Source: Christiangramia crocea
GTDB lineage: Bacteria > Bacteroidota > Bacteroidia > Flavobacteriales > Flavobacteriaceae
Assembly (NCBI RefSeq): GCF_022410465.1
Contig: NZ_JAJSON010000018.1
Location: 1-64,000 of the forward strand
Direction: 5' to 3'
Length of the DNA: 64,000 nucleotides
Under the pieces are notes generated by a model. The model saw nothing but the letters and a program-made list of their open reading frames with translations. It did not search any database and was not told the origin of the DNA. Within the stretch, counting starts at the first letter, position 1. Every line of letters starts with the position of its first letter. Below, piece by piece: positions 1 through 64,000 of the stretch. The translations under genes were made by a program, and so were the position numbers.

Positions 1-3000
1 ATCTGTATTACCTGCAGCATCGGTAGCTGTTACAACTACATTTACAGTTCCGTTATGTTCTGAGAAAACTACTGTTCCCGCAGCTGGTAACTGGACAATA
101 CTCACCGTACAATTATCGGTAGCAACTGAGCCATCTACAAGGTTTGGAACGGTGATACTACATTCGGTATCCAGCACCACTTCCTGATCGGCTTCCGCTG
201 TAAGTACAGGTTCTTCAGTATCTTCAACCGTAACTGTAGCGGTAGCCGAAGATGTATTTCCGTTAACATCAGTCATGTTGAGTGTTACAGTATTTACACC
301 TAAATTATCACAATTGAATTCTGATCTGTCAACAGAAATGGAAGCAATATTACAATTATCAACTGAGCCATTTTCTATACTCAAAATTGAAGAAATGGCT
401 GCATATTTAAAGCTAACGGTAGCCGTATAGCCCGTGGATTGATTAACTGACATTCCTACGATTGCACTGCCTGCTGGCGCATATTGGGTAGTGGTCATAA
501 AATTGGAAGTAGCGGTACCAGACCCACTTATACCATTCATCATTGTATTATTTATGCTGTTTAGATTTCCATTAGCCACTTCGTGCAGGTTTTTACCAAT
601 CCCTTTTATGCCCACGTGAGTTCTGCTAGAAAGCTGATGCTGGTAATCTCCATCTTCAACTTCGAATCCAACCAGGACTTTATTGCCGGTCAACATCTCC
701 GACCTGTACACAGCGGTATTGGAACCACTGAAACATGTTTCTACTGTCTCAGTACTTAGACTACCATCTGCAAGGACCTCTTTACATAATAATCTGAAAT
801 TATCCAGTATCCAACCGGTTGACCCTTCATACCCTACAGCGACATAGCCCTCAGGGCAATCACAATCTACCGGAGTAGGAGTAACTGAGCTGTTTTGAGG
901 CTCAAGTTGTCCGGCCACTGGTCCTATGGAATAGTCACTTCTTATGGAAGCCTGACCATTCTCATCCAAATACACAGTGACATCCTGAGCAATTGCTGTA
1001 GGTGCAGTATTGTCTTCTACAGTCACTGTTGCTGTACAGGTATCGGTTACGTCATCACTATCCGTAATGGTTAGAGTTACTTCATTCTCGCCTATATTGG
1101 AACAGTCAAATGTATCATTATCTATAGCTAAAGTAAATCCGGCCTTATCATCGCTGGACCCGTCATTCACATCATCTGGAGTTATAGTTACAGTACCATT
1201 TGGGCCAAGCTGAGCTGTAAAATTCTGACAGGACGCTACAGGCGCATCGTTGGTATCTTTCATAACTGTATCTGTCGCAGCTGTTCCTTCATTAGAGGAA
1301 GCATCAGTCAGGGTGACCGACAGCGTTAAGGTTCCATCTTCCAGTCCACTTACATCAATTCCACTAATCTGCTCGGTTACCGTAGAAATAGTTCCAGAAC
1401 CGGTTACCTCAGTTCCTCCATTTTCATTGCTAAAGATGTAGTTGTAGGTAGTACCTACTTCGGCATTTGCAAACGTAAAACTGACATCAGTTCCGTTATT
1501 CTCATCAATTGCGTTTTGATTGATGCTTACAGAGTAGCCTGTAGGTGCTTCCACGTCATTCACTGTCACAACAAAACTGCAGGTAGATTTATTCCCTGAA
1601 GCATCGGTGACTTCAAAAGTGTTGGTGGTGATTCCTACTGGAAATTCGCTTCCACTTTTCAGGCCAGCAGTTTGAGTTATATTGCTGGTTTCCACGAACA
1701 CATAACTATCAAAGAAATTGGCTCCATAATGCCCGGTCCAATAACCTCGGTCTGAGCCTCCATGTTCAAAATAGATATATCTCACTCCGCTTCCATAATC
1801 CTTAAATTCCACAGACTCTAATAATGCATCAGTCCCAATACGTTTAGGTGCTGAAGCAGTACCTGAATTATACACGGCTATAGTATTATGATTTGCATCT
1901 CTTAATTCAAACCTTACGAAGTAATTATCCAGTAATTCACCTGAACCGCAATTATTATTCAACCAGTCTGACTGTACTTTTTCCCCAATCTTTATTATGG
2001 GAGACCTATCTAACTGAACTTCAGTAAAGCCGGAAGCCAAGAGATCAATTTCCTGGTACTTCGTATTAGCTACGGCACTTCCATCGCATGTGTTATAAGA
2101 ACTTTTGAACTTCCCACCGGAAGCCATCCAACCACTACCTTCATTCAAGGATACAGTCCATCCGTTCAGATCCTCCGTAGCGTTTGGATTTACCAACAGG
2201 TTTTCTTCACTGCAGGCTTCCACTACTTCAGGCAAGGTATAGTTCACAATTGCCCCATCAACTCCAGGATCATTATCAACTTCTATATCACCTGGACAGG
2301 TGATTGTTGGGCCAATATTATCTTCAACAGTAACTATTGCTGTGCAGGTAGCCTTCTTACCTCCGGCATCGGTAACGGTAAGTGTCACCTTATGATCGCC
2401 AATATCATTACAAGTGAAGGCCTCTGTAACATCTATACTCAAGGTCACATCCCCTTCTGCATCACTGGAGCCGTTATCTATATCTTCTGGAGTAAGCATC
2501 ACCGTACCGTCTTCTCCAAGTTCTGCTGTATAGTTTTGGCAGATAGCCTCTGGAACCGTATTTATTGGAGTGGTGTTTCTGTATAATCTTGAGAAAGGCT
2601 CTGCTGAGTTACCCAAATAAGAATTTATCATTAAATCCTTATCGGAATCTCCATCAATATCTGCAAAAGCGTGATCACCTATCCAATTATCGCCAAACTG
2701 CAATTCTTTACCATCAAAAAAACTACCATCGCCTGAATTAATATAAAATTTCGTCGAATTGGTTCCATCTGATTTTCTACCTGAAATTAAAATATCCAAG
2801 TAACTATCAGAATCAACATCTGTGAATGACAATGATGAACCATAAGCAAATTCAGATGTGAAATCTACCCCCTCGCTAAATAGAGCGTTACCGTCATTTA
2901 AGTATAATTTTGTAGAGTTAGTATAATCTTTTCGGCCTGTTAAAATAATATCTATATCGCCGTCTTGATCTGAATCTGCGAAATCAACATCATCCCCTTT

Positions 3001-4896
3001 AAAACCAATAAATTTTATGGGTGTTGCCAGATTAAAACTGCCATCTCCGTTATTTAGATAAATATGTGTTACTCCATAATGATGTTCACTTTCACCTGTA
3101 AGAAATATATCCTTATAATTATCACCATTCAGGTCAACAAATTGAACTATTGATCTTTGAACACCTTCAATTGATACACCGGTAACTTCAGTAAAGTCTC
3201 CGCCATTATTTTCATATAAAATTGTATTTACTCCTGATGAACCTTCACTACCAGTTATAATTAAATCCAGATCATTATCATTATCTACATCTCCAAATGC
3301 AATATCACCATTAGTCATACCTTTAAAAGATTGTCCTAAATCTTCTTCAAAGTTTGCCGTACCATCATTTAAGTAAAGCTTTGTGATCGTCTCTCCCGTG
3401 CTATATAAATACCCTGAAATCAATAAATCCACATCACCGTCATTATCCACATCGGCAAACTCCTTAGAAGCATTTCCGCTTCCGTTCATAAAATCAGTTT
3501 CAATCAAGCTAAAGCTATCCCCGGTACCGTCATTCAAATACAAATTTGTATAAGATGTACCCCAATCAATAGTTATTGACCTTAATATATCCTGATCACC
3601 ATCATTATCAACATCTGTAAAATCAATATCCCCTTGTGAAGTATTTAAGATGTTGTGTGAAAAATTGGCTTCGCCATCGTTGTAATATAGAAATGATAAT
3701 TCCCCTCCTCTAAAAGAGTTTGCATTTGTACCTGTTATAAGAATATCATTATTATTATCTCCATCTACATCTGCAATCGCTATTGCGCTGTTATAAACTT
3801 CTGGAAGATTATAATTTAAATCTTCAGAGAACTCTCCATTACCATCGTTTAAATATAATTTGTTTATTGATTCATTACCTGAGGTCGCAATTTTACCCAT
3901 TATAAAAAAATCCTGATCATCATCTCCATCTATATCACCAAATGCCATATCTCCATCTACAACTCCTAAGAAACTTGCATGCTTTGTAAAATTTCCTAAA
4001 CCATCATTTAAATATAAATCGCTTTCTATATCGTAGGAACTGGTTCTTCCTGATAACACAGCATCCATATCATTATCTCCATCCACATCGGCAAAAGTTA
4101 TCAAGGCTTTTTTATTATAATAATTACCGTCATACCCTTTACCTTCAAAACCTATTGAAGAACTGAATTGACCATTACCATCATTTACGTAAATATGAGT
4201 ATTCAAGTAAGAATAAAACCCAGTAGGGTCCGGTATTAAATAAGAGCCGGTATGTATAAAATCTATATCTGAATCTCCATCAATATCAGCTGCTGCAAGT
4301 CCCGAATTAGACTTTCCAAAAAAATTAGGGTTGTCATTCAGAACGAAATTATTACCCCCATTATTTATATATAGCTCAAGTATTGTTTCTCCAGAAGAGT
4401 TTTCTCCGGAAATAAGAAGATCCGGTAGATTGTTCCCATCAAAATCTTGAAAAATTATAGAATTATTCTCCAATCCTGGAAAAGGAGTTCCTGTTACTTC
4501 TGAAAAGTCTCCAGAACCGTCATTAATATAAAGCTTAGTGAAATTAGGCGAATACTCAAGATATGAAGAAATGATAATATCCTGATCATTATCCCCATCT
4601 GCATCTCCAAATGCAACCGACGATCTAGGTCCACCCCAGAAAGGGGTGCCATCTACTTTGGAAAAGTTTCCAAAACCATCATTTTTATACAATTGGGCTC
4701 CTCCTGAGCCAACCAATAGCACATCAAGATCATTATCATTATCGATATCTGCAAATTCTGTATCACCATTGCTAGTGAGTTCAAAATTGCTAGAAATCTG
4801 TGAAGTAATCTCCTCAAAAATCTGAGCCTGCGAAATCTGCCAGGCCAAACCAAAAAATAAGAGAATTAAAAATTTTAAAAAGTAATTTTGTTTCAT
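1..4896 (-). CDS. Giant secreted FG-GAP/VCBS repeat protein with HYR/Ig-like modules and an FBA lectin-like domain (3' end outside window)
   Basis: The frame starts at an ATG at 4896 and stays open to the window edge, giving at least 1632 residues. A signal peptide occupies about residues 1-25 (hydrophobic LKFLILLFFGLAW, then SQAQ). About residues 45-760 hold fourteen FG-GAP/VCBS-like repeats of roughly 50 residues, each with an Asp-rich calcium-loop motif such as FGDADGDNDQD or FADIDNDND. From about residue 775 come HYR/Ig-like modules with the signatures TVTVEDN and ITCPGDIEV. An FBA-like domain sits at about 895-1068, and an unassigned domain with CPEGYVAVGYEG at about 1345-1499. This architecture fits a large exported surface protein that binds glycans or polymers. 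The C-terminus, where a type IX sorting domain would be expected, lies outside the window, so that route is inference. Confidence 0.9.
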   Translation of the reverse strand, partial: MKQNYFLKFLILLFFGLAWQISQAQIFEEITSQISSNFELTSNGDTEFADIDNDNDLDVLLVGSGGAQLYKNDGFGNFSKVDGTPFWGGPRSSVAFGDADGDNDQDIIISSYLEYSPNFTKLYINDGSGDFSEVTGTPFPGLENNSIIFQDFDGNNLPDLLISGENSSGETILELYINNGGNNFVLNDNPNFFGKSNSGLAAADIDGDSDIDFIHTGSYLIPDPTGFYSYLNTHIYVNDGNGQFSSSIGFEGKGYDGNYYNKKALITFADVDGDNDMDAVLSGRTSSYDIESDLYLNDGLGNFTKHASFLGVVDGDMAFGDIDGDDDQDFFIMGKIATSGNESINKLYLNDGNGEFSEDLNYNLPEVYNSAIAIADVDGDNNNDILITGTNANSFRGGELSFLYYNDGEANFSHNILNTSQGDIDFTDVDNDGDQDILRSITIDWGTSYTNLYLNDGTGDSFSLIETDFMNGSGNASKEFADVDNDGDVDLLISGYLYSTGETITKLYLNDGTANFEEDLGQSFKGMTNGDIAFGDVDNDNDLDLIITGSEGSSGVNTILYENNGGDFTEVTGVSIEGVQRSIVQFVDLNGDNYKDIFLTGESEHHYGVTHIYLNNGDGSFNLATPIKFIGFKGDDVDFADSDQDGDIDIILTGRKDYTNSTKLYLNDGNALFSEGVDFTSEFAYGSSLSFTDVDSDSYLDILISGRKSDGTNSTKFYINSGDGSFFDGKELQFGDNWIGDHAFADIDGDSDKDLMINSYLGNSAEPFSRLYRNTTPINTVPEAICQNYTAELGEDGTVMLTPEDIDNGSSDAEGDVTLSIDVTEAFTCNDIGDHKVTLTVTDAGGKKATCTAIVTVEDNIGPTITCPGDIEVDNDPGVDGAIVNYTLPEVVEACSEENLLVNPNATEDLNGWTVSLNEGSGWMASGGKFKSSYNTCDGSAVANTKYQEIDLLASGFTEVQLDRSPIIKIGEKVQSDWLNNNCGSGELLDNYFVRFELRDANHNTIAVYNSGTASAPKRIGTDALLESVEFKDYGSGVRYIYFEHGGSDRGYWTGHYGANFFDSYVFVETSNITQTAGLKSGSEFPVGITTNTFEVTDASGNKSTCSFVVTVNDVEAPTGYSVSINQNAIDENNGTDVSFTFANAEVGTTYNYIFSNENGGTEVTGSGTISTVTEQISGIDVSGLEDGTLTLSVTLTDASSNEGTAATDTVMKDTNDAPVASCQNFTAQLGPNGTVTITPDDVNDGSSDDKAGFTLAIDNDTFDCSNIGENEVTLTITDSDDVTDTCTATVTVEDNTAPTAIAQDVTVYLDENGQASIRSDYSIGPVAGQLEPQNSSVTPTPVDCDCPEGYVAVGYEGSTGWILDNFRLLCKEVLADGSLSTETVETCFSGSNTAVYRSEMLTGNKVLVGFEVEDGDYQHQLSSRTHVGIKGIGKNLHEVANGNLNSINNTMMNGISGSGTATSNFMTTTQYAPAGSAIVGMSVNQSTGYTATVSFKYAAISSILSIENGSVDNCNIASISVDRSEFNCDNLGVNTVTLNMTDVNGNTSSATATVTVEDTEEPVLTAEADQEVVLDTECSITVPNLVDGSVATDNCTVSIVQLPAAGTVVFSEHNGTVNVVVTATDAAGNTD
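1687..2205 (-). other. F-box-associated (FBA / NCCRP1-like) domain inside the giant protein
   Basis: Translated on the minus strand, about residues 895-1068 reproduce the FBA fold sequence known from eukaryotic Fbs (FBXO2-type) and NCCRP1 proteins. Landmarks in order are DLNGWTVS, KYQEIDL, the SDW of the KDWY-like motif, FELRDAN, DYGSGVRYIYFEHGG and GYWTGHYGA. The last two blocks match the animal consensus almost word for word (DYGPGVRF..FEHGG, YWKGWFGA). In Fbs1 the Tyr-Trp of that last block contacts the chitobiose core of high-mannose N-glycans, and the Tyr-Trp pair is present here. The adjacent Lys is replaced by Thr. Family assignment rests on recalled sequences, without a profile search. 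Confidence 0.82.
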
Positions 4897-5246
4897 CAAG
4901 GCATATTTAGGTTAATATTAGGTTACAAGTTTCGGGTAATGTTAAAAATTTAACAATACCGCTTTTGAGGTATTAACATTTGTTAAAATAATAGAGATTA
5001 TTTTGGAGTAGGGCGGCGCGAATTTATGTTTTTTTTAACTTATTATCCAACAAAAAAATCGCCAAAAAGTAAAAAAAACGCAATTAAATCTTTAAAATAT
5101 AGGCATTCGAAAGATTTTACTTACAAAATTTAAATTATTAAAGAAGGCTACTGTTTCTTAAAAAAAATAAAATTTTATTTCTCTCGCTGCCGTCTAAAGA
5201 AAATCTACTTTCAGCCTCTCGGTTTATCTTAAAATGTAGAAATAAA
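4897..5246. other. AT-rich intergenic region upstream of the giant gene
   Basis: This stretch carries no plausible gene. It holds the upstream region of the giant FG-GAP gene, read on the minus strand. Near 4902-4927 a short unit TTAGGTTA is repeated directly (ttaggttaatattaggtta on the plus strand), immediately upstream of the start codon. It could be a regulator site or part of a promoter, but I found no convincing TTG/TAnnTTTG pair. The rest is A/T-rich with homopolymer runs. Confidence 0.4.
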
Positions 5247-5279
5247 AAACCTCACAGATTTTGGAAACCTGTGAGGTTT
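5241..5279 (-). terminator. Rho-independent terminator of hemL
   Basis: An 11-bp perfect inverted repeat (AAACCTCACAG at 5247-5257 pairing with CTGTGAGGTTT at 5269-5279) is followed on the minus strand by a T-rich tract. It lies 25 bases past the hemL stop codon. Confidence 0.85.
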
Positions 5280-5304
5280 AGGCATTTCTTTTGTCTGTAT
5301 AAAA

Positions 5305-6594
5305 TTAAAGTGTCTCAGCGACTTTCCCCACCTCCTCTATCGTCTTATCAAGATCATCATAAGAAAGAGCCTCACTGATAAACCAGGTCTCAAAAGCACT
5401 TGGAGCGATATAGATCCCGTTTTCAAGCAGGCCGTGGAAGAACTTATTGAATTTTCCAGTAGAAGCAGATCTTACTGAAGACTGGAAGTCGGTCACCGGT
5501 TCTTTACCAAAATGAACGGAGATCATGGAGCCTATACGGTTAATGCTAAAAGAGACACCTGCCTCATTCAAAACCTTATCCATTCCCTTATGGAGATATT
5601 CAGTCTTTTTATCTATGCTTTCAAAGATTTCAAGATTATCATGAAGTTCAGTAAGCATCGCAAAGCCTGCAGCCATTGCCAATGGATTCCCGCTTAAGGT
5701 CCCTGCCTGATAAACCGGCCCATCCGGAGCAAGATGATTCATAATTTCATTTCTTGCGGCAAAAGCTCCAACCGGAAGTCCACCTCCTATCACCTTTCCG
5801 AAACAAACGATATCGGCATTCACTCCCAGTCTTTCCTGCACACCGCCGGCGGCCTGTCGGAAGCCGGTCATTACCTCATCGAATACCAAAAGGATTCCGG
5901 TTTCATCACATATCTTTCTAAGACCTTCCAGAAATCCTTTAACAGGCGGGATGCATCCCATATTTCCTGCCACGGGCTCAAGAATGATACAGGCAATCTC
6001 ATCTTTATTGGCCTCCACCAGTTCCTTTACGTTTTCAAGATCGTTGTATTTAGCCAGTAAAGTATCTTTTGCGGTTCCCTGAGTTACCCCCGGACTATTG
6101 GGAGTTCCAAAGGTCATTGCTCCACTCCCGGCCTGGATCAGAAAGGAATCGCTATGACCATGATAGCAGCCGGCAAATTTGATGATCTTTTCCTTTCCTG
6201 TGAAGCCGCGTGCAAGCCGAACCGCACTCATACAGGCTTCGGTACCCGAATTAACCATTCTTATCTTATCTATGTTCGGGACCATCTTTACAGCAAGTTC
6301 AGCTATCTTCGTTTCAAGTTCTGTTGGCGTTCCAAAAGAAGTTCCTTTTTTAGCTTTTTCGATCACCGCATCCAATACCGGCTTATGAGCATGGCCCAGA
6401 ATTAGCGGCCCCCACGAATTGATGTAGTCAATTAGTTTATTTCCGTCCTCATCATATAAATAAGCACCTTTGGCCCTCTCTATAAAAACCGGTTCTCCCC
6501 CAACTGCTTTAAACGCTCTCACTGGAGAATTTACTCCGCCCGGAATTACTTTTTTTGCTTCTGAAAATAACTGACTACTCCTCTTATAAATCAT
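5305..6594 (-). CDS. hemL: Glutamate-1-semialdehyde 2,1-aminomutase
   Basis: This PLP enzyme converts glutamate-1-semialdehyde into 5-aminolevulinate, the entry to tetrapyrrole and heme synthesis by the C5 route, in the cytoplasm. At 429 residues it has the usual family length. The N-terminal [11 protein letters not shown], the substrate-loop [16 protein letters not shown] and the FDEVMTGFR block are intact. The PLP lysine is K267 in [15 protein letters not shown]. The ATG start fits the conserved N-terminus. It appears monocistronic: a strong terminator follows and a degenerate palindrome lies upstream. Confidence 0.97.
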
Positions 6595-6617
6595 AAATGT
6601 TCTTTTTTATTCTTTAT

Positions 6618-6684
6618 GTCATCCTGAACTTATTTCAATATCTATCAAAAATTGAATTCTGATAATTACCGGAACAAAATGACG
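6618..6684. repeat. Degenerate intergenic palindrome (GTCATCCTGAACTT family)
   Basis: The gap between the glucosaminidase and hemL contains GTCATCCTGAACTTATTTCA at 6618-6637 and a weakly complementary right arm ending in atgacg at 6684. This matches a dispersed palindromic element I recall from flavobacterial genomes (arms like GTCATCCTGAACTTGTTTCA). The copy is worn and the central part barely pairs. Confidence 0.5.
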
Positions 6685-6685
6685 A

Positions 6686-7486
6686 TTATTTTATGTTTAA
6701 AACCTGACCAATGGAAATGGTATTCCCAACCAGATCATTATTTCGTTTCAATTCTTCTACCGTTGTATTATATCTTTTTGCAATGGAGTAAAGTGTATCA
6801 CCCTTTCTCACAACATAATTATCTGAGCTTTCACGAGAAGCCGAAGTATAAACAGGAGTGGATTTCCCCAGGATCTCGGCATCATAGCGATATAATTCAT
6901 ACCTTTCTATCAGGCCAATGAGTTTGTCTGGATATCTGCGATCGGTGGCATAACCGGCCTTTCTCAAACCTTTGGCCCAGCCTTTATAATCATCCGGATC
7001 AAGGTTGAATAAATCTGAATACCTTCCCCTATTCGCAAGAAAAAGCGAATGATCCCTGTATGAATACTTTGCCTCTTTATATTTTCTGAAACATTCTCCC
7101 CTGCGGTCATCATCGTGATATACCCGCTCACCTTCCCAGTCATGACATTTAATTCCGAAATGATTATTGGCCCGTCTGGTTAGATCACCACGCCCAGCAC
7201 CCGATTCAAGAATTCCCTGAGCCAGTGTAATACTCGCAGGAATGCGGTATAATTTCATTTCTTCCTGTGCAATAGGCGCAAACTCAGCTATATAACTTTC
7301 AACGGTATAATTATAGGGGCTTCTAGAAGGTTCTGCCTCTTTTTCATCAGAATAGATCACCATCCGCTCCTCTTTAGATTCGGTTCCTGATTCTTCCTTT
7401 TTAGTGGTTACCACCTTCTTCCTGCTTCCGCAGGAAACCACGAAAAGACTTATTAAAAATAATGACAAAATTCGGCTGAATCTCAT
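6686..7486 (-). CDS. Glucosaminidase-family lipoprotein with C-terminal LysM
   Basis: This is a probable peptidoglycan N-acetylglucosaminidase of the GH73/FlgJ-like family. A lipoprotein signal (LISLFVVSC, lipid-attachment Cys19) implies membrane anchoring on the periplasmic side. The catalytic domain spans about residues 65-205, with the likely catalytic glutamate E94 in AQGILESGAGRG, followed by NNHFGIKC and GYATDRRYPDKLI. A single LysM domain (about 223-266, YVVRKGDTLYSIAKRYN) should bind the glycan strand. It follows the PLP-deaminase gene after a one-base gap, so the two are probably co-transcribed. It may act in wall remodelling or cell separation, which is inference. Confidence 0.93.
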   Translation of the reverse strand: MRFSRILSLFLISLFVVSCGSRKKVVTTKKEESGTESKEERMVIYSDEKEAEPSRSPYNYTVESYIAEFAPIAQEEMKLYRIPASITLAQGILESGAGRGDLTRRANNHFGIKCHDWEGERVYHDDDRRGECFRKYKEAKYSYRDHSLFLANRGRYSDLFNLDPDDYKGWAKGLRKAGYATDRRYPDKLIGLIERYELYRYDAEILGKSTPVYTSASRESSDNYVVRKGDTLYSIAKRYNTTVEELKRNNDLVGNTISIGQVLNIK

Positions 7487-7487
7487 A

Positions 7488-8420
7488 TCAGTAATTTATT
7501 TGAGGCAGATGTTTCTTTTTTAAAAGTTGGTTCATTCCGTCAATTCCCTGCAACCCGCCAGTGTGTATTACCATGATTCTGGTATTCTCGGGAAAAAAAC
7601 CATTCTTTATAAGGTCAAAAATACCAAAAACTAATTTCCCTGTATAAACAGGATCAAGAATGATATTATATTTTTTACTGAAGTTATTCATGAACTCGAT
7701 AAGCTGGACATTCACTTTAGCATAACCCCCGAAATGATAGTTTAGTATTAATTCCCAGTTGTTTTTGCCAACCAGAGAGCTGATCTCATTCCTAAGATAA
7801 TCAGAATTTAAAGCCGAAAAACCAAGAACTTTTTGATGTGTTTCTGAAGAAGTGATAAGCCCGGCCAACGTGCCTCCAGTGCCAACAGAAGAACATATGA
7901 AATCGAATTTTTTATCACTTTCAGTCAGGATTTCTTCACAACCCTTGATCGCAAGCTTATTTGTTCCTCCTTCCGGAACCAGATAAAATTCCTTAAACCG
8001 GTGCTTCAGTTTTTTCAGAAATTCCTCCGAATCTTTGTTCCTGTATTCTTCCCTGCTTACAAATTCAAATTTCATTCCGCAAGACGCTGCATATTTTAAG
8101 GTAGGGCTCCATTTTTCTTTTGAAACCGAAGCCAGTTCCTCGCCTCTTATAATCCCAATAGTATTAAAACCGAATAGTTTCCCCGCCGCTGCTGTTGCCG
8201 CAATATGATTGGAATGGGCACCGCCAAAGGTAAGCAGAGTATCAAATTTCTGATCCCTGGCCGCAACCAGATTATACTTAAGTTTCCTGAATTTATTTCC
8301 AGAAACTTCGGGATGAAGCAGGTCTTCCCTTTTAATAAAGAGTTCGATGCCTCCCGGAAATTCTTTAATGAATTGGTTCGGAATATTTTCAGAAATCCGG
8401 TTATCAAAAAAATCCTGCAT
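7488..8420 (-). CDS. 1-aminocyclopropane-1-carboxylate deaminase / D-cysteine desulfhydrase family protein
   Basis: This is a fold-type II PLP enzyme of 310 residues. The cofactor lysine is K43 in SGNKFRK. The substrate loop FGGAHSNHIAATAAA and the phosphate-binding SVGTGGTLAG glycine loop are present. Members either open the ring of 1-aminocyclopropane-1-carboxylate or cleave D-cysteine to pyruvate, ammonia and sulfide. Sequence alone does not separate the two, and D-cysteine desulfhydrase is commoner in bacteria without plant hosts. It is the first gene of a likely two-gene unit with the downstream glucosaminidase. Confidence 0.88.
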   Translation of the reverse strand: MQDFFDNRISENIPNQFIKEFPGGIELFIKREDLLHPEVSGNKFRKLKYNLVAARDQKFDTLLTFGGAHSNHIAATAAAGKLFGFNTIGIIRGEELASVSKEKWSPTLKYAASCGMKFEFVSREEYRNKDSEEFLKKLKHRFKEFYLVPEGGTNKLAIKGCEEILTESDKKFDFICSSVGTGGTLAGLITSSETHQKVLGFSALNSDYLRNEISSLVGKNNWELILNYHFGGYAKVNVQLIEFMNNFSKKYNIILDPVYTGKLVFGIFDLIKNGFFPENTRIMVIHTGGLQGIDGMNQLLKKKHLPQINY

Positions 8421-8473
8421 ACTACAAAACTAAATGAAGTGGTTAAGAATAAATAGGAATAATAAAAAATCCT

Positions 8474-8551
8474 CCTCATGAACTTGTTTCAGCATCTGCT
8501 GGAAGTTGAAATCGAAGGTTTACCGGAGTCAAACAAATTCAGCTTGACGAG
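8474..8551. repeat. Degenerate intergenic palindrome, second copy
   Basis: The left arm cctcatgaacttgtttcag and the right arm aaacaaattcagcttgacga are imperfectly complementary. They resemble the same GTCATCCTGAACTTGTTTCA family as the element near 6618. The element fills most of the gap between the PLP deaminase and the small HExxH gene. It could help terminate transcription, but there is no clean T tract. Confidence 0.5.
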
Positions 8552-8553
8552 AA

Positions 8554-8880
8554 TTAAAGAAATTTCCGGAAAGCCCAAATTGGCCTGCTTTTTAAATAGT
8601 TAAGGTCATTCTCCCGCCGATATGCTTCTCTTTCAAAGCTTATATTCCTGTAAGCCAGCATCCCATCCCTGCAATCGGCATAACGAATAAAGAATTCTAT
8701 CGCATACCAGATATAGAAGAAAAGAACAAGAAGTTCGAGTTGCTGCCTTAAATGAATTTTCTCATGGTTCAGAAAGAACTTATCTTCCTTTAACCGGGTA
8801 CTTTGAAGAATAATGAAAGGCCATAAACTAATGCCCTTGAATCTTCCCGAAAGCAAGCGTTTGTTCACGATCAAAATCAT
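8554..8880 (-). CDS. Small membrane protein with an HExxH motif, function unknown
   Basis: This 108-residue protein belongs to no family I can name. It has a hydrophobic N-terminal region (about 18-26) and a strong membrane segment (about 48-64, LELLVLFFYIWYAIEFFI). Between them is NHEKIHLRQQ (H39-E40-K-I-H43), the zinc-metalloprotease signature, and further on FEREAYRRE (E83/E85/E90), where a third metal ligand could sit. It is far shorter than M48 or M56 peptidases, so it could be a minimal membrane metalloprotease core or a non-catalytic relative. Its start is near 8880, divergent from the small Cys-rich gene with only a 32-base gap, so the promoters must overlap. Confidence 0.7.
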   Translation of the reverse strand: MILIVNKRLLSGRFKGISLWPFIILQSTRLKEDKFFLNHEKIHLRQQLELLVLFFYIWYAIEFFIRYADCRDGMLAYRNISFEREAYRRENDLNYLKSRPIWAFRKFL

Positions 8881-8912
8881 GTCATCAAGATAAGAAATTG
8901 TATTTTAGCCCC

Positions 8913-9086
8913 ATGAATTTTCAGAAAAAAAGAATTCCGTTAGAAGAGGGTGATTACTACATCACCCCGGAGGGATATCGCTGTTTTACTGAACAATATC
9001 ATCTTAAAAGGGGATATTGCTGCGAAAGCGGCTGTCGCCATTGCCCTTACGGATACAATAAAAAAACAAACCGACAAGAAACATAA
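8913..9086 (+). CDS. Small Cys-rich protein, DUF5522-like
   Basis: A 57-residue protein starting at the ATG at 8913. A TTG 15 bases earlier would add five residues but has no support. The C-terminal half contains YHLKRGYCCESGCRHCPYGY with four cysteines in a C-C-x3-C-x2-C arrangement, which suggests a metal site. This conserved Bacteroidota pattern corresponds to the DUF5522 family as I recall it. Its function is unknown. It ends three bases before the urocanate hydratase start, so the two are almost certainly co-transcribed. Confidence 0.8.
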   Translation: MNFQKKRIPLEEGDYYITPEGYRCFTEQYHLKRGYCCESGCRHCPYGYNKKTNRQET

Positions 9087-9089
9087 CAA

Positions 9090-11078
9090 ATGAACTTTAA
9101 GGATCAGATACTGGAAGGAATTCCGGATAAATTGCCGGAACCAAAACCTTATGACGAATCTTTAAACCATGCTCCCAAGCGCAAGGAAATCCTGGATGAG
9201 GATGAAAAGAAACTGGCACTGGAGAATGCATTAAGGTATTTTGATAAAAAACACCACAAAACCCTGATGCCGGAATTCAGGGAAGAGCTTGAAAAATACG
9301 GGCGCATTTATATGTACCGCTTTAAACCGGACTATGATTTTTATGCCAGGCCCATAGATGAGTACCCGGGTAAATGTACCCAGGCCAAAGGCATCATGCT
9401 CATGATACAGAACAACCTGGATCCCGATGTTGCCCAGCATCCCGAAGAGCTGATCACTTACGGAGGGAACGGCGCAGTATTTCAGAACTGGGCGCAGTAC
9501 AGGCTCACCATGAAATATCTGGCTGAAATGGATGACAACCAGACCCTGGTGATGTATTCTGGTCATCCTATGGGGCTTTTTCCGTCCCATCCAAAAGCCC
9601 CGAGAGTGGTTGTCACTAATGGAATGATGATTCCTAATTACTCAAAACCAGATGACTGGGAGAAATTCAATGCGCTTGGAGTCACTCAGTATGGACAAAT
9701 GACAGCGGGTAGCTATATGTATATAGGTCCGCAGGGGATTGTTCACGGTACTACCATTACTGTTCTCAACGCGGGAAGAAAAATAGCCAGACAGAAGGAA
9801 GACCTTAGCGGAAAACTGTTTGTTACTTCCGGCCTTGGAGGAATGAGCGGTGCTCAGCCAAAAGCAGGGAATATTGCCGGATGCATTACTGTTTGCGCCG
9901 AAGTGAATCCAAAGGCCACTCAAACCAGGCATAAGCAGGGATGGGTAGATGAAGTTATCGAGAATTTAGAAGAACTCGCTACCAGGGTTAAGAAGGCTAA
10001 AACAGATAAAGAAGTGGTTTCTATTGCATTCCAGGGGAATGTTGTGGAAGTATGGGAATATTTTGCCGAAAATGATATTTATATAGACCTTGGAAGTGAC
10101 CAGACCTCGCTTCATAATCCATGGGCAGGTGGATATTACCCGGTGGACCTGGGTTTTGAAGAAGCTAATGAGATGATGTCTTCCAATCCTGAAAAATTCA
10201 AAGAAAAAGTCCAGGAAAGCCTGAGAAGACAGGCGGCCGCAATTAACCATCATACTTCAAAAGGTACTTATTTCTTCGATTATGGAAATGCTTTCCTACT
10301 AGAAGCTTCCAGAGCCGGAGCGGATATTCTAAGTGAAGACGGGAAAAGTTTCAGATACCCCAGTTATGTTCAGGATATAATGGGACCTATGTGCTTTGAT
10401 TATGGTTTTGGTCCGTTCAGATGGGTATGTGCTTCCGGCAAAGATGAAGATCTTCAGAAAACCGATGAAATCGCAACCCGTGTTTTAAACAAATTAAGAG
10501 AGGATTCTCCTGCTGAGATCCAACAGCAGATGCAGGATAATATCCAATGGATAAAAGGAGCCCGGGAGAACAAACTTGTGGTAGGTTCCAAAGCCAGAAT
10601 ACTCTATGCCGATGCCGAAGGAAGGATCGAGATCGCGAAAGCCTTTAACGATGCGATTGGGCGTGGAGAGATAGGCCCGGTAGTACTTGGACGGGATCAT
10701 CACGATGTTTCAGGAACCGACTCTCCTTACCGCGAAACCTCTAATATTTATGATGGTTCCCGCTATACAGCCGATATGGCCATTCAAAATGTTATAGGAG
10801 ATAGCTTTAGGGGAGCTACCTGGGTGAGCATCCATAACGGTGGAGGCGTTGGCTGGGGAGAGGTGATCAACGGAGGCTTCGGCATGATTCTTGAAGGTGA
10901 TAAAGCATCTGAAGATCGTTTGAAATCTATGTTGTTCTGGGATGTGAACAACGGAATTGCCCGAAGATCCTGGGCAAGGAACAAGGAAGCTGTTTTCACC
11001 GCCAAACGCGCAATGGAGATGAATCCGCAACTTAAGCTTACCATCCCGAACATGGTTGATCCAACGCTTTTCGATTAA
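9090..11078 (+). CDS. hutU: Urocanate hydratase
   Basis: This enzyme adds water to urocanate to give 4-imidazolone-5-propionate, the second step of histidine degradation, with tightly bound NAD+. The 662-residue length matches the longer Bacteroidota form. Diagnostic stretches are ITYGGNGAVFQNWAQY, the VTSGLGGMSGAQPKA nucleotide-binding region, DQTSLHNPWAGGYYP and the C-terminal HNGGGVGWGEVINGGFGM. DYGFGPFRWVCASG carries the conserved active-site region. hutH, hutI and hutG are not in this window, so the rest of the pathway must lie elsewhere. The gene follows the DUF5522-like gene and is followed closely by a DUF4136 lipoprotein gene. Confidence 0.97.
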   Translation: MNFKDQILEGIPDKLPEPKPYDESLNHAPKRKEILDEDEKKLALENALRYFDKKHHKTLMPEFREELEKYGRIYMYRFKPDYDFYARPIDEYPGKCTQAKGIMLMIQNNLDPDVAQHPEELITYGGNGAVFQNWAQYRLTMKYLAEMDDNQTLVMYSGHPMGLFPSHPKAPRVVVTNGMMIPNYSKPDDWEKFNALGVTQYGQMTAGSYMYIGPQGIVHGTTITVLNAGRKIARQKEDLSGKLFVTSGLGGMSGAQPKAGNIAGCITVCAEVNPKATQTRHKQGWVDEVIENLEELATRVKKAKTDKEVVSIAFQGNVVEVWEYFAENDIYIDLGSDQTSLHNPWAGGYYPVDLGFEEANEMMSSNPEKFKEKVQESLRRQAAAINHHTSKGTYFFDYGNAFLLEASRAGADILSEDGKSFRYPSYVQDIMGPMCFDYGFGPFRWVCASGKDEDLQKTDEIATRVLNKLREDSPAEIQQQMQDNIQWIKGARENKLVVGSKARILYADAEGRIEIAKAFNDAIGRGEIGPVVLGRDHHDVSGTDSPYRETSNIYDGSRYTADMAIQNVIGDSFRGATWVSIHNGGGVGWGEVINGGFGMILEGDKASEDRLKSMLFWDVNNGIARRSWARNKEAVFTAKRAMEMNPQLKLTIPNMVDPTLFD

Positions 11079-11105
11079 AGTTTGTACAAATTTAAAATCG
11101 AACCT

Positions 11106-11648
11106 ATGAAATTTCTAAAATTTACACCTGTTCTGCTACTATTTGCAGTCCTGTTTACCTCCTGTGAAAGCGTGAGGGTCGCATCAGATTATGATCGCGA
11201 AGCTAATTTCAGTGAATATGGAACATATGCTTTCTTCAAACCAGGAATAGATAAAGCCGAAATATCAGACCTTGATAAGAAGCGTATACTAAGAGCAATA
11301 GAGACCGAAATGCAAAAGAAAGGTTTTACCAAATCTGAAAATCCTGATTTGCTGGTAAGCATATTTACCAAAACTAATGAGAACATCAACATCTACCAGA
11401 ATAATTATCCATACTGGGGTTATGGCTGGGGATGGCATCCATGGTACTGGGGAAGTGGTTTTAATACCGTAAACCGTACCAGCGAAGGAACCCTGTATAT
11501 AGACCTTATAGATTCTGAAGATAAGGAACTGGTATGGCAGGGAATGGGTACTGCAGCTCTCGCCCGAGAGGTGAACAAGAAACAGGAACGCATCAATGAG
11601 ATCGTAGCCAAAATCATGGAGAAATATCCTCCGGGAATGGAGAAATAA
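11106..11648 (+). CDS. DUF4136 family lipoprotein
   Basis: The best start is the ATG at 11106. The in-frame TTG at 11082 would place eight extra residues before a perfect lipoprotein signal, MKFLKFTPVLLLFAVLFTSC (lipidated Cys20). The mature 160-residue protein has the DUF4136 pattern: SDYDREANFSEYGTYAFF near the N-terminus and GTLYIDLIDSEDKELVWQGMGTA in the middle. A Trp/Tyr/Gly-rich stretch (YWGYGWGWHPWYWGSG) lies between. Family members are envelope lipoproteins of unknown function. It sits 27 bases after hutU and is followed by a terminator, so it probably ends that transcript. Confidence 0.87.
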   Translation: MKFLKFTPVLLLFAVLFTSCESVRVASDYDREANFSEYGTYAFFKPGIDKAEISDLDKKRILRAIETEMQKKGFTKSENPDLLVSIFTKTNENINIYQNNYPYWGYGWGWHPWYWGSGFNTVNRTSEGTLYIDLIDSEDKELVWQGMGTAALAREVNKKQERINEIVAKIMEKYPPGMEK

Positions 11649-11658
11649 GATATTAGTT

Positions 11659-11683
11659 AAGCCCCTTTTAAAGGGGCTTTTTT
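11659..11683 (+). terminator. Rho-independent terminator after the hutU transcript
   Basis: AAGCCCC at 11659-11665 pairs with GGGGCTT at 11673-11679, extendable through the T/A-rich loop, and a run of T follows to 11683. It sits 11 bases past the DUF4136 stop. Confidence 0.9.
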
Positions 11684-11765
11684 ATACCCCATCGTTAAGT
11701 AATAATCTTCCCTTTCTCTGTCAAATTTTGTACTTTTAACGCAAACGTTATAGTAAACCCTGAAC

Positions 11766-13523
11766 ATGTTAGATAATATTCAATCGAATGAAATACTGGA
11801 TAGGCTTCCGGCCCATCTCAAGCAATATATCAAGCCCCAGAATTATGAAGATTATACTCCCATAAATCAGGCGGTCTGGAGATATGTAATGCGTAAAAAT
11901 GTTGATTACCTCAGCAAGGTGGCGCATGATTCCTATCTACAAGGCTTAAAACAAACCGGTATTTCTATTGACAGCATTCCTAACATGTATGGGATGAACC
12001 GGATCTTAAAAGAAATAGGCTGGGCGGCGGTGGCAGTGGATGGTTTTATCCCTCCTGCTGCCTTCATGGAATTCCAGGCTTATAACGTTCTTGTTATTGC
12101 CAGCGATATCAGGCAGCTGGACCATATAGAATACACCCCTGCCCCGGATATCATTCATGAAGGAGCCGGCCACGCTCCTATTATAGCCAATCCTGAATAC
12201 GCCGAATACCTTAGGCGATTTGGGGAAATTGGATGCAAAGCAATCTCCAGTTCCCATGATTATGAGATCTATGAAGCAATCAGGGAATTGTCAATTTTAA
12301 AGGAAGCGGAAGATACTCCCAAGGAAAAGATCGAAGAAGTCGAAAAAAAAGTAGACGAACTTCAGAATGCTGAAGTTAAACCGAGTGAAATGGCCCAGAT
12401 AAGGAATCTGCACTGGTGGACTGTTGAATACGGACTGATAGGAAGTCTTGAGAATCCTAAGATCTATGGTGCCGGACTACTTTCTTCTATCGGGGAAAGC
12501 AAATCCTGCCTTACAGATGCTGTTAAAAAACTCCCTTACACTATTGAAGCTGCAAAACAGGAATTTGATATCACCAAACCTCAACCCCAGCTTTTTGTAA
12601 CTCCAGACTTCGCACATCTAAGTCTTGTTCTGGAAGAATTCGCAAATAAAATGGCCCTGAGAAAAGGTGGACTGGAAGGTGTTCAGAAATTGATAGATTC
12701 AAAGACCATAGGAACTATTGAGTTAAGTACCGGGATACAGATCTCGGGGAATTTCGAGAATGTGAGGGACCATGAAGGCAAACCGATCTACCTCCAGACT
12801 AAAGGAAAGACCGCATTGTCTTACCGGGAAAAGGAACTGGTAGGTCATGGTGTTACCACTCATACCGAAGGCTTTGGCTCACCCATAGGGAAACTAAAAG
12901 GTATCAATCTGGCTATTGAAGATATGAGTCCACGCGACCTGAGGGCTTATGCCATCTATGAAGGAGAGAACGTTACCCTGGAATTTGAAGGAGGCGTAAA
13001 AGTGGAAGGAGAAATCATTACAGGAACCAGAAACCTTCAGGGAAAAATAATTTTGATAAGCTTTAAGAACTGTACGGTTAACTACAACGAAGAGGTACTT
13101 TTCAAACCAGAATGGGGTAGATATGATATGGCAGTGGGAAAAGAGATCATCTCTGCCTTTGCCGGGCCCGCAGACCATAATTCATTTGATCTCATCACGC
13201 ACACTCCATCTACGACCACAATAAAAAGCAAGAAAACCCCTGAGCGGGAAGAGCTGGAATCCTTATATGAGTCGGTTAGAAATATCAGGAATGGGGAGAA
13301 CACCAAATTTTCACTTCAGGCAGCCTTTGATATTGCGAAAAAACATCATCCTAAAGACTGGTTATTATCTGTTGAGATCTATGAGCTAGCAATGGAAGAC
13401 GATCCCAAACTGGCTACTGAAGTAAAATCTTATCTTGAAGAACTTAAAAAATCCAGGCCGGAAGTAGCCCATCTTATAAAGGACGGGATAGAACTGACGG
13501 AAAGTAATTTAGCTGCCACCTAA
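11766..13523 (+). CDS. Aromatic amino acid (phenylalanine 4-) hydroxylase, long form
   Basis: The N-terminal half is a tetrahydropterin-dependent aromatic amino acid hydroxylase. The iron-binding signature PDIIHEGAGHAP (H131, H136) is intact, preceded by the pterin-site region GFIPPAAFMEFQA and followed by Glu-rich helices that should give the third ligand. The expected reaction is phenylalanine to tyrosine. Classic bacterial PhhA proteins have about 260-300 residues. This one has 585, with about 250 extra C-terminal residues (for example EGGVKVEGEIITGTRNLQGK) that I cannot assign. Tryptophan hydroxylation is possible but less likely. It converges on the DUF4230 gene with a 4-base overlap of the stop regions. 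Confidence 0.9.
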   Translation: MLDNIQSNEILDRLPAHLKQYIKPQNYEDYTPINQAVWRYVMRKNVDYLSKVAHDSYLQGLKQTGISIDSIPNMYGMNRILKEIGWAAVAVDGFIPPAAFMEFQAYNVLVIASDIRQLDHIEYTPAPDIIHEGAGHAPIIANPEYAEYLRRFGEIGCKAISSSHDYEIYEAIRELSILKEAEDTPKEKIEEVEKKVDELQNAEVKPSEMAQIRNLHWWTVEYGLIGSLENPKIYGAGLLSSIGESKSCLTDAVKKLPYTIEAAKQEFDITKPQPQLFVTPDFAHLSLVLEEFANKMALRKGGLEGVQKLIDSKTIGTIELSTGIQISGNFENVRDHEGKPIYLQTKGKTALSYREKELVGHGVTTHTEGFGSPIGKLKGINLAIEDMSPRDLRAYAIYEGENVTLEFEGGVKVEGEIITGTRNLQGKIILISFKNCTVNYNEEVLFKPEWGRYDMAVGKEIISAFAGPADHNSFDLITHTPSTTTIKSKKTPEREELESLYESVRNIRNGENTKFSLQAAFDIAKKHHPKDWLLSVEIYELAMEDDPKLATEVKSYLEELKKSRPEVAHLIKDGIELTESNLAAT

Positions 13524-14134
13524 AGTTTTATCACTTCCAGTGTTTCTGAATCCTCTATGGGTTGGTTCTTATATTCCAAAGTCCAGCCCATACTACTGGT
13601 AAGTATATATATTTTCTGCAGCTCGCTGATTAGCCTGTTCCTGGCATTAGACTTTAAGGACGATTGTTCGATCTTTTCCCTCAGCGACTTTTCAATTCGC
13701 TCCTTGATCTTATTATAATCCTCGGCCTCAAACTGGTTGAGATAATCCTGGGTTACATCATAATATTTAATATTCGGATTAATACTGATCTCCTCTTCAG
13801 GTATCTCTTTTATAATTACCCTTTTTCCCTCCTCATCAATTTCAATCTCCAGTTTACTTAGATCATAGGCAATACTAGCCTCGGCATTTACTACGATAAG
13901 GGCCTTTTTCCTGGCTGAAAGGATATCGAAATAAAAACTTTTGGAATTCTTATAGGTGAAAACCTGTGAAAAACTACCTTCTGTGACCACAAGCTTACCA
14001 ACGTTTCTAATCTGCTCCTGGATAAGTGCTGTATCCTCTTTTAGACTTTCCTTTTCATCATTCTTATTTTCGAGGTACATGAAGCCAAGAATGATTACGG
14101 CAATCATGAGCACGGCCAGCAGAATATTCTTCAT
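13520..14134 (-). CDS. DUF4230 family membrane-anchored protein
   Basis: A 204-residue protein with a single N-terminal membrane anchor (about residues 4-20, ILLAVLMIAVIILGFMYL) and a soluble domain matching DUF4230. Recognisable parts are VGKLVVTEGSFSQVFTYKNSK, KKALIVVNAEASIAYDLSKLEI and the helical C-terminal half SLREKIEQSSLKSNARNRL. The function is unknown. Placement outside the cytoplasmic membrane is predicted from the anchor. The stop overlaps the hydroxylase stop by four bases in convergent orientation. Upstream lies the terminator of the mini-gene, so it probably has its own promoter in 14140-14220. Confidence 0.88.
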   Translation of the reverse strand: MKNILLAVLMIAVIILGFMYLENKNDEKESLKEDTALIQEQIRNVGKLVVTEGSFSQVFTYKNSKSFYFDILSARKKALIVVNAEASIAYDLSKLEIEIDEEGKRVIIKEIPEEEISINPNIKYYDVTQDYLNQFEAEDYNKIKERIEKSLREKIEQSSLKSNARNRLISELQKIYILTSSMGWTLEYKNQPIEDSETLEVIKL

Positions 14135-14225
14135 ACAGATAGATTTTTAAAAGTAAAAGTTAGGAAAAAAGAAACAGAAGCTGGAGAAGCGAAGTCCTAA
14201 AGAAAGTTAAAAATCAAGTCTTTAT

Positions 14226-14261
14226 AAAAAAACTAAAGGACGGCCCCACCCGTCCTTTAGT
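14226..14261 (-). terminator. Strong terminator of the mini-gene
   Basis: A perfect 12-bp stem (ACTAAAGGACGG at 14232-14243 with CCGTCCTTTAGT at 14250-14261), loop of six, is followed on the minus strand by seven T. It lies five bases after the stop codon of the 22-codon ORF. Confidence 0.92.
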
Positions 14262-14266
14262 ATATT

Positions 14267-14335
14267 CTAAAATCTACCCCAACAAATTTTAGAAAACAAA
14301 TCATCCATAAAAGGCTGATTATTTGAGGTGTACAT
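14267..14335 (-). CDS. Candidate 22-residue peptide mini-gene
   Basis: An ATG at 14335 opens a 22-codon frame ending in TAG at 14267. The peptide begins MYTSNNQPFM and ends LFSKICWGRF. A purine run (GAAAGG) directly abuts the ATG. An internal ATG at codon 10 would give a 13-residue alternative. The stop is followed within five bases by a strong terminator, and the ORF lies 91 bases after the GSCFA stop codon, so the segment looks like a compact transcription unit. A weak -7 box (TATTTTTA) lies near 14370. No family is recognised. It could be a true small protein, a leader peptide for DUF4230, or part of a small RNA. Confidence 0.45.
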   Translation of the reverse strand: MYTSNNQPFMDDLFSKICWGRF

Positions 14336-14426
14336 CCTTTCGTAACCAACCCAGATTTACTTCAGATCTGAATGGTAAAAATACGAATATTTTAGTATAA
14401 AGAATGAAAAATATGTTTCCTTTATA

Positions 14427-15410
14427 TTAAAATATTGATAATCCCAACAACAGTAAGGCCTGAGAAAAGGTTATTTCAGGGTGATTTTTTTGAATTTCCT
14501 CGATTTTTACTTGGATTTTCGTAAGAAATTTCTTATGCTCTGTAGTGTTTTCTGCGCGTGAGCGATGAGAAAGAGCCTTTTGGATCTTGTCGATTTCCAG
14601 GTTTAGTTCAAGTGATTTTGAGGATATCCAGTTGTAGGAAAAAAGCTTCCAGATATAATCTACCGCTACTTTACTGGGATGCAACATGTCTTCCGCATAA
14701 AAACGATAATCCCTCAGCTCATCCATCATTATCTCATAAGAAGGAAAATAAACCGCCGAATCATTATTACCTAAAAATTCATGAAGAGCTGTGGTCAAAT
14801 GAGCCTTGCTTTGCTGGTTTTCCACCACTCCATCCTTCAGGTGTCTTACAGGTGAAATTGTGAAAATGATCTTAGCCTCTTCATTCATCTGGGAAACAGA
14901 GTGGCTAATCACCTCAAGATCATTTATTATTTCATCAACGGACGAAAGTTCTTTTCTGAAGCGTTTCTGAGGGATCTTATGGCAGTTTGCCACAATATCA
15001 GTGGTGCCTTCATAAATATACCCCCAGGCCGTGCCCAGGCTTATAATCACATGGGAAGCACCTGCAAAAAACTCCCGGCTATTCTCTAAGGAGGTATTCA
15101 GATCTTTCAGACATTCTTCCCTGCTCTCCCGACGCATATCTGAATGTGCCTCGAGCGATTGCCAGCCATCATTAAATTCAATTAAATCCCTATCGCTGTA
15201 ATTCTCATTGTTCGATAATCTCTGAAAAAATCTTCTGATTGGCGATGGATGGAAAATGATACCGGTAGGATTCTGACGGTTTCGAAATTTGAACCAATCC
15301 AGTTTAGCCCCTATATTTTCAACAAAACAGGAACCAATAAGGAATACCCCCTTTCCATGCTCGATCTTAGGAGCACCCTTCTGCACTGGAACTATAGTTC
15401 TGAAATCCAT
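14427..15410 (-). CDS. GSCFA domain protein
   Basis: A 327-residue protein of the GSCFA family, named for its N-terminal motif, here LIGSCFVENIG. It is related to SGNH/GDSL hydrolases. Supporting segments are NRQNPTGIIFHP, the SLGTAWGYIY block and the late DMLHPSKVAVDYIWKLF, which resembles the Asp-x-x-His block of SGNH enzymes. Substrate and location are unknown, and no signal peptide is evident. The gene begins just after the alaS terminator, so it needs its own promoter in a very short gap. The stop is 91 bases upstream of the mini-gene. Confidence 0.9.
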   Translation of the reverse strand: MDFRTIVPVQKGAPKIEHGKGVFLIGSCFVENIGAKLDWFKFRNRQNPTGIIFHPSPIRRFFQRLSNNENYSDRDLIEFNDGWQSLEAHSDMRRESREECLKDLNTSLENSREFFAGASHVIISLGTAWGYIYEGTTDIVANCHKIPQKRFRKELSSVDEIINDLEVISHSVSQMNEEAKIIFTISPVRHLKDGVVENQQSKAHLTTALHEFLGNNDSAVYFPSYEIMMDELRDYRFYAEDMLHPSKVAVDYIWKLFSYNWISSKSLELNLEIDKIQKALSHRSRAENTTEHKKFLTKIQVKIEEIQKNHPEITFSQALLLLGLSIF

Positions 15411-15420
15411 ATCCTTAAAT

Positions 15421-15451
15421 TAAAAAATCCCGGTTAGAATTCCGGGATTTT
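15421..15451 (-). terminator. Terminator of alaS
   Basis: AAAATCCCGG at 15424-15433 pairs with CCGGGATTTT at 15442-15451 (10 bp, loop of eight), with T residues following on the minus strand. It lies within six bases of the alaS stop and before the GSCFA start. Confidence 0.88.
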
Positions 15452-15456
15452 CTTTA

Positions 15457-18072
15457 CTATTTTATAAAACTTTCGGCTTTTTGAAGGGCCTCATTGAGAC
15501 CACCGGGATTCTTCCCCCCTGCAGTGGCAAAAAATGGCTGGCCTCCGCCGCCACCCTGGATGTATTTTCCAAGCTCCCTTACTATTTGTCCCGCATTTAG
15601 ATCTTTTTCACTTACCAAACTTTTCGAAATATAACAGGAAAGAAGGGCTTTTCCGTTTTGCTCGGTTCCGAATAACAGGAAAAGATCATCTATCTCTTCT
15701 CCCAGCTGAAATGCCAGGTCTTTGATACCGCCTGCATCAAGATCTACTTTTTTGGAAAGGAAATTCACTCCTCCCACATTCTTTATTTCCTGTTTAAGCT
15801 CAGACTTTAAGTTCTTAGCCTTATCCTTCAATAAGCTTTCCACCTGTTTCTTTAGTGCCGTATTCTCTTCCTGAAGACTGTTTATTGCCTTTACAGGGTT
15901 TTTTGGATTCTTCAAGCCGGCTTTCATCTCCTTCAAGACTTCAGCCTGCTCTTCGAAATATTTCATGGCCGCCTCGCCGGTAATTGCCTCTATTCTTCTT
16001 ATTCCTGAAGCCACTGCCGATTCTCCTGTAATCTTGAAATACCAGATATCTGAAGTATTCTGAACGTGGATTCCTCCACAAAGTTCCATTGATTCTCCAA
16101 ATCGAATGGCCCTTACAGAATCTCCGTATTTTTCACCAAACAAGGCAATAGCACCTTCATCTATGGCTTCCTGATAACTAATCCCTCTTTTTTCATCCAG
16201 CCCAATCTGCTCCTTTATTCTCGCATTTACAAAATCCTCAACTTTTTCAAGCTCTTCCGCACTTACCTTGCTGAAATGAGAAAAGTCAAACCTTAGATAA
16301 TCGCTTTGAACCATTGAGCCCTTTTGTTCAACGTGAGTTCCCAAAATACTCCTTAAAGCCTGATGAAGTAGATGAGTCGCCGTATGATTACAGGCTGTAT
16401 TATATCTTTCTGTCTTATTTACAATGGCTTCAAAATTAGTTTCAGGATTTTGAGGGAGTTCTTTTACAAAATGTACTATCAGGTTATTTTCTTTCTTAGT
16501 ATCCACTACATCTATCACTTCCCCTTCAGAAGACATCAATATCCCTTTATCACCAACCTGACCGCCCCCTTCAGGATAAAAAGGAGTTCGGTTAAGCACT
16601 ACCTGATACATCTCCCCTTTCTTCTTCGATTCCACCTTACGGTATTTTGCTATTTTCACATCAGATTCCAGCTGATCATATCCTACAAAGGCTTCATCTT
16701 CAACTTCCCCGAGTTCTGTCCAGTCTCCTGCACTTACCTGGGTCGCCTTACGTGATCTATCTTTTTGTTTCTTAAGCTCTTTCTCAAAAGCTTTTTCATC
16801 GAGTTCATACCCGTTCTCTCTTAAGATAAGAGCGGTTAGATCTATAGGGAAACCATAAGTATCATAAAGCTCAAAAGCTTTTTCTCCGGATATTCTTTTA
16901 TCAGCCGAATCTTTCATCAGATCCTCCAAAAGAACAAGTCCCTGCTCAAGTGTTCTTAGAAAAGAAGCCTCCTCCTCACGAATAACATTCTGCATAAGAC
17001 TTTCCTGAGATTTCAACTCCGGGAAGGCAGAATTCATTTGATCACTTAATACCGATACCAGCTTATAAATAAATGGTTCTTTAGTATCCAGGAAGGTAAA
17101 TCCATATCTAATGGCTCTTCTTAATATTCTTCTAATAACATAACCGGCCCCGGTATTACTTGGCAGCTGACCATCGGCAATAGAGAAAGCAACAGCCCTA
17201 ACATGATCGGCAATCACCCTCATTGCAATATCTGTCTCTTCAGATTTACCATATTTTGATCCTGTTATCTTTTCAATTTCACTTATAAGAGGAGTGAAGA
17301 CATCGGTATCGTAATTAGATTTTTTGCCTTGCAAGACCATACACAAACGTTCAAAGCCCATCCCCGTATCTATATGTTTTGCGGGTAACTCTTCAAGATC
17401 TCCGTTGGCCTTTCGGTTATACTGCATAAAAACGAGGTTCCAGATCTCCACCACCTGGGGATGATCCATATTTACCAGGTCTCTTCCGGGAACTTTTGCT
17501 TTTTCTGCATCAGATCTTATATCGATATGAATTTCGGAACATGGCCCGCATGGACCCTGATCACCCATCTCCCAGAAATTATCCTTTTTATTTCCGAAAA
17601 TGATCCTCTCTTCAGGCACGATCTCTTTCCACAATTCAAGTGCTTCTGTATCCAGGCCAAAATTATCGCGGTCATCGCTTCCTTCAAATACCGACACATA
17701 CAGATTTTCAGGATTGATCTTATACACCTCAGTCAACAGTTCCCAGGCCCAGCTAATAGCTTCTTTTTTGAAGTAATCTCCAAAACTCCAGTTACCAAGC
17801 ATCTCGAACATGGTGTGATGGTAGGTATCATGCCCTACCTCCTCAAGATCATTATGCTTACCACTAACACGAAGACACTTCTGAGTATCGGTCACCCTGC
17901 TGTTTTTAGGAGTTGAATTTCCAAGGAAGTACTCCTTGAACTGGTTCATTCCCGCATTGGTAAACATAAGCGTAGGATCGTCTTTGATCACCATTGGTGC
18001 CGATGGAACTATGCTATGGGATTTCGATTTGAAAAACTCTAGAAACTCTTTGCGGATATCCTGTGACTTCAT
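15457..18072 (-). CDS. alaS: Alanyl-tRNA synthetase
   Basis: Charges tRNA-Ala with alanine. At 871 residues it has the full bacterial layout. The catalytic core begins with [21 protein letters not shown] and [14 protein letters not shown]. The tRNA-recognition region contains the invariant [19 protein letters not shown]. The editing domain has the zinc ligands NHTATHLLH and CGGIH, and a C-terminal coiled region leads to the glycine-rich [15 protein letters not shown]. All key motifs are intact. It is divergent from the M23 peptidase operon. Confidence 0.98.
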
Positions 18073-18088
18073 TAAGTTATTTTTCTTG

Positions 18089-18118
18089 CAAAATTCATTA
18101 AATTATGAAGACGGCAAA
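18089..18118 (-). promoter_or_regulatory. Probable alaS promoter
   Basis: Read on the minus strand, TTTG (18118-18115), an 18-base spacer and GAATTTTG (18096-18089) match the Bacteroidota TTTG/TAnnTTTG pattern with one mismatch in the -7 box. The box lies 17 bases from the alaS start codon. Confidence 0.5.
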
Positions 18119-18126
18119 ACAATTAG

Positions 18127-18155
18127 TATATTTGTTCGTTTACCGTATAAATTTG
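18127..18155 (+). promoter_or_regulatory. Candidate -7 boxes for the M23 operon
   Basis: Two perfect TAnnTTTG boxes, TATATTTG (18127-18134) and TAAATTTG (18148-18155), precede the M23 gene by 50-70 bases. Neither has a well-spaced TTG element, so one or both may be chance in AT-rich DNA. Confidence 0.4.
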
Positions 18156-18204
18156 CACGGTATTTGAGCCGTTTCGAGACGCAAAAATAGCATAAATTTA
18201 ACTC

Positions 18205-19182
18205 ATGTCGAAGGTTAAATATTATTACGATAGCGAGACCCTTTCCTACAAGAAGATCGAGCAAAAGAAAGGCCGCCGTCTAGGCATCATTCTACTTAGT
18301 ATTACCGGATCGTTTTTAGGTGGATTCATCCTTCTAATGATCTATCTGAATATCCCCCAGATCGAGACTCCCAAAGAAAAGGCACTTAAACGTGAACTTC
18401 AGAATATGAAGTTGCAGTACGGTTTACTCAATAAAAAGATGGATCAAATCCAGGATGTAATGGCTAATATTGAAGACCGGGACAATAATATTTACCGACT
18501 TTATTTTGAAGCCAATCCTATCCCGGAAGAGCAAAGAAAGGCCGGATTTGGAGGGATTAACCGGTACAAGGATCTTGAAGGTTTTGATAACAGCAAACTG
18601 ATTATTGAAACCACAAAAAGAATGGATGTACTCACAAAACGTTTGGTGGTTCAGTCAAAATCGCTGGATGAAGTTGCCAAACTGGCTAAAGAAAAAGGAC
18701 AGCTACTGGCCGCCATTCCCGCTATACAACCTGTGAACAATGAAGACCTCAGCAGGATAGCATCGGGTTACGGATGGCGAACAGACCCCTTCACCAAGGT
18801 AAAGAAATACCATTACGGCATGGACTTTACTGCGCCCAGGGGAACTCCGGTATACGCAACAGGAAACGGGAGAGTGGTTAGAGCCGATAGCCGTTCTACC
18901 GGATATGGAAACCATATAAGAATAGATCACGGATATGGATACACAAGCCTTTATGCGCACTTATACAAATACAATGTACGCAGGGGGCAAAAAGTTGAAA
19001 GAGGAGATGTAATTGGATTCGTGGGAAGCACGGGGCGATCTGAAGCTCCCCACCTCCATTATGAGATCTTCAAGGATGACAAAAGGATCAACCCCATAAA
19101 CTTCTATTACGGAAATCTTTCCCCCGAAGAATTCGGCAAAGTACTGGAGAGAGCCCAACGTGAAAATCAATCGCTGGATTAA
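18205..19182 (+). CDS. Membrane-anchored M23 (LytM-type) peptidase
   Basis: A 325-residue protein with one N-terminal transmembrane helix (about residues 27-47, GIILLSITGSFLGGFILLMIY). A probable coiled coil follows (about 55-90), then a C-terminal M23 endopeptidase domain. The zinc and catalytic residues look complete: HYGMDFTAPRGTPVYATG (His and Asp ligands), HGYGYTSLYAH and the HLHYEI pair. It should cut peptidoglycan cross-links, or act in regulated wall hydrolysis, on the periplasmic side. Its stop shares a base with the following MerR start, so they are translationally linked. Confidence 0.94.
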   Translation: MSKVKYYYDSETLSYKKIEQKKGRRLGIILLSITGSFLGGFILLMIYLNIPQIETPKEKALKRELQNMKLQYGLLNKKMDQIQDVMANIEDRDNNIYRLYFEANPIPEEQRKAGFGGINRYKDLEGFDNSKLIIETTKRMDVLTKRLVVQSKSLDEVAKLAKEKGQLLAAIPAIQPVNNEDLSRIASGYGWRTDPFTKVKKYHYGMDFTAPRGTPVYATGNGRVVRADSRSTGYGNHIRIDHGYGYTSLYAHLYKYNVRRGQKVERGDVIGFVGSTGRSEAPHLHYEIFKDDKRINPINFYYGNLSPEEFGKVLERAQRENQSLD

Positions 19183-19511
19183 TGCATATCAATCTTCCGG
19201 AAAAACGTTACTACAGCATTGGCGAAGTTGCGGAAGCCTTTAAGGTTAATGCTTCCCTGATCAGGTTTTGGGAAAAGGAATTTGATGTTATAAAGCCTAA
19301 GAAAAATGCTAAAGGCAACAGGAAATTCACTCCTGAGGACATTAAGAACCTTGAGCTTATCTATCATTTGGTAAAAGAAAGAGGATTCACCCTGGAAGGA
19401 GCAAAAATTCACCTTAAAGAAGAAAAACAAAAGACACTGAGCAACTTTGAAATTATTCGTAAGTTGGAAAGTGTAAAAGCAGAACTAATCAACCTTAAAA
19501 ATCAATTGTAA
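19182..19511 (+). CDS. MerR-family transcriptional regulator
   Basis: A 109-residue DNA-binding protein with an N-terminal winged helix (about residues 5-75): YYSIGEVAEAFKVNASLIRFWEKEF, then KKNAKGNRKFTPEDIKNL. A short helical tail follows, and there is no effector-binding or cysteine-containing metal-sensing domain. Its ligand is unknown and it may work purely by dimerisation. The ATG overlaps the last base of the M23 stop codon, and LemA follows after one base, so it lies inside the envelope operon and may control it. Confidence 0.92.
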   Translation: MHINLPEKRYYSIGEVAEAFKVNASLIRFWEKEFDVIKPKKNAKGNRKFTPEDIKNLELIYHLVKERGFTLEGAKIHLKEEKQKTLSNFEIIRKLESVKAELINLKNQL

Positions 19512-19512
19512 T

Positions 19513-20109
19513 ATGAAAAAGTGGTTAATCCCCTTAATAATTATCGTAATCGGCGTGGTTGTGATATGGAAATTCACAGCCGGATTCAACAACACCGCAG
19601 TGACAAAAGAAGAGAATGCAAAACTGGCCTGGGCTAATGTTGAAAGTTCTTATCAGAGACGAAACGATCTCATTGGTAACCTTGTTAAAACGGTAGAAGG
19701 CGCTGCAGATTTTGAAAGAGGGACACTTACCGATGTTATTGAAGCCAGAGCTAAAGCAACTTCAGTAAATGTGGATGCCGATAATTTAAGTGCAGCCCAG
19801 ATACAGCAATTCCAGGAAGCACAACAGGGAGTGACCTCCGCTCTTTCCAGGCTGCTTGTTACCGTGGAAAGATATCCGGAGCTGAAGGCGAATCAAAACT
19901 TTCTTCAGCTACAATCGCAACTCGAAGGAACCGAGAACAGAATTAATGTTGCACGTGATCGCTTCAACGAAGCCGTTACTGACTATAACACATATATCAG
20001 AGTATTCCCGAACAATATATTCGCCGGAATGTTCGGTTTTGAAAGAATGGAGCGCTTCCAGGCTGATGCCGGTGCAGAAGACGCCCCTGATGTAGAATTT
20101 GACTTTTAG
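19513..20109 (+). CDS. LemA family protein
   Basis: A 198-residue LemA-type protein with one N-terminal membrane segment (residues 4-21, WLIPLIIIVIGVVVIWKF) and a helical domain. Family marks are WANVESSYQRRNDLIGNLVKTVEG, ERYPELKANQNFLQLQSQLEGTENRI, and FNEAVTDYNTYIRVFPNNIFAGMFGF. The exact role of LemA is not settled. It is regularly encoded next to TPM-domain proteins, as here, suggesting a common membrane-associated function. Confidence 0.95.
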   Translation: MKKWLIPLIIIVIGVVVIWKFTAGFNNTAVTKEENAKLAWANVESSYQRRNDLIGNLVKTVEGAADFERGTLTDVIEARAKATSVNVDADNLSAAQIQQFQEAQQGVTSALSRLLVTVERYPELKANQNFLQLQSQLEGTENRINVARDRFNEAVTDYNTYIRVFPNNIFAGMFGFERMERFQADAGAEDAPDVEFDF

Positions 20110-20113
20110 GACG

Positions 20114-20560
20114 ATGGGGCAGGATGCAGACAAAGGTTTCCTTTCTAAAAAGGAAGAAAACGAGATCGTAGAGGCCATTCGCAAGGCTGAATTGAAAACT
20201 TCCGGGGAAATTCGGGTTCATCTGGAACGAAGCACTGAAGGCAAGGACATTTTTGAAAGAGCCATGGAAGTATTCCATATGCTGAAAATGGATAATACCA
20301 AACTGGACAACGGAGTTCTTATTTATGTTGCTATCGAAGACCGGAATTTTGTGATCTATGGAGACAAAGGTATTAATAAGGTTGTTCCTGAAGACTTTTG
20401 GGAAAGCACCAAAGACCTTATTGTTTCACATTTCAGAAAAAACAATTTTAAGGAAGGACTGGTTGAAGGCATCCTGAAAGCCGGAGAACAACTCCAAAAA
20501 CATTTTCCCTGGGATGAAGGAGATACCAATCAATTATCTGATCAAATTTCAAAAGCATAG
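20114..20560 (+). CDS. TPM domain protein (soluble)
   Basis: A 148-residue protein consisting essentially of a TPM domain (PF04536 type), with KTSGEIRVHLERSTEGKD, LDNGVLIYVAIEDRNFVIYGD and VSHFRKNNFKEGLVEGI. The ATG at 20114 is the sensible start. A TTG 15 bases earlier would overlap lemA and read through its stop region. No membrane segment or signal peptide is seen, unlike the next TPM protein. It starts four bases after lemA and its 3' end overlaps the next gene by 47 bases. Confidence 0.9.
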   Translation: MGQDADKGFLSKKEENEIVEAIRKAELKTSGEIRVHLERSTEGKDIFERAMEVFHMLKMDNTKLDNGVLIYVAIEDRNFVIYGDKGINKVVPEDFWESTKDLIVSHFRKNNFKEGLVEGILKAGEQLQKHFPWDEGDTNQLSDQISKA

Positions 20561-21335
20561 GCTTATCAAACGATTTATATATTTTCTAATACTTCTTACA
20601 GGGTTTACCGCCATAGCACAGCGTGACATCCCTGAAAAACCTTCTGAACAGACCAGTGTTTATGATGAGGGCCAGATGCTTTCATCTTCGGATGAAAAAC
20701 GACTGGAGCGGAAACTTATCAATTACGCCGACACCACTTCCACTCAGATCGTGGTTGTGACCATTGAATCGCTGGAAGGTGAGTATGAAGGGACCTACGC
20801 GGCCCACTGGGCACATGAATGGGGAATAGGCCAGAGTGAAAAAGATAACGGACTCCTTATACTTGTAGCTAAAAAAGAAAGAAAGATCTGGATTACGACC
20901 GGTTATGGCCTGGAAGAATACATGACCGATGCCAAAACCAAAGAGATCATCGAGCTTATCATATTACCCGAGTTCAGAAATGGCGATATCTATGCCGGAC
21001 TAAACAAAGGCACTACAGCTATATTCGAAGTTCTGAATGGAACCTTTCAGGGTGCCCCGGGAAGAAAATCCGGAAGCGGGGGGCTACCACTACGCTCCAT
21101 CATAGTCTTTATAATCTTCATAGTAATCATCATCTCCATGTTCAATAAAAGAGGAGGCCGCGGCGGAAGAGGTCGCGGACGCAGCGTGCTCTGGGACGCT
21201 ATTATCCTAAGTTCATTGGGTCGTGGTAGTTTTGGCGGTGGAAGTTCCGGTGGCGGATTTGGCGGCGGCGGCGGCTTTGGAGGAGGCTTCGGCGGCGGTG
21301 GATTTGGTGGCGGTGGTGCCGGTGGAAGCTGGTAG
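20514..21335 (+). CDS. TPM domain membrane protein with glycine-rich tail
   Basis: A 273-residue protein with a signal sequence or anchor (LIKRFIYFLILLTGFTAIAQ, about residues 18-37) and a TPM domain (about 45-175, SVYDEGQMLSSSDEKRLE, TTSTQIVVVTIESLEG, KKERKIWITTGYGLEEYMTD). A second membrane helix follows (about 192-208, SIIVFIIFIVIIISMF), then an arginine/glycine stretch and a tail of repeated glycine and phenylalanine. The only usable start is the ATG at 20514, inside the previous gene, giving a long positively charged leader. The topology is that of the widespread YgcG-like TPM proteins, function unresolved. Confidence 0.92.
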   Translation: MKEIPINYLIKFQKHRLIKRFIYFLILLTGFTAIAQRDIPEKPSEQTSVYDEGQMLSSSDEKRLERKLINYADTTSTQIVVVTIESLEGEYEGTYAAHWAHEWGIGQSEKDNGLLILVAKKERKIWITTGYGLEEYMTDAKTKEIIELIILPEFRNGDIYAGLNKGTTAIFEVLNGTFQGAPGRKSGSGGLPLRSIIVFIIFIVIIISMFNKRGGRGGRGRGRSVLWDAIILSSLGRGSFGGGSSGGGFGGGGGFGGGFGGGGFGGGGAGGSW

Positions 21336-21390
21336 TATCATTCTGCAGCGGGCAATCACAGTTGTGAGAAATTAGAAAGATCTAGATATA

Positions 21391-21424
21391 AAAAAAGTCC
21401 TCAAAATTTGAGGACTTTTTTTAT
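21391..21424. terminator. Bidirectional terminator between the TPM operon and clpX
   Basis: AAAAAAGTCCTCA pairs with TGAGGACTTTTTT around a five-base A/T loop. A runs on one side and T runs on the other make it work in both directions. It lies between two convergent genes. Confidence 0.9.
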
Positions 21425-21462
21425 ATAGTTTCCGACTAAGTACAGCTTAACTTACTGCTTCA

Positions 21463-22695
21463 CTAAGACACGGCTTTAAGCTTATTCATTGTGGATTTAT
21501 TCAGTTTATCCTCGGCATATTCACGGGTCACGGTGAAATTGTCTTCCTCACTTTCCGGAAGTTCGAACATCGCATCAGTCAGGATCGCTTCACATAGCGA
21601 ACGTAATCCCCGGGCACCAAGCTTATATTCTACTGCTCTATCAACTATATAATCCAAAGCTTCCTCGGTGATATCAAATTCGATATCATCCATCTCGAAG
21701 AGTTTCTTATACTGCTTGATAATCGCATTTTTCGGTTCGGTAAGAATAGCCCTCAAGGTAGACCTGTCCAGTGGGTTCATATAAGTAAGAGCCGGCAATC
21801 TACCAATGATCTCGGGTATTAGCCCAAATTCCTTAAGGTCTTTTGGAATGATATATTTAAGCAGGTTTGTTCGCTCAATGGAGTCCTCGCTTTTTGAAGC
21901 GCTGAATCCAACGGCCTGCATATTAAGCCTCTTGCTGATTATCCTTTCAATCCCATCAAAAGCACCTCCGGCGATAAAGAGAATATTTTCGGTATTCACC
22001 TCAATGAATTTCTGATCGGGGTGTTTACGCCCACCTTTTGGAGGAACATTTACCGTGGTTCCTTCCAGGAGTTTCAAAAGCGCCTGTTGAACGCCTTCTC
22101 CTGAAACATCACGGGTTATGGATGGGTTATCACTTTTACGCGCAATCTTATCGATCTCATCAATGAATACAATCCCACGCTGGGCTTTTTCAGTATTATA
22201 ATCGGCTGCCTGAAGCAATCTGGTCAAAATTCCTTCAACATCCTCTCCCACGTAACCTGCTTCAGTAAGCACTGTCGCATCCACGATAGCAAGCGGGACA
22301 TTGAGCATTTTAGCAATAGTTCGGGCCATAAGAGTCTTACCGGTTCCGGTTTCCCCCACCATTACGATATTACTTTTCTGGATCTCCACATCATCTTCAC
22401 TTTCGGGCTGCAGTAATCTCTTATAATGATTATACACTGCGACAGACATCACCTTCTTGGTTTCCTCCTGCCCAATGATATACTCATCAAGAAAAGCCTT
22501 GATAGATTTGGGCTTACTAAGCATCAAATCTGATGAAAGCTCTCTTGCTTCTCCCTGCCTGGACTCTTCTACCACAATGCCATGGGCCTGCTCTATACAC
22601 CTGTCACAGATGTGAGCATCCAGCCCGGCAATTAGCAGATTGGTTTCAGGTTTCTTTCTTCCACAAAAGGAACATTCTAAATCTTCTTTCGCCAT
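21463..22695 (-). CDS. clpX: ATP-dependent Clp protease ATP-binding subunit ClpX
   Basis: The AAA+ unfoldase partner of ClpP, 410 residues. The N-terminal zinc finger is complete (C8, C11, C30, C33: CSFC and CDRC). Walker A is GETGTGKT (114-121), Walker B is in [10 protein letters not shown], and the IGF-type ClpP-contact loop region is present ([10 protein letters not shown] region nearby). The arginine-finger segment GARGLRSL is intact. It lies 51 bases downstream of clpP in the same direction, in the usual clpP-clpX order. Cytoplasmic. Confidence 0.98.
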
Positions 22696-22746
22696 TATCT
22701 AATTTTTCACTAATTACTCTTAATTTAAAAAAAGTAATTTACAATA

Positions 22747-23424
22747 TTATCCTTCTCTCTTTAAAATTTCATCGATCATACCGTATTCCTTCGCCTTTTC
22801 GGCTTTCATCCAGTAGTCACGATCACTGTCTTCATGCACTTTTTCGTAGGTTTGACCACTATGTTTGGCGATGATCTTATAAAGTTCTTCTTTTAATGTT
22901 AAAATTTCTCTAGCCGTGATTTCTATATCACTTGCCTGACCCTGAGCTCCTCCCATAGGCTGATGTATCATCACCCTGCAATGAGGCAAGCCACTTCTTT
23001 TACCTTTTTCACCGGCACAAAGCAGGACAGCCCCCATAGATGCAGCCATTCCAGTGCAAATAGTAGCAACATCAGGCTTTATGAATTGCATGGTATCATA
23101 GATCCCAAGACCTGCATAAACACTACCCCCCGGTGAATTTATATAGATCTGGATATCCTTGGAAGAATCAGTACTCTCCAAAAACAACAATTGCGCCTGA
23201 ACAATATTGGCCACCTGTTCGTTGATTCCGGTTCCAAGAAATATAATCCTGTCCATCATCAGCCTCGAAAAAACATCCATTGCCACAGCATTCATCTGGC
23301 GTTCTTCAATGATATTCGGGGTCATGCCTACCGGCACCATGCTACTTATAATCTTATCGTAATAATTGCTGTTTATGTTATGATCTGAGACAGCATATTT
23401 TCGAAATTCCTTTCCGTAGTCCAT
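22747..23424 (-). CDS. clpP: ATP-dependent Clp protease proteolytic subunit ClpP
   Basis: The serine protease chamber of the Clp system, 225 residues from the ATG at 23424. A TTG one codon earlier is an unlikely start. The catalytic Ser129 is in GMAASMGA and His154 is in MIHQPMGGAQGQ, with the catalytic Asp further on (near DSDRDYWM). The oxyanion segment INSPGGSVYAG is intact. It has a longer N-terminal extension than E. coli ClpP, as often in Bacteroidota. Separated from tig by a terminator, so it has its own transcript with clpX. Confidence 0.97.
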   Translation of the reverse strand: MDYGKEFRKYAVSDHNINSNYYDKIISSMVPVGMTPNIIEERQMNAVAMDVFSRLMMDRIIFLGTGINEQVANIVQAQLLFLESTDSSKDIQIYINSPGGSVYAGLGIYDTMQFIKPDVATICTGMAASMGAVLLCAGEKGKRSGLPHCRVMIHQPMGGAQGQASDIEITAREILTLKEELYKIIAKHSGQTYEKVHEDSDRDYWMKAEKAKEYGMIDEILKREG

Positions 23425-23463
23425 CAATTTTTTAATATTTTTAATTATAACCTGGGTTAAGCC

Positions 23464-23498
23464 AAAAAAAGGCGTTATCCCGATTGAGTTAACGCCTT
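23464..23498 (-). terminator. Terminator of tig
   Basis: AAGGCGTTA at 23469-23477 pairs with TAACGCCTT at 23490-23498 (nine perfect pairs), followed on the minus strand by T residues. It separates tig from clpP-clpX. Confidence 0.85.
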
Positions 23499-23526
23499 AA
23501 AGATAGGTAATATATCGTAAAAAGGC

Positions 23527-24849
23527 TTACTTATAAATCGCTTTCACAAATTCTTCGTAAGTAACCTCTTTTTCGTCAAATTTCATGTTCTCCTTATAGA
23601 ACTCAAGCAGTTTTTCATTCATCAACTGCTCAGAAAGTCTCTTAACTTCATCCTGGTTTGATAGAATTCTTGCAGCGATATCATCAAGTTCCTTCTGAGA
23701 GGGATCTGTCTGTCCAAACTGAGCCATCTGCTGTTTGATCTTATCGGTAGTGAAGGCTTTTAGATCTTCAAAGTCCACATTGAGATTATTATCGTTCACC
23801 ACCTTTCCTTCGATAAGCTGATAACGAAGTCCCTTTTCACTTTTCTCATATTCTTCTTTTGCCTCCTCTTCAGTAAGCGGTTTTTCACCTACAGTTTGTA
23901 TCCATTTCTGAAGAAATTCCTTTGGCAGTTCAAAATCTGTAGCTTCAATTAAAGCTTCAGTAATGTCATTCATTAACTGCTGGTCGCTTTGCTGCTGGAA
24001 TTGTTTTGCAGCATCTTCTTTGATCTTTTCCTTAAGCTCGGTCACAGACTTCACTTTATCCTTTCCAAAAAGTTTATCAAACAATTCCTGATCAAGATCT
24101 GCCAGTTCTCTTTCATTGATCTCGGAAATAGTGAATTCTACTTCAATATCAAGATCGTGAGCTCTGTCATGCTCTATTTTAAGATGATTGATCAAAGCGT
24201 GATCATCTTCGAAAAGATTTTTGGTTTTTAAAGTGATCGTATCACCAGGCTTGGCTCCAACAAACTTGTTAAGGTTGCGTTTTCCTTTAATATTCTCCAG
24301 CTCGATAGTGGAATCATTCTCGATACCTTCTTCTTCATTTTTGAAAGTTCCGGTCACAGAATCACCTTCTTCGGCAACATCCTTACTCTTTAGTTTTCCA
24401 TATTGCTTCTGAATACTCTCAATCTGATCATTCACCATTTTCTCATCGGCAACGATGTTGTATTTGGTAACCGGTTTCTCAAGATCAAGGTTCACCTCAA
24501 ACTCCGGAGCCAGTCCCAATTCAAATTCAAAGCTGTAATCATCATTATCCCAGTCAAAATTTTCCTGTTCCTTAGGAATAGGATTACCCAGAACATCAAG
24601 TTTCTCTTCAGTAAGATATTTATTAAGGCTGTCCTGAAGAAGTTTATTCACCTCATCCACCAACACGGCCTTGCCGTATTGTTTTTTGACCATTCCCATA
24701 GGTACATGACCTTTTCTGAAACCGGGAATATTGGCATTCTTACGGTAATCTTTTAAAATCTTATCTACTTTACCGGCATAATCATCTTTCGCGATATCAA
24801 CTTTAACTACCGCATTTAATTCATCAATATTCTCTCTGGTAATATTCAT
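23527..24849 (-). CDS. tig: Trigger factor (ribosome-associated chaperone)
   Basis: A peptidyl-prolyl isomerase and nascent-chain chaperone, 440 residues. The N-terminal ribosome-binding domain has the signature segment IPGFRKGHVPMGMVKKQYG, matching the GFRxGxxP loop. The middle FKBP-like region (about 150-250) is divergent, as usual in Bacteroidota, and the C-terminal helical domain is present. A consensus promoter lies directly upstream and a terminator follows, so tig appears to be its own unit next to clpPX. Confidence 0.95.
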   Translation of the reverse strand: MNITRENIDELNAVVKVDIAKDDYAGKVDKILKDYRKNANIPGFRKGHVPMGMVKKQYGKAVLVDEVNKLLQDSLNKYLTEEKLDVLGNPIPKEQENFDWDNDDYSFEFELGLAPEFEVNLDLEKPVTKYNIVADEKMVNDQIESIQKQYGKLKSKDVAEEGDSVTGTFKNEEEGIENDSTIELENIKGKRNLNKFVGAKPGDTITLKTKNLFEDDHALINHLKIEHDRAHDLDIEVEFTISEINERELADLDQELFDKLFGKDKVKSVTELKEKIKEDAAKQFQQQSDQQLMNDITEALIEATDFELPKEFLQKWIQTVGEKPLTEEEAKEEYEKSEKGLRYQLIEGKVVNDNNLNVDFEDLKAFTTDKIKQQMAQFGQTDPSQKELDDIAARILSNQDEVKRLSEQLMNEKLLEFYKENMKFDEKEVTYEEFVKAIYK

Positions 24850-24876
24850 TTTGATCTGTTATAAAAAATTGGAGTG

Positions 24877-24907
24877 CAAAATTACATTTTTTTCAAAAGC
24901 CTGCAAA
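24877..24907 (-). promoter_or_regulatory. tig promoter
   Basis: On the minus strand TTTG (24907-24904), exactly 19 bases, then TAATTTTG (24884-24877): a perfect match to the Bacteroidota primary-sigma consensus. It predicts a start of transcription near 24870 and a leader of about 20 bases. Confidence 0.75.
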
Positions 24908-24935
24908 GTTTCAATCCATTGAAATTCAGTTAAAT

Positions 24936-25277
24936 CTAATCTGATTTAAGAATTGAGAAGAGCAAAGACTGCACGAGAGAGAGTAAAAGGCTAAAAATTA
25001 TGGCAATAAGCCAGCCATCCACATCAAAACCACTCACGAAACCATCGGCTATAAAAATGATAATCGCATTTATCACCAGCAGGAATAATCCAAGGGTAAG
25101 GATAGTGACCGGCAGCGTAAACAGTATCAGCAGAGGTTTCACTATAAGATTCAGGATAGCCAGCACTATAGCAACAATAATGGCTGTCCAGTAACTATCA
25201 ACACTTACACCCGGCAACAACTTGGCAAGAATCACCACGGCAAGTGCAGTGAGCAGGAGTCTAAGAATAAAATTCAT
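24936..25277 (-). CDS. Phage holin family IV-like (PF04020) membrane protein
   Basis: A 113-residue very hydrophobic protein with four predicted membrane segments and the conserved NLIVKPLLILFTLPVTILTLGLFLLVINA stretch typical of PF04020, seen in many free-living bacteria. Despite the family name there is no phage gene nearby, and this is a chromosomal housekeeping-type membrane protein of unknown role. Confidence 0.92.
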   Translation of the reverse strand: MNFILRLLLTALAVVILAKLLPGVSVDSYWTAIIVAIVLAILNLIVKPLLILFTLPVTILTLGLFLLVINAIIIFIADGFVSGFDVDGWLIAIIFSLLLSLVQSLLFSILKSD

Positions 25278-25307
25278 AATTTCTGGTATTGGTTATTAGT
25301 AAAGTTG

Positions 25308-25339
25308 CAAAAAAAAGACCGGGAAAATTCCGGCCTTTT
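25308..25339 (-). terminator. Terminator of the FadL/GDSL operon
   Basis: AAAAGaCCGG (25313-25322) pairs with CCGGcCTTTT (25330-25339) with a single mismatch, followed on the minus strand by a T tract. It lies 24 bases past the GDSL gene stop. Confidence 0.82.
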
Positions 25340-25362
25340 AAAATTTTATATCAAATTTAATA

Positions 25363-26928
25363 TTATTGAACGTTCTGTTCCAGGGTCACCGTACCATAAT
25401 CTCCCAGGTTAGCTTTTGGAACCTCAGCCCCGTATCTTTCATTGATTTCATCAATGATGGCATTTGCTATTACTGCGGCACCACGAGGCGTTTGATGGAT
25501 TCCATCAAGAGAATAAGCACCACCTTGAACAAAAGCTGAAGTGAGAACTCCTCCATCATAGGCAATACCTTCAGAATCAAGTTTTGCCACCAAAGCATTG
25601 GCATCTACGAATCCAAGTTCAAAATTGGTAGCGATACTTTCTATTGCCTGATTATATGCTGTGGTTGCTGTTCTTATATTTTGGATTTCTTCAACATCCA
25701 ATGCATCTTCATCATTTATCCCGCTAACAGCTCCAAAAAGGGTTTGCACCTGCTGCTGGCTTGGCTGACCTCCGGCCTGTAAAATAGCAAGAACCTCACC
25801 TACTTCTTGAGTCAGCACCACAGAACCGTAGCCCTGAGCCAGTGCAGACTGATCTATAGGCAACAACAATAATTCTTCCTCGGTCATTTGTCTGAAACCT
25901 AGTGGGTTTGTGGGAGTAACCGGAACATCTATGAGGAAACGGTTAGCTCCTTCGTTAAACTGGATCGCATATTGAGACGCGATAGCCTGTGCCTGTTCAG
26001 GAGTAACATTAGGATTCTGCATAAGCACCTGGGTCATCACCCCGGCTACAGCCTGGAAAAAACCTGTAAGATTCGCTGCCGTTGCAGCATCCAGAGCAAG
26101 CGCATTGTTAGGAATAGTTGTAAAGTAAGGTACTGTCGTAATATCGGGGATATTCAAAAGAACCCCCTCAGCATTCGCCGCTAGTTCCTCTACAATCTGG
26201 CTGTAAAAGAATGCAAAAGCATTTGGATCGGTAATATCATTCGGACCGTAAGATCTCACATCAGTATTATTGGTTTGAAAAGTTCCCGTACCACCTGAAG
26301 TAGCATAGCCCAATACATCATTGTTCCCTATCCATAAAGTAAAGAATGTTGGGTTTTGAGCCATTGCATCTGCCAGCACAGTAGTGCTTTCGGAAGTCGA
26401 AAACCTTGCAAAATAAGCATTTGAAGATGGAGGATCAGTTTGAAGTCCAGCAATACTTCCATACCCCTCAGCTTTTAAATGATAGGATTTTGCTCCGGGA
26501 ACACCCATATTATTGAATGGTCCTTCCAGTTTATTTGTAACTTCTGTAGTTGGCGTAGCATCCAGTCTTCCTGGCACAGGCCCATTAGCTCCTACTGAAA
26601 GAACGTATCGAGGCTTAGCAATTTGACTTCCTCCCACCAAAAGTCCGCCAATATTGTCATTAACCAGAGGTTGAGTGAAACCATTGGTTTCCTGAGTAAT
26701 TGCAAATTTTTCCGCAAGGATATTCGGATAGGAATTTTCCTGACCACTAATATAAAGAGCTCCATCTGCATAACCCGCGGTCAATGAATTTCCCAGTGCC
26801 ACGTAGTTGGAGAAATCAGCTTCCCCGCTACTATAAAAGTCTGCATCTTCGATTGAATTCTCCAATTCCGGCTCACAGGACACAATTCCAAGGGCCAGAA
26901 TTGCCATATATTTAAAATAGTTTTTCAT
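25363..26928 (-). CDS. SGNH/GDSL-family lipoprotein hydrolase
   Basis: A 521-residue outer-envelope lipoprotein (signal MAILALGIVSC, lipid Cys18) with an SGNH hydrolase fold. The nucleophile block reads VALGNSLTAGYADG (Ser48, GNSL in place of GDSL). Block III is LWIGNNDVLG and the Asp/His block is DGIHQTPRGA. A long variable middle region separates the blocks. Substrate is unknown, with lipid or acylated glycan esters likely. It follows the FadL-like porin gene after eight bases, a pairing that suggests release and uptake of fatty acids or other lipids (inference). Confidence 0.9.
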   Translation of the reverse strand: MKNYFKYMAILALGIVSCEPELENSIEDADFYSSGEADFSNYVALGNSLTAGYADGALYISGQENSYPNILAEKFAITQETNGFTQPLVNDNIGGLLVGGSQIAKPRYVLSVGANGPVPGRLDATPTTEVTNKLEGPFNNMGVPGAKSYHLKAEGYGSIAGLQTDPPSSNAYFARFSTSESTTVLADAMAQNPTFFTLWIGNNDVLGYATSGGTGTFQTNNTDVRSYGPNDITDPNAFAFFYSQIVEELAANAEGVLLNIPDITTVPYFTTIPNNALALDAATAANLTGFFQAVAGVMTQVLMQNPNVTPEQAQAIASQYAIQFNEGANRFLIDVPVTPTNPLGFRQMTEEELLLLPIDQSALAQGYGSVVLTQEVGEVLAILQAGGQPSQQQVQTLFGAVSGINDEDALDVEEIQNIRTATTAYNQAIESIATNFELGFVDANALVAKLDSEGIAYDGGVLTSAFVQGGAYSLDGIHQTPRGAAVIANAIIDEINERYGAEVPKANLGDYGTVTLEQNVQ

Positions 26929-26936
26929 CTCTTTAA

Positions 26937-28187
26937 TTAAATTTTAATTGTTACACCAAGACCAGGAATAAATGCGCTGGATTTATAGGTTCCTTCAAAA
27001 GGCACATTCTCACCATTCTCTTCGTAATAATCATAAGACTCATTGATCTCTTCAAAACGGCTATAAAGGAAAGAAGCATCTATGGCAACCTTATCGGTCA
27101 CATTTATAGAAAGCCCCCCTGTAAAGTTACTGGAGTCGTTTCTCGGAGTCTCAGGCGCAAAATAACCAGACTGCACCGGAGATTCATCAAAGTAGTAACC
27201 GGCCCTTAGGGTAAAGGTCTCATTTGCGATATACTGAAGTCCGAACCTGTATATAGAAGCATCTTTATAGTTTCTTGGGTTTTCAGAATCGGGGATATTG
27301 GGATTTGCGAAATCCACATCAAGTGATTCGTACACATCCCAGAAAGTACGGTTGTAATCGAAAGCAAAAAGCCATTTCTCATCCAACTGATAGGAAACAC
27401 CTACGCTTAGCTCAGCCGGAAGAGGTAATTCAGCATCGAAAGTAGTGTCTTGAAAAGGAGTGAGTGGCGAATTTGGAACATTTTCGAAATCGGCATCTCC
27501 ATCTTCGGCTTTCACAATGATCTCTGAACGGTAATTAACACCAATTCGTAAACTATCAACAGGACTCCACATGGCTCCTGCTGACCACCCCCAGGCGCTA
27601 ACCCCTGAAGCATCTACAGTCACATTACTTCTATTCCCTTCAAGATCGGTAAGGCTTCTGGTAAGGTTTCTATTAAAATTAACGGAACCACTTACATAAA
27701 TAGGCCCACCACCAATTGAAAGATTATCCGTGATCTTATATGAACCAAGTGCCTGAACATAGATAGCGGCAAGTTCAATATCATTTACCAGGTGAGATCC
27801 TGCCCAGTCCTTTTCCCAGGCAACAGAGCTACCATAAGGAGTATAAGCTGCAAGACCCACACTAAACTTCTCACTTAATTTATAGGAAAAATATGCATAG
27901 AAAGGAGTACCCACAGGACTATCGGTCCTTGCCATCTGACCAAACTCTTCATTCTGCCATACCACATCAGAGAAAACAGCGCTCACCCCAACCGCAGCAT
28001 TGATCTTATTTTCCAGGAACACCAGTCCGGCAGGGTTAAAAAAGGCCAGTTCAGCATTATTCACCACTGCAACTCCTGTATGCCCCATAGCAAGTCCGCG
28101 CTGACCCTGCAGACTTACCCTGTAACCACCGGCATAGGTAACCGCTGTAGCCAAAGCAAACAGGCCAAGTAAAAATAGTCTTTTCAT
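26937..28187 (-). CDS. FadL/TodX (OmpP1) family outer membrane transporter
   Basis: A 416-residue outer membrane beta-barrel for hydrophobic substrates. A signal peptide (residues 1-19, LFLLGLFALATAVTYAG) is followed by the FadL-type hatch start GYRVSLQGQRGLAMGHTGVAVVNNAELAFFNPAGLVFL, which matches the family's NPAG motif. The rest alternates aromatic barrel strands. Likely imports long-chain fatty acids or other hydrophobic compounds. First gene of a two-gene operon with the GDSL lipoprotein and preceded by a consensus promoter. Confidence 0.94.
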   Translation of the reverse strand: MKRLFLLGLFALATAVTYAGGYRVSLQGQRGLAMGHTGVAVVNNAELAFFNPAGLVFLENKINAAVGVSAVFSDVVWQNEEFGQMARTDSPVGTPFYAYFSYKLSEKFSVGLAAYTPYGSSVAWEKDWAGSHLVNDIELAAIYVQALGSYKITDNLSIGGGPIYVSGSVNFNRNLTRSLTDLEGNRSNVTVDASGVSAWGWSAGAMWSPVDSLRIGVNYRSEIIVKAEDGDADFENVPNSPLTPFQDTTFDAELPLPAELSVGVSYQLDEKWLFAFDYNRTFWDVYESLDVDFANPNIPDSENPRNYKDASIYRFGLQYIANETFTLRAGYYFDESPVQSGYFAPETPRNDSSNFTGGLSINVTDKVAIDASFLYSRFEEINESYDYYEENGENVPFEGTYKSSAFIPGLGVTIKI

Positions 28188-28231
28188 AATTAAATTTGGA
28201 TTATATTTTATATGTCTTAAAATGCACGCGT

Positions 28232-28261
28232 CAAAATTAGCATAAAATAGAGATTATGCAA
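28232..28261 (-). promoter_or_regulatory. Promoter of the FadL/GDSL operon
   Basis: On the minus strand TTG (28261-28259), 19 bases, TAATTTTG (28239-28232): a full consensus match. It predicts a leader of about 35-40 bases before the FadL start. Confidence 0.7.
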
Positions 28262-28308
28262 CAAATCGCCGAAGATTATTATGCATACATAATAAATTTA
28301 GAAAGATT

Positions 28309-29070
28309 TTAAACAAATCGGATTACTGCCTCGTGAAAGTCCTCCATATTTTCAGCATGCACCCAGTGACCTGCATTTTTTATTTTGATAAATTCAGCGT
28401 TCGGAAATTGTTTTTTTATAGCGGGATGATCCTGGGCAGTAATATAATTAGAATTCTCTCCTTTTATAAAAACCGCAGGTCCATCAAAACTCAACTCTTC
28501 AGACAGAGCTTCCCCAACATTCTCGATATTCGCTTTAAGAGCATCAAGATTGAGTTTTAATGAAAGTTGATTTTTGGTTTTCCAGTAAAGATTCTTAAGA
28601 AGGAACAACCTTACGCCTTTTTCAGGAATATACTCTTTTAAAAAATCTTCCGCATCCCCCCTGGAAGTGAGCTTAGCCTCATCCAGAGCGGTGAGTCCTT
28701 TCAGTATCTGCTGATGGTGAGGAGCATAATATTTTGGAGAGATATCCACCACTATTAGCTTCTCAACCAGACCTTCATTCTCACAGGCGGTGAGCATTGC
28801 TGTTTTTCCACCCATGGAATGCCCGAGTAGAATGATATCCTGCAGGCCATGGGAATCACAGTATTCTCTTATATCCTTAGCCATCAGCTCATAAGAGAAT
28901 TCATCACTATGCGGACTTTTTCCATGATTTCTCTGATCTATAAGATGGACCTCGAAACCATCTTTGGCAAATTGCTTTCCTAAGGTCTTCCAGTTATCGC
29001 TCATCCCAAGAAAGCCATGCAGAATAAGGAACGACTTCCCTTCTCCAAGGATTACAGAGTGTAATTCCAT
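28309..29070 (-). CDS. Alpha/beta hydrolase, YbfF-like esterase
   Basis: A 253-residue alpha/beta hydrolase. The oxyanion HGFLGMSDNW segment (from H18), the nucleophile elbow GHSMGG (Ser85), an acid residue in VDISP or the later IKGENSNYI segment, and the catalytic His in GHWVHAE make a complete triad. Similar to E. coli YbfF, an acyl-CoA or short ester hydrolase. No signal peptide, so cytoplasmic. It begins one base after pdxJ and is co-transcribed with it. Confidence 0.9.
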   Translation of the reverse strand: MELHSVILGEGKSFLILHGFLGMSDNWKTLGKQFAKDGFEVHLIDQRNHGKSPHSDEFSYELMAKDIREYCDSHGLQDIILLGHSMGGKTAMLTACENEGLVEKLIVVDISPKYYAPHHQQILKGLTALDEAKLTSRGDAEDFLKEYIPEKGVRLFLLKNLYWKTKNQLSLKLNLDALKANIENVGEALSEELSFDGPAVFIKGENSNYITAQDHPAIKKQFPNAEFIKIKNAGHWVHAENMEDFHEAVIRFV

Positions 29071-29071
29071 A

Positions 29072-29785
29072 TTATTTCAAAAGTTTTAAGTATTGTTGGA
29101 TAGTTTTTTGAAGTCCTAGATAAAGAGCTTCCGAAATGAGGGCATGGCCAATGGAAACTTCAGCCAGATGAGGAACATTTTCCTTAAAATATTTTATATT
29201 CTTCAAGGATAGATCATGCCCGGCATTTACCTCCAGCCCCAGTTTATGAGCGAGTTCAGCACATCTGGCATAAGGTTTTACCGCTTCCATATCTCCTTGA
29301 GCATAACCTACGGCAAAACTTTCAGTGTAAAGTTCTATTCTATCTGTACCTGTTTTTGTCGCACCTTCTATCATTTTCAGGTCTGGATCTACAAATATGG
29401 AAGTACGGACACCATTGGACTTGAATTCTGAAATAACCTCCTCTAAATATTCCTTATGCACTAAGGTGTCCCAACCGGAATTTGAGGTTATCGCATTCTC
29501 TGCATCGGGCACCAGAGTAACCTGGGCAGGTTTCACCTCTAAGACAAGATCTATAAATTGTTGTATGGGTTTTCCCTCTATATTGAATTCGGTGGTAAGG
29601 ATCGGTTTGAGCTCCCGGACATCCGAATACCGGATATGCCTCTCATCAGGCCTAGGGTGCACGGTAATACCTTCAGCCCCAAAAGCTTCTATATTCCTGG
29701 CAGCTTCCAGCACATTAGGCATGTCTCCTCCGCGTGCATTCCTGAGAGTGGCAATTTTATTGATATTTACACTTAATTTGGTCAT
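29072..29785 (-). CDS. pdxJ: Pyridoxine 5'-phosphate synthase
   Basis: Condenses 1-deoxy-D-xylulose 5-phosphate with 3-amino-2-oxopropyl phosphate to form pyridoxine phosphate, the last carbon-skeleton step of DXP-dependent vitamin B6 synthesis. The 237-residue TIM barrel has the N-terminal [16 protein letters not shown], the [13 protein letters not shown] active-site loop, [16 protein letters not shown], and the C-terminal [17 protein letters not shown]. All conserved regions are present. A consensus promoter lies upstream. B6 supply fits the PLP enzymes elsewhere in the window. Confidence 0.97.
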
Positions 29786-29804
29786 TTTTACTTCCTTTTA
29801 TTAA

Positions 29805-29832
29805 CAAAAATACAAAGAGCTGCCTGCTTCAA
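29805..29832 (-). promoter_or_regulatory. pdxJ promoter
   Basis: On the minus strand TTG (29832-29830), 17 bases, TATTTTTG (29812-29805). The -7 box is perfect and sits 19 bases from the pdxJ start codon. Confidence 0.68.
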
Positions 29833-29874
29833 TGAATTTTATTTTGATTAATTTGCAGAAAAGGAGTTAAGACA

Positions 29875-30531
29875 ATGAGTTTGAAAGAACATATATTGAA
29901 TGACGTTGGAATATTGAGCCTTTCGGAAAAGGTTGGTGATATTCAAAAACTTTTCAACCAGCTGACCTATACTCATTTGCCGGTTGGAAATGAAGGTCTT
30001 TTTGTTGGATGCATCTCAGAGAATGATATCAGGTGTTTTGAGAATGAAAAGACCCTTGATGACTACGGCTATGCTCTGGAGGCATTTTATGTTAAGGAAA
30101 GTAATTACTGGCTTGACAGCCTGGAAGCTTTTGCCCAGAACAATTCGAATATATTACCCGTCCTGGACGAGGATAATAAATACCTGGGATATGTTGAGCT
30201 GAACGAAATGATCTCTCTTTTTAAAGAGACACCATTTCTTCATGAGCCCGGAAATATTCTGATAATCGAAAAGGCATTCAAGGATTTCACTTTTGGGGAA
30301 ATCAGCCAGATAGTTGAATCTCACAATGCACATTTACTGGGTTCTTTCGTGTCTAAGATCGAAAACGATATGGCAGAGATCACCCTTAAGATCACTCCGT
30401 CCGGAATGAATGAAATTATTCAGTCTTTCAGAAGATACGGATATATCATCATCTCTGAACACCAGGAAGACACGTTCAACAAAAACCTGAAAGACCGGTC
30501 AAAATATCTGGACAAATACCTGAACATATAA
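29875..30531 (+). CDS. CBS-domain protein
   Basis: A 218-residue protein with a pair of CBS motifs in the first 125 residues (FNQLTYTHLPVGNEGLFVGCISENDIR and FAQNNSNILPVLDEDNKYLGYVELNEM). A C-terminal region follows with an ACT-like look (HLLGSFVSKIENDMAEITLKIT). CBS pairs bind adenine nucleotides, which suggests an energy or nucleotide sensor. It is three bases upstream of nadK in an apparent operon, a pairing seen in other Bacteroidota, so a role in tuning NAD(P) metabolism is plausible but unproven. Confidence 0.9.
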   Translation: MSLKEHILNDVGILSLSEKVGDIQKLFNQLTYTHLPVGNEGLFVGCISENDIRCFENEKTLDDYGYALEAFYVKESNYWLDSLEAFAQNNSNILPVLDEDNKYLGYVELNEMISLFKETPFLHEPGNILIIEKAFKDFTFGEISQIVESHNAHLLGSFVSKIENDMAEITLKITPSGMNEIIQSFRRYGYIIISEHQEDTFNKNLKDRSKYLDKYLNI

Positions 30532-30534
30532 TCT

Positions 30535-31419
30535 ATGAAAATAGGCATCTACGGTCAGTTTTATCATGCTAACGCCGCACAGTATATAGGCCAGTTACTA
30601 GAACTTTTAAATCAAAAAAACGTAGAAGTTCTTATAGAAGAGGATTTCCTGGAACTCATTCACAGCAACAAGACCATAGACAAGGATTATGAGCGTTTTA
30701 GCGCCTTTGAAGAACTAGATAATTCATTCGATCTTTTCTTTTGCATTGGCGGGGATGGAACTATCCTGAAATCCATAAATTATATTCGTAATTTAAATAT
30801 TCCAATTGTAGGAATTAATACCGGAAGGCTAGGCTTCCTGGCAACTATCCAAAAGGAACAGATAAAAAGTACCCTGGATGAGATCCTGGAAAAAAAATTC
30901 AGCCTCTCTCCCAGATCGGTTCTAACCCTGAAAACCAATCCGAAAAATTTTGATCCTGTCTTTTCCCATATCGCCCTGAATGAAATTGCTGTAAGCAGAA
31001 AGAACACCACCTCCATGATCACAGTAGATACCTGGCTGGATGACCAGTACCTGACCTCATACTGGGCTGACGGGCTTATAATTTCAACCCCCACAGGGTC
31101 TACAGGATACTCTTTGAGCTGTGGCGGACCGGTGATCACACCCGATGCCGATTCTCTTGTGATCACCCCTATTGCCCCACACAATTTGAATGCAAGACCT
31201 CTTGTAATTAAAGATCATACAACTATAAAATTAAAAGTTTCGGGAAGGGAAAGTGACCATTTGGTCTCAATGGACTCCCGCATCGCCACTTTAGAGAACG
31301 ATACCGAAATCATCATACAGAAAGCACCCTACACTATAAATTTTGTGGAACTACAGGAAGATAGTTTTTTGAACACTCTTCGAAAAAAACTGCTATGGGG
31401 TGAAGACAAGCGCAACTAA
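30535..31419 (+). CDS. nadK: NAD kinase
   Basis: Phosphorylates NAD+ to NADP+. It has 294 residues, the usual length. The catalytic GGDGT motif is at 72-76 (FCIGGDGTILKSINYIR), followed by IVGINTGRLGFLA, the conserved STPTGSTGYSLSCGGPVI and the ITPIAPHNLNARPLV segment. The ATG lies three bases after the CBS gene stop, so the two are co-transcribed. Cytoplasmic. Confidence 0.98.
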   Translation: MKIGIYGQFYHANAAQYIGQLLELLNQKNVEVLIEEDFLELIHSNKTIDKDYERFSAFEELDNSFDLFFCIGGDGTILKSINYIRNLNIPIVGINTGRLGFLATIQKEQIKSTLDEILEKKFSLSPRSVLTLKTNPKNFDPVFSHIALNEIAVSRKNTTSMITVDTWLDDQYLTSYWADGLIISTPTGSTGYSLSCGGPVITPDADSLVITPIAPHNLNARPLVIKDHTTIKLKVSGRESDHLVSMDSRIATLENDTEIIIQKAPYTINFVELQEDSFLNTLRKKLLWGEDKRN

Positions 31420-31473
31420 GCAATAAAAGCTTCCAAAAAGTGTTTATACCTATGTACAAATCTGCTCAAATTA

Positions 31474-31502
31474 TTGCAGAGCAAACAGAATTGTTATATT
31501 TG
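31474..31502 (+). promoter_or_regulatory. Promoter of the porG-uppS-bamA-ompH operon
   Basis: TTG (31474-31476), 18 bases, TATATTTG (31495-31502): full consensus. The box ends 17 bases before the porG ATG, predicting a leader of roughly ten bases. Confidence 0.75.
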
Positions 31503-31519
31503 CAAACTTTTGAAAACCT

Positions 31520-32218
31520 ATGAGGTACATAATTGCATTTGTAGTGATGGCATTTTTTACATCAAGCACATACTCACAACAGGTTGAAGTAGGGGCTTTT
31601 GCCGGAGGTGCAAACTTTATTGGGGATGTTGGGCGTACCAACTATATATTACCTAATACTCCAGTTGGTGGTGTTATCGCTAAATGGAACCGAAGTACCC
31701 GGCATGCATTAAGGCTTACATTATTATATGCTGAAATTTCTGCCGACGACACAAAGTCCGATGATACAAGGAGACAGCAACGCGGTTATTCATTTGAGAA
31801 TACCATAGCCGAAGCCTCATTAGGTATAGAATTCAATTTCTGGGAATACGACCTTTCAGAAGCTCTGCCACAAACCTCCCCGTACCTTTATACAGGGATA
31901 ACTTACTTTAGGGCAGACCATCTCTGGTTAAAGAACGGAAGAGGCGGCAACCTGGTCAACCAGGGAACCAACTGGTCTTTTGCGATCCCCATGGTGATGG
32001 GTTATAAGGAAGCGGTAACCGAAAATATTATCGCCGCCTTTGAAATAGGTGCACGATATACCTTTACCGATAACCTGGACGGCAGCTGGCCGGAAGAATA
32101 TCTGGACAGAAGAGATCCTGACAGAGAATTTGGAAACAGGAATACTAATGACTGGTATATGTTTACCGGCTTAACTTTAACATTTACATTTGGGCGCAAG
32201 CCTTGTTATTGCTTTTAA
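31520..32218 (+). CDS. porG: PorG-like (DUF6089) type IX secretion protein
   Basis: A 232-residue outer membrane protein with a signal peptide (residues 1-19, ending TYSQQ) and a barrel of the DUF6089 family: VEVGAFAGGANFIGDVGRTNYI, FNFWEYDLS, SPYLYTGITYFR and the C-terminal DWYMFTGLTLTFTFG. Family placement and gene order (directly upstream of uppS, bamA and two ompH genes, as in Porphyromonas gingivalis PorG/PG0189 to PG0193) support PorG, a type IX secretion component linked to the PorK/N ring. Symbol given on gene order as well as sequence. Confidence 0.82.
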   Translation: MRYIIAFVVMAFFTSSTYSQQVEVGAFAGGANFIGDVGRTNYILPNTPVGGVIAKWNRSTRHALRLTLLYAEISADDTKSDDTRRQQRGYSFENTIAEASLGIEFNFWEYDLSEALPQTSPYLYTGITYFRADHLWLKNGRGGNLVNQGTNWSFAIPMVMGYKEAVTENIIAAFEIGARYTFTDNLDGSWPEEYLDRRDPDREFGNRNTNDWYMFTGLTLTFTFGRKPCYCF

Positions 32219-32959
32219 ATGAATTATAAAGACAATATAAACCTTGATAAACTCCCTGCTCATATAGCCATTATCATGGACGGGAATGGCCGCTGGGCTA
32301 AACAAAAAGGTTTACTAAGAGCTTCAGGCCACGAGGAAGGCACTAAGGCAGTAAGGGATGTTGTTGAAGGTTGTGCCGAAATAGGTGTGAAAAATCTTAC
32401 ACTTTATGCATTTTCTACCGAAAACTGGAACCGGCCTAAACTTGAGGTTGATACCCTGATGAGGCTTCTGGTATCTTCCCTGAAAAAGGAGATCAAGACT
32501 CTTATGGATAATGACATAAGGCTTAATTCCATTGGCAATATCTCCAGTCTTCCGAAAAAAGCCCGAAGGGAACTTCAGGACGTGATAGACAAAACCGCAA
32601 ATAATTCCCGAATGGTTCTAAGCCTCGCTCTCAGCTATGGAAGCAGGGAAGAACTTACTAATTGCATAAGGCAAATAGCAAACAAGGTAAAAAGTGAAGA
32701 ATTAAACCCAGATGCAGTTGATGAATCGGTTATAAATGAGCATCTTTACACCCGAAATTTACCAGACGTGGATCTTTTGATCCGCACTAGTGGTGAACAG
32801 CGCATTAGCAATTTCCTATTATGGCAAATTGCCTATGCCGAATTGTATTTTACGAAAATCTTATGGCCGGATTTTAGAAGAAATGATCTTTTTGAAGCCA
32901 TATACAACTATCAAAACAGAGAAAGAAGATTTGGAAAAACAAGTGAGCAACTCAGTTAG
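32219..32959 (+). CDS. uppS: Isoprenyl transferase (undecaprenyl diphosphate synthase)
   Basis: Builds the C55 polyprenyl carrier used for peptidoglycan and O-antigen. 246 residues, with catalytic Asp21 in IIMDGNGRWA, then TLYAFSTENWNRP, SYGSREE and the C-terminal DLLIRTSGEQRISNFLLWQIAYAEL. It starts directly after the porG stop codon and is followed by bamA after seven bases. Cytoplasmic, membrane-associated. Confidence 0.97.
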   Translation: MNYKDNINLDKLPAHIAIIMDGNGRWAKQKGLLRASGHEEGTKAVRDVVEGCAEIGVKNLTLYAFSTENWNRPKLEVDTLMRLLVSSLKKEIKTLMDNDIRLNSIGNISSLPKKARRELQDVIDKTANNSRMVLSLALSYGSREELTNCIRQIANKVKSEELNPDAVDESVINEHLYTRNLPDVDLLIRTSGEQRISNFLLWQIAYAELYFTKILWPDFRRNDLFEAIYNYQNRERRFGKTSEQLS

Positions 32960-32966
32960 TGCATCC

Positions 32967-35594
32967 ATGACAAAAAAGATATTTACACTCTTTGCGATTT
33001 GTTTCATATTCAGTATAGCTGCAAAAGCACAGGACCTACCCCTCGGAGATTCAAAAAAATATACCATAGGCGACATCAAGGTCACAGGGACAACTACCTA
33101 TAACGAAAGCACCGTTATAGCTTATACTGGCTTAAAGGAGGGAGATGAAATATATATTCCCGGTGATAAATTAAGTTCGATTATCAAAAAATTATGGGAG
33201 CTTGATCTATTTAGCGACATCAATTTCTACATCACCAATGTGGAAGGGAATGTTGCGGATCTCGAACTTGAGATCAGGGAAGTTCCCGTTCTTAATCAGG
33301 TTAAGTTCACCGGCCTGAAAAAAAAGAGCAAAAGAGATGAGCTTATCGATGAGAACAATCTTAAGTCTGGCGTCAAGGTCACAGAAAACCTTCTTACCAC
33401 CACAAAGAATTATATCGAGAACAAGTATAGAAAAGAAGGCTATTTTAATGCAAAAGTTGCTATAAGGACTTCTGAATTTACCGACACGACGGGTACCGCC
33501 TCCAATAAAGTAAATATGGTGGTAGATGTTAATACCGGGGATCGCGTAAAGATCTCAGATATAGAATTCATTGGTAACGAAAAGCTTTCGGAAGGAAAGC
33601 TTAGACGACAAATGAAGAACACAAAACAAAAGAACCTGTTCCGTTTCTGGAAACGCTCCAAGTTTGTTAGATCAGATTATCAGGAGGACAGGGAAGCAGT
33701 TATTGACAAATACAAAGAACTAGGCTACAGAGATGCCCGGATCACTTCAGACACGCTTATAAAAAAGGATGAAGAGACTATCGCACTGGAGCTTAAAATA
33801 GAAGAAGGGAACCAGTACTATGTTGGAAATATAGATTTTCTTGGAAATTCGGCATATACCGATGCAACTCTGGACAGAGTACTTGGCCTTAACAAAGGTG
33901 ACATATATAATGGTGTTCTTATCGAGGAACGTGTAATGGGAAGAGAACCCAACAAAACTTCGGTAGCAAATCTTTATCAGAACAACGGTTATCTTTTCTC
34001 TAATATCGATCTTGTTGAAACCAATGTCTATAATGACACCATCGATTTTGAAATAAGGATCGTTGAAGGTAAGGAAGCCTATTTCGATGAGATAAGGGTT
34101 ACAGGAAACGAAAAGACCAAAGATCATGTGATTTACCGGGAAATGAGAACAAAACCCGGCCAGAAATACAGTCAGGAAGCTGTGGTAGCTACTGTTAGGG
34201 AACTTGGTCAGTTAGGGTTCTTTGACGCGGAACAGCTGGAACCAAAATTCATAGAACCAGATCCGCAGGCAGGAACGCTTAGCCTTGAATATCCCGTGGT
34301 AGAATCCGGATCCAGCCAGATTGAACTGCAGGGAGGTTATGGAGGCGGAGGCTTCATAGGTACCCTGGGACTATCTTTTAACAATTTCTCTATCCAGGGG
34401 CTTTTTGACAAAGATGCTTACCAGCCGATTCCGATGGGAGACGGACAAACCTTATCATTAAGAGCTCAGGCAAGTACGTTCTACCAAACTTACAGTCTAT
34501 CATTCAGGGAACCATGGCTGGGAGGAAAAAGACCGGTGAGTCTTTCCACTTCTTTTAGCTACACAAGACAGTTCCTGTTCGATTATATAAACAGGGAAGC
34601 CGACAAAAGCCGGAGTTTCGACATTCTTGGTGTAAGCGTTGGTCTTGCAAAAAGACTGACGTCTCCAGACCAGTTCGTAACAGTTTCTAACTCTGTTGGA
34701 TTCCAGCGTTATGATCTAAACAATTATAACACCGGTTTATTCACCTTTGGAAATGGATTCTCTAATAACCTTTACTATCAGTTAGGCATAACCAGGGATA
34801 ACACCTATATAAACCCGATCTTCCCTACAGGAGGTTCGAAATTTGCATTTACAGCAAAATTAACACCTCCCTACTCCTTGTGGAATGGGGTGGACTATGA
34901 AAACCTTGAGAATCTTGATGAGTACCAGCTGAGAGATGAAAACGGAAACCTGATTGATAATAATGGCAACAGGGTAAGTCCTGAGAACTCTGTTCCGGAT
35001 ACTCAAAAGGTAGATCAGAAGAAATACAACTGGCTGGAGTTCTATAAGGTTAAATTCGCCGGAACCTGGTACACTAATCTGGCAAGCTTTGGACCGAGTA
35101 GCAACCTTGTTTTGAGAACACATGCTGAATATGGTTTCCTTGGATCCTATAACAGCGCAAGAGGAGTACCTCCTTTTGAGCGTTTCTATGTGGGTGGTGA
35201 TGGCCTTGGCGCCTATAGCTTGGATGGACGAGAAACCATTCAGTTAAGAGGTTACCCGAATCAGTCAATTGTACCTATAGACAGACCGGCAAACTCCAGG
35301 GATGATGGAGCAGTTATTTACAACAAATATTCTTTGGAATTAAGGTTCCCGATAACTTTAAAGCCAGCTGCTTCTATCTATGCACTGTCATTTTTAGAGG
35401 CAGGTGCCTCTTATGACAACTTTCGGGATTACAATCCGTTTCAGTTAAGTAGATCTGCAGGTGTGGGATTAAGAATTTTTATGCCTACCTTCGGATTACT
35501 GGGAATTGATTTTGGATATGGATTCGACCCAATAGTAGGTCAACAGGGTCCAAATGGATGGGAAACACACTTTATCATTGGCCAGCAATTTTAA
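32967..35594 (+). CDS. bamA: Outer membrane protein assembly factor BamA
   Basis: Core of the BAM complex that inserts beta-barrels in the outer membrane. The true start is the ATG at 32967, giving 875 residues with a signal peptide (KKIFTLFAICFIFSIAAKAQ). Upstream in-frame residues overlap uppS and are not signal-like. About five POTRA domains follow (repeated motifs such as GDIKVTGTTTYNESTVIAYTGLKEGD, NIDFLGNSAYTDATLDRVLGLNKGD, EIRVTGNEKTKDHVIYREMR). The surface-antigen barrel ends FIIGQQF, the aromatic terminal residue recognised by BAM. Confidence 0.97.
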   Translation: MTKKIFTLFAICFIFSIAAKAQDLPLGDSKKYTIGDIKVTGTTTYNESTVIAYTGLKEGDEIYIPGDKLSSIIKKLWELDLFSDINFYITNVEGNVADLELEIREVPVLNQVKFTGLKKKSKRDELIDENNLKSGVKVTENLLTTTKNYIENKYRKEGYFNAKVAIRTSEFTDTTGTASNKVNMVVDVNTGDRVKISDIEFIGNEKLSEGKLRRQMKNTKQKNLFRFWKRSKFVRSDYQEDREAVIDKYKELGYRDARITSDTLIKKDEETIALELKIEEGNQYYVGNIDFLGNSAYTDATLDRVLGLNKGDIYNGVLIEERVMGREPNKTSVANLYQNNGYLFSNIDLVETNVYNDTIDFEIRIVEGKEAYFDEIRVTGNEKTKDHVIYREMRTKPGQKYSQEAVVATVRELGQLGFFDAEQLEPKFIEPDPQAGTLSLEYPVVESGSSQIELQGGYGGGGFIGTLGLSFNNFSIQGLFDKDAYQPIPMGDGQTLSLRAQASTFYQTYSLSFREPWLGGKRPVSLSTSFSYTRQFLFDYINREADKSRSFDILGVSVGLAKRLTSPDQFVTVSNSVGFQRYDLNNYNTGLFTFGNGFSNNLYYQLGITRDNTYINPIFPTGGSKFAFTAKLTPPYSLWNGVDYENLENLDEYQLRDENGNLIDNNGNRVSPENSVPDTQKVDQKKYNWLEFYKVKFAGTWYTNLASFGPSSNLVLRTHAEYGFLGSYNSARGVPPFERFYVGGDGLGAYSLDGRETIQLRGYPNQSIVPIDRPANSRDDGAVIYNKYSLELRFPITLKPAASIYALSFLEAGASYDNFRDYNPFQLSRSAGVGLRIFMPTFGLLGIDFGYGFDPIVGQQGPNGWETHFIIGQQF

Positions 35595-35626
35595 TTTGGC
35601 ATGATATTTTCTATATTCGATTTAGA

Positions 35627-36436
35627 ATGAAAAAAAGAATATTTTCCATAGTAGCAATTTTAGCCATCAGCCTTACTTCGGTCGTGGCCCAAAAAAGTAT
35701 CAGGCTGGGTTATATTGATATGGAATATATTCTTGAAAACGTTCCCGAATACCAGGAAGCCACTCAGCAACTTGAAAACAGGGTCCAGGAATGGAAGGCT
35801 GAAGCCGAGACCAGAATGAGAAAGGTGAAGGAAATGAGGAACAGCCTGGATAATGAAAGAGCACTTCTTACCAAAGAACTTATTGAAGAACGGGAGGAAG
35901 AAATTTCCTATATGGAGCAACAGGCACTGGAATATCAGCAAAACAGGTTCGGCCCTAATGGAGATTATATCATCCAGAAAAAACAACTGGTAAGGCCAAT
36001 CCAGGATCAGGTTTTTAGTGCAGTTCAACAAATAGCCGAAAACCGTAACCTTGATTTCGTTTTTGACCGTACGGCCGATATTGGAATGATCTATGCAGAC
36101 CAACAGTATGATGTAAGCGAACTGGTTCTTAGAACGATCAAGAGAACAGCAAATCGCGAGCAGCTTGAAAGCAAAGAAGAAATCACTGAAATGGAGAAAG
36201 CCGAAGAACGAACTCCTGAACAGGAAGATGCCATAACCGAAAGAGAGCGACTGGTGGAAGAAAGAAAAAATGAAAGAGAAGCATATATTGAGGAGAAGAA
36301 AAGGGAAAGAGATTCAATAAAAGCTGCCAGACAAAAAGAATTCGAAGAAAGAAGACAAAAGATTCTTGCAGAAAGAGAAAGGAAAAGAGATTCCATCTTA
36401 AAAGCAAGAGAAAAGAAGAACGATACAATAAACTAA
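35627..36436 (+). CDS. OmpH/Skp-family chaperone, long form with charged tail
   Basis: Start at the ATG at 35627, giving 269 residues with a signal peptide (RIFSIVAILAISLTSVVAQ). The OmpH/Skp domain spans about residues 25-185 (IRLGYIDMEYILENVPEYQEATQQLENRVQEWK, FVFDRTADIGMIYADQQYDVSE). The last 80 residues are an Arg/Lys/Glu-rich predicted coil not found in the second OmpH. Skp-type proteins escort unfolded barrels through the periplasm to BAM, which fits its place right after bamA. The extra tail may extend the tentacle, which is inference. Confidence 0.93.
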   Translation: MKKRIFSIVAILAISLTSVVAQKSIRLGYIDMEYILENVPEYQEATQQLENRVQEWKAEAETRMRKVKEMRNSLDNERALLTKELIEEREEEISYMEQQALEYQQNRFGPNGDYIIQKKQLVRPIQDQVFSAVQQIAENRNLDFVFDRTADIGMIYADQQYDVSELVLRTIKRTANREQLESKEEITEMEKAEERTPEQEDAITERERLVEERKNEREAYIEEKKRERDSIKAARQKEFEERRQKILAERERKRDSILKAREKKNDTIN

Positions 36437-36469
36437 ATTTTTTAAACCTTAAACTTAACGACGATTAAA

Positions 36470-36979
36470 ATGAAACAATTCAGAACACTTTTTATAGCTT
36501 TAGCTTTAATGATTGGCGCTACTGCTTTTACAAATGCACAGTCTAAAGTTGCCCATATCGCTACTCAGGAGCTTGTACAAACGCTGCCCGAATATAAGAG
36601 CGCAATGGACCAGCTTCAAAAACTGGAAAAGACTTATGATGCCGAGATAAAAGATATGTTATCTGAAGCTCAGAGTACAATGCAGCGTTACGAAGCAGAA
36701 GCTAATACAAAGTCTGAGGAGGAAAATCAAAAGAGAGCTACTGAACTTCAGGCAGCACAAAGAAGAATTCAGGAGCACAGTGCCAAAGCAAGACAGGATC
36801 TTCAGAAGAAAGAAAATGATCTTTTAAGACCTATTCTTGAAAAAGTACGTACTGCCATTCAGAAAGTAGCAAGAGACAAAGGATACGATTACGTATTAGA
36901 CTCCACTACAGGTACAGGTGTACTTTTAGCAGATGGTTATGACCTGATGCCAGATGTAAAGAAAGAGCTAGGAATGTAA
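36470..36979 (+). CDS. OmpH/Skp-family periplasmic chaperone
   Basis: A 169-residue typical OmpH/Skp protein: signal peptide (LFIALALMIGATAFTNAQ), the strand SKVAHIATQELVQTLPEYKSAMDQL, a long helical middle (DMLSEAQSTMQRYEAEAN) and the C-terminal DKGYDYVLDSTTGTGVLLADGYDLMPDVKKELG. It is the second of a tandem pair, 33 bases downstream of the first, and is followed by a strong terminator that ends the porG-uppS-bamA operon. Confidence 0.95.
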   Translation: MKQFRTLFIALALMIGATAFTNAQSKVAHIATQELVQTLPEYKSAMDQLQKLEKTYDAEIKDMLSEAQSTMQRYEAEANTKSEEENQKRATELQAAQRRIQEHSAKARQDLQKKENDLLRPILEKVRTAIQKVARDKGYDYVLDSTTGTGVLLADGYDLMPDVKKELGM

Positions 36980-37004
36980 TTATACCCCCTCATAAATAAA
37001 ATTA

Positions 37005-37034
37005 AAAAACTGCGTACTCTTGTACGCAGTTTTT
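37005..37034 (+). terminator. Terminator of the bamA-ompH operon
   Basis: A perfect 13-bp stem (AAAAACTGCGTAC with GTACGCAGTTTTT, loop TCTT) and a T run. The final T overlaps the first base of the murI -7 box. Confidence 0.92.
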
Positions 37035-37041
37035 ATTTTTG
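37034..37041 (+). promoter_or_regulatory. Candidate -7 box of murI
   Basis: TATTTTTG matches the Bacteroidota -7 consensus and lies only seven bases before the murI ATG, so the transcript would be leaderless or nearly so. No well-spaced -33 element is seen because a terminator stem occupies that place. Confidence 0.45.
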
Positions 37042-37048
37042 CACATAT

Positions 37049-37843
37049 ATGAGCGATCCCGGACCTATTGGTATTTTTGATTCAGGAGTTGGCGGCACTT
37101 CCATCTGGAAAGAGATCCACCAGCTGCTGCCTAATGAACACACCATCTATCTTTCAGATAGTAAAAATGCTCCTTATGGTATAAAGACACAGGAAGAGAT
37201 TATCAGTCTTTCTGTAAAAAATACTGAAAAGCTGCTGGAAATGGGCTCCAAGCTTATCGTTGTGGCCTGTAATACCGCCACCACCAATGCCATTAAAATA
37301 CTACGGTCATCCTATGACGTGCCTTTCATTGGAATAGAGCCGGCAATTAAGCCTGCCGCGCTTAAAAGTGCCAATAAAGCCGTTGGCATCCTGGCTACAC
37401 GGGGAACGCTTACAAGTGAGCTTTTTGCCCAGACCTCAGAATTATATACCCGGGACATAAATGTAATAGAGGTTGAAGGCAATGGTCTTGTGGAGCTTAT
37501 TGAGAGTGGAAAAAAGGATGCACCGGAAACCCGGCAACTTCTTGAAAAGTTACTGGCACCAATGCTCCGGGCCGGCATCGACTATCTTGTTTTGGGATGC
37601 AGCCACTATCCTTACCTTATCCCATTACTAAAAAAGATTCTTCCAGGAGGCGTAACTATCATAGATTCCGGAGAGGCAGTAGCAAGACAAACCAGGTCTG
37701 TACTTGAAAAAAACAAGCTATTGAATCCGGAAAAAATCACTAAGGAAAGGCCAAAGTTCTTTACCAATATAGATCCGCGAGTTCTATCAGATATTATCCA
37801 GGCCAAGGAAAATAATTACGAAGTATCTTATCTTGATTTCTAA
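37049..37843 (+). CDS. murI: Glutamate racemase
   Basis: Makes D-glutamate for peptidoglycan. 264 residues, with both catalytic cysteines: Cys74 in VVACNTATTNA and Cys184 in LGCSHYPYL, and the N-terminal GIFDSGVGGTSI. Co-factor independent and cytoplasmic. It follows the BAM operon behind a terminator and ends overlapping the PorP/SprF gene stop by four bases in convergent orientation. Confidence 0.97.
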   Translation: MSDPGPIGIFDSGVGGTSIWKEIHQLLPNEHTIYLSDSKNAPYGIKTQEEIISLSVKNTEKLLEMGSKLIVVACNTATTNAIKILRSSYDVPFIGIEPAIKPAALKSANKAVGILATRGTLTSELFAQTSELYTRDINVIEVEGNGLVELIESGKKDAPETRQLLEKLLAPMLRAGIDYLVLGCSHYPYLIPLLKKILPGGVTIIDSGEAVARQTRSVLEKNKLLNPEKITKERPKFFTNIDPRVLSDIIQAKENNYEVSYLDF

Positions 37844-38889
37844 TTATTGATCGCCGGACAATTACAGTCGTAACGCTCCCTGCTCTCTCCAAAGTTATAA
37901 CCAAGAGTGATCTGATGAAAACCGCTATTACTTAATACCAGAGAATTTAGCTGGTAACTGAAGGTATATCCAAAAATGAACTTTTTATAATCTACTCCTA
38001 CAAATGGAGTGATATATCGTAGTTGCTGATTCTTCACTTCCTCCCCATCTGTAGTGTATTCCGCTCCCTCGAAACTATTTCTATAAGAAAGTCCGCCCCA
38101 AAGATTTCCATATTCAAGCTCATAATATGCCTTGAAATTCGCATCAATGGCCTTTTCATTGGTCGCTTCGCGTGCCTGAAAAAGAACAGATGGCTCATAG
38201 CTCCAGGGATCGTTAGCATTGAGTTCAAAAACATAACCTGCCGAGAACAGATACTTTCGCATATTGCCGGGAACAGCGTCAGAAAAAAAGAGTTCCCGGC
38301 TGACGGACAGAATATTCTTTGCGGCAAGATGAAAATAAAGATCCCTTACATAATAAGAAATCCCCAGATCAATATTTGCGAAAATATCGGTAGTGTTATT
38401 CCCTAAAAGTGGATCGAATCTTGAAAAGCCACTCTCGTCCAGCCTGTGCTGGATAACACCGGCGCTAATTCCGAATGACAACTGATTAAGATCTGCCGTA
38501 CTCCGGGAAAACATCAAATGGTAGGCAAAAGTTCCATATGCACCGAGTTTGGAAAAATTTCCATTCTCATCCCTGAAGAGGATACCTCCCACTCCAATTT
38601 TCTCTCCAAGTCTGGAATTGTATGCCAGCGTTTGTAAGTTCGGGGCTTTCTCCACGTCGAACCACTGGCGTCTTGCCGTTAATCTTAGCTGATCATAATT
38701 GGAAGCTCCAGCCATTGATGGGTGGATGAGGTAAAGATTATCGGTGAGATAATCGGAATAAGTAGGAATGACCTCCTGGGCCTTTACTATAGGAATATTA
38801 AAGAATATTGCTATCAATAAACCCCCAAGATATATTTTGAAATTCGAATGCCAGCCCCGGCATTCATTATAAACGGTCCTACTTACCAT
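37840..38889 (-). CDS. PorP/SprF family type IX secretion outer membrane protein
   Basis: A 349-residue outer membrane barrel protein from the ATG at 38889. A TTG seven codons earlier is disfavoured because a -7-like TATATTTA box overlaps that extension. A hydrophobic signal (YLGGLLIAIFFNIPIVKAQ) is followed by the PorP/SprF pattern YSDYLTDNLYLIHPSMAGAS, LTARRQWFDVEKAP, GGILFRDENGNFSKLG and the barrel end LGYNFG. SprF-type proteins assist secretion or anchoring of specific type IX cargo, often adhesins. There is no sprB-like adhesin beside it. Carries a Cys pair near the C-terminus. Confidence 0.93.
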   Translation of the reverse strand: MVSRTVYNECRGWHSNFKIYLGGLLIAIFFNIPIVKAQEVIPTYSDYLTDNLYLIHPSMAGASNYDQLRLTARRQWFDVEKAPNLQTLAYNSRLGEKIGVGGILFRDENGNFSKLGAYGTFAYHLMFSRSTADLNQLSFGISAGVIQHRLDESGFSRFDPLLGNNTTDIFANIDLGISYYVRDLYFHLAAKNILSVSRELFFSDAVPGNMRKYLFSAGYVFELNANDPWSYEPSVLFQAREATNEKAIDANFKAYYELEYGNLWGGLSYRNSFEGAEYTTDGEEVKNQQLRYITPFVGVDYKKFIFGYTFSYQLNSLVLSNSGFHQITLGYNFGESRERYDCNCPAINN

Positions 38890-38928
38890 AAAGCCAGTAA
38901 ATATATGCAATACCTTGATTTTCTTTAG

Positions 38929-38936
38929 TATTTTTG
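38929..38936 (+). promoter_or_regulatory. Candidate -7 box of the nfu gene
   Basis: TATTTTTG, a perfect -7 box, 14 bases before the nfu ATG. No TTG at the expected 17-20 base distance, so support is partial. Confidence 0.4.
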
Positions 38937-38950
38937 CCTAAAATTTTGTG

Positions 38951-39871
38951 ATGAAAGAGTTTACCATAAATATTGTTCCAACCACCACGCCTGCGATTGT
39001 AAAATTTGAGGCTAACAAATTTCTAACCCGCCACGAGAATTTTGAATTCAAGAATATAGATGAGGCGGCAAAATCACCGCTGGCACAACAGTTATTCTAT
39101 CTCCCTTTTGTTAAAACGGTTTATATCGCACAGAATTTTGTTGCGATCGAAAAATATGATATCGTAGACTGGGCAGAGGTGCAGGAAGAAGTTGCGGAAC
39201 AGATAGAATCTTACCTCAATAAGGGTGGAACCGTGATCAAAGAAGCAGAGAACAAACAGGGAAAAGTTCCTGTTACAGTGTATGCGGAAAGCACTCCAAA
39301 TCCCGCTGTGATGAAGTTCGTTGCCAACAAGAAACTGGTATTGCAGTCTTCCGAATTCAAGAATATAGACGAGGCCAGTAATGCTCCGCTTGCACAGAAG
39401 TTGTTTCATTTCCCTTTTGTAAAGGAGGTCTTTATTGATGAGAATTATGTATCTATCCAGAAATACGATATGGCCGGATGGGAAGAGATTACCCTTGAAT
39501 TAAGGGAATTTATAAGAAATCATCTGGAGGAAGGCAATGAGGTTGTAACAGAAGAATATGTGCAGACCTCAAAATCTAATGAAGCGTCAGCCGATTCGCA
39601 AAACAACAGACCCGACATCGAAAATCTTGATGATACTTCACAACAGATCGTTGCTATCCTGGATGAATACATCAAACCTGCAGTTGCCAGTGATGGAGGA
39701 AATATCTTATTTGAAAGCTATAATCCCGACAATAAAACGGTAAAGGTAATTCTTCAGGGAGCATGTAGCGGCTGCCCATCATCTACAATGACCCTAAAGA
39801 GCGGAATAGAGACCATGTTGAGAGATATGCTAAGGGACAAGGTAGAATATGTTGAAGCTATAAACGGTTAA
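38951..39871 (+). CDS. Nfu-type Fe-S scaffold/carrier with duplicated N-terminal domain
   Basis: A 306-residue iron-sulfur protein. It begins with two successive Nfu_N-like domains (about 5-85 and 100-185). Both share the pattern TPAxxKFxANK or TPNPAVMKFVANK, then FKNIDEA...APLAQ, and YVSIQKYD. A C-terminal NifU-like domain follows (about 220-306) with the cluster-binding CSGCPSSTMTL motif. Usual Nfu proteins have one N-terminal domain. The ATG at 38951 is preferred over the GTG just before it. Function: delivery of Fe-S clusters to client enzymes, cytoplasmic. It ends next to a palindromic repeat that acts as terminator. Confidence 0.92.
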   Translation: MKEFTINIVPTTTPAIVKFEANKFLTRHENFEFKNIDEAAKSPLAQQLFYLPFVKTVYIAQNFVAIEKYDIVDWAEVQEEVAEQIESYLNKGGTVIKEAENKQGKVPVTVYAESTPNPAVMKFVANKKLVLQSSEFKNIDEASNAPLAQKLFHFPFVKEVFIDENYVSIQKYDMAGWEEITLELREFIRNHLEEGNEVVTEEYVQTSKSNEASADSQNNRPDIENLDDTSQQIVAILDEYIKPAVASDGGNILFESYNPDNKTVKVILQGACSGCPSSTMTLKSGIETMLRDMLRDKVEYVEAING

Positions 39872-40009
39872 AAAAGAGGCTGTCTAAAAAGTAAAGTGAG
39901 GCGTCATTACGAAAGAAGTGAAGTAATCTGTCTGTTGATTACCAATCATGTAAAGATTGCTTCGTTCCTCGCAATGATGAGTAAAAGGCTTTTTAGTCAG
40001 CCTCTTTTT
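39871..40009. repeat. Palindromic intergenic repeat, likely bidirectional terminator
   Basis: Outer arms AAAAAGAGGCTG..CTAAAAAG and CTTTTTAG.CAGCCTCTTTTT are nearly perfect. The inner arms (GTCATTACGAAAGAAGTGAAGTAAT and GATTGCTTCGTTCCTCGCAATGATG) pair imperfectly. The inner part is a worn copy of the flavobacterial GTCATTGCGAGGAACGAAGCAAT type repeat as I recall it. It lies between the convergent nfu and phosphate transporter genes with almost no flanking space. Confidence 0.8.
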
Positions 40010-40010
40010 A

Positions 40011-42281
40011 TTAATAGGTGGTTGCTCTTGCTTCGTTATAAAATTCCTGAAACAATTGTAATAAATTCATTGTAGAGCCAATAAGATCTTTGGTTTCGAG
40101 CAAAATCCCGAAATACAATTTTGTATTCTTAGGGCTTGATTCCGAAGTTCGAATTCGTGTGATCTGTTTTTGTATGAGGTCGCTTACATAATCAAGCAAT
40201 TCCTGTTTTTCAGCCAGGAGATTGTCTATATTTCCGAATTCATGGTTATCAAAAGTTTTGGTGATTTCTTCAAAAAGGATCTGCATCTTATCATCTACTT
40301 TCTTAAGATCCCTGATTTGGTTGAATTTTAGATTCTTGTGATTATTATGTACATGATTGTAACTGTTCCTTGTAATAAAACCAATTGACTGCACCATATC
40401 CTGAAGATAATCCAGCGTAAGAATATAGAATTTACTGGCTTCAACCGAATCCTCATCCAGAGCTTTTATAAAATAGAAAATATTATCCTTTAGCTCGTCC
40501 ACCTCTGCTTCAAGCTTCTCAATCTTCTTGTAACTCTTTTTTAATTTCCCGAGATCGTAATACCCTAAGTGGTCTACGGTATGGGAATACATCTTATTGA
40601 TCCCGCCAATCACCTTTGAGATATTCTCTGAGGTTTCGGAGGTGATCTCATTTATGCTAATGATATCACTCTTTTTGAACTTTTTACTACTCCTCTCCAC
40701 ACGGGCCTTCCGGGAATGCAAAACCCCACTTCTTACAACAACAGTAAGTGCAACGATAATAAGTACTACCAAAGCGATGGTACCACCGTAAAAAATCACA
40801 GCTGCGAAGACAGCGGCAGCAGTGAAAGCCACGAGAGCGGTAACAAACCATCCGCCAACCACATTTAACACCCCTGCAACCCTGTACACGGCACTTTCCC
40901 GATCCCAGGCCCTGTCAGCTAGAGATGTTCCCATTGCAACCATAAAGGTCACATAGGTAGTTGAAAGTGGCAATTTCATGTTCGTCCCAATAGAGATTAG
41001 TACACTGGCCACAACAAGATTCACGGAAGCTCTAACCATATCAAAGGCAGGAGCATCAAACCTTTTGCTTCTTAAATGAGAGGAAGGTTTATTAAACTTC
41101 TTCTCGATTTTCGATTTAAAGCGCTCCGGAAGAACTGTTGTAATCGCATTTCCGAATAAAATAGCATATCTAACCAGACCTCTGGAAAGCCAGTTGGGTT
41201 CAAATCTCTCCACCCCTTCTCCCTGTCTCGATAAATTGATCCCGGTGTCAACCACTGAACGTGCCTTACTAGAAAACCATAAGGTGACCACCATTACTCC
41301 CCCGGCTGCGATCAGCAGAATTTCAGGAGTGGGGACACTTCCTGCCAGACCGGTCATCAAAAACTCTGAAGGCATTGCTCCTGTAGCTTCATGAGCACTC
41401 TGCCAGAGACCAAAAGACTGCCAGGCCGCAATAGGCACACCAATAAAATTCACAAGGTCATTCCCCGCAAAGGCAAGCGCAAGAGCAAAAGTTCCTATGA
41501 TAATTATCGTCCGGAGAATATTGTATTTCAGAACACTCATTATAAACTGCGAAATTGCAGTAAAGACCAAAAAACCTATCAGCACGATAATAAAAGTATT
41601 TGCATTTATATATGCCACCATGGAGTCTGAGATATATGGCACACTCTTCATCCCTTTAATAAGAATAAAATAAAGGATCGCAGTAAGGGAAAAGCCGCCA
41701 AAGACCGCTCCTACATACCTGATCTTCTTCTCAAACTGGAAAGAGAATACAAGCCGGGAAATATATTGTACCATAGCCCCTATCACGAATGCGATCACCA
41801 CAGCCATTAAAATACCTATAATGATCTCAGTGGCTTTTGCTGTATTTATATAACCGGTTAAGGTTGAAAGACCTCCGTCAGTTTGAGTATAAATCTTAAT
41901 CGCAGCCATACATACCGCTGCTCCTAATAATTCGAATACAATAGAAACGGTGGTTGAAGTGGGTAAACCCAGGGAATTAAAGAAGTCCAGCAACAGTACG
42001 TCGGTGAGCATCACTGCCATAAAGATGATCATGATCTCATCAAAATAGAACTCTCCCGGAAGAAATATGCCCTTTCTGGCTACTTCCATAAGTCCGCTTG
42101 AAAAGATGGCTCCCACTGTAACACCTAAACTGGCAACAATCATTATGGTGCGCAATGAGACTGCCCTGGAGCCTATGGCAGAATTCAGAAAATTGATAGC
42201 GTCATTACTCACTCCCACTACCAGATCGGTAATCGCCAGGGCAAATAATGCCACTAACATTACTATGTAAATATCTTCCAT
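40011..42281 (-). CDS. Inorganic phosphate transporter (PiT family) fused to a PhoU-like domain
   Basis: A 756-residue protein in two parts. About residues 1-520 are a PiT-type permease with around ten to twelve membrane helices and the family signatures GVSNDAINFLNSAIGSRA and GNDLVNFIGVPIAAWQS. About 535-756 are a soluble PhoU/DUF47-like helical domain (SKVIGGINKMYSHTVDHLGYYDLGKLKK, FNQIRDLKKVDDKMQ). Separate Pit and PhoU-like proteins are usual, and the fusion puts the regulatory helix bundle on the transporter. It imports phosphate using a cation gradient, inner membrane. It is alone, converging on nfu. Confidence 0.92.
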   Translation of the reverse strand: MEDIYIVMLVALFALAITDLVVGVSNDAINFLNSAIGSRAVSLRTIMIVASLGVTVGAIFSSGLMEVARKGIFLPGEFYFDEIMIIFMAVMLTDVLLLDFFNSLGLPTSTTVSIVFELLGAAVCMAAIKIYTQTDGGLSTLTGYINTAKATEIIIGILMAVVIAFVIGAMVQYISRLVFSFQFEKKIRYVGAVFGGFSLTAILYFILIKGMKSVPYISDSMVAYINANTFIIVLIGFLVFTAISQFIMSVLKYNILRTIIIIGTFALALAFAGNDLVNFIGVPIAAWQSFGLWQSAHEATGAMPSEFLMTGLAGSVPTPEILLIAAGGVMVVTLWFSSKARSVVDTGINLSRQGEGVERFEPNWLSRGLVRYAILFGNAITTVLPERFKSKIEKKFNKPSSHLRSKRFDAPAFDMVRASVNLVVASVLISIGTNMKLPLSTTYVTFMVAMGTSLADRAWDRESAVYRVAGVLNVVGGWFVTALVAFTAAAVFAAVIFYGGTIALVVLIIVALTVVVRSGVLHSRKARVERSSKKFKKSDIISINEITSETSENISKVIGGINKMYSHTVDHLGYYDLGKLKKSYKKIEKLEAEVDELKDNIFYFIKALDEDSVEASKFYILTLDYLQDMVQSIGFITRNSYNHVHNNHKNLKFNQIRDLKKVDDKMQILFEEITKTFDNHEFGNIDNLLAEKQELLDYVSDLIQKQITRIRTSESSPKNTKLYFGILLETKDLIGSTMNLLQLFQEFYNEARATTY

Positions 42282-42459
42282 AGACAGATTAATTTCTAAC
42301 CAGTAAAATGTGTTATTTTAATAATAATCAGCTTGAAACATAAAGTTATTAAAAGATTAATAATACGAATTCCCTTTCATCTTCTATAATTAGTACTTTT
42401 AAAATATCCATAAAATCAAGCTTTTTGGGTAATCCAGACCTGAAATTCAAAAAAAGTAG
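42282..42459. other. Divergent intergenic region between PiT and yyaL-like genes
   Basis: AT-rich, no ORF of note. A TACTTTTA box near 42391-42398 could be a -7 element for the plus-strand gene, and TAACTTTA on the other strand (near 42348) for the transporter. Both have one mismatch and no clear TTG partner. Confidence 0.3.
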
Positions 42460-44505
42460 ATGATGAAAGAACCAAAATATACAAATGATCTAATCAACGA
42501 AAGCAGCCCATATTTACTTCAGCATGCTCATAATCCGGTAAACTGGCAAGCCTGGAATGATGCAAGTCTGGATCTGGCGAAAGAAAATAACAAATTATTG
42601 CTGATAAGTGTAGGCTATTCGGCATGTCACTGGTGTCATGTTATGGAACATGAGAGCTTTGAAGATGAAGAGGTTGCTAAGGTGATGAATTCAAACTATA
42701 TCTGCATCAAAGTCGACAGAGAAGAAAGACCAGATATAGACCAGGTATATATGAATGCCGTGCAGGTAATGACCGGGATGGGAGGATGGCCCATGAATGT
42801 TGTGGCCCTCCCAGATGGCCGCCCGGTTTGGGGCGGAACTTATTTCAGAAAAGAACAGTGGAAAAATGCTTTACAACAAATAGCACATCTTTACAAAACC
42901 CAGCCGGAAAAACTGGAAGAATACGCATCAAAACTGGAATCCGGCCTCAAGCAGATCCAGATAATTCAACCTTCATCTCAGGAAGAAGATTTTCAAAAGG
43001 ATTTCTTCAATCCCTTACTGGAAAAATGGAATCGTTCCTTCGACCTTCAGAATGGTGGAAACAAGGGTGCCCCTAAATTTATGATGCCAAACAACTACGA
43101 GTTCCTTATAAGGTATGCCTTTCAGAATTCAGATAAAAAACTAATGGACCATTGCCTTCATACCCTCAATAAGATCTCGTGGGGCGGCGTATTCGATCCG
43201 GTTGAAGGTGGCTTTTCCCGTTATTCTGTTGATGAAAAATGGCATGTTCCGCATTTCGAAAAAATGCTTTATGACAATGCTCAGCTTGTACAACTCTACT
43301 CAAAAGCCTATAAGATCACCAAAAATGAATGGTTCAGGGAAGTGGTGGAACGCACACTTGATTTTATCCATTCAGAAATGACCGATCCCTCAGGTGCATT
43401 TTATTCAGCACTGGATGCCGACAGTGAAGATGAAAAAGGGAATAAAGAAGAAGGAGCTTATTATGTATGGACCAAAGAAGAGTTAAAATCAATTCTTCCG
43501 GAGGATTTCGAATTATTTTCCGACTTCTACAACATTAATAACTACGGAAAGTGGGAAGCGAACAAGTATGTCCTGATAAGAACAAAAACGCTGAATGAAA
43601 TTTCAACCCAGTTCGGTATTTCAGAAGAAGAACTAAACAAAAAAAGGGAAACCTGGCATAATAAATTAAGGGCTGCAAGGAAAAAGAGAAAAAAACCGGG
43701 ACTTGATGACAAATCACTTACGTCATGGAATGCCATGATGATAACCGGTTATACAGAAGCCTACAAAACTTTCCAGCAAAAGAAACATATAGAAGCTGCA
43801 AAAAAGAACGCTGAATTCATTCTCAATGAACAATCTCAAGAGAATGGTATGTTATTACATACCTACAAGAACGGAAAAAGTACCATAAATGGATATCTGG
43901 AAGATTATGCCTTTACCATAGAGGCATTCTTAAACTTATATGAAACTACCTTCGAGGCTGAGTTTCTTGAACGCTGCGTGAAATTAACAGAGATCGTCTT
44001 TGAAGATTTTGAGGATTCCGAATCCGGATTGTTCTTTTTCACCTCAAAAAAGGACAGAGAACTGGTCACAAAAACCATTGAGATAAGCGATAATGTGATC
44101 CCTGCATCCAATTCAGTTATGGCAAAGAACCTCTTCAAACTTGGAAAACTGATCGGGAAACCTGAGTATGTAAGAAAGTCCAAAGATATGTTGCAAACTC
44201 TAAGAGAAAAGATCCCTGAACACCCTCAATATCATTCCAACTGGTTAGAGCTTATGCTAAATTTCACACATCCTTTCTACGAGATCGCAGTAACCGGAAA
44301 AAATTATTCAGACATCACCTATGATTTTCAGTCAGAATTCCTTCCAAATACCATAATTGCTGCGACCGATTCACCCTCAGATCTAAGCCTGCTTAGGGAT
44401 CGTTTTGTAAAAGACAAGAAGCTGATTTATGTATGTGAAGATGGTTCATGCCAGCTTCCATTAAGTTCTAAAACCGAGGCCATACAACAGATCTCACAAG
44501 TTTAA
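42460..44505 (+). CDS. YyaL/SSP411 (DUF255) thioredoxin-domain protein
   Basis: A 681-residue protein. The N-terminal thioredoxin-like domain (about 5-170) contains [14 protein letters not shown], the redox pair CHWC (56-59), [13 protein letters not shown] and [13 protein letters not shown], all hallmarks of the family. The rest is an (alpha/alpha)6 toroid resembling sugar epimerases and glycosidases ([30 protein letters not shown]). Function is uncertain. Two adjacent ATG codons give equivalent starts. Not in an obvious operon: mscS follows 70 bases later. Confidence 0.94.
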
Positions 44506-44575
44506 CAAAATTTAAACAGGAAATAAACTCTATTTTTTTACAATTAGTTCTTAATAAAAAACTAAGAAAAAAGTT

Positions 44576-45442
44576 ATGGAAAAGTTGAACAACTGGGGCG
44601 CTATTGCAAAGGAATACGCCAATAAGTTCATTGATTACCTACCAACACTTATTGGAGCTATAGTTCTCCTTATTGTTGGATTATGGGTTATTAAGCTAAT
44701 CGTAAATTATCTTAAACGCTTATTCGAAAGAAAGGACTACGATCCCACTCTCGAAAAATTTACAGTGAATGCCAGCAGCTGGGGACTTAAAATTCTCCTG
44801 TTCGTTCTGGTGATCACCCAGCTAGGTGTGGAAAGTGCTTCTTTAGTAGCTGCAGTGGGTGCTGCTGGTTTGGCTATAGGCCTGGCATTACAGGGTTCAC
44901 TTGCTAATCTGGCCGGAGGAGTTCTTATAATCGTCCTTAAGCCGTTCAAGGTTGGAGACTGGATTGAGGCCCAGGGAGTTTCAGGTAGTGTTGTAGAGAT
45001 CTCTTTGTTCTATACGAAACTTGATACCTTCGGGAACCAGAGAGTAGTGATTCCTAATGGAGAACTTAGTAACGACAATATCACCAATTACAGCTTCAAT
45101 AACACCCGGAGAGAAAACCTTAGTTTCGGAATCTCATACGATGACGATATTAAAAAGGCCAAAGAAGTACTTACCAATATGGTAAAAGAGCAAAAAGATA
45201 TTCTCGAAGAGCCTGCACCACAGGTCATAGTTGCTGAACTTGGGGACAGTTCCGTGAACTTTTCTGTACGTTATTTTGCCCCTAACAGTGTTTTCTGGGA
45301 CCTCCACTGGTACATGATCGAAGAAGGAAAAATAAGACTCGAAGAAGCAGGAATGACTATTCCTTATCCTCAAAGAGATGTTTATCTATACGATCAAACC
45401 AAAATGAAGGGAACTGTTGAAAAAAAGGAAAAGACAGAATAA
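44576..45442 (+). CDS. Small-conductance mechanosensitive channel (MscS family)
   Basis: A 288-residue MscS channel: three membrane segments in the first 125 residues, with TM3 pore helix AAVGAAGLAIGLALQGSLANLAGGVLI (family Gly/Ala packing), then the cytoplasmic vestibule start KPFKVGDWIEAQGVSGSVVEISLFYT and the conserved VVIPNGELSNDNITNYS. Opens on membrane tension to release solutes during osmotic down-shock. Ends convergently, seven bases from tsaB. Confidence 0.96.
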   Translation: MEKLNNWGAIAKEYANKFIDYLPTLIGAIVLLIVGLWVIKLIVNYLKRLFERKDYDPTLEKFTVNASSWGLKILLFVLVITQLGVESASLVAAVGAAGLAIGLALQGSLANLAGGVLIIVLKPFKVGDWIEAQGVSGSVVEISLFYTKLDTFGNQRVVIPNGELSNDNITNYSFNNTRRENLSFGISYDDDIKKAKEVLTNMVKEQKDILEEPAPQVIVAELGDSSVNFSVRYFAPNSVFWDLHWYMIEEGKIRLEEAGMTIPYPQRDVYLYDQTKMKGTVEKKEKTE

Positions 45443-45449
45443 GGCAGAT

Positions 45450-46112
45450 TTATCCTGCGATAAAATCCTTTAAATAATAAGGTTCAAAATAGGCGACATC
45501 TTCGGTGTCGCTTTTTTTGTATTTGGTCTCAGCTATTTGTGCCATTTCCTTTGCTGAAGGGAATTTCTGTTTGTGAAAAATAGCATTAGGATGTTTGCAA
45601 ATGTCCTCAAATTTAGCGACCCCATTCCCAATGAAATGAACTTTTGATTTTTCAAGATACCCGAGAAAAGAATTTTCATCAAGAACCTCAGCTTTAGTTT
45701 CGCGCACCTGAGTGAATTCAGATTCATATACAGCTGAATAAACTTCCATTCTCCTTGCATCGAGCATTGATACGATGACTTCCTTTTCCTCTACCTCAAG
45801 CTTTTTTGTCAGAAGGTCTAATGTTGGAACCGAAATAAGAGGAATATCCAGGGAAAAGCACAATCCTTTTGCCGCGGAAACCCCGATTCTCAAGCCGGTA
45901 TATGAACCCGGTCCCTTACTCACTGCAACGGCATCCAGATCCTCTACGTTAAAACCGGTTTCCTTTAAAATTTCATTTATAAAAACATGTAGTTTTTCGG
46001 CATGTGAATAGCCTTTGGAATTATCTTCTTTGATCGCGATTAATTCGCCGTTCTTAGAAATACCAACCGAGCAGTTGGTAGTAGCTGTCTCAAGACATAA
46101 AATAATAGCCAA
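45450..46112 (-). CDS. tsaB: tRNA threonylcarbamoyladenosine biosynthesis protein TsaB
   Basis: A 220-residue ASKHA-fold partner of TsaD and TsaE in making t6A37 on tRNAs. The pattern is LCLETATTNCSVGISKNGELI, then SKGYSHAEKLHVFINEIL, VAVSKGPGSYTGLRIGVSAAKGLCFSLDIPLI. The core GPGSYTGLRIG is the family signature. Last gene of the minus-strand efflux operon, 11 bases after the second adaptor gene, so an essential tRNA-modification gene is coupled to an exporter. Confidence 0.96.
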   Translation of the reverse strand: MAIILCLETATTNCSVGISKNGELIAIKEDNSKGYSHAEKLHVFINEILKETGFNVEDLDAVAVSKGPGSYTGLRIGVSAAKGLCFSLDIPLISVPTLDLLTKKLEVEEKEVIVSMLDARRMEVYSAVYESEFTQVRETKAEVLDENSFLGYLEKSKVHFIGNGVAKFEDICKHPNAIFHKQKFPSAKEMAQIAETKYKKSDTEDVAYFEPYYLKDFIAG

Positions 46113-46123
46113 ATCGTTAATTT

Positions 46124-47401
46124 TTATTCGGTTTCTTTCTCTTCTTCTTTTTTCACTTCAATCTCATCGCCGGTATCCAGGCTCTTGGTTACCGTGTTAT
46201 AAGGGCCGGTGATCACTATCTCCCCGGCATTGAGACCTTTGGTGATCTCAATATGTGAATCATCCTGAATCCCGGTTTCCACGACGCGCAATTTAGCCTT
46301 ATCCCCGTCTTTTACAAAAACACATTCAAATCTTTCTTCCTCTTCATCGGCTGGTTTAGCAACAAATGATTTTTTGGAAGCCGTTGTATCAGTCTTTATC
46401 ACAATAGAACTGATAGGCACCCCTAGCACATCCTTGCGCTTATTGGTTATGATATCAACGGTAGCCGTCATACCCGGCCTGAAAGGTGAATAATTCTCCG
46501 GTTTCCCTGCCATAAGTTCTTCATAAGATTCCTTGAGGATCCTGACTTTTACTTTGAAATTGGTTACCTGGTCTGTTGTAAGCTGGTTATCTGCTGTATT
46601 GGATATTTCGGTGACGATTCCCCTGAACTCTTTTCCAAGGTAGGCATCTACCTCAACAATGGTAGAATCTCCCACCGTAACCTTTACTATGTCATTCTCA
46701 TTCACATCCACTTCAACCTCCATATTGTCCAGATTGGCAACCCTTAAAATTTCAGTTCCTGCCATTTGCTGGGTTCCCACTACCCTCTCACCGAGCTCTA
46801 CATCGAGTTTAGAAATGGTTCCGCTCATAGGCGCATAGATATTGGTCCTCCCAAGATTATCCTGAGCTTCGGTAACCGTTGCAGCCGTACTTTGCATGCT
46901 GTAATAAGCCGATTCCTTATTTGCCTGAGCAACCTCATAATTTGAAACCACGGCATCCCATTCAGCTTTGGAGATCACCCCCTTTTCAAATAGCGTCTTG
47001 TTCCGGTTATAATCGGCTTCAGCCTGTTTCAGATTGGCCTGGGTCTGTGCATGATTGGCCCTGGCATTCTGATAGCTGGCCCTGGCGCGTTCAACGCTAG
47101 ACTGATAAATATCGGGATTGATGCGCACTAAAAGGTCACCCTTCTCAACAAGCTGCCCCTCAACAACAGGCAGTTCAATGATCTCTCCTGAAACTTCCGA
47201 AGAAAGTTTTACCTCAATTTCGGGCTGTATCTTCCCGGTCGCAGCTACAGTTTCAGTAATATCTATAGGTTCTATTTTAGTAATCTCAACCTCCTTGATA
47301 TTCCCTGATTTTCCGAACCAACCGGCTTTTTTACCAACAATCAGCAAGATTATCAGTACTGCTACGATGGCTAGAATTATGAAAAGTTTCTTTTTATTCA
47401 T
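46124..47401 (-). CDS. Efflux periplasmic adaptor (HlyD/RND-type), second copy
   Basis: A 425-residue membrane-fusion protein. N-terminal membrane helix (about 7-24), then the barrel-sandwich region PEIEVKLSSEVSGEIIELPVVEGQLVEKGDLLVRI, an alpha-hairpin (about 100-180), the second lipoyl half RTNIYAPMSGTISKLDVELGERV and beta-barrel. Bridges inner-membrane exporters to TolC. Lies between the TolC gene and tsaB. A separate adaptor lies upstream in the same operon, so either two machines share the channel or both serve the one ABC exporter. Confidence 0.92.
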   Translation of the reverse strand: MNKKKLFIILAIVAVLIILLIVGKKAGWFGKSGNIKEVEITKIEPIDITETVAATGKIQPEIEVKLSSEVSGEIIELPVVEGQLVEKGDLLVRINPDIYQSSVERARASYQNARANHAQTQANLKQAEADYNRNKTLFEKGVISKAEWDAVVSNYEVAQANKESAYYSMQSTAATVTEAQDNLGRTNIYAPMSGTISKLDVELGERVVGTQQMAGTEILRVANLDNMEVEVDVNENDIVKVTVGDSTIVEVDAYLGKEFRGIVTEISNTADNQLTTDQVTNFKVKVRILKESYEELMAGKPENYSPFRPGMTATVDIITNKRKDVLGVPISSIVIKTDTTASKKSFVAKPADEEEERFECVFVKDGDKAKLRVVETGIQDDSHIEITKGLNAGEIVITGPYNTVTKSLDTGDEIEVKKEEEKETE

Positions 47402-47404
47402 TAT

Positions 47405-48841
47405 TTAAAATTTTAATTCCCTCACCGGAATTCCAAAGTATAATTCTACAACTTTTAATTTAAATATATAATCATATTTAGCCCGTAATACTTCTCTCTG
47501 AGCATTTTCAAACCTGACTTTAGCCTGGCTAAAATCGAAGGCATTGGTCAGTCCAACATCATAACGTTCAGTGGCATATTCAAAGGCCTTTTCCTGGGCC
47601 TCCACGGCTACAAGGGCCGCTTCGTAAGCCTTAAAGGCTCCTTTAGCATCTGTAAATGCCTGGTAGACGTTCGCCTCCAGATCAAGTTCTGCCTGCTCAA
47701 GTCGGTATTCTGCACGGAGAACCCCTATTTCATTTCTTTTCACCTGATTCCTTGTTGCAAAACCATTCAGTACCGGAATATTTAGCTGAACTCCATAGCT
47801 AAATCCATCATTTCTGGACAACTGGTCAAAAAACGGTAATGGAGAACCCAGTACAGGAATAGTATTTGGAGATAAAACAGCCTGATTGGTCCCTTCTACA
47901 AAACCTATCTGCCGGGTTGGATTATCAGGATCGGGAATTATATCCACCACCTGGTCCTGCCCCGTTGCACGGGTATTATAGTTAAAAAAGGCATTCAAGG
48001 TGGGAAGATAGGCTCCTTTTGCCAGTTCCACATCTTTTTCAGCAAGTTCCTTACTGGCTTCAGCGATCTTGATTTCAGATCTTTCTTCTTTAGCCCTTTC
48101 AATCACATCATAAACCGAATTGTCCAGGATCTCACTTCCTAAAATGTTATAATCCCTTTCAACTATATCGAAATTCTGATAATCCTTAATCCCCAGAGTT
48201 TGAGCCAGACTAATCAGGGATATCTGTATCTGGTTTTCAGCCAGGATCATTTTTTGCTGTTCATCAGCCATGGTGGCCCTTATTTCCAAAAGGTCCCCTT
48301 CCGGTAACACACCAGCCTCTACAAGGTCCCGGGTTCTTTCTATCTGCTCCTGGGTGACTTCATTCTGAGCCTTAAGAACCTCCAGGTTCTGTTTGTTGAA
48401 AAGAACCTGCAAATAAGCGTCGGCCACGAAAAGTGCAATATCGTCTTTCATCTTATCCAGTGAATATTCAGTGGCCAGCCTGGATATACGTGCTCGTTGA
48501 AGTTCTTTAAAATTCCTCAATCCGTCAAAAAGCGTAAGTCCGGCCGATAATCCTGCCGAAAAGTTTCTAACCGTTTGATTTTGTAAGATACCTGTAGTAA
48601 CATTTTGCGTTAAACCTGTGTTCCAGGAATTGGTAGCCTGGCCGTTAATACTTGGAATAAAATTCCCGATAGCATCCCTCTTATCGATAGCTGAAAATTC
48701 TACATCAAGTTCAGCCTGTTTTACCGAGATATTATTTTCAAGAGCATAATTAACACACTCTTCAAGGGTCCACTCCTTATCCTGCGCACTCATAAGGCTG
48801 GAAAAAAGCAATAGGAAGGCTAGTAAGCTAAAATTCTTCAT
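47405..48841 (-). CDS. TolC family outer membrane efflux channel
   Basis: A 478-residue outer membrane factor. Signal peptide (LLAFLLLFSSLMSAQ), then the two coiled repeats of TolC-type proteins: TLEECVNYALENNISVKQAELDVE near the start, NFSAGLSAGLTLFDG, ADAYLQVLFNKQNLEVL, and the C-terminal GVQLNIPVLNGFATRNQVKRNEIGV, typical of the family. Forms a trimeric tunnel through the periplasm for the operon's exporter. Three bases before the second adaptor gene. Confidence 0.95.
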   Translation of the reverse strand: MKNFSLLAFLLLFSSLMSAQDKEWTLEECVNYALENNISVKQAELDVEFSAIDKRDAIGNFIPSINGQATNSWNTGLTQNVTTGILQNQTVRNFSAGLSAGLTLFDGLRNFKELQRARISRLATEYSLDKMKDDIALFVADAYLQVLFNKQNLEVLKAQNEVTQEQIERTRDLVEAGVLPEGDLLEIRATMADEQQKMILAENQIQISLISLAQTLGIKDYQNFDIVERDYNILGSEILDNSVYDVIERAKEERSEIKIAEASKELAEKDVELAKGAYLPTLNAFFNYNTRATGQDQVVDIIPDPDNPTRQIGFVEGTNQAVLSPNTIPVLGSPLPFFDQLSRNDGFSYGVQLNIPVLNGFATRNQVKRNEIGVLRAEYRLEQAELDLEANVYQAFTDAKGAFKAYEAALVAVEAQEKAFEYATERYDVGLTNAFDFSQAKVRFENAQREVLRAKYDYIFKLKVVELYFGIPVRELKF

Positions 48842-48903
48842 AATGGTTGTTCTGTAAGATATGTCTGTAAAGTGTAGAGCTTGTTACACAAAGAATAAAT
48901 TTT

Positions 48904-50022
48904 CTAGTTTTGAGCTATGTTCATGGCAGGTTTTATCTGGTTCCAAACCTTGATCTTGTCTCCTTTTTTTACTCCGCTCAGCACTTCCACATTGATTCCA
49001 TCACTCACACCAAGCTTCACATCCTGTCTTTTGAATTCCTGCTCACCTGTCATTATCTCCACGAATGGCTCTTTGGTTTCGGGGTCAAACTGCACCAAAG
49101 CTTCTTTAATAGCGAGAACGTTGTCGGCACGGGCAAGAATAATAGAGGCATTTGCACTAAGCCCTGCTCTGATAAAGGTGGTATCAGCCTTATCCAGCCT
49201 TCCTTTTATTTCAAACTGAATTGCCCCATTCTCTTCCACTCCTTTCGGCGCTATATAATCCAGCACAGCATCGAAAGATTTATTTTCAATAGCTCCCACG
49301 GTTACCTCTAATGGAAGGTCTTCTTTTATCTTACCAACTTCACTTTCATCAACCTTACCTTCAAAGATCATTTCGTTAACATCAGCCAGAGTCGCGATGG
49401 TAGTGCCATCATTAAAGTTATTACTCTCAATCACCTGATTCCCGGTCTTTACCGGAACATCCAGAACCATCCCTTCCACTGTAGAGCGAATAAGAGTGTT
49501 GGCTGCACTTCCAATGCCACTGGTGGTACCGGTACGAACGATCTCATAATTCTGTTGTGCCGATTTAAAATTCTGATCGGCTCTTTTAAATGAAACCTCG
49601 GCAGCATCAAAGTCATTTGCCGAAATCACGCCTTTATCAAAAAGTTCTTTCTGTCTCTCGTAGACCTTTCTCTCATTATCAAGATTGATTTTGGCCGTTG
49701 CCACTGCATCCTTGGCGCTCTGTAGTGACGATACATTAGGTATTACGCGAATCTTGGCAATAAGATCTCCTGATTTTACCTTGTCTCCGGCTTCGATATA
49801 GATCTCATCGATAATGCCCGAGATATTAGGTTTGATAAGAACTTCCTCCTTAGGCACTATCTTTCCGGTTGCCACTGTTTTCTTAATAATGGTTTTTTCA
49901 GTAGGCTCCTCGGTTTCATAGACCACAGGATCTTCCTGATTTTTTTGATAGAGGTAGTACAATGCTCCTATAAAGGTAACAGCGATTAGCACTAAAATTC
50001 CGATGGTTACAAATTTTTTCAT
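48904..50022 (-). CDS. Efflux periplasmic adaptor (HlyD/MacA-type), first copy
   Basis: A 372-residue adaptor. Membrane anchor (about 5-22), lipoyl-type halves GKIVPKEEVLIKPNISGIIDEIYIEAGDKVKSGDLIAKI and STVEGMVLDVPVKTGNQVI with a helical hairpin between (about 85-150), and the barrel region EGKVDESEVGKIKEDLPLEVTVG. MacA-like partner of a MacB-type exporter. It follows the second permease by 27 bases. Confidence 0.93.
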   Translation of the reverse strand: MKKFVTIGILVLIAVTFIGALYYLYQKNQEDPVVYETEEPTEKTIIKKTVATGKIVPKEEVLIKPNISGIIDEIYIEAGDKVKSGDLIAKIRVIPNVSSLQSAKDAVATAKINLDNERKVYERQKELFDKGVISANDFDAAEVSFKRADQNFKSAQQNYEIVRTGTTSGIGSAANTLIRSTVEGMVLDVPVKTGNQVIESNNFNDGTTIATLADVNEMIFEGKVDESEVGKIKEDLPLEVTVGAIENKSFDAVLDYIAPKGVEENGAIQFEIKGRLDKADTTFIRAGLSANASIILARADNVLAIKEALVQFDPETKEPFVEIMTGEQEFKRQDVKLGVSDGINVEVLSGVKKGDKIKVWNQIKPAMNIAQN

Positions 50023-50049
50023 TTCTTGATTATATTATCTATTCAGTTT

Positions 50050-51312
50050 TTATTCAGTTCGCAAGGCATCCACTGGTTTCACCTTTATGGCATGCTGTGC
50101 AGGGATAAGGCCGGCCAGTAAGCCGGATATTATTAATATTGTAAGAGCTATCATCACCACTCCAAGGTTCACCGATGGATTGGCAAACATCATTTCTGAA
50201 GTGTCCATTTGATCGAGTTGAAAATTCACTAACCAGATAACTCCTGTGGCAAGTATGATCCCGGCCATACCCGAAACTATCGTGAGAAATACAGATTCCA
50301 TCAGAATCTGACCTCTTATGGACCAGGGAGTTGCTCCAAGAGCACGGCGCACCCCAATCTCATTGGTCCTTTCCTTCACCACTATCAGCATGATATTACT
50401 AATACCGATGATTCCTGACAGTAATACCAGAACCCCAACGAAATAGGCAACTGCCTTAAGAGCCACAAATAGCCCATTAACTTTACTGTATTCTTCAAAC
50501 AGATCAAAATGACCCACTGCCCGGTCGTCCTCGGGATGTATAGTGTGACGGGCCTTTATCACATCAATTATTTCATTTTTCAGGTTTGTAATTGGAAACC
50601 CGTCCTTTGCGGTAATGGCCATCCAGCCCACCTGGTTACCCATATTAAAGGCCTGGGAAAAAGCAGTGAATGGAACATAGATCTGTTTCTGACCCTCTTC
50701 GGCATCTCCACCCTGGCTTTTCTTCTTGTAAGTCCCAATAACCATGAAATTCACTCCGTTGATCTTTATATAGGTCCCCACAGGATCTTCACCAATATCG
50801 TATAATGCCGCTTTTACCCCTTCACCTATAATGGCTACCTTCCGCTTATCCTGAATGTCTGAATAGTTGATAAACCTTCCGGAAGTGATATCCATGGGTT
50901 CCTGCTGAATGATCTCCGGATAATCTCCATATACATTGAAAGCTCCGGTATTCAGTCCGCGTACCACATTATTTGCTCCTCCAAAACCGCCAAGCTGATT
51001 CCTTGGTGAGATAAATCTTAAGGCCGGAACCTGCTCTTTTATTGCAGCCACATCTTCGATCTCAAAATTATAACGACGCCCCTTGGGCAAACCTTTATAT
51101 GGCTTGGAAGCAACCTGCGTCCACATGAACATGCTATTGGTAGCCATCCCTCCAAAGTCCTTCATCACGCCATTTTCAAGACCCTTGCCGGCAGCCAGTA
51201 GTATCACAAGTATAAATATCCCCCAGAGCACCCCAAAAGCAGTTAGAACTGTTCTGAACCAGTTTGCAGTAAGGGCTTCCATTATTTCACTCCATCTGTC
51301 TCTGCTAAACAT
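50050..51312 (-). CDS. MacB-type ABC transporter permease, second copy
   Basis: A 420-residue permease without ATPase domain. First membrane helix about 20-42 (NWFRTVLTAFGVLWGIFILVILL), large periplasmic MacB_PCD-like domain (about 45-280), and three C-terminal helices including LSGIIGISNIMLIVVKERTNEIGVRRALGATP (FtsX signature). Pairs with the neighbouring permease as a half-transporter on the shared ATPase. Starts one base after the previous permease stop. Confidence 0.95.
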   Translation of the reverse strand: MFSRDRWSEIMEALTANWFRTVLTAFGVLWGIFILVILLAAGKGLENGVMKDFGGMATNSMFMWTQVASKPYKGLPKGRRYNFEIEDVAAIKEQVPALRFISPRNQLGGFGGANNVVRGLNTGAFNVYGDYPEIIQQEPMDITSGRFINYSDIQDKRKVAIIGEGVKAALYDIGEDPVGTYIKINGVNFMVIGTYKKKSQGGDAEEGQKQIYVPFTAFSQAFNMGNQVGWMAITAKDGFPITNLKNEIIDVIKARHTIHPEDDRAVGHFDLFEEYSKVNGLFVALKAVAYFVGVLVLLSGIIGISNIMLIVVKERTNEIGVRRALGATPWSIRGQILMESVFLTIVSGMAGIILATGVIWLVNFQLDQMDTSEMMFANPSVNLGVVMIALTILIISGLLAGLIPAQHAIKVKPVDALRTE

Positions 51313-51313
51313 A

Positions 51314-52558
51314 TTATTCGTCTCTTAAAGCAATTATTGGTTTTATTCTCGCGGCTCTCCATGCCGGAAAAAATCCTGCTAAGGCTCCGGCCAGTACCAG
51401 AATAAAAACGGTATTGAGTGCTACGGTAAAATTCACCGTGGGATTATATATAAACTGAGTTTCGATTGCAGGGCCTATGAATTCTAAAAGAGTCAGACTA
51501 AAAATAAGCCCAATAAACCCAGCGATCGCTGTTACGAAAATAGATTCATGAAGTATCATCCATACAATGGACATCGGCTGGGCCCCAAGCGCTTTTCGTA
51601 TACCAATTTCCCTGGTTCTTTCTTTTACTATTATGAGCATAATATTACTCACTCCAACAACGCCCGCGATGATAGTACATATCCCAACTCCCCAGAAGAA
51701 TAGTCGGATCATATCCATAAGTCCATAAAACCTCTTTGCATTCTCTAAAGTATTATTGATATTGATCGCGCGGTTGTCATCCGGGGATATGGTATGCCTT
51801 TCTTTTAAGAATTCATCCAGGTCCTGGGAAAAAGCTGTAGAAGCCGCCACAGCCGCTTCAAAATTATCCTCAGGCTTAAGAGTAAGATACAGCCTTCCAA
51901 TATTGTTTGCCCCTCCAAGAGCCTTTTGCGCTGTAGTAATTGGTATCACTACCCTCGCCTCTTCTCTTTCCCCTCCAGGGTCAGTAAATACACCAACTAC
52001 CTTAAAATTGATACCAGACAACTCAACATATTTACCAACAGGATCTACTTCCTTAAACAAATCGTTCTTAACCTGATAGCCGATGACTATGGATTTTTCC
52101 ACATTCTGTATATCATTATTATTGATGAACCTTCCGGCAGTAAGACTCATGTTCTCCAGGTATTGAAAATCCGGGAAAACTCCATCCATCCTATAGCTTC
52201 CAGATTCCTTGCCATAGGAAATTACACTACTCCATACCTGATATGTTGAAGAGGTCTTATCCAGTTTATCACTATGCTCAAGAAGAATCCGGTTATAATC
52301 CTCGTTCTTCATTTGTATACGTCTTCCGGGATTTAGTCCTTTATATTCTTTTGAAGTCACCCCAGGCCAAACAAAGATCAGGTTAGAAGCATCCTGTTCG
52401 AATTCCCGGGCAATTCCATTCCTCATGCCCTCTCCGATTCCAAGAAGTACAACCAGGATAAATATTCCCGAAGCTACCGAGAGCCCCGTTAGAAACGTGC
52501 GTAATTTATTCTTACGTATAGTTTCAAAAATCTCATTCCATCTGTCCAGATCAAACAT
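51314..52558 (-). CDS. MacB-type ABC transporter permease, first copy
   Basis: A 414-residue permease of the same build as its neighbour: helix one (KLRTFLTGLSVASGIFILVVLL), periplasmic domain, then IIAGVVGVSNIMLIIVKERTREIGIRKALGAQP and two more helices. Its start overlaps the ATPase stop by eight bases, which means translational coupling. Two different permeases could make a heterodimer, an arrangement common in Bacteroidota. Confidence 0.95.
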   Translation of the reverse strand: MFDLDRWNEIFETIRKNKLRTFLTGLSVASGIFILVVLLGIGEGMRNGIAREFEQDASNLIFVWPGVTSKEYKGLNPGRRIQMKNEDYNRILLEHSDKLDKTSSTYQVWSSVISYGKESGSYRMDGVFPDFQYLENMSLTAGRFINNNDIQNVEKSIVIGYQVKNDLFKEVDPVGKYVELSGINFKVVGVFTDPGGEREEARVVIPITTAQKALGGANNIGRLYLTLKPEDNFEAAVAASTAFSQDLDEFLKERHTISPDDNRAININNTLENAKRFYGLMDMIRLFFWGVGICTIIAGVVGVSNIMLIIVKERTREIGIRKALGAQPMSIVWMILHESIFVTAIAGFIGLIFSLTLLEFIGPAIETQFIYNPTVNFTVALNTVFILVLAGALAGFFPAWRAARIKPIIALRDE

Positions 52559-53252
52559 TTTCCAAAGCCCTTACCTGTGAAACCTTTGTATCCTCTATAA
52601 TCACCCCATCCTTAAGATGCACTATCCTCTTGGTCATCTGGGCAATATCATGTTCATGGGTCACCACCAAAATGGTACGGCCCTCATCATTGATTTCCTG
52701 AATAAGATCCATTACTTCATAAGAAGTTTTAGTATCAAGTGCTCCGGTTGGCTCATCGGCCAGAAGTACTTTTGGGTCGCTAGCCAGCGCCCGGGCAATT
52801 GCAACCCTTTGTTTCTGCCCTCCTGAAAGCTCATTGGGCAAATGAGCAGCCCAGTCAGCCAGCCCAACCTTTTCAAGGTAGTTCATGGCGCGATCTATCC
52901 TTTCAGACCTTGAATGTCCCTGATAATACAATGGAAGCGCAACATTATCCAGTGCCGATTTATAACCGATAAGGTTAAAGGACTGAAAAATGAATCCTAA
53001 AAATTTATTTCGATATTTCGCTGCCTGCTTTTCACTAAGGTTCTTTATAGGAACTCCATCAAGCACATATGAGCCTTCATCGGCCTCATCGAGCATCCCC
53101 AGGATATTCAACAGGGTTGACTTTCCAGATCCAGAAGAGCCCATAATGGAAACCAGCTCGCCTTCTGCAACATTAAAATTGATACCTTTTAGAACGTGCA
53201 AGCTGTTTGCACCCATCCTATAGGATTTGTGAAGATTTGATATTTCAATCAT
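52551..53252 (-). CDS. ABC transporter ATP-binding protein (MacB/LolD-type)
   Basis: A 233-residue ATPase: Walker A GSSGSGKST (38-46), Q-loop FQSFNLIGYKSALDNVALPL, signature LSGGQKQRVAIARALASDP, Walker B VLLADEPTGALD and the switch histidine in VVTHEHDIA. The layout is that of the MacB/LolD class, powering export or lipoprotein-type extrusion. First gene of a seven-gene operon (ATPase, two permeases, adaptor, TolC, adaptor, tsaB). No clear consensus promoter found in the 130 bases upstream. Confidence 0.97.
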   Translation of the reverse strand: MIEISNLHKSYRMGANSLHVLKGINFNVAEGELVSIMGSSGSGKSTLLNILGMLDEADEGSYVLDGVPIKNLSEKQAAKYRNKFLGFIFQSFNLIGYKSALDNVALPLYYQGHSRSERIDRAMNYLEKVGLADWAAHLPNELSGGQKQRVAIARALASDPKVLLADEPTGALDTKTSYEVMDLIQEINDEGRTILVVTHEHDIAQMTKRIVHLKDGVIIEDTKVSQVRALENV

Positions 53253-53334
53253 GATTGATGGTTATTAAACAGGAAAATCAGGTCTCCTACTTAATAAGAC
53301 TACTGAAAAAACAAAATGTTACAGTTTTGGAAGT

Positions 53335-53370
53335 AAAAAACAGGCAACCAGAAGATTAATATTAGCCTGT
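53335..53370 (-). terminator. Terminator of the cytochrome oxidase accessory operon
   Basis: ACAGGC (53340-53345) pairs with GCCTGT (53365-53370) around a 19-base A/T-rich loop, with six T following on the minus strand. It lies ten bases after the stop of the small CxxC gene. A short stem, so moderate support. Confidence 0.6.
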
Positions 53371-53379
53371 GGAACAGTT

Positions 53380-53619
53380 TCAGGAAGTCTTTCTCTTATT
53401 ACGCCTCGATCTATAAATAAAGTAACCTACCCCTCCAATGAGCAAATAGGGAAAAATCATAAGATATAATATACCGTCATTGATTCCTTTAGCGGCACTT
53501 TGATCTGCCTCACTTTCAAGAACAGCCCGGCACATGGCACACTGAGCTTCTGCCAGGCCTGGTACCAGCAAAAAAATCAACAGAATAAAGTTCAAATATT
53601 TCAAATTCCTTGCACTCAT
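53380..53619 (-). CDS. Small membrane protein with a CxxC motif
   Basis: 79 residues from the ATG at 53619, or 87 from 53643. The later start leads straight into a signal-like segment (NLKYLNFILLIFLLVPGLAEAQ), giving a mature N-terminus CAMCRAVLES with a CxxC pair facing the periplasm. One C-terminal membrane helix follows (GILYLMIFPYLLIGGVGYFIY) and a basic tail. Recurrent at the end of Flavobacteriaceae cytochrome oxidase accessory operons; role unknown. Copper or disulfide handling is conceivable because of the CxxC and the SCO neighbour. Confidence 0.75.
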   Translation of the reverse strand: MSARNLKYLNFILLIFLLVPGLAEAQCAMCRAVLESEADQSAAKGINDGILYLMIFPYLLIGGVGYFIYRSRRNKRKTS

Positions 53620-53668
53620 CTTCAGTCTAATTAAACCTTTCAAATTTAATAAATCATTCGCGCTATTT

Positions 53669-54208
53669 CTAATAATAAGGCATCATAAATAAGAAAACCA
53701 GAACACCCGTTATAGCCACATAAAGCCATACAGGAAAAGTCCATCTGGCGACTTTGGCGTGTTTATCATATTGCCCGCTTAATCCCCTGTACATGGTAAA
53801 AAGTACCAGGGGAACAATTACAGCAGAAAGCACAATATGTGTTATAAGAATAAAGAAATATACATATCTAAGAATGCCTTCCCCACCATAAGGTACCGGC
53901 TCATTGCTTATTTTAGAAAGCACGTAGCTAACCAGGAAGATAACCGACAGACCAAATGCAGCGATCATGGTATTTCTATGCTGGATATAATTCTTAATGC
54001 TCATAAAAAAATAACCTATGATAAGAAGAATTGCTGTTGCGAAATTAAGTACTGCATGAAATAATGGAAAGGTGATAGCATCGGCACCAAAAATATTATA
54101 ACGTTCTGGTAAGAGCATTAAAATCAGAACTATCACCGGAACGGCAACAGACAGGCCAATAATAACCGGGATTGCCACCCGATCTGAATTTCTTAAGGTA
54201 GTTTTCAA
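53669..54208 (-). CDS. DUF420 membrane protein
   Basis: A 179-residue protein with five predicted membrane segments and family marks FPLFHAVLNFATAILLIIGYFFMSIKNYIQHRNTMI and HIVLSAVIVPLVLFTMYRGLSGQYDKHAKVARWTFPVWLYVAITGVLVF. The conserved His residues resemble those of CtaG/COX-associated proteins. DUF420 members accompany cytochrome oxidase genes, suggesting an assembly role. Starts inside the last four bases of the SCO gene (translational coupling). Confidence 0.93.
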   Translation of the reverse strand: MKTTLRNSDRVAIPVIIGLSVAVPVIVLILMLLPERYNIFGADAITFPLFHAVLNFATAILLIIGYFFMSIKNYIQHRNTMIAAFGLSVIFLVSYVLSKISNEPVPYGGEGILRYVYFFILITHIVLSAVIVPLVLFTMYRGLSGQYDKHAKVARWTFPVWLYVAITGVLVFLFMMPYY

Positions 54209-54939
54209 AACAGTTTCTTTATATCCTGAATTAACATATCGATCTGAGGTTCTTCCTCACCCTGAGCCACACTTTTATTTCTTTCAACAGAGCCCCTGTA
54301 ATAGATGACCGGGTTTCCAAACTGATCCCTTCTGGACCTGATATATCCTTCCTTATCTATCAAAGCGAACATTCCCTGGTGAGCAAAACCACCAGCCGCT
54401 TCTTCACTTTCACCCGCATAAATACCAAAACCCTGATTTGCCAGTTGATATATCTTCTCCCTTTCACCGGTGAGTAAATTCCAGTGTGGATGATCTATTC
54501 CATGATCTGAAGCATATTTTGCAAGGACCTTCGGTGTATCGTGTGTAGGATCTATGGTAAAAGAAGCTATGCCAAAATCATTTCTGTTTTCAAATTCATT
54601 TTGAATCTCCACCAGGTTCCTGTTCATCACCGGGCAGATCGTTGGGCAGGTGGTAAAGAAAAACTCAACCAAATAAACCTTTCCCTTATAATCTTCATTA
54701 GAGATGGTGTCCCCGGCCTGGTTAACAAATTCAAACCTGGGCGCCTTTTTCTTTTCCCCATCAAGCACTATATAAGCCAGTTCTTCACCAGAATCCTTTG
54801 CTGACTTTTCCTTTTTCACATTAAGTCTGTTGTTAGATACAACTTCATTTTCACTAATACGGTCTATGATCTTTGGAATGAATATGATCCCAAAAACCAG
54901 GATAACCAGCGAAATCCCTATATAAGAATAATTCTTCAT
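54205..54939 (-). CDS. SCO1/SenC family copper chaperone
   Basis: A 244-residue anchored thioredoxin-fold protein (membrane helix about 6-22). The copper pair is C98 and C102 in FFTTCPTICPVMNR, matching the SCO CxxxC motif, and a His near FAHQGMFALIDKEG could be the third ligand. Inserts copper into the CuA centre of cytochrome oxidase. Lies in the oxidase accessory operon, one base after the thioredoxin-like gene and overlapping DUF420. Confidence 0.95.
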   Translation of the reverse strand: MKNYSYIGISLVILVFGIIFIPKIIDRISENEVVSNNRLNVKKEKSAKDSGEELAYIVLDGEKKKAPRFEFVNQAGDTISNEDYKGKVYLVEFFFTTCPTICPVMNRNLVEIQNEFENRNDFGIASFTIDPTHDTPKVLAKYASDHGIDHPHWNLLTGEREKIYQLANQGFGIYAGESEEAAGGFAHQGMFALIDKEGYIRSRRDQFGNPVIYYRGSVERNKSVAQGEEEPQIDMLIQDIKKLF

Positions 54940-54940
54940 C

Positions 54941-55573
54941 TTATTTATCTTTGTTCCTTTTCAGTGCGAGGCGATATTCGGCGAGTATCACCTTTACATC
55001 ATCGTTCATTTTATTACTAAGTTCAGCCACATTCCCTGAATCATAACCATACAGCTTCCCTTCTTTTTCATCATCTCTTCCGCGTAGTTTCAACTCCTTA
55101 TCCACTATAAAAACATACGGGCTGTAATTATTAGAGTCAAGTTGATGGGGAGTTTGAAAACTTTGAAATACTCTTTGAACGTTTTCGGGGGAAGAATAAG
55201 CAATCTTCCACGCTGAAGATTCACTTATCATTTTGAAATCTTCCACAAAAGCCTGGGTTTCATCCCTAGCAGAAATGGGCAGGATAATCACGAACTGAAA
55301 GTCATCGAAATTGTAATACTTCTCCAGTATCTTCTGATCAAGATTAAAGGTATTTCCCTTTATTTTTTCAAGGTCTGAACCAAAGAAAGCCACAACACTG
55401 ATCTTATCCCTGAAGCTAACAAGGCTATCATTATTGGTTTCAAAATCTTCAATATCGCTCACCTTCTCTGTTAGCACAGGCAATCTGGCAAAATTATTCT
55501 TACCTGACGCAAAGAATAAATATGCGGTTATGGGAAGAGCAAAGAGAATTCCAAGGACCAGAAACTTTTTCAT
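54941..55573 (-). CDS. Anchored thioredoxin-fold-like protein without CxxC
   Basis: A 210-residue protein with an N-terminal anchor (LVLGILFALPITAYLFFA). The soluble part reads like a redoxin fold (FRDKISVVAFFGSDLEKI, FVIILPISARDETQAFVEDF, YSPYVFIVDKELKLRGR) but has no cysteine at the usual active-site place. It sits directly upstream of SCO, and the same order is common in flavobacterial oxidase loci. It may be a degenerate SCO paralogue acting as a binding or assembly factor. Function not established. Confidence 0.75.
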   Translation of the reverse strand: MKKFLVLGILFALPITAYLFFASGKNNFARLPVLTEKVSDIEDFETNNDSLVSFRDKISVVAFFGSDLEKIKGNTFNLDQKILEKYYNFDDFQFVIILPISARDETQAFVEDFKMISESSAWKIAYSSPENVQRVFQSFQTPHQLDSNNYSPYVFIVDKELKLRGRDDEKEGKLYGYDSGNVAELSNKMNDDVKVILAEYRLALKRNKDK

Positions 55574-55610
55574 AGAAGAAAATCCTGTTTTACAAAGGGC
55601 TACAAAAATA

Positions 55611-55638
55611 AAAAGACGGTTTCATAAAACCGCCTTTT
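55611..55638 (-). terminator. Hairpin after the subunit IV gene
   Basis: AAAAGaCGGTTT pairs with AAACCGcCTTTT (one mismatch), loop CATA, followed by T-rich sequence on the minus strand. It lies between the COX IV and the thioredoxin-like gene and may terminate partly, lowering expression of the assembly genes. Confidence 0.7.
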
Positions 55639-55657
55639 CAAATGCTTTTAACTTTTG

Positions 55658-56026
55658 TTAGAAATCCCAGGCTACGTGCCCGTTCCTATAGACTTCGTAA
55701 ATATAGTTTCCTTCGGTTAACAGGATAAAGATCAGGTAAGAAACCAAAAATACACCTGTCCATACTACTGCTCTTCTAAGCCCTTTCGTTTCATGTTCAA
55801 GGTGCATGAAAGCCCAGGCAATATAATATGCCTTGTAAATTGTAAGAATAATAAATATCCAGTTAAGCAACTTCATCGCCAGAAGGTAAGTATCAGTAAG
55901 GAATGCAGGTTTAATAATCCCCAGTGCTACTTCGACTATGGTTACCACCGAAAGTATTGCAAAAACAGTCCAGATCCTTTTTGTTGCTGATCCGTGATCT
56001 TGATGTTGTGTAGTATCGTGAGCCAT
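55658..56026 (-). CDS. Cytochrome c oxidase subunit IV family protein
   Basis: A 122-residue protein with three predicted membrane helices (about 17-36, 48-67, 85-108) and the prokaryotic subunit IV pattern: KRIWTVFAILSVVTIVEVALG, LLNWIFIILTIYKAYYIAWAFMHLEHE. The helix-linking HLEHE is typical. Accessory subunit of a heme-copper oxidase in the inner membrane. The catalytic subunits I and II are not in this window. Confidence 0.93.
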   Translation of the reverse strand: MAHDTTQHQDHGSATKRIWTVFAILSVVTIVEVALGIIKPAFLTDTYLLAMKLLNWIFIILTIYKAYYIAWAFMHLEHETKGLRRAVVWTGVFLVSYLIFILLTEGNYIYEVYRNGHVAWDF

Positions 56027-56043
56027 AATTTTTTATTTCAGAA

Positions 56044-57024
56044 TTAAACCAGGTAAAAGAATGTAAATACAAATACCCAAACAAGGTCTACAAAGTGCCA
56101 GTACAGTCCTACTTTTTCAACCATCTCGTAACTTCCACGTCTATCGTAGGTACCAATAATCACATTAAAGAATATGATGATATTTATTATTACTCCTGAA
56201 AATACGTGGAAACCGTGAAACCCGGTAATGAAAAAGAAAAAATCTGCAAATAATGGATGCCCATATTCATTTTCAACCAGATTGGCACCTTCTACTGTTC
56301 CAATTGCATCATTATTAAGAGCAGCAAGGGACTCTTCACGTGTGAGTACAGTCTTCTCCCCATCTTCAGTAAGCACCTGTGTTCTTATAAGTACATCCTC
56401 CTTTTGTATGAATCCTGCCTTTACCTCCGCCAGGCTATAAGATGGCAGATCTTGTCCGGCATCAAACCAGATTCCGTTATTACGTTCATGTTCGGTTCTT
56501 TCTCCTTCCACCGGAACAGCTATTTCTGCAAGGCCTACTCTTTCTCCTTCAGTATTTACAAACTGAAGTATATTACCGCCTTTGGTTGTTACTGCTCCAT
56601 AATCTCCTTTAATAAAGGTACTCCATTCCCAAGCCTGAGAGCCAACGAAAATAAGCCCCCCCAGAATTGTAAGGAACATATAAAATGTAACTTTCCCCTT
56701 CTTCATATGGTGACCGGCGTCTACCGCCAACACCATTGTTACAGAAGAGAATATCAGGATAAAGGTCATTAACGCCACATAGTACATTGGCGCTTCTACC
56801 CCATGTAAAAATGGAAAGTGGGTAAAAACCTCATCGGCAATTGGCCAGGAGTCAATAAATTTGAATCTTGAAAAACCATAAGCGGCAAGGAATCCTGAAA
56901 AGGTTAAAGCATCTGAAAGGATGAAGAACCACATCATCATCTTTCCGTAACTTGCTTTTAGTGGTTCATTTCCACCACCCCAGGTTTTTCCTTCTGTGCC
57001 TGTTCTAACAACAGTAGCCTCCAT
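56044..57024 (-). CDS. Cytochrome c oxidase subunit III with large hydrophilic insertion
   Basis: A 326-residue subunit III. N-terminal helices begin KMMMWFFILSDALTFSGFLAAYGFSR. The C-terminal half has FFFFITGFHGFHVFSGVIINI and VEKVGLYWHFVDLVWVFVFTFFYLV, both diagnostic. Between about residues 140 and 256 a charged, soluble segment (for example ERVGLAEIAVPVEG, TREESLAALNND) interrupts the helix bundle. This is absent in the neighbouring 193-residue subunit III and probably faces the periplasm. The two subunit-III-like genes are consecutive. Confidence 0.95.
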   Translation of the reverse strand: MEATVVRTGTEGKTWGGGNEPLKASYGKMMMWFFILSDALTFSGFLAAYGFSRFKFIDSWPIADEVFTHFPFLHGVEAPMYYVALMTFILIFSSVTMVLAVDAGHHMKKGKVTFYMFLTILGGLIFVGSQAWEWSTFIKGDYGAVTTKGGNILQFVNTEGERVGLAEIAVPVEGERTEHERNNGIWFDAGQDLPSYSLAEVKAGFIQKEDVLIRTQVLTEDGEKTVLTREESLAALNNDAIGTVEGANLVENEYGHPLFADFFFFITGFHGFHVFSGVIINIIIFFNVIIGTYDRRGSYEMVEKVGLYWHFVDLVWVFVFTFFYLV

Positions 57025-57069
57025 AGAAGTATTTTAATGTTAAAGGATGCGCAAAAATACGCAATTTTA

Positions 57070-57651
57070 TTATCTAAAGAAATATAAAAAGAAAATCAGG
57101 TATAGCCACAGGATTTCCACGAAGTGCCAGAAAGTTGCACCAAGCTCAAATCCAAGCATTTGACCTTGCTCGTAGCGTTGTTTAAAATGGTTATAAATTA
57201 AAACCAAAAGCACTATTATTCCTATTGCAAGGTGAGCCAGGTGGGCCAGTACGAGCACATAAATAAATGAAGTGGTAATGCTACTTTCACTTCCGGTAAA
57301 ATAGTAACCCTGCTGAATGATCTCTGAAAAGCTATAAAACTGGAATACCACAAACAGGATCGCCAGGATCAGGGTACCTATCAAAAATGCAGTGGCATTT
57401 CTTCTGTTTCCGGCTTTAATGCTTTGCTTGGCCAAAACCAGAGTACCACTACTAGCTATAATAACAAGTGTACTCCATAAAAATGATAATGGAAGTTCGA
57501 AATCGGTAAGCCAGTCCGGCCTGTTCTTACTTACCACATAGGCACTGGTAAGTCCGGCAAAGGTCATCGCCATACTAATAATTCCAAACCAGAGCATCAT
57601 CTTTTTTGCCCGGCCATGTTTCTTTTCGTTAGATCCTTGTGTTAAATCCAT
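57070..57651 (-). CDS. Cytochrome c oxidase subunit III (heme-copper oxidase)
   Basis: A 193-residue subunit III with five membrane helices and the family marks KKMMLWFGIISMAMTFAGLTSAYVVS, SSFIYVLVLAHLAHLAIGIIVLL and GATFWHFVEILWLYLIFFLYFF. Shorter and without the insertion seen in its neighbour. Starts within the last ten bases of cyoE, so translationally coupled. Confidence 0.96.
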   Translation of the reverse strand: MDLTQGSNEKKHGRAKKMMLWFGIISMAMTFAGLTSAYVVSKNRPDWLTDFELPLSFLWSTLVIIASSGTLVLAKQSIKAGNRRNATAFLIGTLILAILFVVFQFYSFSEIIQQGYYFTGSESSITTSFIYVLVLAHLAHLAIGIIVLLVLIYNHFKQRYEQGQMLGFELGATFWHFVEILWLYLIFFLYFFR

Positions 57652-58544
57652 TGTCTAATAAATTTATCCAGTACATATACAATTTGAAGCAGTGTTATGT
57701 AAGAAACACTGGCAAACATCAGTTTTTTTGCGGCTTCAGCCGTTTTTTGCTGAAATAATCTTATCGCGTAATAAAGCATTCCCAGCCCCAGAATAAATAT
57801 GATCACTCCCGAGACAGGAGTTAAAAAAAGTTTTCCCGTCACCCCGAAAACAGGGATTAAGGAAACCAGTATCGTCCAGCAAGTATAAAGAATTATCTGT
57901 ATTGCCGTTCCGCGATCCCGCTTGCCTGTTGGCAACATAAAGAAGCCGCCCTTTTTGTAATCATCAAATAACCACCAGCCAATTGCCCAAAAATGGGGAA
58001 ATTGCCAGAAGAACTGTATCATGAAAAGCGTACCCGGTTCAATACTGAACTTTCCGGTAGCCGCAACCCAGCCCAGCATGAATGGTATCGCTCCCGGAAA
58101 GGCACCAACGAAAACGGACAGCGGAGTCTTTGTCTTAAGAGGCGTATAGATGCTTACATACAGAAAGATGCTTATCGCACCAAACATCGCTGTCTTGGGA
58201 TTAATGATATATAAGACCACCAGACCCAGGACCGTAAAAATACTTGCAATACTAAATGCCACAGGAACCGACATTCTTCCCGCAGGCAGGGGTCGGTTTT
58301 TGGTACGATCCATCAGTGCATCCAGGTTACGTTCAATAATCTGGTTGTACGCATTAGAAGCCCCTACCATGAGGTAACCCCCAATCGCCAGCAGGGTCAC
58401 TACCACGAAATCGATATTATCGGCACCTAAAAAGTAGCCTGCTACCGATGAAAAGACCACACTAATAGCGAGTCTCATCTTGGTTATTTCCTTAAAATCT
58501 GACAGGATTGAAGCGTTTGAACTATGTACGCGAGTGTTGCTCAA
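57642..58544 (-). CDS. cyoE: Heme O synthase (protoheme IX farnesyltransferase)
   Basis: Transfers a farnesyl group to heme B for cytochrome oxidase. A UbiA-type membrane enzyme with the prenyl-diphosphate motif ASNAYNQIIERNLDALMDRTKNRPLP (NxxxDxxxD) and the second Asp motif in WWLFDDYKKGG. Likely start: TTG at 58544 (first residues SNTRVHSSN), not the TTG at 58568, which lies inside the promoter -7 box. An ATG at 58478 (MRLAISVV) would cut into the first helix region and is the other option. First gene of the oxidase accessory operon. Confidence 0.93.
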   Translation of the reverse strand: MSNTRVHSSNASILSDFKEITKMRLAISVVFSSVAGYFLGADNIDFVVVTLLAIGGYLMVGASNAYNQIIERNLDALMDRTKNRPLPAGRMSVPVAFSIASIFTVLGLVVLYIINPKTAMFGAISIFLYVSIYTPLKTKTPLSVFVGAFPGAIPFMLGWVAATGKFSIEPGTLFMIQFFWQFPHFWAIGWWLFDDYKKGGFFMLPTGKRDRGTAIQIILYTCWTILVSLIPVFGVTGKLFLTPVSGVIIFILGLGMLYYAIRLFQQKTAEAAKKLMFASVSYITLLQIVYVLDKFIRQWI

Positions 58545-58565
58545 AAAGGCTTTTTTTAACTGGCG

Positions 58566-58595
58566 CAAAGATACTCCTTAATTGGGTTTTAACAA
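58566..58595 (-). promoter_or_regulatory. Promoter of the cytochrome oxidase accessory operon
   Basis: On the minus strand TTG (58595-58593), 19 bases, TATCTTTG (58573-58566): full consensus. It overlaps the longest possible cyoE start codon, which therefore cannot be used. Confidence 0.75.
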
Positions 58596-58631
58596 GAAAG
58601 GCAATGTGTTAATTTTCAGTAATAAAAATGA

Positions 58632-60755
58632 CTAATAATCGAAATACCAGTTAAAGATATCTGTTCGCAGACCAAAATTTATCCAGGCTGTTGAATTCTC
58701 AAAATTGGCAGGCGTATTTGTTTGAGGATTGAAATCGCGGTATATGAAGCTGGCAAAAAGTTTCAGATTCGTGGTTGGATTCACGATATAACCTGCCTCA
58801 AGTTCAGTATAAAACGAGTTGGTGGTATTTCCCTGACCAATCTCCACTCCGGTTTCCATAGGCCGGTCTTCCTCAGTTCTATAGATATTTTGACCATAAT
58901 TTGATTTTGAACCGAAATCAGTGAAATCAAAACCACGCTTTCCATATATAATTTTTGTGCTACCATACCAGCGATCGCGTTTATATCTCGCAATCCCGAT
59001 AAACTCCCTGAAATTAGCTCCCCAAAGATGAGCCATAGACTGGTTGTTATGCCCGTAATTAAGGGTGATAGAATTATGGGAAAAGGTATAAGGCCTCACC
59101 TGGTTATATTCCACCTGCAAATAGAGATTTTCAACATTAAAGGCATCGAAATATTTCAGACCCAGCTGAAAACCAAGTTTATTCTTCCAGCTGCCTTCAC
59201 CCCCAAAAACGTCACCTGAAGAGAATTCATCAATAAGCCACTGGCCATAAGTATACGCCCTGTCAGAAAACTTGTATTTCCCGGTAAGCCCTATGATTGC
59301 ATTTCCCCCATCTGCTCCGGTAGCAAATTCGATAGCCCGGTAAAAAATCACAGGATTCAGATAATTAAGATCGAATCCTCGATCATTATCATTCTCCCAC
59401 ATTACCGACTCAAAAAACCCAAGGTTCAGGCGTTTGGTCACATTCCAGCTGAGATAATGATTCGCAATATATTTTGTCCTGAAAGATCCGCTATTTACTA
59501 CGGCAGGCCTTACATCTCTTAGCGACATCCAGGTATTGGTATATTTTATTTTCCAGAAACTGGTGTTCAATTTAAGATAAGGATATGGAGAAGGATTATC
59601 ACTTAAAAGCAAAGACCTATACCCATCCCCAATAAAATTATTTCCATGACCAAATTGAATATTGATAAATTCTGCAGGAGTAAAAGACAAATAACCTTCT
59701 GCGACGGGATAATCATAGCCTTCATCCATAAATGTCTTGGCAATTCCGCGTCCCGGCACTATTGCAGGATCTCCGCCAGCGGGTCTTATTGATTCGGCAT
59801 ACCTGTTATAATATTCTGCAAATCTCCCCTGACTCTCATAAATTACTGAATAGAAATTGAATTTTTTTCCAAGACCACCCTGAACAATAAACTCCCGCCC
59901 ATTATTATAGGTGAAATCATGAGATGTTTGTTCAAAATCCTTTCCTATCTGAAGGTCGAAACCGGGATCTAAAGTAAACCAGTAATCATCGGTTTGAAAT
60001 CTCACCAGATGTTCATTCCAAAGCTTTCTTCCTGCCCAGGTAGACCTGTTTTGCAACAAAGCATCACGGTGGGCTTCAAAATCATAATACCTGTTCACCT
60101 CATTAAACATAAGGGGCTTTGAAGCTGAATGTGTATTAGTCCCTATCCTGTTGAAATCAGCATCGAACCTGCTATAGAATTCATGTGAAAGAGGAATATT
60201 TATCTGGCTGGTATATTCCGGACTTGTAAACTCACCGGATTTTATATTTTCATATTCCGTAAGCGGATTATCGGTAAGACTCTCCGCCTGCTCCACTTCG
60301 GTCTTTAATTCGATCTCATCTTCTTCATCAATCTCCTGAACGACAACATTACTGTTCAGCGGAATTCTCAAGGGCAGTTTAAACTGCATATGAATTGGCC
60401 GCCCATTATAAGTCGCCGGTTTAAGAACCGGAAGCTCCTCAAAAACCCTTCTTATTTCATCCTTAAGCTCATCGTAGGCTGCATCCATATATATGATCTG
60501 GAACCTACCCTCTTCATCGACCTCAAAAATAATGGTTAGAAGACCTTTGTAATTTTCAGATTTAACCACTTCAGGCAATTGAAAACTTTCGGTGATAAAA
60601 CTAACAAGGTTTCTATTAAAGCAGGCTGCCTGATCGTTATAATCAACATTTTCACACTCTTCAAATTCAGGATAAACTTCAGAAGACAGGCTTGTATCCT
60701 GAGCGGTTAGTTGGAAACTTAAAAATATAAAAGGAAGAAGTAAAATATACTTCAT
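58632..60755 (-). CDS. RemB-like gliding motility protein: TonB_C-like domain plus outer membrane barrel
   Basis: A 707-residue protein with signal peptide (LLLPFIFLSFQLTAQ). Residues about 45-130 resemble a TonB C-terminal domain (LLTIIFEVDEEGRFQIIYMDA, PVLKPATYNGRPIHMQFKLPLRIP). From about 190 a Wzi/capsule-assembly-like barrel follows (PEYTSQINIPLSHEFYSRFDADFNRIGTNTHSASKPL, FINIQFGHGNNFIGDGYRSLLLSD), ending WYFDY. The combination matches what I recall of Flavobacterium RemB, a gliding protein. Outer membrane; the exact function is not established. Close to sprA and tonB. Confidence 0.7.
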   Translation of the reverse strand: MKYILLLPFIFLSFQLTAQDTSLSSEVYPEFEECENVDYNDQAACFNRNLVSFITESFQLPEVVKSENYKGLLTIIFEVDEEGRFQIIYMDAAYDELKDEIRRVFEELPVLKPATYNGRPIHMQFKLPLRIPLNSNVVVQEIDEEDEIELKTEVEQAESLTDNPLTEYENIKSGEFTSPEYTSQINIPLSHEFYSRFDADFNRIGTNTHSASKPLMFNEVNRYYDFEAHRDALLQNRSTWAGRKLWNEHLVRFQTDDYWFTLDPGFDLQIGKDFEQTSHDFTYNNGREFIVQGGLGKKFNFYSVIYESQGRFAEYYNRYAESIRPAGGDPAIVPGRGIAKTFMDEGYDYPVAEGYLSFTPAEFINIQFGHGNNFIGDGYRSLLLSDNPSPYPYLKLNTSFWKIKYTNTWMSLRDVRPAVVNSGSFRTKYIANHYLSWNVTKRLNLGFFESVMWENDNDRGFDLNYLNPVIFYRAIEFATGADGGNAIIGLTGKYKFSDRAYTYGQWLIDEFSSGDVFGGEGSWKNKLGFQLGLKYFDAFNVENLYLQVEYNQVRPYTFSHNSITLNYGHNNQSMAHLWGANFREFIGIARYKRDRWYGSTKIIYGKRGFDFTDFGSKSNYGQNIYRTEEDRPMETGVEIGQGNTTNSFYTELEAGYIVNPTTNLKLFASFIYRDFNPQTNTPANFENSTAWINFGLRTDIFNWYFDY

Positions 60756-60820
60756 ACGCTTAGGGGGCCTATTGTTTTACGGTTGTAATATACATTTTTT
60801 CCTAAAGGCAATTTACATAA

Positions 60821-60850
60821 AATAAAAAATCCCGGCGAATGCCGGGATTT
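60821..60850 (-). terminator. Terminator of tonB
   Basis: AAATCCCGGC (60827-60836) pairs with GCCGGGATTT (60841-60850), loop GAAT, followed by a T tract on the minus strand. 21 bases past the tonB stop. Confidence 0.92.
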
Positions 60851-60871
60851 AAAATATCTTTTTATGTAAAA

Positions 60872-61594
60872 TTAGTCCTGAACCTTAAAGGCAATTGGAA
60901 GTGAGTACATAACCCCTACCGGTTTACCACGCTGCTTACCAGGTTTCATTTTAGGCAAACTGTTGATTACTCTCGCAGCTTCCTGCTCAAGTCTTGGGTG
61001 CGGAGCACGCGCTCTTACCTGACCAATATTTCCTTTCTCGTCAATTCTAAACTGTACTATAACACGGTTAATACCAGTTAATCCAAGTTCAGCACCAAGA
61101 TCAGTATCAAATTCCTTATTAACGAAGCTACTAATCTTCTCACTCATACATTTCTTACGCTCATCATTATTCCTTAGGTTCTCACAACCCGGGAAGATTG
61201 GCACATCCTCAATAACCGCAAATGGAACATCTTCTACCTCTTCCTCTACTGGAGCCTCAACAACTTCTTCAACTTCCACGATCTCATCGAGATTGGTTTC
61301 AGTAGACTGAATTTCGTCTTCCTCTACCTCTTCTTCATCTTCCACAACCTCAATCACCTCTGGTGCCGGTGGCGGCGGTGGTGGCGGTGGTGGAGTGTTC
61401 TGCATTTCAGTAATCGGGACATCTTCCTCATCAAGAGCGTCCATATTTACTTGCCCTATATCTATCTGTTCAGGATCATAAGTCTTCCACTCAATTGCCT
61501 GCCAAGTTAGAAATAGAACGATGACAAGACCAAGCTGCAAGTAAAGCACTCTGTTCCTTGTTAAGTCAGCTTTAGGATTTTTCTTCGGTTCCAT
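60872..61594 (-). CDS. tonB: Energy transducer TonB
   Basis: A 240-residue TonB. One N-terminal membrane helix (about 17-34, LYLQLGLVIVLFLTW), a Pro run (about 67-77), a long acidic Glu/Asp/Val stretch spanning the periplasm, and a C-terminal domain from about 150 with GAELGLTGINRVIVQFRIDEKGNIGQVRARAPHP and the final KQRGKPVGVMYSLPIAFKVQD. Couples proton motive force (via ExbB/D, not here) to TonB-dependent receptors. A decayed second copy lies just upstream (61705-61950). Confidence 0.96.
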   Translation of the reverse strand: MEPKKNPKADLTRNRVLYLQLGLVIVLFLTWQAIEWKTYDPEQIDIGQVNMDALDEEDVPITEMQNTPPPPPPPPPAPEVIEVVEDEEEVEEDEIQSTETNLDEIVEVEEVVEAPVEEEVEDVPFAVIEDVPIFPGCENLRNNDERKKCMSEKISSFVNKEFDTDLGAELGLTGINRVIVQFRIDEKGNIGQVRARAPHPRLEQEAARVINSLPKMKPGKQRGKPVGVMYSLPIAFKVQD

Positions 61595-62164
61595 AATGCG
61601 TTATATTGTTAAGGGTTGCTAAAATAAAGATTTTTTCCAAAAAATTAAATTTATCTGAGATAATAAGCGATTAAAAACTCAGTATTTTTATAAAGTCGTC
61701 ATTCTCAGTCCTGAACTTTGAATTTTAAAGGGATTATAAAAGAAGCAGGAACTGTTTTTCCTCTTTGTTTTCCAGTCTGCACTTTTGGGCAACCTTCTTA
61801 TTACGCGTTCAGTCTTTTTCCAGTTCGGGGCTGGAGACGAGCTTTTGATCTGTTCAACCTCACCTTTCTGTTGACTTTATACATAATCACCTCAAGATTC
61901 GTACCAGTGAGACCCATCTCGAACTAAACCGTGTTGAACTCTTCGCATACCAGCAGTATACAACCGTGCTCAAGGATCCTCAACGAATTCGGAAGGAACA
62001 TTTACCGGCTGTCTCCAATATCCCTAAACTCCTTTATTCATTAAGACTCCGCCAGGTCATCCAGATCTTTCCAGTTAGGGAACTCTATCTTCTTTAGCTA
62101 CAATTCACGCACAAATATTGCAATGGTAATGAAAAATTATCAATGGCTTATTTAATAATAAAGA
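61595..62164. other. 570-base region without an intact gene
   Basis: Holds the upstream region of tonB, a decayed tonB remnant (61705-61950), and about 200 further bases up to the vanZ-like stop in which I can recognise no gene. The short plus-strand ORF at 61718 is antisense to the remnant and is not considered a gene. Confidence 0.7.
61705..61950 (-). pseudogene. Decayed tonB copy (C-terminal domain remnant)
   Basis: The minus-strand translation recovers the TonB C-terminal domain in pieces. VCEEFNTV, a stop codon, then FEMGLTGTNLEVIMYKVN aligns with VNKEFDTDLGAELGLTGINR of the intact gene. ERVIRRLPK appears in another frame. After returning to a third placement, KVQTGKQRGKTV and PLKFKVQD end at a TGA exactly as the intact protein does (14 of the last 26 residues identical). 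Frame changes and the in-frame stop show it is broken. The N-terminal half is unrecognisable; the 5' limit could reach about 62100. Confidence 0.85.
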
Positions 62165-62563
62165 TTAGTCAATTTTCTGTTTCAGGCTTTTTACTGTTGG
62201 TGCCATGACCAGAAAAAATAAAACAGCAAGAATAACACCCGTAGAGTTGGCCAGGATATCCCACCAATCGGGAGTTCTGTAACTGGTAAGGGTTCCCTGC
62301 AAAACCTCTATCAACATACCAAAGATAAAACAGGCGAATGCCACCCATAGCAGATTGGAAGTATAGCGCTTAAAACTGGAGTTTTTAAAAACAAAAAACA
62401 GATTCCACAAAAAGGCCAAAAACAAATATGCTCCGGCATGGAGCATTTTGTCTGTGGGATCAAATCCCGCCATACTAATCTTAAAGTCCATCACTATCAA
62501 GGAAAAATAGGTAATGGCACCGGTATAGATCAGTGCAGTAAATAAAAGTATTCTAGCTACCAA
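62165..62563 (-). CDS. VanZ-like family membrane protein
   Basis: A 132-residue protein with about four membrane helices. The VanZ-like pattern is visible: [60 protein letters not shown]. The D-K-x-x-H and E-x-x-Q/D-x-x-A-N marks are conserved in the family. Role outside glycopeptide resistance operons is unknown. Overlaps gcvH by 11 bases and is thus co-translated. The same pairing follows sprA in related genomes. Confidence 0.93.
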
Positions 62564-62933
62564 TTATTTCTTTATATTCTTCAGCAGACAAAAGATCTTC
62601 TATTTCAGAGGCATCTGAAAGCTTCACTTTTATCATCCAGCCTTCACCGTAGGGATCAGCATTTACTTTCTCAGGCTCATCCTCAAGACTGTCATTAAAT
62701 TCAATGATCTCACCTGAAACGGGCATGAAAAGATCAGAAACGGTCTTCACCGCTTCCACAGTTCCAAAAACTTCTTCTCTTTCCAGAGTCTCGTCCAGGG
62801 TCTCTACCTCAACATATACGATATCCCCAAGCTCTCCCTGGGCAAAATCTGTAACTCCTATGGTTGCGGTATCACCTTCTATCTTAACCCACTCGTGGTC
62901 TTTTGTGTACTTTAATTCTTGTGGAATGTTCAT
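62553..62933 (-). CDS. gcvH: Glycine cleavage system H protein
   Basis: The lipoyl carrier of the glycine cleavage complex. 126 residues. Lipoylated Lys63 lies in [20 protein letters not shown], with the N-terminal [14 protein letters not shown] and [18 protein letters not shown] conserved. Works with GcvP, GcvT and Lpd, not in this window. A full consensus promoter lies in the short gap after sprA, so it is transcribed independently of sprA. Confidence 0.98.
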
Positions 62934-62953
62934 AGTTTAGTATTATAAGACCG

Positions 62954-62984
62954 CAAAGTTAGTTTTTTAGCGGAATTGTTCAAA
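62954..62984 (-). promoter_or_regulatory. gcvH-vanZ promoter
   Basis: On the minus strand TTTG (62984-62981), 19 bases, TAACTTTG (62961-62954): full consensus inside the 61-base sprA-gcvH gap. Predicts a leader of about 15 bases. Confidence 0.75.
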
Positions 62985-62994
62985 TAAGCCTTCG

Positions 62995-64000
62995 TTAATT
63001 TCCGAAATTATATATCAAAGTGATTCCAGATCTTATAGTAGTTTGAGGAAATGCCGTTGAAACCGCATATTCTGAAAAGCTATGATCGTAATAGAACCTT
63101 GCAGTAAGATTCCTGGTAAGACCATAATCAGCCGTGAAGTTAATTGCCCAGATATCCTGTCCTGAAATGGTTTGATTGTTTTCCAGGTCCAGGTAACGTA
63201 CTATCGTACGGTTCTTTCTATATGAGACATCTGCCTTAAAATTAAGATCACTGCTTAGAATTCGATTCCTGCCTCCAAGGCCTGTGGAGATCTTTAGGTC
63301 CTTAAGCCGGTACCCAAGACCTACAGTATATTCATTACCACTATATTCCGTTAGCAGGTTATTATCAAAACTAAAGGCTAAGGAACGGTCTTTTTCCATC
63401 TGTGCAAGTACCTGAATATTACCCTTCGTCTCAAAATCTATACGAGCAAGGGGGGTAAAAAGTTCAGTGAGTACTACATTAGAATAAAGAATGGGGTTTT
63501 TAAAGTCACCGGCCTGATTCAACTCCTCGGGATTCTCAGGATCGTAATCCAGATTCGTCTGGAACTGGTTCAGTGTATAATCTGATCTGTATCCATGATT
63601 TATCGAGAATCTGCGGAATTTATCCCTGAACCACTCAAATCTCATTAGACCTGTATATTTAAGAGTCCAGTTTGGCAAGGGTGTATCTCTAAAAGGCCCA
63701 AGTTTAACTTTACCCGCATCTTTCCCGGAATAAGCCGAAATAAATGCCGGAAGCAATACAGCCTGATTCGATCTTCCTATACCTCGAGGATAGCCGTCTT
63801 CATCAACATCGTTCGGGTCCAGTCCCAGTTCAGCAGCCAGCCTTCGGGCGATCTCCAGCCTGTTCTCCCTGAAGGTCTGGAAGGTTTCCGAACTGGTCTC
63901 GGTTGATTGACTGAATGCCGTTTTTATAAGAATAGTGGAAATATTGAAGTTCCCATAAGTATATGGTGTTAAAGGCTGATACTCCAGGGAAACGGGATCA
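62995..64000 (-). CDS. sprA: Type IX secretion/gliding protein SprA, C-terminal part (5' end outside window)
   Basis: The frame enters from the window edge and runs to a TAA at 62995, about 334 residues. It contains SFQNFRENR-like FQTFRENRLEIARRLAAELG, GYPRGIGRSNQAVLLPAF and SAYSGKDAGKV, the characteristic C-terminal block of SprA/SOV. It then gives barrel strands such as LPNWTLKYTGLMRFEWFRDKF and the end SGITLIYNFGN. SprA is the very large outer membrane translocon of the type IX system. Only its last part is seen here. A TTG at 63756 is merely internal. Confidence 0.95.
   Translation of the reverse strand, partial: DPVSLEYQPLTPYTYGNFNISTILIKTAFSQSTETSSETFQTFRENRLEIARRLAAELGLDPNDVDEDGYPRGIGRSNQAVLLPAFISAYSGKDAGKVKLGPFRDTPLPNWTLKYTGLMRFEWFRDKFRRFSINHGYRSDYTLNQFQTNLDYDPENPEELNQAGDFKNPILYSNVVLTELFTPLARIDFETKGNIQVLAQMEKDRSLAFSFDNNLLTEYSGNEYTVGLGYRLKDLKISTGLGGRNRILSSDLNFKADVSYRKNRTIVRYLDLENNQTISGQDIWAINFTADYGLTRNLTARFYYDHSFSEYAVSTAFPQTTIRSGITLIYNFGN

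Follow-up and report, generated by a model that had tools for sequence, protein, structure and literature searches.

An FBA (Fbs-type) domain set within a split Ig-like module of a giant bacterial surface protein: a candidate lectin tip

Introduction

Fbs proteins are cytosolic readers of N-glycans for degradation. The stretch of DNA analysed here, 64,000 nucleotides from Christiangramia crocea (the window; G000:C9:1-64000), encodes a domain of the same family within a giant surface protein. What does such a domain do in a protein of this type, and how did it come to be there? The initial annotation, made from the sequence, had described it as a eukaryote-like lectin domain, possibly gained by transfer or pointing to an ancient secreted origin of the fold.

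Results

The gene of the giant runs on the minus strand, and the contig edge truncates it. The open frame has 1633 codons from a TTG at 4899; the first ATG, at 4896, is probably the true start, giving a protein of at least 1632 residues. Its parts are listed below, where "SD-type" is our own name for a module.

1 to 4896 (-): gene of the giant surface protein, running off the contig at window position 1, where its 3′ end is lost (open frame)
4822 to 4896 (-): putative signal peptide, start MKQNYF (translations)
2590 to 4782 (-): FG-GAP repeat region, approximate ends (PF13517, E 1e-54, 11 stretches)
2308 to 2559 (-): unsplit Ig-like (SD-type) module (own HMM, protein 781-864, profile 1-83, 83.4 bits)
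2203 to 2304 (-): N-terminal half of a split HYR module (own HYR HMM, protein 866-899, profile 2-36, 12.3 bits)
1684 to 2202 (-): FBA (Fbs-type) domain (PF04300; PDB sequence and fold matches)
1543 to 1674 (-): C-terminal half of the same HYR module (own HYR HMM, protein 1076-1119, profile 39-82, 44.0 bits; PF02494 41-81)
1000 to 1245 (-): unsplit Ig-like (SD-type) module (own HMM, protein 1219-1300, profile 2-83, 120.3 bits)
934 to 1008 (-): N-terminal portion of another split Ig-like module (own HMM, protein 1298-1322, profile 1-25, 16.9 bits)
382 to 933 (-): nested 184-aa domain, no assigned family (74 % identical copy in the G692 giant)
208 to 381 (-): C-terminal portion of this other split module (own HMM, protein 1507-1564, profile 26-83, 60.6 bits)

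In a Pfam scan of the sequenced part of the giant (E up to 0.01), only FG-GAP_3, FBA, FG-GAP and HYR were matched; there was no F-box and no RTX family. These parts support the extracellular-type architecture that had been proposed for the host protein.

The FBA domain is real and lies far beyond a chance match. PF04300 aligned to window 1693-2208 over profile positions 7-175 of 175, with 77.3 bits against a cut-off of 32.4, so that the family assignment of the initial annotation holds over nearly the full profile. A search of the source genome with this family gave one match (82.7 bits), and none of 14 control genomes matched; NCBIfam returned nothing on the domain. When the domain was compared with the PDB by phmmer (E up to 10), eight distinct sequences were found, all of them FBXO2, FBXO6 or FBXO44, with a best E of 5.9e-18. 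An AlphaFold model of the HYR-FBA-HYR stretch, computed from an alignment with 12 further bacterial rows, had a mean pLDDT of 76.0 and a pTM of 0.68, and ten-residue blocks of the FBA part ranged from 52 to 98 in pLDDT. Searched against the PDB with Foldseek, this model retrieved Fbs1, Fbs2 and FBG3 at ranks 1-10 (E 3.7e-13 to 1.9e-11; TM by target length 0.52-0.76), with the next match at E 4.2e-05. The predicted fold is thus the Fbs β-sandwich that had been anticipated. All four motif blocks named in the initial annotation are present on the minus strand: SDW (1963-1971), FELRDAN (1891-1911), DYGSGVRYIYFEHGG (1756-1800) and GYWTGHYGA (1720-1746). Their order had been said to follow the FBA family; in a MAFFT alignment, however, SDW and the KDW of the FBXO rows occupy different columns.

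Residues that line the sugar site of Fbs1 can be placed on the window domain as follows, with Fbs1 numbers taken from the chain positions of 2e31.

2095 to 2097 (-): Tyr at the Fbs1 Phe177 position (alignment A4, motif position; role from PMC4603797)
1738 to 1743 (-): Tyr-Trp at the Fbs1 Tyr279-Trp280 positions, then Thr where Fbs1 has Lys (alignment A4, motif position)

In Fbs1, Phe177, Tyr279 and Trp280 make GlcNAc-GlcNAc contacts that are essential for binding (PMC4603797). The aromatic triad of the window domain is Tyr/Tyr/Trp, and the Tyr-Trp of the chitobiose pocket is kept, as had been noticed from the sequence. Across all 16 bacterial FBA rows of alignment A4, the degenerate row L039a included, the Phe177 position is occupied by Tyr, Phe or Trp in 14 and by His in two, the Tyr279 position by Tyr in 12, and the Trp280 position by Trp in 15, L039a being the row without it. 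Lys281 is kept in none of the 16. Fbs2/FBXO6 has Ala at this position in the same alignment, and PDB entry 8zuh is titled as its Man3GlcNAc2 complex, so the loss of Lys281 need not exclude binding. The window row is also gapped over most of the β2-β3 loop, which in Fbs1 carries the mannose contact Asn159. In mouse Fbs1 this residue hydrogen-bonds a mannose, and the S155G exchange at the equivalent residue of human Fbs1 left RNase B binding unchanged (PMC5457524). The triad of the window domain is the same as that of FBG3, for which no sugar binding was detected and in which the loops are arranged otherwise (PMC4603797); FBXO44 is likewise reported, in a review, to be without sugar binding (PMC6389600). 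Because FBG3 keeps this triad without binding sugar, we infer binding here and do not read it directly from the residues. A sugar pocket in the window domain is plausible from the aligned positions.

The FBA domain had been described as lying between the FG-GAP repeats and HYR modules. The profile matches place it instead inside one HYR (Ig-like) module: positions 2-36 of the HYR profile match before the domain and 39-82 after it. The profiles were our own, made from four unsplit HYR and seven unsplit SD-type modules, and were applied first to five giants and afterwards to one more. All 14 tested internal cargo domains of these six giants are flanked by two partial Ig-like matches, a count that is to be read with the facts that the 11 modules were entered by hand, that eight of them came from giants then searched, and that no shuffled control stands behind the split-module scores. 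The cargo comprises FBA, LamG and SUEL lectin domains and the 184-aa domain without assigned family.

The position of the break may depend on the cargo. The window 184-aa domain (382-933) divides the SD profile into 1-25 and 26-83, and its copy in the G692 giant into 7-24 and 27-83. SUEL domains divide it into 1-44 and 45-83 (G686) and into 1-37 and 46-83 (G679). For LamG the pairs are 1-52 and 55-82 (G241), 2-56 and 52-82 (G681), 7-56 and 54-83 (G686), 2-71 and 52-83 as well as 1-58 and 56-82 (G679), and 1-53 and 54-83 as well as 1-58 and 56-82 (G692). On the HYR profile, the FBA domain of G241 is preceded by 4-43 and followed by 52-82, leaving 8 positions uncovered, and that of G681 by 5-39 and 52-82, leaving 12. 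If each family has its own loop, this would lie roughly at profile positions 24-27 for the 184-aa domain, 37-46 for SUEL, 36-52 for FBA and 52-58 for LamG, with one LamG joint blurred. Single joints are approximate: the left HYR halves are weak (12.3 bits for the window giant, 3.6 and 1.4 bits for the other two with FBA), the 2-71/52-83 LamG pair overlaps by 20 positions, and positions at the FBA domains are uncovered. Both HYR halves are poor in the AlphaFold model, with pLDDT blocks of 44-66 in one and 56-71 in the other, and the evidence for the split therefore comes from the sequence profiles rather than from this model.

One further LamG, the first of P0005, was judged by eye only and stands outside the 14; there, too, a module is interrupted. 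Regions that follow the signal peptide, namely FG-GAP in one giant and F5/8C and Gly-rich regions in two each, and a TSP_3 stretch near the G241 tail were not counted as internal cargo, and no nesting was seen in them. By eye, no nesting is evident in the other 13 of the 16 bacterial FBA domains. SUEL lectin domains (PF02140) occur in two of 24 genomes of the genus, nested in Ig-like modules of the L016 and L020 giants. In an FBA giant of Endozoicomonas elysicola (L047:5585-11404), LamG seems, by eye, to interrupt a VCBS-like repeat.

The 184-aa domain contains Cys, and its G692 copy is likewise nested in an Ig-like module. No Pfam family matched it above cut-off, and the single PDB sequence match had an E of 1.4. 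Among 299 genomes of the family sample, only the window's own copy was matched, G692 not being among the matches. An AlphaFold model of this domain alone was set aside (mean pLDDT 34.6).

Beyond the start of the giant lies its 5′ neighbour, which we used as the anchor of a variable locus and as the query for 24 genomes of the genus.

5305 to 6594 (-): gene taken from its sequence to be hemL; 5′ neighbour of the giant

A full-length hemL was found in 23 of the 24 genomes, G697 being the one without it. The downstream side of these 23 loci was read as lists of open reading frames with a floor of 300 or 450 residues. A giant follows hemL in five of them (G000, G681, G686, G679 and G692). In the other 18, which were read over about 14-20 kb in 17 cases and over 6.9 kb in G696, the next long frame is a gene of 502-508 residues on the opposite strand. 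The cargo of the five giants varies: FG-GAP, FBA and the 184-aa domain in the window giant; LamG and FBA in G681; F5/8C, LamG and SUEL in G686 and G679, the F5/8C of G686 being below the Pfam cut-off; and LamG three times with a copy of the 184-aa domain in G692. The start MKQNYF is common to four of the five (G000, G681, G686 and G679) and to the giant of G241, which belongs to another genus; G692 starts differently. The N-terminal ends of the G686 giant (145 residues) and of the window giant (165 residues) were compared by BLASTP, and only the first six residues aligned.

In G686, G679 and G692 the giant is followed by a PorV gene (PF19572), and in G681 the contig ends within the giant. The missing end of the window gene is likely to be G000:C25:2-1150; the assignment bridges the gap between the contigs by similarity and gene order and not by sequence. 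This fragment is 90 % identical to the tail of the G686 giant over 306 residues and is followed by a PorV-type gene (PF19572) that is 94 % identical to that of G686. Counted in this way, with the window's own included through the C25 assignment, PorV follows the giant in four of five loci. A fragment of 1435 residues on contig C14 had been considered as the missing 3′ end and was rejected, as C25 fits the tail of a hemL giant at 90 % identity. That contig (L013:1-7112) carries another giant, which runs in from the contig start and has HYR modules, then a PorP_SprF gene (PF11751) and a gene read as OmpA-like.

The FBA domains of G681 and G241, from two genera (L005:10872-11345 and L015:8477-8938), share 80 % identity. 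Within one genus and at one locus, the window and G681 domains share only 39 %. The copies at the locus are thus not simple orthologues, and exchange of FBA domains at the locus would be the easier reading. In G692, a copy of the last 93 nucleotides of hemL is present beyond the giant-PorV pair (L027:10394-10486 (minus) and L027:19438-19530 (minus)). It is identical at 85 of 93 positions, including all of the first 48, as after integration or recombination at the gene end. By eye, no similar copy was seen in the stretches read of G686 and G679.

Relatives of the domain are rare in the genus, family and phylum samples and scattered in other bacteria. Including the window's own, FBA domains were found in two of the 24 genomes of the genus and two of 299 in the family. 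The phylum sample of 395 genomes gave two matches, the window's own and one in G524; the latter (19.6 bits, below cut-off, with one internal stop) was dropped. A scan with the alignment, run over genome_contigs (described as covering 84,980 species), used only two peptide patterns and so gives a lower bound; it yielded at least 12 FBA loci from 48 stretches. These are four from Endozoicomonas and one each from C. echinicola DSM 19838 (NZ_AUHG01000010.1), a Flavobacteriales MAG, a Saprospiraceae MAG (two domains), Microcoleus, Rhizobium sp. FY34 (two domains), two Verrucomicrobiota MAGs and a record labelled "Bacterium" that groups with them. FBA domains thus occur in Bacteroidota, Pseudomonadota, Verrucomicrobiota and Cyanobacteriota. 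A single-protein scan of genome_contigs gave 20 pattern stretches and no relatives, phages and plasmids gave no FBA match, and among viral contigs none of 32 stretches did. Most of the eight bacterial FBA proteins or parts that were scanned have Por_Secre_tail, cadherin-like, RTX or Ig-like companions, and bacterial FBA domains therefore appear to sit mostly in secreted-looking proteins. In Rhizobium sp. FY34 (L040:9959-12244), two FBA domains precede a trypsin-like stretch (Trypsin_2 below cut-off); the first gives 128 bits against Fbs1, and no signal was seen.

Two trees were calculated, the first with 19 rows, three of them vertebrate, and with neither an outgroup nor invertebrate, protist or fungal rows. 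The three vertebrate rows grouped together (100/98), with Rhizobium adjoining (94/88); in the second tree, from which the degenerate L039a was left out, the Rhizobium-vertebrate branch had 96/90. Only the Rhizobium pair groups with the vertebrate rows. The window row is on a long branch, unplaced among the bacterial rows, and does not join the vertebrate rows. Forcing it to join them cost 6.38 log units, with a p-AU of 0.052 that is borderline and does not firmly reject the grouping, and forcing it together with the two other Flavobacteriaceae rows cost 2.23 (p-AU 0.349). With FBA domains in four bacterial phyla and the window row apart from the vertebrates, "eukaryote-like" was a misleading description. 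The ancient secreted origin raised by the initial annotation is compatible with a tree of this sampling.

Discussion

We consider it probable, with some reserve, that this FBA-fold module is the ligand-binding tip, most likely a lectin, of a giant adhesin exported by the type IX system, held in a loop of a HYR module. Insertion of the domain into one loop of this Ig-like module would keep both of its ends together in the scaffold and point the pocket away from the stalk. In RTX adhesins, split Ig-like domains keep the two ends of the ligand-binding domain on the same side and make its site face outward (PMC12077191, PMC10865825). The loops that differ at the sugar site between Fbs1 and FBG3 lie opposite the Skp1-binding side (PMC4603797), and by analogy a nested FBA domain would show its pocket outward. 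The giant would serve as a surface adhesin exported by the type IX system, with FBA as its binding tip. As a first guess, the sugar may be a GlcNAc-containing glycan or a chitin-like fragment. In related species, the place downstream of hemL holds giants with other cargo, and species may in this way change what they bind.

The identity of the ligand is where the main competing explanation differs. The domain could bind a protein and serve partner recognition on the surface, as reported for FBG3/FBXO44. It has the Tyr/Tyr/Trp triad of the non-binding FBG3, it has Thr at the Lys281 position, and its β2-β3 loop is largely gone. Set against this, 15 of the 16 bacterial rows have Trp where Fbs1 has Trp280, and the sister giants usually carry LamG and SUEL-type domains, which points to glycans. 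We regard protein binding as possible, though clearly the less probable outcome. That the domain binds no ligand and is structural filler in a repeat-rich spacer would fit the variability of the giants and its rarity in the genus and family; however, distant bacterial rows, with 34-43 % identity to the window row, for the most part retain the aromatics of the pocket, and we think a filler improbable.

A lectin tip could also have reached the giant recently from an animal host. The similarity to vertebrate FBXO2 is clear, and C. echinicola, a member of the genus, comes from a sea urchin; both favour this origin. The long, unplaced branch of the window row, away from the vertebrates (with the borderline p-AU), the presence of FBA domains in four bacterial phyla, and a GC content of the domain (0.41) equal to that of the window (0.407) all argue against it. 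The transfer suggested by the initial annotation is thus not supported as a recent gain from animals, even if the forced topology was not firmly rejected, and we hold such a gain to be very improbable.

The reading of the FBA domain as a binding tip can be extended to a broader model, which we offer tentatively and with considerable doubt. The hemL locus may be a lectin-exchange platform of type IX adhesins: Ig-like modules would serve as sockets, every family of cargo would use a loop of its own, and cargo would pass from one species to another. Secreted bacterial FBA tips would then be an old lectin family, and the cytosolic Fbs ubiquitin-ligase subunits a domesticated branch of it. The bacterial relatives, from four phyla and mostly secreted-looking, provide material on the origin of the Fbs sugar reader and could be a source of small lectins for work on N-glycans or chitin. 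A split-module rule would allow binding tips in type IX giants to be found by sequence, as for RTX adhesins. In a search of mainly open-access literature, covering titles and abstract starts without preprints, we recognised nothing on bacterial FBA domains and no split domains for type IX adhesins.

Giants exported by the type IX system with a PorP/SprF partner, of the SprB/SprF kind, are known. The FBA giant of G241 shares with them a CHU_C / T9SS type B tail and a following PorP_SprF gene (PF11751); the hemL giants instead have a PorV-type neighbour, and searches of the three complete hemL giants and of the C25 fragment gave no catalogued type IX tail.

Compared with the sugar-binding domain of Fbs1/FBXO2 (PF04300; 1umh, 1umi, 2e31, 2rj2), the window domain has the same fold, a nearly full profile and the pocket Tyr-Trp. 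It differs in the short β2-β3 loop and the Thr at the Lys281 position, and its protein has no F-box in the sequenced part, is of extracellular type and presents the domain in a split HYR module. In RTX adhesins, ligand-binding domains bud from split Ig-like domains, and glycan binding has been measured (PMC12077191, PMC10865825). The window giant shares with AhLap, FrhA and MpIBP a cargo or binding domain that interrupts an Ig-like domain, and several different cargo or binding domains per fibre (PMC12077191, PMC10865825). The main texts of these two papers contain no mention of "type IX" or of "Bacteroid". Those adhesins are type I cargo, whereas the window giant has HYR and SD-type modules and a PorV neighbour; the Pfam scan, which covered its sequenced part and the C25 fragment on either side of the contig gap, found no RTX family there. 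The window holds a real FBA domain in an unusual place, in an architecture that follows a principle known from another secretion class and is novel in its combination.
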